33,672 nucleotides of DNA, taken from Methanobacteriota archaeon. GTDB taxonomy: Archaea; Thermoplasmatota; Poseidoniia; Poseidoniales; Thalassarchaeaceae. Both the position numbers and the translations under genes were made by a program. The notes beneath the pieces are model-generated. The model did no database searches and had not been told where the DNA came from. It saw nothing but the letters and a program-made list of their open reading frames with translations. The number at the start of each line of letters is the position of its first letter. Position 1 is the stretch's first letter. This document shows, piece by piece, positions 1 to 33,672 of the stretch. The stretch covers positions 1-33,672 of the forward strand of contig PBMR01000015.1 of the NCBI GenBank assembly GCA_002722735.1, given 5' to 3'.

Positions 1-2722
1 GAATTCGCCACCATTCGTCCCCAGGTGAATTGAGAATACCAGCCTCGTCCACAATCTGTACATGGGATACGCTCAGTTTGACATCAACCTCGGAAGTTCC
101 TTCATTCCTCAGTTCGATTTGGAAGACCACCCAACTAGTAGTGCTTGGATCGAGATTCCTAGAACGTGCCTGTATGCTTTCATCGTAATCACCAGGAAGA
201 GAGCCGTTCTTCATCAGAGGAGTGGCCCTGACTCCAATCTGGGTGACTTGGAAAGTGAACTCGAATACATTGTTGTCTGTTCCGGTGGTTTCGTCATTGA
301 GCTCATCGACCTGAGACAAATAGTCTAGAGTGAGTCGCAATACGTGTTCCCCGGTCGTCGAGAACGAGTGGTAGAGGGAATGCGACTCGATGCCGCCCCC
401 TCCAAGGGAGGAGAACGAATCAGTCCTGATGACGTCATCCTCTGAAATATCCTCCAGCATGATTGAGTACTGGCCGGATTGAGCGGCGGCCTGGTTAGAC
501 CAAGCAAGTTGGATTGATACCGTCTCATCCTGCAAGGGGTTTTGGTCCATAGTGGAGATCGAATCTTGGAGAACAGTCAGATCAGCCTCCATCCTCTCCT
601 CAGCCATCGCACTGAACAGTAGAGAGAAGTCCTGAGAGAAGCCACCTGAGTGACCAATCTGAATGGTCCACATTCCTGCCTCTGCAGTCGGAAGGCTGAC
701 TCTCTCAAGATTATTCAGTTGGTCCCTATTTCCACCTGAAGAGCTTATGCCATCAACGAAGTTATTACCCCTGTATACGGTACCTTCGGGAGAGGTGATT
801 GTGAGATCCAGGTCGTTAATCAACCTGCTAGCATTCTGATCCGCAGTAGCAGAACCCTCGCGGTCGTTCCAAGCGAGGGTTGCATCGAATCCTACACCTT
901 CGAATAGCTCGAAGGTGTAGATGAAACTGTGTCCAGGGAGAAGGTCACGGTCATAGTCGAATAAGACGGAGAGGTTCTGGCCCCCCTTGGTGGGATAGAG
1001 GCTGTTCGTTAGGTTCAGTTGACCCCAGCCCTCCGAGGGGTTGGGAACGTCTGGCTCGCCGAGGTCTTCAGCACCATTAACCAGCAATGCTCGAATCAGG
1101 TCAGAGCGTGGCTCGGAAATCCCGGCGACTTCCCTCAGGTACTGCCTAGCCATGGCTGCAGCGCCGGCAACGACTGGGGTCGCCATAGAGCTTCCGTTCA
1201 GGGTCATGTAGAGTGGGGTCGAGCCGTCGTCATGGATAGTGGAGGAGCAGGGGCCGCCAGTGGCGAATGCAGCCTCCTGTGCCCTAGCGGAGCACAGCAT
1301 TACCCCCGGGGCGACCAAATCAGGCTTGATTCTACCATCGAGAGTTGGGCCAACGGACGAGGAGGCATGAACTGCACCCAATGTTTCTGAATCGTAGGCA
1401 CCAGTTGTAGTGGAGCCGACTGAGAGAACGTTCTTCGCAGTACTCGGTGGGTTTACGCCCATCTCGGCCATATCCCCTGCTGAGAAAAGCACCAGAAACT
1501 TTGGGTAATCGTAGGTGAATGAATCGGCGGATCGAGAATCCGAAGTATACTGGCCGACTAGATTCTCGGAACCCCAACTGTTGGTCTGAATCCTGGCATC
1601 GTTCTGCCATGAGTGCAGGAACATCTCGTAGAGCGAACCCCAGCGTGCTAGGAGTCCGGAGCTGTCGACCTCCAATTGGTAAAAGTGGAATGTTGCCTCG
1701 GGAACCATGCCAGTGGCAATAGAATCTCCCGATCCGTCTCCGAGAAGCGTTGCAGTAACGTGGGTTCCGTGTCCGCTATTAGTGTCCGCTCCCGAATTAT
1801 CGGGCCCAAAACGGTTGTAGATTGGATTTCTCAGTCTCCCTTCGAAGTCGCCGTGATCGGAGTCCAATCCAGTATCCGATATTCCGATAACCTCGCCGTC
1901 CCCTGTCAACAAGCCATCGGAAGTCGTGAGAGCTGCGTCCAATCCTCCGATTAGGCTGGCATTGGTATTGTGGATTGCCAGAGTTGGCCCGGGTTCAACC
2001 TTGATGATTCTCGGATCGATTGCTAGAGTGATGATAATTTTAGGATTAACAGACCTCAGTTGGCAGAGATAGGCATCACAAATGGTCGATGGATTTGTAG
2101 GACGTGATAGCGCTCCGAGGTCGGCAGATAGTTCGGCAATCTCGTGGGGCATTAGGTTTGACGATGGGATGAGGTCGAGGTCGACCTCGACGTCAACGAA
2201 ACCGAGCAAGGGGAGGAGTTCTGGTGAAATGGTCCACAGAGTAGGGAAATCCCCGGACCAACGAATCGCTGGAAGATGCTGCATCTGCCTAAGAGCCTCA
2301 TCCCTTCGAGTTTCGGGAAGGCTGACTACTAGGGCTTCGTCAGGGATTTGATCTATAATTGAAATTCCCAATGAGGACAATTGCTCGGTCAGGACTTCCA
2401 AGTCTGAACTAGAGGACTGGATGATGTAAATGCCCTCTAGAGTAGGGGATCCCAAACCTACTCTGGACCAAGGACCGAGGGGGACGGGATGGGTGGTGGG
2501 GTCGAAGGACCCGTATGGAGAGTGGATTAGCCCTGATGACTCCGAGAGATGGTAGGTAGAATGCATGGGGTTTGCCAGCATCCTCCAAACCCCTTGGGGG
2601 GCATATTGGTTGGAATGTAAGGAAGAATCCTCAGAATCGTCTATTTCCCACGAAATCGACTGAGCGTAGGGCGAGAGAAGGAGCAATGTGAGCACGGCTA
2701 ACAGTGACTTCGGGCCAGCCAT
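1..2722 (-). CDS. Secreted subtilisin-family (S8) serine protease, 3' end cut off by the window edge
   Basis: The frame is open from ATG 2722 to base 1, about 907 residues, with no stop, so the C-terminus lies outside the window. It begins with a signal peptide (MAGPKSLLAVLTLLLLSP). A long N-terminal region of about 270 residues follows and resembles an S8 propeptide. The catalytic domain has Asp283 (ISDTGLDSDHGDF), His318 (SGHGTHVTA) and Ser512 (NGSSMATPVVAGAAA). At the oxyanion position, where subtilases have Asn, the sequence reads SAGD (Asp417). After the catalytic domain comes a beta-sandwich of the type found in KP-43-like subtilases (roughly residues 575-710). Next is a region resembling CARDB adhesion domains (IELRNEGTSEVDVKLSVSH). 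Extracellular proteolysis is the likely role, in keeping with peptide-feeding marine archaea. The protease fold is certain; activity is less certain because of Asp417. Confidence 0.93.
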   Translation of the reverse strand, partial: MAGPKSLLAVLTLLLLSPYAQSISWEIDDSEDSSLHSNQYAPQGVWRMLANPMHSTYHLSESSGLIHSPYGSFDPTTHPVPLGPWSRVGLGSPTLEGIYIIQSSSSDLEVLTEQLSSLGISIIDQIPDEALVVSLPETRRDEALRQMQHLPAIRWSGDFPTLWTISPELLPLLGFVDVEVDLDLIPSSNLMPHEIAELSADLGALSRPTNPSTICDAYLCQLRSVNPKIIITLAIDPRIIKVEPGPTLAIHNTNASLIGGLDAALTTSDGLLTGDGEVIGISDTGLDSDHGDFEGRLRNPIYNRFGPDNSGADTNSGHGTHVTATLLGDGSGDSIATGMVPEATFHFYQLEVDSSGLLARWGSLYEMFLHSWQNDARIQTNSWGSENLVGQYTSDSRSADSFTYDYPKFLVLFSAGDMAEMGVNPPSTAKNVLSVGSTTTGAYDSETLGAVHASSSVGPTLDGRIKPDLVAPGVMLCSARAQEAAFATGGPCSSTIHDDGSTPLYMTLNGSSMATPVVAGAAAMARQYLREVAGISEPRSDLIRALLVNGAEDLGEPDVPNPSEGWGQLNLTNSLYPTKGGQNLSVLFDYDRDLLPGHSFIYTFELFEGVGFDATLAWNDREGSATADQNASRLINDLDLTITSPEGTVYRGNNFVDGISSSGGNRDQLNNLERVSLPTAEAGMWTIQIGHSGGFSQDFSLLFSAMAEERMEADLTVLQDSISTMDQNPLQDETVSIQLAWSNQAAAQSGQYSIMLEDISEDDVIRTDSFSSLGGGGIESHSLYHSFSTTGEHVLRLTLDYLSQVDELNDETTGTDNNVFEFTFQVTQIGVRATPLMKNGSLPGDYDESIQARSRNLDPSTTSWVVFQIELRNEGTSEVDVKLSVSHVQIVDEAGILNSPGDEWWRI

Positions 2723-2740
2723 TCAGATTTGCGACCCAAG

Positions 2741-2750
2741 TTTATCTTTT
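2741..2750 (-). promoter_or_regulatory. Candidate TATA box of the subtilase gene
   Basis: On the minus strand the sequence reads AAAAGATAAA, 19-28 bases before the ATG at 2722. That is where an archaeal TATA box sits if transcription begins at or next to the start codon, giving a leaderless mRNA. No Shine-Dalgarno-like sequence lies between it and the ATG, which agrees. A similar element (TGATAAATCA) precedes the giant secreted-protein gene at 26811-26820. Confidence 0.5.
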
Positions 2751-2788
2751 GACTATTGACTCTATACGAGCCGGTACGGCGTCGAGAA

Positions 2789-3829
2789 TTACAGGGAATA
2801 GTACCGAGAGATGGCAGCATCCGTCTTGGCTACCGATGAGCGCCAGTCCGATTCCACCCCCATCAAGGCTCGAATGCAGTCAATGTTCTCAGGAATCACA
2901 TCGCTCTCCTGGTGTATGGCCTGAAAGTAGTAGAGTCGGTCCCCAACTAGTTTGGCACCATCCTCCCACACGAATATCTCGTGCAGGTCCCCCCACTTCC
3001 TTCCAATGTCCCGGGCCATTTCCATGACCTCAGCTGTCGTAGTGAGGCGGTTACCCCCCCCATGCATGACCACAACCCGCGGCGTCCCCTTCCACAAATC
3101 GACAATAGACTCGGTCGTTAGGCCGTGGTTTTCAGGTAGATCGGCAACGATTGCGTGTACATGCATGATGGTTGTGGGGACAGCTACTGCAAGGCTGTTG
3201 ATGACAATCTCAGGCTTGACAGTCATGACATCCGGGCCGTGGTGACTAGGTACTTTGAGAACGGGTTTGATGGCATTGATGGGTCCCTTCTTTGAGTCAC
3301 CGGGATCCGCAGCTCGGCGAATCATCGTACATTCTACGTTCAAGGAACCGCAGTATTCGTACAGGGGCACCAACGTGCGTGCGAGGCCGGTGGTGTTGCA
3401 AGAGACCACTCGAGAGCCCTCGGCGTTGAGATTTTCGGTGTGGTTGGCCGAAGATGTGTAGGACAGGCCGGTCAGTTCGTGCTTTTCACCACCCTGGAAG
3501 ATGTATTTGACTCCGGCATCCTGATACTTTGACAGATTGTCCGAACCCACATTTCCTGGAGAGCAGTCGATTACGACATCGGCGATTGAAAGCAGATTCG
3601 AGAGGCCGCCGCAGCATTCGAAGTGAGATTCTGAGAATGATGAGATTCGCTTGGTTTCATCACTGGTACAGTAAAGGGGGAATTCCTTCTTGACGGCTAG
3701 ATTGCACCCGAAAGAGGGGGCGGTCTTTGTTACGCCCACCACTTCCATGTCATCCTGGGCATCCACAGCATCTGCAACCCTCTTTCCAATTGTCCCGTAG
3801 CCGTTAATTGCGACCTTGATGGCGTTCAC
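2789..3829 (-). CDS. gap: Type II glyceraldehyde-3-phosphate dehydrogenase, archaeal
   Basis: This enzyme catalyses NAD(P)-dependent oxidation of glyceraldehyde-3-phosphate to 1,3-bisphosphoglycerate in the cytoplasm, or the reverse in gluconeogenesis. The N-terminal Rossmann motif is INGYGTIGKRVADAV. The catalytic cysteine is in VVSCNTTGLARTL. With the GTG start at 3829 this is Cys144 and the protein is 346 residues, close to family values. The frame stays open upstream to a TTG at 3904, with an ATG at 3889. Those starts would add 20-25 residues (for example MFIGSLQTPAEYRK) that precede the normal N-terminus, so I prefer GTG 3829, although ATG 3889 is possible. The gene is divergent from the glutamate-synthase-like gene. 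The dyad-rich AT stretch around 3921-3945 probably holds both promoters. Confidence 0.95.
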   Translation of the reverse strand: MNAIKVAINGYGTIGKRVADAVDAQDDMEVVGVTKTAPSFGCNLAVKKEFPLYCTSDETKRISSFSESHFECCGGLSNLLSIADVVIDCSPGNVGSDNLSKYQDAGVKYIFQGGEKHELTGLSYTSSANHTENLNAEGSRVVSCNTTGLARTLVPLYEYCGSLNVECTMIRRAADPGDSKKGPINAIKPVLKVPSHHGPDVMTVKPEIVINSLAVAVPTTIMHVHAIVADLPENHGLTTESIVDLWKGTPRVVVMHGGGNRLTTTAEVMEMARDIGRKWGDLHEIFVWEDGAKLVGDRLYYFQAIHQESDVIPENIDCIRALMGVESDWRSSVAKTDAAISRYYSL

Positions 3830-3920
3830 AGAAGTCCCTCGAAACCGTTTCCGGTATTCCGCCGGCGTTTGAAGGCTGCCTATGAACATAACGTAACTCG
3901 GCAAGAGTCAATAACAAGAC

Positions 3921-3930
3921 GCCGTATATC
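3921..3930 (-). promoter_or_regulatory. Possible TATA element between gap and the divergent gene
   Basis: The minus strand reads GATATACGGC, 32-41 bases before the ATG at 3889 and about 95 bases before the preferred GTG at 3829. On the plus strand the same bases give GTATATC, about 55 bases before the ATG at 3985. It is the only TATA-like sequence in the 155-base divergent gap apart from a weaker CGATATGG at 3941. Assignment to either gene is uncertain. Confidence 0.3.
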
Positions 3931-3984
3931 GTCGATGTCACGATATGGTTGAGGTGTCTGGGTTCTCATAGGGGTGTGGAGGAA

Positions 3985-5529
3985 ATGAGAGAAATCACTG
4001 CCAAGAGCGTGAAGCTCAATCGTGACCTCGATAGGTACGTCGAGAAGGGACTTGAAGAAGACCGCCCAGTGAAAATTGGATGGGGGAAGGCAGGGGACGA
4101 GCGCCCGAAGGAAGGGGAAATCGGTGTTATCACATATCTTCCCGAAGGTGCCAGAGTCCTTTGCTTGGGTACGCTCGGCGAGCTTGCGGGTGGGATTAAC
4201 CTAGGTGGAGCCTTCACCCTGAGGGGCTCGGCATCGTCAATGCTCGGGGCTTACCACGTTGCGGGTAGAACCTTGGTGGAGAAGGACGCGGGTGACAAGG
4301 TCGGACTTCGAATGAGAGGGGGAGAAATCACGATTCAGGGTTCCATTGGGAATGAGGGAGGAGCTGGGATGACAGGTGGTACGATAGTCGTTCAAGGGCA
4401 CGCAGGAAGCAGACTTGGTGCGGGAATGTCTGAAGGAGTCATTTTGGTTATGGGTTCCGTTGGCACGGAACCGGGAATTGGAATGAGTGGTGGCAGGATA
4501 ATCGTCTCAGGGAGTTGTCCCCCTCCGGGCCAAGGAGTAATCATGCGATCAATAGACGATGGCGAGATTTCTGAGTTCTCACGCCTTCTCGGCCCCCTCG
4601 ACCTGTCCTTGAACCAGGATGCCTTGATTCTGGAGCCGGCAAATAACCTCGCAGGACCCGATGTTGCTCCGGAGTCCTTCGTTACGGAGGGCTTTGAGAG
4701 AATCACCCTCACTCCTTCAAATGAAGATCGCTTATCCAATCATGTTCCTTTGGATCACTATACTCTGATTCTTCCAACTGGTGCGGATTCTGAAGGAGTC
4801 CTCTTCCCAATACCATGGCTGGTTCAGTGTGAAACCGCCTCAGGGTGGAAGGGTGGAATGTCTGACAAGCAACCAGCACTAGTTCGATCGGCCCCTCGGG
4901 CAACTGATTTCCTTCTCGTGGGGGGGGAGAATTTGGCTGACTCCATTTCGGTTGTCGGGAAATGCGCAGGCATAGTCCTGGACCTCTGCGACTTCCCGGG
5001 TTTGAACGACGCAGAGATTGAGGCCCTGATTGTTTCAATGCATAGCAGGATGTTTGAGGACTCCCTAATTCTGTTGAGGGGGCATGTCGATCGGGTAGAG
5101 CATCTATTCAGACTCGTGGTTGAATTGGATCTCGACGGTGCGATTGTAGATGGGGCTTCCCCTGGTGGGGCCAGATTGGCTTCGGCCCTTCCGAAGATCG
5201 GCCTAGCCTCCAGAGCCATGGGCCTGACCGAGTACGGTAAGTACGTGGTGATGGAATTCGATGATGTGCCTAGTGCTGAAGACTTGCTGATCGCCATCGC
5301 AGCCGGTTGCCATTTGGTCGTTGCACCGTTGTTGGACAAGGATGTAGAAGGCTATCTGACCTCGATTGGGAGTGACTTGAAAGGCTGGATGCGCGAACTA
5401 GGGATAGACGGACTTGAGAGGATTGGCAGAAGAAATCTCAGGGCCGTGGACTATGATACGGCCGCAATTTCTGGGCTACGTCTGGCCGGGTACGATAGAC
5501 CGCTACCGATGTGGCTCGAACTGAGGTGA
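3985..5529 (+). CDS. Glutamate-synthase-like protein: GXGXG domain followed by a degenerate FMN-barrel-like domain
   Basis: The N-terminal half (about residues 40-185) carries repeating Gly-rich turns such as GSIGNEGGAGMTGG, GHAGSRLGAGMSEG and GSVGTEPGIGMSGG at about 20-residue spacing. This is the right-handed GXGXG beta-helix of the GltB C-terminus, also found in FmdC/FwdC. The C-terminal half (about residues 290-514) resembles the end of the glutamate synthase FMN barrel: DGAIVDGASPGGA, IAAGCHLVVAPL and RNLRAVDYDTAAISGLRLAGY. The order is the reverse of canonical GltB, and I see no CX5CX4C iron-sulfur ligands and no glutaminase domain. It may be a scaffold or glutamate-synthase-like partner rather than a complete enzyme. 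I chose ATG 3985, which has GGAGG just upstream (3978-3982). The frame extends upstream to TTG 3949. The gene abuts pheT, so the two are probably co-transcribed. Confidence 0.75.
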   Translation: MREITAKSVKLNRDLDRYVEKGLEEDRPVKIGWGKAGDERPKEGEIGVITYLPEGARVLCLGTLGELAGGINLGGAFTLRGSASSMLGAYHVAGRTLVEKDAGDKVGLRMRGGEITIQGSIGNEGGAGMTGGTIVVQGHAGSRLGAGMSEGVILVMGSVGTEPGIGMSGGRIIVSGSCPPPGQGVIMRSIDDGEISEFSRLLGPLDLSLNQDALILEPANNLAGPDVAPESFVTEGFERITLTPSNEDRLSNHVPLDHYTLILPTGADSEGVLFPIPWLVQCETASGWKGGMSDKQPALVRSAPRATDFLLVGGENLADSISVVGKCAGIVLDLCDFPGLNDAEIEALIVSMHSRMFEDSLILLRGHVDRVEHLFRLVVELDLDGAIVDGASPGGARLASALPKIGLASRAMGLTEYGKYVVMEFDDVPSAEDLLIAIAAGCHLVVAPLLDKDVEGYLTSIGSDLKGWMRELGIDGLERIGRRNLRAVDYDTAAISGLRLAGYDRPLPMWLELR

Positions 5530-5530
5530 T
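5523..5530 (+). promoter_or_regulatory. Shine-Dalgarno sequence for pheT overlapping the upstream stop codon
   Basis: GAGGTGAT matches the anti-Shine-Dalgarno end of 16S rRNA closely. It spans the TGA stop of the upstream gene (5527-5529) and lies directly before the TTG codons at 5531 and 5534. The arrangement indicates translational coupling. The tight spacing slightly favours TTG 5534 over 5531. Confidence 0.6.
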
Positions 5531-7288
5531 TTGTTGCCTACCCTAGAACTCCAACATTCAATCCTCAGGTACATCCAGAACCTGAATGAAACTCAGCACA
5601 ATCCCGAGGATTGGTCGGATTGGTTGCCCAAGATTGGCTGTCCGGTGGATAGCAACGACGAGGCAGTGGTGGAGTTGGAGGTATTTCCCGATCGTCCTGA
5701 CCTACTGAGTCACGAGACGCTTGCCAAGGCCTCTCGTTCATTCCTTGCTATGGGGGATGGTAACGTTGCGATGGAGGTGCTTGAAGGGAACATCAAAATG
5801 GATGTTGATCCGTCTTTGCGGAAAGTCAGACCAGTCATCATGGCAGCAGTGGTTAGGGAGGTTGACACCGGCTCCAATGTCGAGGAAAAGAATGATTTCA
5901 TCCAATCCCTGATGGATCATCAGGAGAAGTTACACCTGACCCTCGGTAGAAAGAGGAAGTTCTCCTCAATCGGCGTTCATGACCTCTCATCCTTGAGCCC
6001 CCCCTTCCGCGTAATCACCGTTTCCCCATCATACTCCTTCGTACCCCTTGCAGAGACTGAGAGGATGAGCATTGACCAAATTCTGGATAGTCATCCCAAA
6101 GGGGCCGAATATGCCCACCTGATGAGTGAACTGGACCGATTTCCGGTAATTCTGGACTCGAATGATGATCTGCTCTCGTTTCCTCCGATCATCAACGGAG
6201 ACCACACTACGGTGAACGAGAAGACTACTGACTTCTTCATCGATGTCACTGGCTGGGATGAGCGGGCTTGCGAGGCTTGCTTGCTCTTGATCTGCCTCTC
6301 GTTGGCAGAACGAGGGGGCATCGTCGAGAGTGTGCGTGTGACGGGTTGCGATGGAAGCTCAATAAACACACCTCGGGGGGACGAGCGTCAGCACAGGGTA
6401 CCAGACCGTCTGATTCGGAGGATACTAGGCCTAGAAATGTCAACAGAGGACCTTTCCAATGCACTCGTGCGGATGGGGGGTCGGCTGGATGAGAGTAGGA
6501 CTGTGACTGACGGGCCCAACAAATCCGAGAGATGGGGCGACTGTGCCGCAGGTGAGCAGGAGCACATAATTTCAATGCCTAGATGGAGGAGTGACATAAT
6601 GCATCCCATTGACATCGTCGAGGACATTGCGATAGGCTACGGCTACGAAAACCTCCCCAAGGAAATGTCCTCTGTTCACATTGATGCAGTGCCCCTACGG
6701 TCGTCCAACTTGAAACGCAGGTTCGGCGAGAGTATGCGAGCTTGCGGATTGCAAGAGGTTCAGAGTCTGACGCTGTCTAATGAAGCGGACCAGTTCGAGT
6801 TCACGCGGTGGCCATCAGGAGGGTCCAGGACAACCATTGCTAATCCAATCACATCCGAGCACACTCTGCTTCGACAGTACATCCTCCCATCGCTGCTCAG
6901 ATTGCTGGCGGCTAACCGGCATCATGAGCTTCCACAGCGTGTTTACGAACTCGGTTCGGTTGTTCGTGACACCCGGAACCGGGAAAGAGGTGCTTGGGCA
7001 TGTGCCGAGACAGGAAGTGGATTCTCCACCGCCAAAGGGATGGTTCAGGGCTTGCTTAGGGACTTAGGTGCGCCGCTCGATGAAGTCGGCTTCGTCGCTA
7101 CGGCCCCCAATATGGGGCCGTGGATAGCTGGGAGGGGGGCCTCTGTGTCTGTACGAGGCCAAGCAGTGGGCGAGTTTGGCGAGATTGACCCGTTGGTAAG
7201 CAGTGCATTCGGCCTCAAATCGCCGATTCACGCCGGTGAGTTCGATTTATTGGCACTAGCTGAGCTGATTCCGGATCCCGTGATTTGA
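5531..7288 (+). CDS. pheT: Phenylalanine--tRNA ligase beta subunit, archaeal type
   Basis: This is the beta subunit of the (alpha-beta)2 PheRS that charges tRNA-Phe in the cytoplasm. At 585 residues it has the shorter archaeal/eukaryal architecture, without the bacterial N-terminal tRNA-binding (EMAP-like) domain. Recognisable blocks are VELEVFPDRPDLLS near the N-terminus, the B3/B4 editing region with SIGVHDLSSLSPPF and FPPIINGDHTTVNEKTTDFFIDVTGWD, the B5 region with RRILGLEMSTEDLSNALVRMGG, and WRSDIMHPIDIVEDIAIGYGYENLP. The C-terminal catalytic-like module has LTLSNEADQ, IANPITSEHTLLRQYILPSLLRLLAANRH and the closing GEFGEIDP segment. The start is TTG 5531 or TTG 5534. pheS is not in the window. 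The gene is convergent with the small gene at 7292-7516, three bases away. Confidence 0.95.
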   Translation: MLPTLELQHSILRYIQNLNETQHNPEDWSDWLPKIGCPVDSNDEAVVELEVFPDRPDLLSHETLAKASRSFLAMGDGNVAMEVLEGNIKMDVDPSLRKVRPVIMAAVVREVDTGSNVEEKNDFIQSLMDHQEKLHLTLGRKRKFSSIGVHDLSSLSPPFRVITVSPSYSFVPLAETERMSIDQILDSHPKGAEYAHLMSELDRFPVILDSNDDLLSFPPIINGDHTTVNEKTTDFFIDVTGWDERACEACLLLICLSLAERGGIVESVRVTGCDGSSINTPRGDERQHRVPDRLIRRILGLEMSTEDLSNALVRMGGRLDESRTVTDGPNKSERWGDCAAGEQEHIISMPRWRSDIMHPIDIVEDIAIGYGYENLPKEMSSVHIDAVPLRSSNLKRRFGESMRACGLQEVQSLTLSNEADQFEFTRWPSGGSRTTIANPITSEHTLLRQYILPSLLRLLAANRHHELPQRVYELGSVVRDTRNRERGAWACAETGSGFSTAKGMVQGLLRDLGAPLDEVGFVATAPNMGPWIAGRGASVSVRGQAVGEFGEIDPLVSSAFGLKSPIHAGEFDLLALAELIPDPVI

Positions 7289-7291
7289 AGG

Positions 7292-7516
7292 CTAATCCTC
7301 CTTCGAGAGCAGCTTCATCGCATCTAAGAACTTACTAGTTTTCAGATGAGTCTCTGCCTCTATCCTGGCATTCTCCTTGTCTGTTTTGCGTTCGTACTCG
7401 ACAACATTGGAAACGTACTTCTGCCTAGAAAGACGAGATTTGGTGGGCTTCTTCTTGAACGGCCAAGGTGGGGTCACAGACCTCGAGCAAGGACGGCAAA
7501 CATCAGCATTTCGCAA
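7292..7516 (-). CDS. Small basic protein with one CxxC pair
   Basis: A 74-residue frame with a TTG start at 7516, the only usable start in a frame closed upstream by TGA at 7541-7543. The N-terminus has CRPC (VCRPCSRSV), followed by a very basic stretch (FKKKPTKSRLSRQKY). The C-terminal half is charged and probably helical (EYERKTDKENARIEAETHLKTSKFLDAMKLL). The composition is that of a small nucleic-acid- or ribosome-associated protein, but I do not recognise a family. It fills the gap between pheT and rnhB, convergent with the former and divergent from the latter. The non-ATG start and short length leave real doubt. Confidence 0.5.
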   Translation of the reverse strand: MRNADVCRPCSRSVTPPWPFKKKPTKSRLSRQKYVSNVVEYERKTDKENARIEAETHLKTSKFLDAMKLLSKED

Positions 7517-7525
7517 TAATGCTTC

Positions 7526-7543
7526 TGAAAACAGTAGTTTTCA
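7526..7543. promoter_or_regulatory. 7-bp inverted repeat in the divergent gap before rnhB
   Basis: TGAAAAC-AGTA-GTTTTCA forms a perfect 7-bp dyad around a 4-base centre. It lies in the 52-base gap between the divergent small CxxC gene and rnhB. It is placed where a regulator or the basal transcription factors would act on both genes. A short hairpin in either transcript is the alternative. No other support. Confidence 0.35.
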
Positions 7544-7568
7544 TTAGAATAATGTCAATTTCAAGATT

Positions 7569-8309
7569 ATGCGGGGACGAGACATCGGGGTCGATGAAGC
7601 CGGAAGGGGGTCGGTAATTGGCCCCCTAGTTGTGTGCGCCATCGCGGTGCCTGAGGAAGATCGGGGAATCCTAGTCGACATTGGGGCTGATGACTCCAAG
7701 AAACTCAGCAAGAAGAAGCGTGGAGCGGTGGTTTCAGAAATCGATAAGCTCTCAGACTCAAGAGGCTGGGGCGTGGGAGAAATCGTATGCAGCCCCTCCA
7801 GAATCGACCTAGGAATGATGACTGGAAACTTGAACTCACTTGAGGTCGAATTGTTTGCTGAGGCAATAAACGCAGCGATGGAACCTAACGGAAATTGTAG
7901 GATTATACTTGATGCGTGCGACGTCAATGCCCCTAGGTTCGGGGAGAACGTTGGGTCTGGGCTCGGAGAAAGGTGGGGGGGTTGCAGAATTCTCTCTGAA
8001 CATGGAATGGATGGTAAAGACGTCGTCGTAGGGGCTGCCAGCACAATTGCAAAATTCAGACGTGATGCCGAAGTAGCTAAATTGACGAGCGACATTGGAA
8101 TTGAATTAGGGTCAGGATATCCCTCGGACCCCGTGACTAGGGACGCTGTACGAGAGCTCTCTACAGGGCGACTCCCACACGAGTGCCTACGCTGGAGTTG
8201 GGCGACGGTTTCCGACATATGGACAGAGACGCACCGGCGCCCCGTGCCCACAAGAGACGCCGGTGCGACGCACCCGGTACAAACGCCCTTAGAGGATTGG
8301 AATCAGTAA
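7569..8309 (+). CDS. rnhB: Ribonuclease HII
   Basis: This enzyme cleaves the RNA strand of RNA/DNA hybrids and removes single ribonucleotides misincorporated in DNA. The four metal-binding acidic residues are visible: Asp9 and Glu10 in GVDEAGRGSVIGPLVV, Asp115 in ILDACDVNAPRF, and Asp148 in EHGMDGKDVVVGAASTIAK. The substrate-contacting SGYPSDPVT motif follows. At 246 residues it is somewhat longer than most archaeal homologues. The excess is a polar C-terminal tail after WSWATVSDIW, ending LEDWNQ. ATG 7569 is the first start and sits just before the family's conserved N-terminus. It is followed 41 bases later by gltX on the same strand. Confidence 0.95.
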   Translation: MRGRDIGVDEAGRGSVIGPLVVCAIAVPEEDRGILVDIGADDSKKLSKKKRGAVVSEIDKLSDSRGWGVGEIVCSPSRIDLGMMTGNLNSLEVELFAEAINAAMEPNGNCRIILDACDVNAPRFGENVGSGLGERWGGCRILSEHGMDGKDVVVGAASTIAKFRRDAEVAKLTSDIGIELGSGYPSDPVTRDAVRELSTGRLPHECLRWSWATVSDIWTETHRRPVPTRDAGATHPVQTPLEDWNQ

Positions 8310-8350
8310 GAACGGTGAAATGCCACCTTTGCTCGGTCAAATCGATTAGC

Positions 8351-10069
8351 ATGAGCGAGCCTCGTGATTGGAATTCCGACGTGATTGAGGTGGTCCGCAA
8401 GTACGCCCTACAGAATGCGGTGGAATACAACGGCGAGGGGCAGTCAAGCAGTGTTCTCGGCAGGCTGCTCTCTGAGCGTGAAGATCTGCGTCAGATGGCT
8501 CGCGAACTCATGACCCTAGTCGATTCCGAGGTATCGGCTGCCAACTCAATGGCTGCAAGTCAAGGGGTCGATACTGTCCGAGCCGAGTTGGAGAGGACGG
8601 CACCTGAGGCCCTGGAACGAGAGAAGCACCGAAAGACAGAGGGCTTAGGCGAATTGCCCGGAGACACGTCCAGCATCGTGCTGAGGTTTGCGCCCAATCC
8701 AAACGGACCAATGACGCTGGGTCACTCAAGGGGCCTATCGATAAACTCCGAATACGCCACTATTTATCAGGGCAAGGTAGTGCTGCGATTTGATGACACT
8801 GATCCCAAGGTCAAGCCTCCGATTCTTGATGCTTATGACTGGATAGAGGAGGAGTACGAGTGGCTCACTGGGAAGACCCCCGACGTAGTCATCCGAGCCA
8901 GTGACAACATGAACCTCTACCTCAAACGTGCCGAGGAGATGATCTCCGATGGCTTCGGATACGTCTGTCGATGCAGCGTTGAGGATTTCAGAAGAATGCG
9001 CGAGGAAAAGAATGACTGCCCGTGCAGAAATCGACCAGTATCCGACAGCCTATCTGACTGGGAAGCGATGAACTCCGGAATAATTGCTGAAGGAGATGCC
9101 GTGGTCAGGGTGAAGACGTCGATGGCCCTGCCCAATCCTGCTCTACGAGATTGGCCGGCTCTGAGAATATTGGATGCCCCTCATCCCTCGGTACAGGGCG
9201 ATCAATACAGGGTTTGGCCACTCCTGGACTTTCAAAGCGCAATCGATGACCATGGTCAGGGAGTAACCCACATCATCAGGGGAAAGGACCTGATGGACAG
9301 TACACGCAAGCAAACTCTGCTTTACGATCACTTTGGATGGACATACCCACAAACGATGTACTGGGGTAGAATCAAGATCCACGAGTTTGGCAAGATATCC
9401 AAATCGGAAATCAAGGCAGCGATAGAAGAGGGGGAGTTCGAGGATTGGGATGACATTAGATTGCCTACCCTGTCCGCTCTGAGACGCAGAGGTTTCAGAG
9501 GGGACGTGGTCCGCGATTATTGGATTGACCTAGGAATTACGCAGAAGGACATCTCCACCTCAATGCAGACAATTGAGGCATTTCATGCCAAGCGAATCGA
9601 TCCTTTGACGGAGCGCCGTAGCTTCGTCCGCGATCCCGTTACACTGACCTTGGAGGGATCGGGTGGGCCGGGTCCGGAATTATCCATCCCCAAGCACCCG
9701 GAAGGTACTGTTCGCGGCTGTAGGGATTGGACGGTTGGAGATACCGTAGCAGTCCAGTCTGCAGATGTCACTACGACTAGAATCCGCCTGAAGGAGTATG
9801 CGGATATCGTGGTGTCCGGCGAGTCGGCTTTAGTCGAGTCATGGAGAAGAACGGACGGGCGTCCGGTCGTCCAATGGCTTCCTAGCGGCATGGGTCGTGA
9901 AGCGGTGCTCCACAGGCCAGATGGCAGGCTCATTTCCTCCGAGATTGGGCTACTCGAGGATTTTGAACTGGAAGTTGGGGAGATATACCAACTCGAGAGA
10001 GTAGGTTTCGCCATATTGGAAGAACTTCCTGACCGAGGGCCCGCGAAATTAATTTGGTTGCACAGATAA
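8351..10069 (+). CDS. gltX: Glutamate--tRNA ligase, archaeal type
   Basis: A class I synthetase that charges tRNA-Glu; in many archaea the enzyme also makes Glu-tRNA-Gln for GatDE, but that is not visible here. From ATG 8351 the protein is 572 residues. The roughly 110-residue helical N-terminal extension ahead of the catalytic core is typical of archaeal GluRS. The HIGH-type signature is APNPNGPMTLGHSRG (about residue 121). It is followed by VLRFDDTDPKVKPP and a Cys-rich zinc-type site, CRCSVEDF...DCPCRNRP. The KMSKS equivalent is KISKS (about residue 347). The C-terminal part is the beta-barrel anticodon domain of the GlnRS-like subgroup. The frame is open further upstream to 8183, but that would overlap rnhB out of frame, so ATG 8351 is preferred. 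Confidence 0.96.
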   Translation: MSEPRDWNSDVIEVVRKYALQNAVEYNGEGQSSSVLGRLLSEREDLRQMARELMTLVDSEVSAANSMAASQGVDTVRAELERTAPEALEREKHRKTEGLGELPGDTSSIVLRFAPNPNGPMTLGHSRGLSINSEYATIYQGKVVLRFDDTDPKVKPPILDAYDWIEEEYEWLTGKTPDVVIRASDNMNLYLKRAEEMISDGFGYVCRCSVEDFRRMREEKNDCPCRNRPVSDSLSDWEAMNSGIIAEGDAVVRVKTSMALPNPALRDWPALRILDAPHPSVQGDQYRVWPLLDFQSAIDDHGQGVTHIIRGKDLMDSTRKQTLLYDHFGWTYPQTMYWGRIKIHEFGKISKSEIKAAIEEGEFEDWDDIRLPTLSALRRRGFRGDVVRDYWIDLGITQKDISTSMQTIEAFHAKRIDPLTERRSFVRDPVTLTLEGSGGPGPELSIPKHPEGTVRGCRDWTVGDTVAVQSADVTTTRIRLKEYADIVVSGESALVESWRRTDGRPVVQWLPSGMGREAVLHRPDGRLISSEIGLLEDFELEVGEIYQLERVGFAILEELPDRGPAKLIWLHR

Positions 10070-10161
10070 TTCGGTTCGGGCCAACTGCGCCGCCCATTGA
10101 ATCGTGCGCGTGTGGTTCCTAGGGGCGTCGCATTCAAGGGCATGGTGCCAATCAGCATACA

Positions 10162-12171
10162 ATGAGTGGCAGTTCCCCCCGAGGTGCGGGGGCGGTAGTT
10201 GCGCTGTTGGTCATAATTGTCCTATCCCCAATGTCCGCGCAAGGCGAAGAGGTGAATTCCTGCTGTGAGACTCGGGACTTCAAGCTATTTCTAGTGGGCG
10301 AATCGGATGAAGGAGAGTTAACCCCCTTCGACTTTGACTTGGACGAAGAGAAGTCATTCCTCGTCACCCCGTCGATTTGGGGAGAGGTGAACATAGGGGC
10401 ATGGAGCGTCATCTGGGGTGCAGACGGAGAATACACCGCGGGAACCTGGATTTTCAACATCCCCTACGAAGTAGTCGATGCGACAGGTGTTACTGCCAAC
10501 GCAACCGTTCTAATCAAGGTGGGAGGGAGCACGTACGAGAGCTCTTCTGAGATTCCCGCAGTATACCTCACCAACTCAGGAGAACTGCAAGTCTCTGTGG
10601 ATATCGGTGATGGGGAAATTTCCGAGGGAGAAGAAATCGAGATTTCACTTTCGGTGCAAGGGCTGGTCTTCTCCAATCCCGGAAGTGAATCGGGGATTCG
10701 ATTTCTCTGGGGATCGACACAAAGTGATGCTTCCTTGTCTCTGTCCTTCCCACTTGTTCATATCGAGATGAAGGAGGCGAGCGTGAAGGGAAACCTTGCG
10801 TTCTTCCCAATAAAGCTGACTTCGGCATTCGGTAACAAAATGTGGTCCGGATCGAGCGGGGGATTCTCCATTCAAAATACCGAGGTGGGTCAAAGCCCCA
10901 TCACCACAGCTCTGGAGGATGGCGTCGAGGTTACCTTTGTCTGGGAGATACCGGATGGCTTCGGAGGCGGATCTTTGAGGGCTGACTTCTACCTTTCTCC
11001 ACAACCTTCTCTGAGAATCGAGACCGACAAAAACCATCAGATTACTGCAGGGGTGGACTCTGGAGGGACTGACTGGTATCCAGCCGAAGAGCCGTCGCGA
11101 ATTGGTGGATCTGAGCTAGAAGTCAATATCGCATGTGAATACGACGGGGACTCAATCGACAGAGATACTTCGATTAGCTTCGATGGGGCGATGTCCCAGT
11201 GGATGAGATGGGGGCTTGACAACATAGGAAACAAGAGCCTAGGCTCCAGCAGTTGGTGGAAGAACTTGAATTCTTACTCCGACTCGGTGAGCAGCTCTGA
11301 CAAGCAAAACGGAAGAGTCGACGATTCCGAAATTCTGGCTCTGCAAAACCACCTGACGGGATCGAGAGCCGACTTGAGGTCATTTCTGTCCAATGGGCTA
11401 TTTCTAGATCCCGAGGGGATTTTCGGTGTCAACCCCATTGATTTCGGCCCAATGGATATCGTGATTGACTTGGGTGGGTCGACGGCTTTCAACTCCGAGG
11501 TAATTTCCATCACCATTAGTGCGTCCTACGAAGTTGGCGAAGGTCAGAGGCAGAGGCTGATTGAGGACTTCATCCGCCCTGGAGGAAACGACTACTGGGC
11601 AAAGGTGGATCTCGACTTTGAGATTAGCACTGGGATGCTCTCAGGACTTGGCGCAGTATACTCCGAGACTGACGATATCTCGTACTCGCACAGGAGGTGG
11701 ATTGTAATGGAGATACTATTCATCGAGGAATCGGGCATAGATTCAGAGGCAGACTTCAGAATCGACTTCGCCTCCCCGAGTTCCCTTGTGTACAGCCCCT
11801 TGGTTTCGGCGATGATCGCTGTTTTCGCCCTTTGTTTGGCAATAGGAATCGCTTTGGCACTGACGAAACGCAGAACGAGGGTTCCGAGCATGATTATGGT
11901 CAGCGTCCTCGGCGTGCTGACTTTGGTGATTTATTGGTTCGGCCTCCCGATGCAAATAGTCCTAGGCGTAGTCGCCTCTAGCGTACTCCTAGTGTTCCCT
12001 GTTACTCTCATCTCCCCTACAGATGAATCAATGGAGAAAGTTGGTGGCGGGCCCACGAAGGTCGGCAAGGTAAGATGCCCGTCATGTGGAGCCAAGAACA
12101 AGGTCGAGTCTAACGTGAGACCCCTGAGGTTGGACTGCTCAGAATGCAGGAGCACCCTCAGAATAGAGTAG
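10162..12171 (+). CDS. Secreted/membrane protein with large beta-rich ectodomain and cytoplasmic zinc ribbon
   Basis: 669 residues, not recognised as a known family. A signal peptide (AGAVVALLVIIVLSPMSAQG) leads into a roughly 500-residue extracellular part. This part is acidic and beta-rich, contains segments reading like Ig-like or gingipain-type repeats, and has an early CC pair (NSCCET). Three hydrophobic helices follow (about residues 545-570, 577-598 and 602-622). The last 34 residues form a zinc ribbon, CPSC at 639/642 and CSEC at 659/662, which should lie in the cytoplasm. An outside sensor or adhesin domain coupled to an internal zinc ribbon suggests signalling or complex assembly at the membrane, but that is inference. 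The 92-base gap from gltX shows no clear promoter or terminator. Confidence 0.85.
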   Translation: MSGSSPRGAGAVVALLVIIVLSPMSAQGEEVNSCCETRDFKLFLVGESDEGELTPFDFDLDEEKSFLVTPSIWGEVNIGAWSVIWGADGEYTAGTWIFNIPYEVVDATGVTANATVLIKVGGSTYESSSEIPAVYLTNSGELQVSVDIGDGEISEGEEIEISLSVQGLVFSNPGSESGIRFLWGSTQSDASLSLSFPLVHIEMKEASVKGNLAFFPIKLTSAFGNKMWSGSSGGFSIQNTEVGQSPITTALEDGVEVTFVWEIPDGFGGGSLRADFYLSPQPSLRIETDKNHQITAGVDSGGTDWYPAEEPSRIGGSELEVNIACEYDGDSIDRDTSISFDGAMSQWMRWGLDNIGNKSLGSSSWWKNLNSYSDSVSSSDKQNGRVDDSEILALQNHLTGSRADLRSFLSNGLFLDPEGIFGVNPIDFGPMDIVIDLGGSTAFNSEVISITISASYEVGEGQRQRLIEDFIRPGGNDYWAKVDLDFEISTGMLSGLGAVYSETDDISYSHRRWIVMEILFIEESGIDSEADFRIDFASPSSLVYSPLVSAMIAVFALCLAIGIALALTKRRTRVPSMIMVSVLGVLTLVIYWFGLPMQIVLGVVASSVLLVFPVTLISPTDESMEKVGGGPTKVGKVRCPSCGAKNKVESNVRPLRLDCSECRSTLRIE

Positions 12172-12173
12172 GC

Positions 12174-13031
12174 TCAACATTGCCCGTCTCTGAGAAGCGA
12201 ATCTACGACAGTGTCTGCTGCGAGGCGGTTCAGTCCCCCCTTCCAAAAAGAAGAGGCCCTAAGAATCTGTGTTGCGAGATCGGTTCTCCACTCTTTTCCA
12301 AGGATGCAATGCCACATTAACTCCTCCAATCTGGCCGATGAAGGGGTGCTGCTCGTAAGCGCCGGCTTGGCGAGGTTGGATAGGGCCCTTTCCTTGCCCT
12401 CCAAATCCATCTTGCCCCATTGCTTGGAAACAGCTTCCAACGCATCCGTATCCAACCATGGGGAGTTTCTAGTATCTGGGCAGTCGACCTCCGGAATTGG
12501 AACCACTCGGATTGAACCTTCGGATAATAGCAGGTCCCTCAGGGCCGTATAGACTGGGTCGTAGGTCGTATCTAGGGCTGAAACCAACCAATTTCCAGAT
12601 ACCAACCATGGCCTCATCCGCCTCAATCTACTGCTCTCGGAGAAGATGGATTGAGCTAAAGCGTGCGCCTGAGACACCGTGGTTAGTGGGCCCTTTCTTG
12701 CATCGCCATGATGGCCTCTGAGGCCCTCTACTACCACGGAGGCAATGCTCAGTCCCAGGTGGTTACTTTCGAGGACTGGTCCGGAGCTATTTTCCAGACC
12801 CAGAATGTGCACGAAGGGCTGAGTTTCTGGATCTCCAGTCCTGAAGCGCCTTCGATACGGAATTCCCAAGTCCAATAAAGCGGCTTCAATCGGAGCGATA
12901 GTCAGGGCGCCGAGGAGAGTGGGGGGTGCGAGAAGAAGGATGGCGTCACTGGAGGTGGCCATCGCCTCGCCGGCAGTGGACAGGGTGCTTCTGACGGTCG
13001 AGAATACTTCCTCTCTAAGCAACTCGCGCAT
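12174..13031 (-). CDS. Conserved-looking protein of unknown function downstream of rpsO
   Basis: 285 residues from ATG 13031, soluble, no signal peptide. The N-terminal half has alternating hydrophobic strands and helices (AILLLAPPTLLGALTIAPIEAALLDLGIPY, FVHILGLE, GLSIASVVVEGL) that read like an alpha/beta domain. The C-terminal 100 residues are helical (LEELMWHCILGKEWRTDLATQIL). In many archaea the gene next to rpsO encodes a RecJ-like DHH protein. The size, position and N-terminal strand-helix pattern would allow a degenerate member, but I see no DHH or other catalytic motif, so this is speculation. It lies 41 bases after rpsO on the same strand and ends two bases from the convergent upstream membrane-protein gene. 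Confidence 0.75.
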   Translation of the reverse strand: MRELLREEVFSTVRSTLSTAGEAMATSSDAILLLAPPTLLGALTIAPIEAALLDLGIPYRRRFRTGDPETQPFVHILGLENSSGPVLESNHLGLSIASVVVEGLRGHHGDARKGPLTTVSQAHALAQSIFSESSRLRRMRPWLVSGNWLVSALDTTYDPVYTALRDLLLSEGSIRVVPIPEVDCPDTRNSPWLDTDALEAVSKQWGKMDLEGKERALSNLAKPALTSSTPSSARLEELMWHCILGKEWRTDLATQILRASSFWKGGLNRLAADTVVDSLLRDGQC

Positions 13032-13072
13032 TGCGGCTGCCTACGTGAGGGAGTACAAATCACCTGCGTTAC

Positions 13073-13528
13073 TCACTCGACCATCAGCCTGAGCTGATCT
13101 CTCTTGTAAGTCCAATCCCCATCTAGTTGGTTAGTCTCCTTATAGTACTTGGAAAGGCGACGAATCTTGGATTCGCACAGTTCGAGTTGTCTTCTGTTGT
13201 GGATATCCTTTCTGTTTACCGAAAGGTGGTCAATGAGCCTCAAAGCACGGCGCATCAGGCTCATCAAATCCTCAGGGTAACTCTGAGTTACATCTAGTCT
13301 GGCAAGGGTCTGCGAAATTCTCTCGCCAGTAACCAGGCGCACGTCAGGAACCCCGTGCTTATCGCGGAGAATCATTCCAATCATGGCACTTGAGTGTCCC
13401 TCTCCAGAGAGATTGGCTATGAGGGCCTCGATTTCGTCCTTATCCGTGTTAGACCAGTCGGGAGGGGCCTCTGAGTAAGGCTTGTTCGAGCCACTCTTCC
13501 CCTTGCCCTTGCTGTGCATCCTAGCCAT
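13073..13528 (-). CDS. rpsO: 30S ribosomal protein S15, archaeal/eukaryal (uS15) type
   Basis: uS15 binds the central domain of 16S rRNA early in small-subunit assembly. At 151 residues it has the N-terminal extension of the archaeal/eukaryal form, beginning MARMHSKGKGKSGSNKPY. Diagnostic blocks are PPDWSNTDKDEIEALIANLSGEGHSSAMIGMILRD-HGVPDVR (two adjacent blocks), LMRRALRLIDHLSVNRKDIHNRRQL and SKIRRLSKYYKE. The ATG at 13528 is preceded by GAGGT at 13536-13540 with 7-base spacing, a good ribosome binding site. It lies 75 bases after arcS, with its own candidate TATA box in that gap. Confidence 0.97.
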   Translation of the reverse strand: MARMHSKGKGKSGSNKPYSEAPPDWSNTDKDEIEALIANLSGEGHSSAMIGMILRDKHGVPDVRLVTGERISQTLARLDVTQSYPEDLMSLMRRALRLIDHLSVNRKDIHNRRQLELCESKIRRLSKYYKETNQLDGDWTYKRDQLRLMVE

Positions 13529-13535
13529 TTGTCAA

Positions 13536-13573
13536 ACCTCGGGCAGCCGGGCCACCTGCTCTCCCTCTATAAT
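13536..13573 (-). promoter_or_regulatory. Candidate rpsO promoter and ribosome binding site
   Basis: On the minus strand ATTATAGA (13566-13573) is a reasonable archaeal TATA box. Initiation about 25 bases downstream would give a short leader of some 15 bases. That leader contains GAGGT (13536-13540), seven bases before the rpsO ATG at 13528. rpsO may therefore be transcribed independently of arcS. Confidence 0.5.
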
Positions 13574-13603
13574 CGCTACGTAGTTTCGGTGGCAGTAGAT
13601 TAG

Positions 13604-15385
13604 TCATAGGCGGTGCCTAGCACGTGCCAATCTACCGGGGCCACGTGGCCACTCCCAACCCGGGGCCACCGCCCTAGCCGAACCAATCAGCTTGCCTACC
13701 TGGAAAACAAGAATCTCGTCCCCAGCTCTAATCGAACCATCAGCGGATTCTGCATTCGAGGAGAATATGTCCCCCACCCAATTCACCTCTTCCCTCAGCG
13801 ATACTCTAGGAAGAATATCCAATTTATCGAGCAAAGGCAGGCTCGACTTGGAAAAGGAGAATCTCCCCATTCTAGGATTCCATTTTGCCAGCTGAATACA
13901 ATCCTTCTCGATGGTGAGGATGGGTGGCCTACCTAATACCGACACCCCCTCAAGCCAAGCATCGGAACCATGAATGAATCTAGAAATTGACTTCATTACC
14001 TCTAGGCGAGTTCTAACGATCATTTTTCGGTCCCCACTACTCAATTCAGCAGATTCAGTGGCTGATTCCAATCTTGCGAGCGCCTCCCCAGATCCTGCGG
14101 AATCCCCCTGACGGGTGTCTATGACGCTGGTTCCTTCGATATCGATGTCAATTCCGGAGTGATTGATGACCTTCGAAAAACCGATCCTACTCACAAAGCG
14201 GCCAACCATCGAACGAATTACTTCTAGTTCGTCGGCATCCCATTCCCCCGAAACGGGAATATCATAATGGGCTGCTGGCCAGAGATCCTCCAGCTCTCTG
14301 GGAACAAGTCCCAGCGGAGCGGTAACCATCACCTCATGAATGAAGGGATTCCTGAGTACGCGTCTGAATCGTCTGTGACTCTTTGATAGTTTGTATGGCT
14401 TCTTCGCCGAGCATGGAAGCAGCACTAAGAGTTCCCTCTGATGTGCGGGTGGAACGTGAACCTCTGATACCCTAGACCTCCAATCGAGGATGAGTGGGTC
14501 ATTTCGGCTCTCGTAAGTAAGGCATCTGAGACGTCGACTTGCGTTGACTACGCTAGAGAGGACCGAGTGAGTGTTACCACTTTCACTGACCATCGAATCG
14601 TGACAGCGCAGATGCTCCACTGAGCGGGGACTGGACATGCTCTGCCTCTCCGCTAGTTCCCGTAGCGTCCCTTCCCTGATTGCCGCCCTAGTGGACGAGA
14701 CTGCTTGTGCCCACGAGGCGCACTGCGACTCCATACCGAAGTCCTCATCCAGGGATTGCTCCACATTCCTTGGTCCGGATTCCGTCAGCAGAACTCCAAG
14801 CGAAGAGGAATGTCTCGACCGAGATAGATCAAACAAGTCGGCACCCATCCAAGCAAGTAAGGCACAATTGTCGGGCCCTGAGATTCCGGGTGCCCAAATG
14901 AGGGAGGAGGGGAAACGGGACCTAGTTGCCTGAAGCGCCCGTGGCAGCATACCGGGGCGCTGAGCCAATTGCGGAGCATCGATGAGGATGATTACAGAGG
15001 GCTCTGTGTTCAAAACTGTCAGTGATTCATCGTGATGCAGTGAGTTCCAAGATACAGGAATCGCCTCTAAGCCACCTCCAAACTCACCAGAATCCGACTC
15101 AACCAGGCTTGGAGGTAGTACCAGGCCCTCTTGCGCGACCCATTTGTCCTCGGAGTCGAATGGATAACAGATGTCCCCCCTTGTACGAATGGTGATAGTG
15201 GCAGGTATGGAGTCAGATGACCGAGTAGATCTCAAAGGAGCTAGGGATACGGGCAGTTCAGAGTCATTAGGGCCCAGAACCAGTCCCGGGGACCAAGAGA
15301 GGGGGGCCCTCCTGTCGCCCAAAGAGAACAAGCGAGCGAATCGCTGCCTTGCAATGACGTCTCGTCCAATGGGCCGCTCAGTCAT
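13604..15385 (-). CDS. arcS: Archaeosine synthase ArcS (TgtA2)
   Basis: ArcS converts preQ0 at position 15 of archaeal tRNA towards archaeosine, acting after the transglycosylase TGT. The 593-residue protein has an N-terminal degenerate TGT-like region (for example LVLGPNDSELPVSLAPL and PSVIILIDAPQLAQRPGMLPRAL). The diagnostic core block begins near residue 323: LLPCSAKKPYKLSKSHRRF followed by HEVMVTAPLGLVPRELEDLWP and YDIPVSGEWD. The C-terminus (about residues 515-593) is a PUA RNA-binding domain (AGDEILVFQVGKLIGSARAV). It precedes rpsO on the same strand. The ATG at 15385 lies four bases from a 28-bp palindrome that separates it from the divergent membrane-protein gene. TGT itself is not in the window. 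Confidence 0.93.
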   Translation of the reverse strand: MTERPIGRDVIARQRFARLFSLGDRRAPLSWSPGLVLGPNDSELPVSLAPLRSTRSSDSIPATITIRTRGDICYPFDSEDKWVAQEGLVLPPSLVESDSGEFGGGLEAIPVSWNSLHHDESLTVLNTEPSVIILIDAPQLAQRPGMLPRALQATRSRFPSSLIWAPGISGPDNCALLAWMGADLFDLSRSRHSSSLGVLLTESGPRNVEQSLDEDFGMESQCASWAQAVSSTRAAIREGTLRELAERQSMSSPRSVEHLRCHDSMVSESGNTHSVLSSVVNASRRLRCLTYESRNDPLILDWRSRVSEVHVPPAHQRELLVLLPCSAKKPYKLSKSHRRFRRVLRNPFIHEVMVTAPLGLVPRELEDLWPAAHYDIPVSGEWDADELEVIRSMVGRFVSRIGFSKVINHSGIDIDIEGTSVIDTRQGDSAGSGEALARLESATESAELSSGDRKMIVRTRLEVMKSISRFIHGSDAWLEGVSVLGRPPILTIEKDCIQLAKWNPRMGRFSFSKSSLPLLDKLDILPRVSLREEVNWVGDIFSSNAESADGSIRAGDEILVFQVGKLIGSARAVAPGWEWPRGPGRLARARHRL

Positions 15386-15388
15386 CGA

Positions 15389-15416
15389 CCTTCGAGCGAA
15401 GCGCTTCGCTTGAAGG
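15389..15416. promoter_or_regulatory. 28-bp near-perfect palindrome between arcS and the divergent membrane-protein gene
   Basis: The left half is CCTTCGAGCGAAGC and the right half GCTTCGCTTGAAGG. Read as reverse complements they agree at 13 of 14 positions, and the single mismatch would be a G-U pair in RNA. There is no spacer at the centre (AAGCGCTT), which favours a dimeric protein site or DNA cruciform over an RNA hairpin. It starts four bases before the arcS ATG (15385) and ends 10 bases before the TTG at 15427, so it could control both genes. Confidence 0.6.
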
Positions 15417-15426
15417 ATTCTAAGAC

Positions 15427-16584
15427 TTGAACGCTCTCCGATACGTGATGAGGACGATTTGCTTGGCTATTGCGATGATGGTCATCATGTCATTTTCTCA
15501 GGTTTCCCTTTCCGAGCAGATGCCCTCGGATTTTCACACAGTCAGTGAAATTGGCGATGCGCCGGATTCTCTGTGGGGGCAAACTGAATTTGATTACACG
15601 TATCAAGTGATCTTTGTCAGTTTTGAGATATTTGGGAATTTTTCGGACAATGATTCAATAGACGTCTTTGCCCTGAAAGTGGGCTCAGAAAATGGAACTA
15701 GAGTTGGGATAACGACAAATAGTACTGCCAGTTTTCAGATTCTCTCGCTCAATCAGACCGATTGGACTATTGACGATTCAATCAGTGCCAAATCGACCTC
15801 ATTTGGGGAAGGGGAGTATTACTATGGTGAGATGAATCTCTCGATGGGGCATCATGCAATTCGTATTGAAAAACTGGATGTTGGTGATGGATTGATGAAC
15901 TACAGTTTCAAATTGGTGGATTTGGGGCCTGTGGTTCCCGATGAAGATTCCTTCGAGGATTTGTCCGGGTTGTTCTCTGATTTCTACTTGTTCGCAGGAT
16001 TCCTGATGCTGCTTCCGTTGCTGATTGTACTGTGGTGGAATAGAGGCGAAGTACTCGGTCGGCGTTCCAGCATGCTGAAAATCGAGGATCACGAGAGGAG
16101 GAGGCTCGGCAAGCTCAGAGAGAGGCTTGTAGAGGCCGACTCAACAGAAGAGTCTGACAAGGCGGTGATCGAATCAGCTTTGCGCCAATTAAATGACAGT
16201 ACTTGGGAAGCGGTAGTCTCAGACTGGGGCCAGCCCCTGATACGTCATCTGACTCGACAAATCGAGATCTGCGCGTGGAGAATTTCTGGGACCGGGGGGA
16301 CGTTGCTGGTTGGAATTCGAATAGGGTCCGAGTCGTGGGAATTGGCAGCAATCCGAATCCATTCTCCCGAGGGATCGGGTGCGAGCATTGGGGAGGTTTC
16401 CCCCGCACACCTGTTTCACGGGGATGAGGTCTTCCTAGACACGCTCGCTCCTCGTTCGACTATCTTCCTACGTATTTCCGTCGTCGGGGAACCGTCTGTC
16501 CTAGGATTCCACCTTTCTGGAGTCGTGGGCGGGGATCCCATGGCTGCCGTCCCAATGAGATCCATCAGATGGGAAGAAGAATAG
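15427..16584 (+). CDS. Single-pass membrane protein with signal peptide and cytoplasmic helical region
   Basis: 385 residues from TTG 15427; ATG 15448 gives 378 residues and a cleaner signal peptide (MRTICLAIAMMVIMSFSQ), so the exact start is open. The extracellular part (about residues 30-185) is beta-rich and Asn/Ser-rich with several N-glycosylation-type NxS/T sites. It resembles PPC-like ectodomains (SLWGQTEFDYTYQVIFVSFEIFGNFSDNDSIDVFALKV). A transmembrane helix follows (LFAGFLMLLPLLIVLWW). The remaining cytoplasmic part begins with a charged helical segment (EDHERRRLGKLRERLVEA) and ends in a beta-rich domain. The family is not recognised. It is divergent from arcS across the palindrome and convergent with dnaJ two bases away. 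Confidence 0.8.
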   Translation: MNALRYVMRTICLAIAMMVIMSFSQVSLSEQMPSDFHTVSEIGDAPDSLWGQTEFDYTYQVIFVSFEIFGNFSDNDSIDVFALKVGSENGTRVGITTNSTASFQILSLNQTDWTIDDSISAKSTSFGEGEYYYGEMNLSMGHHAIRIEKLDVGDGLMNYSFKLVDLGPVVPDEDSFEDLSGLFSDFYLFAGFLMLLPLLIVLWWNRGEVLGRRSSMLKIEDHERRRLGKLRERLVEADSTEESDKAVIESALRQLNDSTWEAVVSDWGQPLIRHLTRQIEICAWRISGTGGTLLVGIRIGSESWELAAIRIHSPEGSGASIGEVSPAHLFHGDEVFLDTLAPRSTIFLRISVVGEPSVLGFHLSGVVGGDPMAAVPMRSIRWEEE

Positions 16585-16586
16585 GG

Positions 16587-17729
16587 TCATCCCATCCGAC
16601 GGGATCTTGCCTCGTTCTTGATTCGAACCTCCAAGTCATCGAGTTCCCCCTCCATTTCTTCCCTCATCTCATTGAGTCTCTTTCGCATGGAACGGGTAGG
16701 CTTTCTCGGGACTTCCAACTTCAGAACCACGGTCACTGAACCCCTCATGGAGTTGGCCTTGGGTCGTGGCAGACCCCTTCCCATGATGGTAATGGTCTCG
16801 CCGGGCTTGGAGCCCGGGGGAACCTTGATTCTCAATTTATCCGCATCAATATGCGGAATCTCTACAGAGGCCCCCAAAGCAAGGTCGGCGTAACTCAAAG
16901 GTAGTGCCATCAGGAGGTCGGGGCCGTCACGCTCGAACCAGGGGTGCATTTCTACTTGCAGTTCGATGTACAGATCGCCCGTCTGTTCTCGGTGGCTGGA
17001 CGCGGCCTCTCCTTGCCCCCTCATCCTCAGGCGCGTTCCGGAGACAACTCCGGGATGCATTGAGAATTTGACCCTGATCGCTTGATAGGCCCTTCCTTCG
17101 CCCTTGCAAACACGACAGGGGTCAGTGACAATTCGCCCTGACCCGCGGCAGGGCGGGCACTCCTTGCGGACCCTTTGTCTGAATGGCCCGACCATGGAGA
17201 TCTCGTCTATTCTCCCCCTGCCATCGCAAGAGGGGCAAGGGCGTGCACCGCCTTCACTATTCGATCCCGAACCACCGCAACCATCACAGTCCCTCAAGAT
17301 ATCAATCTCCAGCTCGTCGTCCATGCCGTCCATCGCGGCTTGGAAGGGCACTGAGTGGCGAACTAAAAGGTCGGAGCCGCGTGAACCCCGGCTCGTGGAG
17401 TCGCCGAAAAACTGACTGAATATTGACTCGAATCCCCCTCCAAAGAGGTCGTCGAAACTGATGTTTACCCCTTGAAAACCCCTCGAACCAAACGGAGATC
17501 CCCCTGGTCGGTCGTGACCGAACATGTCGTACTTCCTCCTCTCATCGGGGTTAGAGAGAATGGCGTATGCCTCCTGGATCTCTTTGAACTTCGTCTCCGC
17601 TTCGGGATCTTCGGGATTCTTGTCGGGATGGTGCTTTCTAGCCAGGGACCTGAATGCCCTCTTGATTTCCGTATCCGAGGATGCTTTGTCGACACCAAGC
17701 ACCCCGTAGTAGTCACCCTTCTCAGGCAT
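16587..17729 (-). CDS. dnaJ: Chaperone protein DnaJ (Hsp40, type I)
   Basis: Co-chaperone that delivers unfolded protein to DnaK and stimulates its ATPase. From ATG 17729 it is 380 residues. It has an N-terminal J domain (DYYGVLGVDKASSDTEIKRAFRSLARKHHPDKN, with the HPD motif) and a Gly/Phe-rich linker (GGSPFGSRGFQG, FGGGFESIFSQFFG). Four CxxCxGxG zinc repeats follow (CDGCGGSG, CPSCDGRG, CPPCRGSG, CRVCKGEG). The C-terminal substrate-binding domains contain HPGVVSGTRLRMRGQGE and IKVPPGSKPGETITIMGRGLP. The frame is open upstream to 17810, but the J domain starts right at MPEKGDYYG. It lies 35 bases after the membrane zinc-ribbon gene on the same strand. dnaK and grpE are not in the window. Confidence 0.97.
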   Translation of the reverse strand: MPEKGDYYGVLGVDKASSDTEIKRAFRSLARKHHPDKNPEDPEAETKFKEIQEAYAILSNPDERRKYDMFGHDRPGGSPFGSRGFQGVNISFDDLFGGGFESIFSQFFGDSTSRGSRGSDLLVRHSVPFQAAMDGMDDELEIDILRDCDGCGGSGSNSEGGARPCPSCDGRGRIDEISMVGPFRQRVRKECPPCRGSGRIVTDPCRVCKGEGRAYQAIRVKFSMHPGVVSGTRLRMRGQGEAASSHREQTGDLYIELQVEMHPWFERDGPDLLMALPLSYADLALGASVEIPHIDADKLRIKVPPGSKPGETITIMGRGLPRPKANSMRGSVTVVLKLEVPRKPTRSMRKRLNEMREEMEGELDDLEVRIKNEARSRRMG

Positions 17730-17764
17730 CCTCTCACCATTACGGGGCTCCTGACCGAGCCCTA

Positions 17765-18532
17765 TCAACCGTTCCCCGCTAAGGAGATGTATGAACCGCA
17801 CGAGGTGCAATAGTTGATGCCTGGATTATTGAATGAACCGCAGTCGTTGCAATTGACAGGTGGTTTCTGTTCTAGGACTTCTTCGGGCACGTCCCACTGT
17901 GGATTGAAGTCGGGCTTTGTCTTACTTAGAATGGCAGCTGCAGGCTGGGTTGTGTTTTCCTTTGAGGACGAAGTGGCTACTCTCTTGGAGGCGGCTCGAT
18001 CCACTGTTCGGCCCCAGAACTCGGAAATTCTAGCTAAGGGCGGTTTGCTATCGGCTATTTCTGACGGGGGTTCTAAACTCTGTTCAATTCCATCGATGCG
18101 GATTGAATATCCACCATCCTCGTGCTGTGGTGCCTCGACTTCCTTGGCCTCCTTGTTGAGCACACCGATATTGCTCTTCATCTTCTCCCTAGCAAGCACC
18201 GCTCTCTTGCCCTTGAAGTCTGCAAATGCCTTGGCTTCCAGCCTTTGAATCGCTACATCCCCCTCCTCCCACAGGCCCTTGTCCTCGTGACGGTAGGTCT
18301 TAGAGAGTCGGTCAATCGCCTTGGATCGGTGGTACTCGTGATCCTCGACGAACCTGTATCCAGACACCATGGCAACGCCAATCAGCAAAGCGAAAATATG
18401 TAATCCCAATTCGGCGATTAGGTCGTTGGATAGCGCCTCGCTGAAGGTGGGAATTCCCAACCTGATTGCGACTAGACAGAGGTTCGGGGATGCTACGAGA
18501 GCGAAGGACATTGCAGCCGATCTCTGAACCAT
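17765..18532 (-). CDS. Membrane protein with C-terminal zinc ribbon, upstream of dnaJ
   Basis: 255 residues, family not recognised. The N-terminal 60 residues hold two hydrophobic stretches (MSFALVASPNLCLVAIRLGI and ELGLHIFALLIGVAMVSGYRF), the second a clear transmembrane helix. A charged, probably coiled-coil region follows (HRSKAIDRLSKTYRHEDKGLWEEGDVAIQRLEAKAFADFKGKRAVLAREKM in two adjacent parts), then a low-complexity linker. A zinc ribbon with Cys228, Cys231, Cys242 and Cys245 (CNDCGSF...YCTSCGSY) closes the protein. The layout suggests a membrane-bound platform with its zinc ribbon in the cytoplasm. The close, same-strand position before dnaJ suggests co-transcription and perhaps a link to protein quality control at the membrane; that link is inference. 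Confidence 0.8.
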   Translation of the reverse strand: MVQRSAAMSFALVASPNLCLVAIRLGIPTFSEALSNDLIAELGLHIFALLIGVAMVSGYRFVEDHEYHRSKAIDRLSKTYRHEDKGLWEEGDVAIQRLEAKAFADFKGKRAVLAREKMKSNIGVLNKEAKEVEAPQHEDGGYSIRIDGIEQSLEPPSEIADSKPPLARISEFWGRTVDRAASKRVATSSSKENTTQPAAAILSKTKPDFNPQWDVPEEVLEQKPPVNCNDCGSFNNPGINYCTSCGSYISLAGNG

Positions 18533-18626
18533 GCTCAGGCCCCACTAGAAGGTCGTTTGAATTATTCGTGCCTTTGGGGGATTTTTGCATCGCAGCACTC
18601 TTGACAGGGCAGTCTTTCGTTGCACC

Positions 18627-19142
18627 ATGGACCCCACGATCTCTGTCTCCACTGTGGTTCGCCCCCACGAGGACCCAAGAAGGGTAACGGAGTCGGTACA
18701 GGCACTGTTTCCCGATTGGAATCCAGAATCAGTTCCGGACGCGCAGTGCTTCCCCAACTCCAAGGGGGAAGTGGAATTGAAAGGTACATCGGATTCGCTG
18801 GATGTCGTACTAAAGATCGTTAGGGAACAGAGAGTGCTAGATACTGCTCTCGATGCTATGGCTATGTCCTTGGTAGGCGAGTCCACTGCCTTCTCCCTCT
18901 CAAGGCAATCTGCACTAACTGGCAAAGTCTCGTTCGTGTTGGATGGTGACCCCTTGGGTGGGACGATGGAGGTAGTGGTCGAGGGTAGGGACTTGGGTTT
19001 GTGGCTGGAACAGCAGACATGGCATGGAGGAAGAGATTCAATCCCCAGGAGCACTGGTGACGAACTTGCAATGACAGGGGAGGGGTATCCTTCGGAGTGG
19101 TTCGACTCAAAGGGACGGAAGACCATTGAGAGGATGGATTAA
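18627..19142 (+). CDS. UPF0201-family RNA-binding protein
   Basis: 171 residues from ATG 18627. The N-terminus TISVSTVVRPHEDPRRVTESVQALFPDW matches the archaeal UPF0201 family (an RNA_binding Pfam family with a ferredoxin-like or L5-like fold). The middle VVLKIVREQRVLDTALDAM and ALTGKVSFVLDGDPLGGTMEV complete the roughly 135-residue family core. About 30 extra residues follow at the C-terminus (RDSIPRSTGDELAMTGEGYPSEW in part). Members are thought to bind RNA, but their exact role is not settled. The frame is open further upstream to TTG 18585, which adds residues outside the family. The 3' end overlaps the convergent Pcp-Nudix gene by four bases. Confidence 0.85.
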   Translation: MDPTISVSTVVRPHEDPRRVTESVQALFPDWNPESVPDAQCFPNSKGEVELKGTSDSLDVVLKIVREQRVLDTALDAMAMSLVGESTAFSLSRQSALTGKVSFVLDGDPLGGTMEVVVEGRDLGLWLEQQTWHGGRDSIPRSTGDELAMTGEGYPSEWFDSKGRKTIERMD

Positions 19143-20128
19143 GTGACTGGCAGGCCATTAACGAACCATGACTCGACAATTGGAACATCGGCAGGAAGCC
19201 AATCGACTTCGAGTAGTTCTTCCCTGGAAAGCCACCTTACCTCGTCGTGCTCCGTCGGTTTGACGGTCTCAGGCGTGACAATCCCACAATACCATAGATG
19301 CAGAGATACGTCCCTGTCTTCGTAACTGTGTCTAATCTCTGTAATTTTATGTGATGGTTCGATTGAAATCTGTAGCTCCTCGTTGATCTCCCTGATTATC
19401 GCATCTCTTGAAGACTCTCGATCTTCGATCTTTCCCCCGGGAAACTCCCACATACCGGCCCACGTGTCACCAGGGGGCCTTCGGCATGCAAGTATCCTGT
19501 GCCGTTCATCGATGACTAGTGCTGATGCTACTTCGAAATGTGGCCTTATGCACAAGCATCTAGAGATTCGGCTTACCACCGAAATCTGTACGCTGATTGG
19601 CATTATTGTTTTTTCAGGAAGATGCATGAAAAGCACCGGAGTGGATGGATGCTGCGACTCAGAAATGGCCAAGAGGGTCCTGTAGTAGGTCTCATTGCAA
19701 ACGTATCCTCCGGCATCCTCGCTCCAAGAAATTCTTTCGAAATCGTCTATGGACTCGTCAATAACATGCTTAGGGGAACTGGTTGCAATGACTTCTGGAG
19801 CACCAGCAACGATTGTCCCTGATTTTATTTGCCTTCGGGAATTGTCAGGGATTTGCATACAGTACCTGTTCTTTCCAAACTTCTCGAGTTTTATGATCTC
19901 TGATTCGGGCGAGAAACCTAGGTGCAAGATTGCTGTGAATACAGCACCTGTAGAAATTCTTTCAGATGGATCTCTGGACCCCTTTTCGTCAACAGATAGC
20001 AACATGGTTTCCACCTCCAGACCCTCGATTCCATTGATAGAAATCTCTTCAATGATATCTTGGGAGGGATTTTCTGTGTGTTTTGAGAAAGGGGTGAATC
20101 CCGTCAGCAGCAGTCCGGGTAGAGCCAT
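19139..20128 (-). CDS. Fusion of pyroglutamyl-peptidase I and MutT-like Nudix hydrolase
   Basis: One uninterrupted 329-residue frame from ATG 20128. Residues 1 to about 194 are pyroglutamyl-peptidase I (C15), which removes N-terminal pyroglutamate from peptides. The evidence is LLLTGFTPFSKHTENPSQ at the N-terminus, Glu82 in IIKLEKFGKNRY with IPDN after it, Cys144 in GGYVCNETYYRTL, and His169 in LFMHLPEK. These sit at almost exactly the catalytic positions of bacterial Pcp. From about residue 197 a Nudix domain follows, WAGMWEFPGGKIEDRESSR leading to REINEEL. The Nudix box is complete apart from Gln in place of its late Gly. The WEFPGGKIE context is that of MutT/8-oxo-dGTP or CTP-type pyrophosphohydrolases. 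No stop, frameshift or start codon context separates the halves. Confidence 0.9.
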   Translation of the reverse strand: MALPGLLLTGFTPFSKHTENPSQDIIEEISINGIEGLEVETMLLSVDEKGSRDPSERISTGAVFTAILHLGFSPESEIIKLEKFGKNRYCMQIPDNSRRQIKSGTIVAGAPEVIATSSPKHVIDESIDDFERISWSEDAGGYVCNETYYRTLLAISESQHPSTPVLFMHLPEKTIMPISVQISVVSRISRCLCIRPHFEVASALVIDERHRILACRRPPGDTWAGMWEFPGGKIEDRESSRDAIIREINEELQISIEPSHKITEIRHSYEDRDVSLHLWYCGIVTPETVKPTEHDEVRWLSREELLEVDWLPADVPIVESWFVNGLPVT

Positions 20129-20198
20129 GGCGACCCCAAGGTCCGTGTCTAGTTCGCCTTTTCTATCGTCCAGAGGTCGTCATATTCTTCCGTAACGA

Positions 20199-20564
20199 AT
20201 GGTGGCGAGCATCGTGGCTGAGGAGTATGTGGTTCAACTTGAGCCCGACGATGAGTCGAGTGCAAACCCCCTAGGCGTGCTTTCGGTCATCTGGCATGAA
20301 TTGAGCGGCGGTGTTGGCCCCTGGGGAGCTGTCAGGCCCCTATTTGCAGTAGCCTTATCCCTCGTCCCCCTACTATTCCTAGGACAGCACTTCAACCGAG
20401 AGCATAGGAAGGGTGGAGAGTGGTTCTTGATTCAGTTCCCACTGATATTATCACTCGTACTTTGGCCTTTTCTATACTTCTGGTCAATAGCAGACGCATG
20501 GTGGGTCTCGAGTGGAATTGTGGCTTCGGCAGAGACGAGGGAGAATTTAGAATCCATTGGGTAG
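20199..20564 (+). CDS. Small two-helix membrane protein
   Basis: 121 residues from ATG 20199, family not recognised. After an acidic N-terminus (EEYVVQLEPDDESSANP) come two transmembrane helices (AVRPLFAVALSLVPLLFLG and FLIQFPLILSLVLWPFLYFW). They are linked by a short basic loop (HFNREHRKGGEW), placing that loop in the cytoplasm by the positive-inside rule. It is divergent from the Pcp-Nudix gene across 70 bases, and its last 18 bases overlap the convergent helical-protein gene. Confidence 0.7.
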   Translation: MVASIVAEEYVVQLEPDDESSANPLGVLSVIWHELSGGVGPWGAVRPLFAVALSLVPLLFLGQHFNREHRKGGEWFLIQFPLILSLVLWPFLYFWSIADAWWVSSGIVASAETRENLESIG

Positions 20565-21020
20565 CTCCAAGGGACTAAACAGGTACCCTGGGCTGGTTGC
20601 CCGCGATAGTTGGGCGCGGACGATTTCCTCCCACTCCCTCAAGAGGACTATGGCTTGGGGAAATGGTAGTTCGGTCTTGTTGATTGAAGTTCTCAGAATG
20701 GTATCAAATATATCCATTCTATCCTTGTCGACCCTGTTGATGAGCTTTTCTAGAGGGAAGTCGGTGAGAGGGAGAGTAGGGGCGAGGGGATCGGGGGATC
20801 TTGTTCGAAGAATATCTTCTGGGATAGTCTCGAGATGTGCATTTGCATGCTCAACTAGGGATTCAGTCAAGATTCTAAGGTACTTGGAAAGGACGAGGGC
20901 CACTTCGATGGCAGGAAGACTATACTGGCTGACAAAACCCACCATATTCTCTTGCAGGAAGACTAGTTTGTCCTCGGTGGGCGAGTCGGGGCCGGGCATC
21001 ATCCCAGCTTCGCCCGCCAT
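20547..21020 (-). CDS. Small soluble, mainly helical protein of unknown function
   Basis: 157 residues from ATG 21020; the frame extends to GTG 21044, which would add eight residues. Nearly all of it is predicted helix (LVFLQENMVGFVSQYSLPAIEVALVLSKYLRILTESLVEHANAHL in adjacent blocks, KLINRVDKDRMDIFDTILRTSI, QAIVLLREWEEIVRAQLSRA), with no signal peptide, Cys or known motif. It follows the giant secreted-protein gene on the same strand with a gap of about 40 bases. The plus strand also has a long open frame here, but this one has the better amino-acid composition and helical periodicity. Confidence 0.65.
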   Translation of the reverse strand: MAGEAGMMPGPDSPTEDKLVFLQENMVGFVSQYSLPAIEVALVLSKYLRILTESLVEHANAHLETIPEDILRTRSPDPLAPTLPLTDFPLEKLINRVDKDRMDIFDTILRTSINKTELPFPQAIVLLREWEEIVRAQLSRATSPGYLFSPLELPNGF

Positions 21021-21059
21021 GGCCCCTCGGTTGCAATCGAGCACATGAACTGATTGAGG

Positions 21060-24000
21060 TCAGGAGGTTGTGCGATCGTCGTACCTGATGGGGGAACCGC
21101 TATTCCCCCTGATTCCATCCAATAGGTCATCATCAATCTCGAAGAAATCATTCAGCCAATCCCCATCAGTATCCCAATTCGTCGGGTCGGTCCCATCGGC
21201 AATTAGATCACCATCGATATCAAGGTACCACCAACCGTAGGGATTCTCCCCGAGGCCAATGTTGGGCAGGTGGTACCTATCTCCTGCCAATCGATTAAAT
21301 TCATCCGTCCAAGCCCCATTGACAAAAATGATGTCATCACTGGTGTTGACATCCTCATAGTCGGCATCGTTATCATCGATAATCAGGGCATATAGTGAGT
21401 CCCCATTGTTGAGTCTGTTCATTCTCAAGTAATTGGATGACAATGAGTTGGAGCCCGAACAAGTGCCCAACAGCGTCTCCCTCAGTTGCCACCATTCCTC
21501 TACGGTGTCCCCGGAGCAGTCGTGTAGAGAGGAGGCTCGGACCGCGGAGGGAGAAGACAGAGTGGCATTAACGACAGCATAGTACTCCTGGAAGTTATTG
21601 TACGGTTCATATGTACATGAAGAGCCAGAACAGGCCCATTCACCATCCATGTCCGCATCCTGTGCTGCATCAGATGGATCGGTGGCATCGTGAGTGAACC
21701 AAGTCCAGCCAAGTGACGGTCGGGCGATGTAGCCCTTCGAGATATCCACAGGTTTCCAGTTGTTTGGAGTAACTTCCTGCCACTGCACTTCGATTTTATA
21801 GAAAGAGGACCAATTATCGTTAGTCTCATTCCACCCACGGTAGTGCTCGTAGAAGTCTGGCATCATGTCACCGTCTGTGTCATTATCGAGGGGGTTTGTA
21901 CCGTACTTGAAAATCTCAAGTCCGTCGGACAGGCTCATGTCTCTGACATAATCAATCATAATCCCGCCTTGGAACACCGGAGTCATGGCAATTGAGTCAC
22001 CATCAGAGTCCAAGTCGAGTGGTTTTGTGCCATTGTGGAATTCCATGATATTTGTGAAGTACAGTGCAGTGACCCCGTTTGCTATCTGCTGATCGGGCGC
22101 ATAAGCCGAGAACTCGCGATTCGCCCAGGTCCCTTGCTCAGCGGGATTGTCCCCAATCAGCCTGTCGAACCAGCCGTCGGCATCGGGGTCGTAGTTCGCA
22201 TCTAGGGGGTTGATCGGATTCAACGACCAGCGGAAGGAGTTGACTGGGAGTACCTCGCCATAGAGGGAATAACAGAACTCCCAACCGTCGGGCATACCAT
22301 CCCTATCGGAGTCTGCATCGGTTGGATCGCTGATTCCAATGAGGGTACTGTTGAAGTTATCAGGATTGAATGAGTTGATCAGCCCCATCTTCTCTGAAGA
22401 GGATAGGCTCTTTGTGGCGAACTGCAGGTAAAGTTGGCCCCATGCAGCTTCCATCGAAAGCCCATTCTCCTCGATTTGAGCGGTAACAGCATCCGAGCCA
22501 TAGGACACCATTCCAGTACCATTTGGCATGCTGCCTATGGCTAATCTCTTACCGTACCACCTGGAGTCGTACTCAGCAAGGTTGTCAAAGGACTCGGAAT
22601 CGGAAATCTCCCCATCTTCGTTGCAGTCGTAGGAATCCCCGTCGGAGTCAAAATCTGAATCGGTATCACTTAGAGGGTTCATGGTCCAACGATTGTCCTC
22701 AAGATCCCAGCCTGTGAACCAATACTCGTACCCATCGCTCATTCCATCACGATCGGTGTCGATTTCGTTTGGGTCTGTGATTCCTATTATAGAGGATAGA
22801 AGAGGCTTGGCAGCGTGTCCATCCTGCCAATCAGAGAATTGCTCCATCGCCAACTCGGCCCTGCCTTCCTTGTTGAATAGGATTCTGTAAATTCTATTCA
22901 CCGAGTCTAGGTGATTCAATTGATCCGCCTCTTCCCAAAATAGTGGGGCATCGGGAGGGGAGAGTTCGCCATTGACCGGGCCATTGGCAGTTAGGCTCAG
23001 TTCGGTCAAATCACGGATGCCGTCACCGTCTGAGTCATAGGATCCGTCGTTTGGAGTTAATGGATTGAGTGTCCAGACACTGTCGGTTGAGTTCCACTTA
23101 GAAAAAATCAACTCTACTCCGTCAAGCAACCCATCGCCGTCTGAATCTGGGTTGTTTGGATCTGCCGTTGATCCCGTAGAGTTTCCCTGCTCTTCTGTGA
23201 TGAATGATCCAAACGACAAGGGTGATTCGGCCCCGATCCAAGGGGTCTCCAAGAGTGACCCCGCTGCATCAGAGAGGTAGAACTGGGGGACAGAAATATT
23301 TCCATCGCTTTCACTCAATTGGCCGTCGATGACGTTGTACTCCTCCCAGTTATTCATCCCGTCGCCATCTGGGTCACCGAGCCTGTCATCGCTATTCACA
23401 GGATTGAGCGTCCAGTCTTGCTCAAAGAGGCTCCACCGGGCATTGAAGACCTCCCACCCATCTGGCATCCCGTCCCTGTCCGAATCAGAACTAAGGGGGT
23501 CAGACGTGCCTATATCGTCCGTAGGTAGGCCAGCACTCAACGATTCGTAGTAACTCCCAATGTACTCGCCAAAAGAACCTGGCGCTAGTCCTTCCCATGA
23601 CTCGTGGGGCAAGACTGAGGTCAGATTGCCCGGGTAGTATTCACCAGATGAGGTACCGCTCGGCAAGAGGATTTCTGATTTAAGGTGGTATTCGAGCCAA
23701 TTGACAAGGGACTCCCCCAAATCCAATGTTCCGTCGTGATTGTAGTCGTAGCCATCACCGTCTGGATTGTTGAGAAAATCAGATCCGTTCATCGGATTGA
23801 TTCCTGCATTTTCAGACGGCCAGTGGCAAGAGTAGCGAGCCTCCCAGCCATCTGGTAGGGAATCGTGGTCAGAATCCACTGAGTTAGGATCGGTACTGAA
23901 CCAGTTGGCTGCCGATTCCTTCGATTCACCATGAGTGTCCAGACCCAATGCCATAACACGATTGTGGAGGTTTGCCCACTCGTACTCGCAGATATTGCTG

Positions 24001-26786
24001 AGTCCATCGCCGTCTGCGTCCTGCATGGCATCTGAAGGGTCCCTAGGATCTAGGGTCCAGTTGTTCCCCCCGGTATAGACATCCCCCAACCACCTCCTAT
24101 GGCGGATCTCCCAACCATCAGGCATACCATCCCCATCCGAGTCTGGATTTGTTGGGTCAGTGGGCCCATCGCTACCACCACCCGAGCCCGAGCCTAGCCA
24201 CCCTCCAAGGTGGACATCCCTTGCTGACTCCCCTGTGTTGGAGTCACAAATGTAAGCCCCATTGAGGTAGTGGCAATCAAATGAAGTCGAGTCAAAGAAC
24301 CAACCCCAATACTCCTCTCCATCACTCAAACCATCGCCATCAGAGTCGGAGTTTCGGGGGTCGGTGCCGTTGAATCCATCCATCGTAGCCGAAATGAATC
24401 GAAACTCGTCCAAGTTGCTCCATTGCCTCGTGTAATCCCCATCGTCACCCCATGAAATCGAAACTCCATCGGCGTCTGGATCTCTGAGGCTGTCGTTGGG
24501 GTCGGTTGGATCTAGGCCGTAAGCTACCTCCCACCCATCTGGCATCCCATCCAAATCCGAATCACGAGAGTTGGGGTTCATGGGTGCGATGTTCATGTAC
24601 CTGCCAGGAGAGATGCCAGCGAAGAGCCACTCCTCCCCGTCTTTGTCTAAAGTTACAATTGAAGTTACGAGCCCGAGAATCCCAGTTTGGTTGAGGTTCA
24701 GCCCAAGTATCCCCGAAGATCCTCCCTCTAAGCACCATGTGCCATCCTTCGACCCAACCACAACCATCCCACTCAGGGGAAGGATTGCACGGACGTCGTT
24801 TGCCCCGGACAGCAGGCCATCGACGTTGAGCATCCTGTCATTATCGAATGCTTCTGTGGGTTGGGATATTATCAGGTCCATGTTGATCTGATGCAGACCG
24901 CCACTTGTGCCCACCCAGACTCCCTCCTCCCCCTCGATTCCATCGTCAATCACAATGGTGTTGACCCTAGCGGCGTTGGTGGAGTCAAAGAGATTGGTAT
25001 TAACGAAATACTCTGCGTTCATGATGTCGAAAATCCACCATGGCTGGCCGATCGAGTTTGATCCGTCAGTAGTATTCCAACCCAGCATCCCAACATCCGT
25101 ACCTATGAACAGAAGCGGGCCCCTCCCAAGAATCTCTACATGTGCGGCCGTGGTAACTGTGGCATTGGAGTCGGAGAGCATTGCTGATAGTTCCACCAGA
25201 GGAGAAGGTTCGAAGCTAGAGGAGTTGGCCTCGAATCCAACTGACAACTTGACCTTCCATGCATTCAATCCTCCGAAAAGCAGGAAGTCGAGGTCATCCG
25301 AATTGGTCTTTAGGGGGGTTATGACAGAGACGGGCCCTATCTCTTGTATTTTCATTGAGTCCATCAAAGGTAGGCCGTTCTCCATCCGGAGGGTGTGGAA
25401 TCCAACATTGGTTCCCAGTAAGAGGTAGTCCGAGTCACCAATCGCATAGCGACTCATCGTCAATGCTTCGATACCTGACTGGAGCTCAAAACTGGAAGTG
25501 GTCCCCCTAAACGGATCTATGACAGTGATTCCAAATCTTGAGCCGACAATTAGGCGGTCCCTTTGTTGATCAGCAATCACGGTGTGGACAGCAGGATCGA
25601 AGAGGCTAGTTGCGGTCGAGTGGTCAAAATTTAGCACCTGGCCATGTTCTGATGAAACCTTGGTGCCCCTGAGACCCGGCCTGACTCCGGATGCCTCATC
25701 GAAGTCGATGGAATACTCCTCATAGTTGCTGAGTGACTCCCCCCAGTGCGCCGTCGATGTAGTTACATCCGGGGTGATGAAGCCATCCCTATTGCCATCC
25801 CATCCATCGTAGTCACTATCTAGGACAGAGTCACTGGCATTACGGGGGTCCATGCCGTGGTGAGCCTCCCAACCGTCGGGAATTCCATCTCCGGGAACTA
25901 TGAGTTGGGCCGCCACGACCTCGTCCCATGAATAATGATCTGAATCGCCAAATCTGGGGTCACTACCCATCCAACCATCAGTAGAAGTAGGTCTGGCGTA
26001 CTGTGTCTGGCAAGCATCCTCAGACAGCCCGTAGATTTGCCCGTAGCACCAAAGTCCATCTCGCTCTGTGACCCATTCTTGAGGAGTGCCATAGAGGTAT
26101 TCTTCGGTGTTTGTGAATCTCTCACTAATGTCGATGGCCCCATCGCTGTTGAAATCGAATCCATCACCGCAGCCCCAACTGAAGTCAACCTCGCATCGAT
26201 CGAAGTCCTCAATCAGATCGCTGGGATCCAGAGGATCGAAGTATTGGCACTCCCAACTCTTCTTCGAATTCAATGGATCGTTTGGGTTGTTGCTGAAAAG
26301 GCCGCCAGTCGTACACATGTATACTTCATAGCCATCAGGAAGGCCATCGCCGTCGGTGTCGGAAACTCTGGGATCGAGGTATTCCCTCAGACCTGTAGCG
26401 GTCTCCTCCGGTGACTTCCCGGTAAGGCTATTCCTCTCTTCGAAGCATCTGTCAATGGTGTAGGGCCAACAGTACTCCTGCAAGGCGGTAAGCCCATCTC
26501 TGTCATTGTCTGAGAGGTTATCAGTGGCGTCGGAGGGGTCAAGGCCACTGATGGTAATCTCCATGGTTACGGTCTCCAAAATGTAGTCGTCCCCGAAAAT
26601 GACTTCGTAGAGATCAGGGATGAGGTCTCCGTCCTGATCAGTGACAGGGGACACAGTGCCTTCTGCGAGGTTCGGATTGGTCGAAGACACCGGGGACTGA
26701 GGCCGGGTTTGAGAAACAAAGGCGAGGCTCGATAGAATGAGGAAGGAAAATATCAGGGCAGACTGCTTGCGCCGCACGTTACTCAC
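21060..26786 (-). CDS. Giant secreted protein of DxDxDG (thrombospondin-3-like) repeats with an internal beta-propeller-like region
   Basis: 1908 residues from GTG 26786. A signal peptide (LIFSFLILSSLAFVSQTRP) leads the mature protein. About 25 calcium-binding-type Asp loops follow, such as DTDGDGLPDGYEVY, DSDGDGMPDGWEIRH, DSDRDGMPDGWEVF and DPDGDGMNNWEEY. They often alternate in roughly 100-residue modules of the pattern DSDxDGMPDGWE, then WTLNP, then DPDGDG..N..EY. At about residues 380-730 the repeats are interrupted by a beta-propeller-like domain (RLIVGSRFGITVIDPF, YLLLGTNVGFHTL, LLFIGTDVGMLGW, GVWVGTSGGLHQI, MVVVGSKDGTWCL). There is no C-terminal membrane anchor; it ends SGSPIRYDDRTTS. 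It is probably a released or cell-surface-associated adhesin or scaffold that rigidifies with calcium; substrate unknown. Confidence 0.92.
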   Translation of the reverse strand: MSNVRRKQSALIFSFLILSSLAFVSQTRPQSPVSSTNPNLAEGTVSPVTDQDGDLIPDLYEVIFGDDYILETVTMEITISGLDPSDATDNLSDNDRDGLTALQEYCWPYTIDRCFEERNSLTGKSPEETATGLREYLDPRVSDTDGDGLPDGYEVYMCTTGGLFSNNPNDPLNSKKSWECQYFDPLDPSDLIEDFDRCEVDFSWGCGDGFDFNSDGAIDISERFTNTEEYLYGTPQEWVTERDGLWCYGQIYGLSEDACQTQYARPTSTDGWMGSDPRFGDSDHYSWDEVVAAQLIVPGDGIPDGWEAHHGMDPRNASDSVLDSDYDGWDGNRDGFITPDVTTSTAHWGESLSNYEEYSIDFDEASGVRPGLRGTKVSSEHGQVLNFDHSTATSLFDPAVHTVIADQQRDRLIVGSRFGITVIDPFRGTTSSFELQSGIEALTMSRYAIGDSDYLLLGTNVGFHTLRMENGLPLMDSMKIQEIGPVSVITPLKTNSDDLDFLLFGGLNAWKVKLSVGFEANSSSFEPSPLVELSAMLSDSNATVTTAAHVEILGRGPLLFIGTDVGMLGWNTTDGSNSIGQPWWIFDIMNAEYFVNTNLFDSTNAARVNTIVIDDGIEGEEGVWVGTSGGLHQINMDLIISQPTEAFDNDRMLNVDGLLSGANDVRAILPLSGMVVVGSKDGTWCLEGGSSGILGLNLNQTGILGLVTSIVTLDKDGEEWLFAGISPGRYMNIAPMNPNSRDSDLDGMPDGWEVAYGLDPTDPNDSLRDPDADGVSISWGDDGDYTRQWSNLDEFRFISATMDGFNGTDPRNSDSDGDGLSDGEEYWGWFFDSTSFDCHYLNGAYICDSNTGESARDVHLGGWLGSGSGGGSDGPTDPTNPDSDGDGMPDGWEIRHRRWLGDVYTGGNNWTLDPRDPSDAMQDADGDGLSNICEYEWANLHNRVMALGLDTHGESKESAANWFSTDPNSVDSDHDSLPDGWEARYSCHWPSENAGINPMNGSDFLNNPDGDGYDYNHDGTLDLGESLVNWLEYHLKSEILLPSGTSSGEYYPGNLTSVLPHESWEGLAPGSFGEYIGSYYESLSAGLPTDDIGTSDPLSSDSDRDGMPDGWEVFNARWSLFEQDWTLNPVNSDDRLGDPDGDGMNNWEEYNVIDGQLSESDGNISVPQFYLSDAAGSLLETPWIGAESPLSFGSFITEEQGNSTGSTADPNNPDSDGDGLLDGVELIFSKWNSTDSVWTLNPLTPNDGSYDSDGDGIRDLTELSLTANGPVNGELSPPDAPLFWEEADQLNHLDSVNRIYRILFNKEGRAELAMEQFSDWQDGHAAKPLLSSIIGITDPNEIDTDRDGMSDGYEYWFTGWDLEDNRWTMNPLSDTDSDFDSDGDSYDCNEDGEISDSESFDNLAEYDSRWYGKRLAIGSMPNGTGMVSYGSDAVTAQIEENGLSMEAAWGQLYLQFATKSLSSSEKMGLINSFNPDNFNSTLIGISDPTDADSDRDGMPDGWEFCYSLYGEVLPVNSFRWSLNPINPLDANYDPDADGWFDRLIGDNPAEQGTWANREFSAYAPDQQIANGVTALYFTNIMEFHNGTKPLDLDSDGDSIAMTPVFQGGIMIDYVRDMSLSDGLEIFKYGTNPLDNDTDGDMMPDFYEHYRGWNETNDNWSSFYKIEVQWQEVTPNNWKPVDISKGYIARPSLGWTWFTHDATDPSDAAQDADMDGEWACSGSSCTYEPYNNFQEYYAVVNATLSSPSAVRASSLHDCSGDTVEEWWQLRETLLGTCSGSNSLSSNYLRMNRLNNGDSLYALIIDDNDADYEDVNTSDDIIFVNGAWTDEFNRLAGDRYHLPNIGLGENPYGWWYLDIDGDLIADGTDPTNWDTDGDWLNDFFEIDDDLLDGIRGNSGSPIRYDDRTTS

Positions 26787-26810
26787 CCGATGCGTTTTTC
26801 CCTACTTGGG

Positions 26811-26820
26811 TGATTTATCA
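26811..26820 (-). promoter_or_regulatory. Candidate TATA box of the giant secreted-protein gene
   Basis: On the minus strand TGATAAATCA, itself nearly palindromic, lies 25-34 bases before the GTG at 26786. There is no purine-rich ribosome binding site in between. Position and context fit a leaderless archaeal transcript. It resembles the element before the subtilase gene (GATAAA shared). Confidence 0.5.
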
Positions 26821-26895
26821 TGGTGATGGAGCGCCGTTCGGACATAGATAGATAGATCGAGGTAGTGGCTAACCGCCAAGGTCTTGGAAAAGCGT

Positions 26896-26947
26896 GTGAT
26901 TGGGACAAGATTATGGATTGATTCAAAGGGTACTGTGAGTGGGACAA
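26896..26947 (+). repeat. Pair of 13-base direct repeats upstream of the metallo-beta-lactamase gene
   Basis: GTGATTGGGACAA at 26896-26908 and GTGAGTGGGACAA at 26935-26947 agree at 12 of 13 positions and are 39 bases apart, start to start. The second ends seven bases before the ATG at 26955. A repeat of this length in a 168-base gap is unlikely by chance and suggests a binding site for a regulator. A short GATA-type microsatellite (ATAGATAGATAGAT, around 26845-26860) lies further upstream in the same gap. Confidence 0.45.
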
Positions 26948-26954
26948 AGGCACA

Positions 26955-27761
26955 ATGAGCATCGAGATTACTCATCTGGGTTCAGGCAGTAAAGGCAACG
27001 CCGCACTTTTAAGCTCCGGAGACTCAAGGGCCTTGATTGATTGCGGATTCAGCCTCAGGCAAACTGAGAAGAGGCTGTCATTGATTGGAGTCGCGCCGGA
27101 TTCGATTGATGCCATTCTCGTAACGCACCATCACAAGGACCACTCTGGCTCCGCTCTCAATGCCTCGAAATCATGGGGTGCCAAACTCCACTGTAATCTA
27201 GAAACTGCAATGAGATTGGGGTGGCGCCCTCTGGAGGACTGCAGGACGTTCAGCAATCTCGAGAGGGTAGAGTGTGCCACTGGACTCAGTCTGATAACAG
27301 TTCCAGTTCCTCATGACGATGCCGAAAACGTTGCCGTAATCGCCAGCGATAGAGAAGGGGGGAGGGTTGCCATAGTGACTGACCTCGGAGAGGCCACTGC
27401 TGAATTGGAGAAGCATCTTCGTGGCTGCAACCACATCTCAATCGAAGCGAATTACGATTACACTAAACTCATCCAAGGGCCCTACCCTGATTCCCTCAAA
27501 CGAAGGATTTCGGGACGGGGTGGACATCTTTCGAATACCCAAACCGCCGAACTATTGGGAAACGTGTGCCACTCGGGATTGGATAGCATCGTCCTATGTC
27601 ACCTTTCTGAGAAAAACAACGCCCCCCATTTGGCGGAGAGCGAGGTCCTCATGACCATAGGGGATACTTTCTCTGGTGATATTTCCGTCTCAAAACAGAG
27701 TGGGCCGGAGTTCAGTCACTGGACCGGAAATGCGGGATCACGGCGATTCGCGGCTGCCTAA
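26955..27761 (+). CDS. Metallo-beta-lactamase-fold hydrolase, WalJ/YycJ-like
   Basis: 268 residues. The N-terminus THLGSGSKGNAALLSSGDSRALIDCGFS is the signature of the YycJ/WalJ/VicX subgroup. The metal site is VTHHHKDHSGSALN, with further ligands likely in VPHDDAENVAV, VTDLGEAT and the C-terminal SIVLCHLSEKNN. EANYDYTKLIQGPYPDSLKRRI and GGHLSNTQTAELL are also subgroup blocks. Bacterial relatives are 5'-3' DNA exonucleases acting in repair, or modulate the WalRK system. WalRK is absent here, so a nuclease or phosphodiesterase role is the safer expectation. It is cytoplasmic. The gene is divergent from the giant secreted-protein gene and convergent with the STAND-regulator gene, with no gap. 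Confidence 0.9.
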   Translation: MSIEITHLGSGSKGNAALLSSGDSRALIDCGFSLRQTEKRLSLIGVAPDSIDAILVTHHHKDHSGSALNASKSWGAKLHCNLETAMRLGWRPLEDCRTFSNLERVECATGLSLITVPVPHDDAENVAVIASDREGGRVAIVTDLGEATAELEKHLRGCNHISIEANYDYTKLIQGPYPDSLKRRISGRGGHLSNTQTAELLGNVCHSGLDSIVLCHLSEKNNAPHLAESEVLMTIGDTFSGDISVSKQSGPEFSHWTGNAGSRRFAAA

Positions 27762-30293
27762 CTATTTCCCCATTACCGCTCGATGAACTAAGTTCTGGAC
27801 CTCCCTCATGCTGTCCACAGCCCCCAGTTCTCTGAACAGTGCGAGTGAGCGCTGGAGGTAGTCCATTCGCTGCGATCGATCGGACTCAACCTCTCCGAGG
27901 CGCGCTAGTAACTCGCCCTGTAGCATTCTGAAGTCGTTCGCTTCGGCCACTACCAGGCCATTGAGGTAGTGTTCACCCGCCTCATCCCCCCTACCAGCAT
28001 CCACCAGTACTTGCCCTAGCAGCATCTCAATCTCCACCGCGCTTCTTGGGTCATCGAGGTGGGAGAGTGTTTCCAGAGCACCGGAGTAGTGGTGGAGCGC
28101 TAGCTCGTTGTCAGAAATCTTTGCATAGAATCTGCCGAGGACTGCTCTCGAGCGCGCGTGGAGGAAAACTTGGTCGGTATCCTTGGTGTTTTCGAAGGAC
28201 GCAAGAGCATGCTCTCTGGCCCTGTCCAATTCCCCCATCTCGATGAAGGCAGAAGCTAGCCTGATTCTGGCTTCGTTGAGTTCGGGGCCAACCTCGAGCT
28301 TCAACAGGTCCTCCACATTGCCATAGACCTCTAGTGCGCGTCTGACGTCCCTCCTCCTCCTGAATATGTATCCCATGTTATTGTATGAGCGCGCTGCCCC
28401 GATCGCATCGCGAATGTCTTTGTGGGTTTGTATCTGGAGGGCTTTGCGATGAAGTTCCAGCGCGTCGTCCATTGCTCCACGTTTCACGGCAATGTCAGCC
28501 CTAGCAGAAAGGAGGCGGGCTAGTTCGGGACTGATTTTCCTCCCGATATTCCTAGTAGCAGCGTCGTATTCGGTCTCCGCTTCGTCCCATCTCCCCTGGA
28601 TGGAGAGGATATCTCCCTTTAGTTCCCGTATCAGACCCCAGCTCTTTGCGTCGAAGTCGTTCCTATCAAGGGTGTTCAAAATTGAGAGTAGTTCCGTATG
28701 GCCGGTGCTCACTAAACTGTGGCCCTCTGAAAACAGAATCTCGGTCAGGCCATCGTCGTCCCCGGTATTCCTAAGGTGATGAATGAACTCAATCCTATCG
28801 GCAGCATTGTCTTTCCTGTTCCTATACCACTCCACGGCAATCGAATGTAATTCCTTCCTCAGTTCATCGTCCATCGAACGCATCAGAAATTCTCTAACGA
28901 GATCGTGGACATCGTAGTTTTCCGTATCGGACTGTCGGGCTAATCCTTTTTCGACCAATTCATCAAGCAGGTCAGTACTCCCTTCTACTTGCTTGACCGC
29001 ATGAATTGGGATGGGTTCACGAAAAACAGCAATTGCTCCGAGTAGGCGCTTTTCGGCACCTGAAAGGCGGCTGAATATTTCCTGTTCAACGAAAGCCTCC
29101 AGAGTGGCATGGAATGTATCCGCGACATTCCCCCGGTTGATGAGTTCGAGAATAAGGGGGTGCCCCCGGGATAGGGAGTAAATATTGGAGAACTGCTCGT
29201 GATTCAACTCGGGCATGGCAGTCAGAATCTGCTTGCTGGAATCCTCGTCCAGCCCCTGGAGAGGCATCACCAGCGTGACTATCTTTCCAGTTCTGTCAGA
29301 TTCAGGGACGACCATTCGGAATGAACGGGAGAACATGACGAGGCCGACTTCCTTCAGATTGGGGATTCTCAAGGTGAGTTCGCGAAGAATGGCGTACAGA
29401 GTCTCGTCGCCCACCTTGTGGAGGTCATCGATGACGATCAAAGAGGGAGATACCGAGAGCCCTGACTCGATTAGGTTCACTGTCATGATTGGTTGGGGGA
29501 CGGGCGTGGAGGCAAGGTAGTCAGAGAGATCGTTGTGACCTATCGACGCCAACCATTCAGAACATGCCTCGAGAAATGCGCGTGATCCCTCCCAGTCCTG
29601 ACATCTGTGGTACAGGAGATTCCTTCGATGAGTAAATCTTTCCAATATTTTCGTCGATAAGGAAGTCTTGCCAATTCCCGCAATCCCAGGAAGTAGGATT
29701 GAGCCGGATTTGGCCTCGAGTAAATCGGCCATAACATCGAGTTCCTTCGTCCTGCCGTAGAAGCGACGAGTGCGTGGTAGGTCGTTGAGATAGGAAATGA
29801 GTTGTTTTTCGATGTGCTTGGAGAGGTCTCTCTCTATGAGATCTGGTGTGAGCCCTGTGAGGTCTATGGTACCCGAATCGTCCATGTAGCGGAGCATATC
29901 GACATGGCGAAGAGGCAGGTTCGTCACCTCCAATGCATAAGAGAGGGTGGTGGATTCGGAGCGACCGTCGGGGTGTACAAGCCTGACCGGCTGCTCGGAT
30001 ACCTTGTTCCAAATCTCATCGGCGACACTAGCGCCATCCTCGGTGAGGAAGTATGCCTTGCGCTTCCTGGTGACTCCAGTGACATGAGCCTGACGCTCGA
30101 TGAGGTGGCCAGATTCTTTCATTCCTGAGATTGCTCTGGGAACGTTAGACCGAGCGATTGCGACGGAGTTAGCAATTCCCATCTGTGATAGTGCGAACGG
30201 AACTTCGACCTTGTCGCTGTGGTCCGTATAGTCACGAAGATGCAGGAAGATTCGCTCTTGGACCCCAGGGCGGGTCGCAGACATCGTGGCCAT
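27762..30293 (-). CDS. Winged-helix / STAND-type ATPase / TPR regulator
   Basis: 843 residues from ATG 30293; ATG 30284 is an alternative and the frame also opens at TTG 30308. The N-terminal 110 residues form a winged-helix-type domain (GVQERIFLHLRDY, VAIARSNVPRAISGMKESGHLIERQ, RKAYFLTEDG). The NTPase domain follows, with Walker A LPGIAGIGKTSLSTKIL and Walker B SLIVIDDLHKV, then STAND-like arginine and helical regions (RGHPLILELIN, DVHDLVREFLMRSM). The C-terminal third is TPR repeats (RWDEAETEYDAATR, AMDDALELHRKALQI, DVRRALEVYGNVEDLL, DNELALHHYSGALETL). The layout resembles MalT/AfsR-type regulators: TPRs sense an inducer and ATP-driven assembly exposes the DNA-binding domain. The ligand is unknown. 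It follows the beta-helix surface-protein gene on the same strand after 50 bases, so it may control or be co-transcribed with surface genes. Confidence 0.92.
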   Translation of the reverse strand: MATMSATRPGVQERIFLHLRDYTDHSDKVEVPFALSQMGIANSVAIARSNVPRAISGMKESGHLIERQAHVTGVTRKRKAYFLTEDGASVADEIWNKVSEQPVRLVHPDGRSESTTLSYALEVTNLPLRHVDMLRYMDDSGTIDLTGLTPDLIERDLSKHIEKQLISYLNDLPRTRRFYGRTKELDVMADLLEAKSGSILLPGIAGIGKTSLSTKILERFTHRRNLLYHRCQDWEGSRAFLEACSEWLASIGHNDLSDYLASTPVPQPIMTVNLIESGLSVSPSLIVIDDLHKVGDETLYAILRELTLRIPNLKEVGLVMFSRSFRMVVPESDRTGKIVTLVMPLQGLDEDSSKQILTAMPELNHEQFSNIYSLSRGHPLILELINRGNVADTFHATLEAFVEQEIFSRLSGAEKRLLGAIAVFREPIPIHAVKQVEGSTDLLDELVEKGLARQSDTENYDVHDLVREFLMRSMDDELRKELHSIAVEWYRNRKDNAADRIEFIHHLRNTGDDDGLTEILFSEGHSLVSTGHTELLSILNTLDRNDFDAKSWGLIRELKGDILSIQGRWDEAETEYDAATRNIGRKISPELARLLSARADIAVKRGAMDDALELHRKALQIQTHKDIRDAIGAARSYNNMGYIFRRRRDVRRALEVYGNVEDLLKLEVGPELNEARIRLASAFIEMGELDRAREHALASFENTKDTDQVFLHARSRAVLGRFYAKISDNELALHHYSGALETLSHLDDPRSAVEIEMLLGQVLVDAGRGDEAGEHYLNGLVVAEANDFRMLQGELLARLGEVESDRSQRMDYLQRSLALFRELGAVDSMREVQNLVHRAVMGK

Positions 30294-30343
30294 AGTTCTC
30301 AGCCCCAACCTCTACTCAATAATGTTGGTAGCGGTCGGGCAGA

Positions 30344-33300
30344 TCATTCGGGGTCATGGTATTCGGGATCCGCGACCCACTCCTCCTCAATGGGGTTCCA
30401 AAGCCACCCGGGATAATCCTCATGTTGCTCCAACTGGGGATTCTGTTCTGCGATTGGAGGGGGCGTTTGGTCGTCAGCCTTCGCCCAAGCATAAGGGTCG
30501 TCGGGCTCATCGAGCTCCGTTGAGAGGGTGGCAGGTGACTTCTGGTATTCATCATCATCCTCGATTTCGACTAAGAAGTAAGCCAGAGCGCCAAACAGCA
30601 CGATTACGATAACGCCACCCAGAGCGATCTTGTTCCAGTTCGACCCCTCTTCCTCTGGTTGGCCCAATTGAATAGGCTCCCCAGGGGTAAAATCACCGCT
30701 GTAGCTAAATTGGGGGGTGGCGGAGGAACCTTGGATTCTTGATGCAGGTATGCCGAGTACCCAAGTTCCATCCTCGCCCACTATGGTGTTGTTGACCGGA
30801 ATCCCGCCAATTAGTACGGTGACCTGCTTACCTGGAAGGCCGGCACCCGAATACACGGAAATCCCATCTAACTCCACCCAACTCTCCTCCGGGGACTCTA
30901 TCGAGAACTGAATGGGTACGACAGTAAAGGAAATAGGAAGTGAGTTGACCTTGGAACCAAAAGAATCGGTTGCAATGAATATGACATCGTTTAGCGTCCA
31001 GGAGCCTATGTCTGGATCGTAGAAGAACATGTCCGCCGGGTTATAGTATGCCAGGCCATCACCTCCGACATTAATCACGATGGCAAAGTTGTCATCGGCA
31101 GAATCGGAGGTATCGTTGAACACTGAGATGTACTGTATGTCCCCATCGACATCGCTGAAGAATTCCATCAGATCGATCTCAGCCGTGGTGCACCTATTAG
31201 CAGAGCTTGACTCGGTATCGCAGAATAGTGTAAACTCACTAACCCATTCGTCGGGGTTGAACAGGGGCTGGTTGTTGCCTGCGTCGGGCGGGTTATCGGC
31301 AACGATCCCCACTTCGGCCCAGCCACTGAAGTCCATTCCATCATAGGATCTAATTCTGATCAAGTAGTCAGCGTCATGCCGAAGTTGGGTGGTGTCCCAC
31401 TCGATTTCCCATTCACCATCTGACGAGAATTCGTGGGTCGAGGCGAGGTGTACGGTGATGTAGTCGTTGGAAACGTCCTTGACCTCCACATCCACCCTTG
31501 TAACCCCGCCATCGAAGTCCCTCGCCACCCCGCTAAGTAGCGTACTCTCGGAGACTGAGATTCTGGAGCCCGCCTGTGGCTGGTTGACACTGATGGTCGG
31601 TTGGCTGTTCGAGTTGTCTATGCCCAGCGTCAGAACCACCGGTTGGCATTCATCAATGATGCCATTGCAGAAGTCGGAGTCGGATGCCCAAACGGTAAAT
31701 GTGAAGGTGGCGAGATCCCGAGGTTGTCCACTGAAGTCCCATTCCCAAGCCCAACTGCCATCATCGTTGGATTGGACTGGAGTCGTGACTTGGAAGTTCG
31801 GGCCCTCGATCTGGAAATATACCAGTCCAACGTCCTTGTTGCACTCCGAAGGGCAGCCATAGGAATCCTGGGCTGTACCGGTAAAACTCACAGAACCCCC
31901 GTCGTGCGATGAGTACGAGCTCGGTGAGGTTACGTAAACTGTAGGGGGCTGTGTGTTGAGCTTGAATGTCTTTGAGACAATAGGGCTGTAATCGATTCCA
32001 TCAAAGGCACGTAGTTCAAAGGTATAATCGCCCTCGCCAGCAATGCCACTCATATCGAAGGCGTAGTACCAGGAACTGAAAGGCCGATTGAACCTAGTGA
32101 CCTGCCCCTCCCCGGTCCCGCTGGTGTCGACGGCAATGCCGGCATCCCCCCATACATTGGTGAACGGGTCCTTGACCTGTATCGAGTGGACGTAACCGCG
32201 TTGGTCCCACTGAGCCAACTGGTCGGTAGCGTAACTGTTCGCCAATTGACCATCGTGCGCGCTGCCAGTGATGTTGACAATCCGCCGGTAGGAGTATCCA
32301 TTTTCTTGGGTCACAGTAACCGTCGGAGCGAGGTTTTCGAGACTGACAGTCTCTTGGTAAGAGCTGTCTACGAGGGTGAACTCTCCACGGTAGTAACCGA
32401 AACCGAACCTGTATGCGGTATACCTGTATAGGGACATCTCCCTAGTGCCCGCGGAGTAGTTGCAGTCATTGTCATTCGTATCAGTGGTTAGGTCGCCATC
32501 GTTGTCGATGCCATCGGAGCAAGAGTCCTCGTACTCGTCATCCGCGAATCCATCGGGGTTGTCACCACCACCAAGCCCCCTGAAGTCAAGATGGAAATTG
32601 GAGGGAAGGGAGATCCAGGGGGTGAATCCGTCGGACTGGGTTTTGATGGAGTAGAGGTCGTTCCCTAGGGCGTCCTCGACGAGGAGCAGGGCATCGTTAA
32701 CCCTCTCCCCCTTAATCAGTGCCTGGAACCTGACCAGCTCAGCCCTGCTGATCTGAACCGCGAAGTGTGTGGGTTGGGTTTCAATCTTGATTTTAGAGAG
32801 GTCGAGGTTGGACAAGTTGGCGAAGGTGAAAACCGTGGAGTTGTTGTCCATGTTAACCGCGAGGGGGAAATTTCGCGGAGTCATGTTGTCGCAGTTTGCG
32901 CAGTTCTTGACCGGAGTAGGCACAATAGAGCCCTGAAATCCGTTAGCAGGCCATGCCTCTTGGTCTGGCCAGTCAAGGAGAACTGGGTGCTCTCCCGAAG
33001 GGGGGCTCGGAATGTACTCGGACTGAACGGTGATTGAGCCCTTGGTGACGTTGTAAGTTACTTCGACCCCATTCCACGTGTTCTCTGAGAAGAAGCCGAG
33101 GGTGCCATATTGATCGGCTTCGGAGTAGCCGCTGTCGAAGTTCCTTAGAATGGCACCCGACTTAAGGACGTTGAAGACGTTTCTCTGGATGTCAAGAAGC
33201 GAGCCGACTGCCCTGATGCCATCGGCAGTGCCACCGGCGTTGACGACGTTGTCGTACATCGTCACACCGGTCACGAAAGCATGAACGGCTGGGCATGTGA

Positions 33301-33672
33301 AGTCTCCGCCCCAGTAGGTATTGCTGCTGCACGCTCCGGCCCCCTGAGTAGAGATGGTGTTGTTAGCTAGGAAGACCCGTGATGCCGAGGCCGAGGATTG
33401 AGTGTACCTTCCCGCCACGATTGGCTCCCTTCCAGTCTCGAAGATGGTGTTATTCTCGGCTATAACATCGAAAGAGCCTGTCAGCCAGAGTCCGTTGTAA
33501 CCACCAATGGGGCCAATCTCGTTATTGTGAATGTTAACAGTACTGGAGTAGACGGCGATTCCCGAGGCTTGAGAGGCCCCCTCTATGTCGTTATTCGACA
33601 GTGTGGCCTGAGCGCCGCTGTAAGCCGTAATTCCACTGCCTTGCACGGTCGTGATGACATTGTCCGAAATCT
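30344..33672 (-). CDS. Membrane-anchored surface protein with beta-helix and Ig-like domains, 5' end beyond the window
   Basis: The frame is open through base 33672, and the reading ISDNVITTVQGSGITAYSG at the edge is in-phase beta-helix repeat. The start is therefore outside, and the GTG at 33646 is not a real start. In order: parallel beta-helix (PbH1) repeats with the N-N-xI pattern (SNNDIEG, HNNEIGP, AENNTIFE, LANNTIST, YDNVVNA); a globular region; a Cys/Asp calcium-type motif (CSDGIDNDGDLTTDTNDNDC) near 32460-32530. Next come at least three Ig-like/Big domains (APTVTVTQENG, PPTVYVTSPSS, QPTISVNQPQAGS). The C-terminus has a transmembrane helix (IALGGVIVIVLFGALAYFLV) at about 30570-30640 and an acidic, Trp-rich cytoplasmic tail (YPGWLWNPIEEEWVADP). 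The carbohydrate-binding beta-helix fold suggests polysaccharide adhesion or degradation; no catalytic site is identifiable. Confidence 0.9.
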   Translation of the reverse strand, partial: ISDNVITTVQGSGITAYSGAQATLSNNDIEGASQASGIAVYSSTVNIHNNEIGPIGGYNGLWLTGSFDVIAENNTIFETGREPIVAGRYTQSSASASRVFLANNTISTQGAGACSSNTYWGGDFTCPAVHAFVTGVTMYDNVVNAGGTADGIRAVGSLLDIQRNVFNVLKSGAILRNFDSGYSEADQYGTLGFFSENTWNGVEVTYNVTKGSITVQSEYIPSPPSGEHPVLLDWPDQEAWPANGFQGSIVPTPVKNCANCDNMTPRNFPLAVNMDNNSTVFTFANLSNLDLSKIKIETQPTHFAVQISRAELVRFQALIKGERVNDALLLVEDALGNDLYSIKTQSDGFTPWISLPSNFHLDFRGLGGGDNPDGFADDEYEDSCSDGIDNDGDLTTDTNDNDCNYSAGTREMSLYRYTAYRFGFGYYRGEFTLVDSSYQETVSLENLAPTVTVTQENGYSYRRIVNITGSAHDGQLANSYATDQLAQWDQRGYVHSIQVKDPFTNVWGDAGIAVDTSGTGEGQVTRFNRPFSSWYYAFDMSGIAGEGDYTFELRAFDGIDYSPIVSKTFKLNTQPPTVYVTSPSSYSSHDGGSVSFTGTAQDSYGCPSECNKDVGLVYFQIEGPNFQVTTPVQSNDDGSWAWEWDFSGQPRDLATFTFTVWASDSDFCNGIIDECQPVVLTLGIDNSNSQPTISVNQPQAGSRISVSESTLLSGVARDFDGGVTRVDVEVKDVSNDYITVHLASTHEFSSDGEWEIEWDTTQLRHDADYLIRIRSYDGMDFSGWAEVGIVADNPPDAGNNQPLFNPDEWVSEFTLFCDTESSSANRCTTAEIDLMEFFSDVDGDIQYISVFNDTSDSADDNFAIVINVGGDGLAYYNPADMFFYDPDIGSWTLNDVIFIATDSFGSKVNSLPISFTVVPIQFSIESPEESWVELDGISVYSGAGLPGKQVTVLIGGIPVNNTIVGEDGTWVLGIPASRIQGSSATPQFSYSGDFTPGEPIQLGQPEEEGSNWNKIALGGVIVIVLFGALAYFLVEIEDDDEYQKSPATLSTELDEPDDPYAWAKADDQTPPPIAEQNPQLEQHEDYPGWLWNPIEEEWVADPEYHDPE

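Follow-up and report, generated by a model that had tools for sequence, protein, structure and literature searches.

The window analysed in this study, a stretch of 33,672 nucleotides from a 1.40 Mb, 20-contig and roughly 80% complete genome (G000) of the archaeal order Poseidoniales (Marine Group II), carries a gene in which a pyroglutamyl-peptidase (Pcp) and a Nudix hydrolase are encoded as one protein (Table 1). In the original prediction a one-frame Pcp and Nudix fusion was placed at 19139-20128, and these coordinates were confirmed exactly, as were both domains, each of which scores above its Pfam gathering cut-offs. The strand had been left unstated; it is the minus strand, the plus-strand frame over the same interval being riddled with stop codons. 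The frame, 990 bases and 329 codons long, crosses the junction of the halves without a stop codon, and G+C is 0.458 in the Pcp half and 0.502 in the Nudix half (0.482 and 0.493 at third positions). Sequence matches of the protein to PDB entries split in two, with Pcp structures falling within aa 2-194 and Nudix structures within aa 194-325.

Table 1. Coordinates of the fusion gene, its parts, its neighbours and a related locus feature (window positions unless a locus is named).
Feature	Position	Strand	Basis and remarks
Pcp-Nudix fusion gene	19139..20128	minus	329 aa in a single frame that begins with ATG; conserved throughout the order
Peptidase_C15 (Pcp) half, aa 6-171; Glu82, Cys144, His169	19616..20113	minus	Pfam PF01470, 52 bits (gathering cut-off 22.7)
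Last Pcp helix and joint to Nudix half, aa 178-196	19541..19597	minus	AlphaFold2 helix/strand boundaries and near-fixed spacing
Nudix half (NUDIX_4), aa 203-318; Nudix box aa 232-254; Asp314	19175..19522	minus	Pfam NUDIX_4, 78.2 bits (gathering cut-off 35); Pfam NUDIX, 68.5 bits (gathering cut-off 21.1)
RNA_binding-like gene, downstream neighbour	18585..19142	plus	PF01877, 25.5 bits (cut-off 26.9); overlaps the end of the fusion by 4 nt
Membrane-like 121 aa protein, divergent upstream neighbour	20199..20564	plus	No Pfam match; cluster c2; starts 70 nt from the start of the fusion
c17 lipoprotein-like protein	L101:9194-9985 and L105:9492-10250	minus	HExGHxxG motif

The order of genes around the fusion is largely shared among 34 Poseidoniales loci, with cluster c2 found in 33 and clusters c1, c3 (DnaJ) and c4 in 32 each. 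The downstream neighbour in the window was taken as a c4 member by its place and strand, a c4 gene lying there in 32 other Poseidoniales loci. A 193 aa minus-strand frame at 18545-19126 was rejected as a gene, since it is the plus frame over this region that has the RNA_binding-like match and the c4 place. In all 33 loci in which the gene was found (34 were examined; the gene caller missed L115) the upstream neighbour lies on the opposite strand, and the downstream neighbour does so in 31 of them; the two exceptions, in the window and in L101, arose where another or an over-long frame was called. As both flanking genes are on the opposite strand, an operon partner was rejected; the fusion thus looks monocistronic and its context gives no pathway.

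The original prediction had also placed Glu82, Cys144 and His169 at the Pcp catalytic positions, which was supported by alignment with Pcps of the PDB, and had described the Nudix box as almost complete. It reads G232-x5-E238-x7-R246-E247-x2-E250-E251, with Gln253 in place of the usual Gly as its sole deviation. Residue conservation was counted in 99 recovered coding sequences, 69 of them distinct, of which 54 were at least 290 aa long and fused, the 15 shorter rows comprising 13 Poseidoniales Pcps that stand alone and two Pcps from other Thermoplasmatota. In the fused genes E82 and H169 are present in 54/54 and C144 in 53/54 (the remaining one is an unreadable X), and all three are kept in every one of the 15 shorter rows. 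On the Nudix side E238, R246, E247, E250 and E251 are each found in 54/54 fused genes, Gly 231 and Gly 232 are likewise invariant, and D314 is found in 52/54; the late box Gly, which is Gln253 in the window protein, is present in 34/54. Median dN/dS over 36 usable pairs was 0.16 in the Pcp half (maximum 0.64) and 0.11 in the Nudix half (maximum 0.66), values that we read as purifying selection and nothing further because several pairs are near saturation. The fusion architecture, its conservation and the purifying selection on it are established by computation.

A profile was built from an alignment of 25 rows (A1), every one of which, the window protein included, matched both Pfam families (each alone, at 0.001), and was searched across 339 genomes of the class, 318 of them Poseidoniales. 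At 1e-12 a match was obtained in 270 of the 339 genomes, all matching rows listed belonging to Poseidoniales. A match at 1e-68 was taken to mean that both halves are present, because the strongest Pcp-only match read had a value of 1.6e-65 (G023). At this threshold 245/318 Poseidoniales genomes in 21 of 22 genera matched, although a few close to the threshold (e.g. G332, G102 and G101, each of which gave two separate matches) may represent partial or split genes, and so did 30 of the 35 Poseidoniales genomes of high quality (completeness of 90% or more, contamination of 5% or less). Conservation in related genomes, proposed as a check when the fusion was predicted, was therefore borne out. All 150 places listed at 1e-68 span the profile from position 1-5 to 319-326 of 327, and a stop lies inside the matched stretch in four of them. 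Together with the 25 A1 members that match both families, the 245 genomes exclude a chance co-occurrence of the two domains.

Twenty-five genomes of the order fall between the two thresholds, 12 of genus g1, four of genus g3 and nine others. The 16 genomes of g1 and g3 are Pcp-only by score, which was confirmed in the sequence for 13 of them, and the nine weaker matches (G257, G266, G336, G115, G147, G178, G215, G226 and G227) may be contig-edge or split cases. The window's own genus is g1, in which just 3 of 28 genomes (G000, G019 and G025) reach 1e-68, with 12 Pcp-only and 13 having no match at 1e-12. Five high-quality genomes of the order have no both-half match, three of them with Pcp alone (G016, G018 and G029) and two with no Pcp match (G022 and G044); besides these last two, 46 Poseidoniales genomes have no match at 1e-12, and many of those listed are incomplete. 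G003, G008 and G316 look Pcp-only by their table rows alone. No 1e-12 match was found in genus g6 (e.g. G032, G279, G280 and G281), which belongs to the window's family and is alone among the 22 genera in this respect; the whole fusion gene has apparently been lost there.

In a scan with peptide patterns taken from the window protein eight loci were recovered, four of them fusions (L033-L036), three Nudix only and one Pcp only. Two of the four fusions, all from named public records, are titled Euryarchaeota, another 'Marine Group II euryarchaeote MED-G36', and one is a 'Candidatus Thalassarchaeaceae' MAG. That a sequencing, frame or binning error had joined two genes is scarcely conceivable, given that the identical join is found order-wide, in these public records and in conserved synteny. 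Separate adjacent genes in close relatives, fused here by a frame error, had been envisaged in the original prediction as the finding that would count against it; the relatives proved to be fused, and the 13 unfused ones that were read carry a lone Pcp.

Outside Poseidoniales no fusion was found in 21 genomes of the same class, nor elsewhere in the phylum among the matches listed in 389 genomes (many of them of the order), a search made with the C15 family only and judged by frame length. The 22 stand-alone Thermoplasmatota Pcps are 152-238 aa long and have no C-terminal Nudix domain. Long C15 frames in G343, G409 and G393 were rejected as fusions, their extra length lying upstream of the Pcp part, as was G367 (L089), whose Pcp part fills 208 codons from start to stop and leaves no room for a C-terminal Nudix domain. 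Long C15 frames were also listed for G501 and for G401, where the translation covers the matched stretch. In two bacterial phyla (396 and 395 genomes) no fusion was found with a threshold of 1e-32 and up to five scored candidates per genome listed, a setting at which a divergent fusion could be missed. The 15 and 21 genomes that did match did so via the Nudix part or little more, and a match in G1071 that begins at position 139 was rejected because it runs through eight stops. None of 61 plasmid records, eight of them listed, covers 80% of the fusion protein, and not one of the 80 viral loci retained from 150 covers aa 1-135. No description of a Pcp-Nudix fusion was found in open-licence papers, whose supplements may list the family; two new Poseidoniales-specific peptidase families are mentioned in one section of PMC9258230, where they are left unnamed. 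The architecture is built from two known families and is apparently undescribed.

The 13 unfused Poseidoniales relatives encode Pcps of 193-212 aa. With six Nudix queries no Nudix remnant was detected beside or after the Pcp stop in 10 stand-alone loci (L111-L120; best E 0.44), and in the nine of these that were resolved by the gene caller the next gene past the Pcp is the usual opposite-strand neighbour. In a Pcp tree of 75 rows the Poseidoniales form a single clade (100/94) in which the 13 stand-alone rows are nested among the fused ones. The stand-alone label requires five changes on this tree, at least four of which are forced by the starred branches. Because fused rows occur throughout the clade and have a common joint, these changes were read as losses of the Nudix half, and the best reading is that it was lost at least four separate times with the Pcp kept, at least twice in the window's genus and at least once within g3. 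The tree of the Nudix half is poorly resolved and is compatible with a single origin, of which it gives no proof. Fusion-like Nudix domains apart from a Pcp were not found in 60 genomes, as the closest Nudix-only match was an extra copy in G056 (7.5e-25) and the others were at 3.2e-8 or weaker. This copy is a stand-alone 135-codon Nudix frame (G056:C181:4025-4405, minus strand) that G056 carries besides its fusion, with 39% identity over aa 197-321. One ancient fusion followed by several later Nudix losses would best account for the trees. Since the Nudix half was repeatedly lost while the Pcp was kept, the Pcp half can do without its partner, and a peptidase half worth keeping alone argues against an obligate two-step reaction.

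The two halves meet at a joint of almost constant length. An AlphaFold2 model of the fusion, calculated from an alignment of eight rows (five fusions and three Nudix-only rows), had a mean pLDDT of 89 and a pTM of 0.81, and places the final Pcp helix at 178-193 and the first Nudix strand from 197. In 52 of the 54 fusions 15 residues separate columns 184 and 200, and loops within the Pcp are more variable than this joint, the spacing of C144 and H169 ranging from 19 to 29. The 13 stand-alone Pcps stop 26-30 residues past the catalytic His, close to the domain boundary of the fusion. So nearly constant a joint length suggests that the two halves are arranged in a defined way. In a Foldseek search against the PDB the top match of the model was 5z48, the D. 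radiodurans Pcp with bound pyroglutamate (TM by target 0.81), and the Nudix half was matched by BdRppH (0.88), an M. mazei MutT-like protein (0.84), R. rubrum 3r03 (0.84) and E. coli Orf135/NudG (0.77).

Like pyroglutamyl-peptidase I of D. radiodurans (5z48), T. thermophilus (2ebj) and P. horikoshii (1iu8), the Pcp half has the common fold, the Glu-Cys-His set and the GFxPF and AGxYxCN motifs. It differs from them in being joined to a Nudix domain, shows 18-28% identity to the Pcp fold matches listed, and scores 44-63.5 bits with the NCBIfam models PRK13194, PRK13196, PRK13193, PRK13197 and TIGR00504, well under their cut-offs of 199-308; L028 and L013 likewise miss the cut-offs of the NCBIfam Pcp models listed for them. 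When 67 Poseidoniales rows were compared with the 22 stand-alone Thermoplasmatota Pcps, differences were found at 45, 50, 99, 138, 146 and 147. Gly50, Arg99 and Glu146 were present in all 67 Poseidoniales rows and Thr147 in 64, the last two directly following Cys-Asn (CNET). Arg99 stands mostly in the context DNSGR in Poseidoniales, and some stand-alone rows have DNxGxQP. In the rows printed the segment past the catalytic His is also shorter in Poseidoniales than in the stand-alone Thermoplasmatota forms. The Phe residues of the GFxPF motif, which have a role in pyroglutamate binding, were kept, with Phe11 and Phe14 each present in 66 of the 67 Poseidoniales rows.

Since the NCBIfam scores are below cut-off and the DN-motif and post-Cys residues are altered, the specificity of the peptidase may have changed, and the divergent Pcp half may not be pyroglutamate-specific. 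A re-purposed Pcp half might open another amide or lactam, possibly in a nucleotide-linked metabolite, with the Nudix half serving the same salvage or repair route. The six divergent positions, Arg99 and CNET among them, the sub-threshold scores and the near-fixed joint would fit such a role, and so would the scarcity of pyroglutamate recycling genes in 40 relatives (25 from genus g1 and 15 from the other family of the order), where PxpA (PF03746) was found in 0/40 and the 5-oxoprolinase-type subunit Hydantoinase_B (PF02538) in 2/40, compared with 6/14 and 5/14 control genomes. We nonetheless hold this reading to be unlikely, if a real contender, as Glu, Cys, His and the GFxPF Phe residues are all kept, the top fold match is a pyroglutamate-bound Pcp, and the Nudix half was lost at least four times with the Pcp retained.

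Two observations from these searches are recorded here for their own sake. The window genome carries, on contig C14 (L132:1321-4475), a Hydantoinase A/B-type, ATP-dependent lactamase-like pair, to which its own Hydantoinase_B match belongs and whose nearest models are those of caprolactamase; being of this type and under every NCBIfam cut-off listed, it was rejected as evidence for coupling. A Peptidase_C15 match in another genome of the phylum, G401 (L121:6239-6790, minus strand), seemingly lacks the catalytic Cys and His, reading AGWGVFNHVYY for AGxYxCN and MQLPP for xHxP, and is possibly a Pcp pseudoenzyme.

The Nudix half shares with NudG and MutT (NUDIX_4) the Nudix box, the EH...W and PAD motifs and the fold (2rrk, 3grn, 3ees, 3r03). 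It differs from them in being joined to a peptidase, in having Gln253 for the late box Gly and in its scores, which are under the cut-offs of all NCBIfam models concerned. PRK08999 was best with 107 bits, followed by the NudG equivalog (89 against a cut-off of 156 bits) and the 8-oxo-dGTP diphosphatase MutT (74 against 148 and 69.4 against 97.9). Asp314 aligns with the Asp of the PADIP motif of NudG, the residue of E. coli MutT at this position being Asn. PRK08999, a Nudix domain with a ThiE/TenI-like half, and PRK05379, the bifunctional nicotinamide-nucleotide adenylyltransferase/Nudix family, resemble the fusion in combining Nudix with an unrelated metabolic enzyme, but their partner is not a peptidase and the match is confined to the Nudix half of the fusion.

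Nudix-like domains act as sensors in other proteins, and it is conceivable that the Nudix half is no enzyme itself and serves as a nucleotide-binding regulator or scaffold of the peptidase, a role with which the near-fixed joint length would agree. The five charged box residues tested are retained in 54/54 fusions, more than binding alone needs, and the median dN/dS of this half is lower than that of the Pcp half; a purely regulatory Nudix domain is therefore quite improbable.

We consider it reasonably probable that the fusion is one bifunctional, probably cytosolic housekeeping protein with two independent active sites, joined once in the ancestor of Poseidoniales. The N-terminal half would be a cysteine peptidase of the C15 type, using Glu-Cys-His catalysis to take pyroglutamate, or something closely related to it, off the N-terminus of peptides, and the C-terminal half would be a metal-dependent NudG/MutT-type hydrolase that converts a (deoxy)nucleoside triphosphate to the monophosphate and pyrophosphate. 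The halves would have been fused by a short joint of fixed length, their sites would work independently, and the join would most likely provide shared expression and stoichiometry and not substrate transfer. The catalytic activity of both halves is inferred, as are their putative substrates and the reason for the join. Against this explanation, the fixed spacing and the pTM of 0.81 are hints that the halves have a set arrangement, for which mere co-expression would give no need, both halves fall under the NCBIfam cut-offs, both are present in so few g1 genomes, and the Nudix tree is poorly resolved.

As a special case of the bifunctional enzyme, the protein might be, as suggested in the original prediction, a sanitation enzyme whose halves clear cyclised N-terminal Gln and damaged nucleotides. 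The Nudix half is nearest to the NudG/MutT families, it has the Asp of the NudG PADIP motif, and NudG acts on CTP, 5-methyl-dCTP and 2-OH-dATP according to a table of PMC5158307. Since Marine Group II is described as proteolytic in PMC6461757, the Pcp has an obvious use, and peptide scavenging accounts for it equally well; the Nudix half was, moreover, repeatedly lost in the window's own genus. In this specific form we regard the proposal as unlikely.

It is rather improbable that a rigid two-domain enzyme was invented once in which a Pcp of altered specificity and the Nudix half both work on, or are regulated by, one shared metabolite. If this were true, the protein would represent an undescribed step of repair, of salvage or of nucleotide-gated peptide scavenging, and the lineages without the Nudix half would retain the simpler peptidase function only. 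A fusion that is conserved this widely, is compatible with one origin and keeps both active sites intact is a clue to a connection between two functions that are not known to be linked. One recombinant protein suffices for assay, and close relatives with the peptidase half alone provide a natural control.

Further from the fusion, two features of the surrounding locus may be added. Upstream of it, at 21060-26786 of the window (minus strand) and in the syntenic loci L091-L130, lies a very large and probably secreted protein with frames of approximately 1530-1960 aa. By sequence these large proteins form two clusters, which stayed apart at the threshold applied: c9 occurs in 17 loci and c12 in 16, the latter with a partner, c14, in 14 loci. 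A gene replacement at a fixed locus is possible. In 10 loci of the order's other family a lipoprotein-like protein with a metalloprotease-like motif (c17; Table 1) lies between two conserved neighbours of the fusion.
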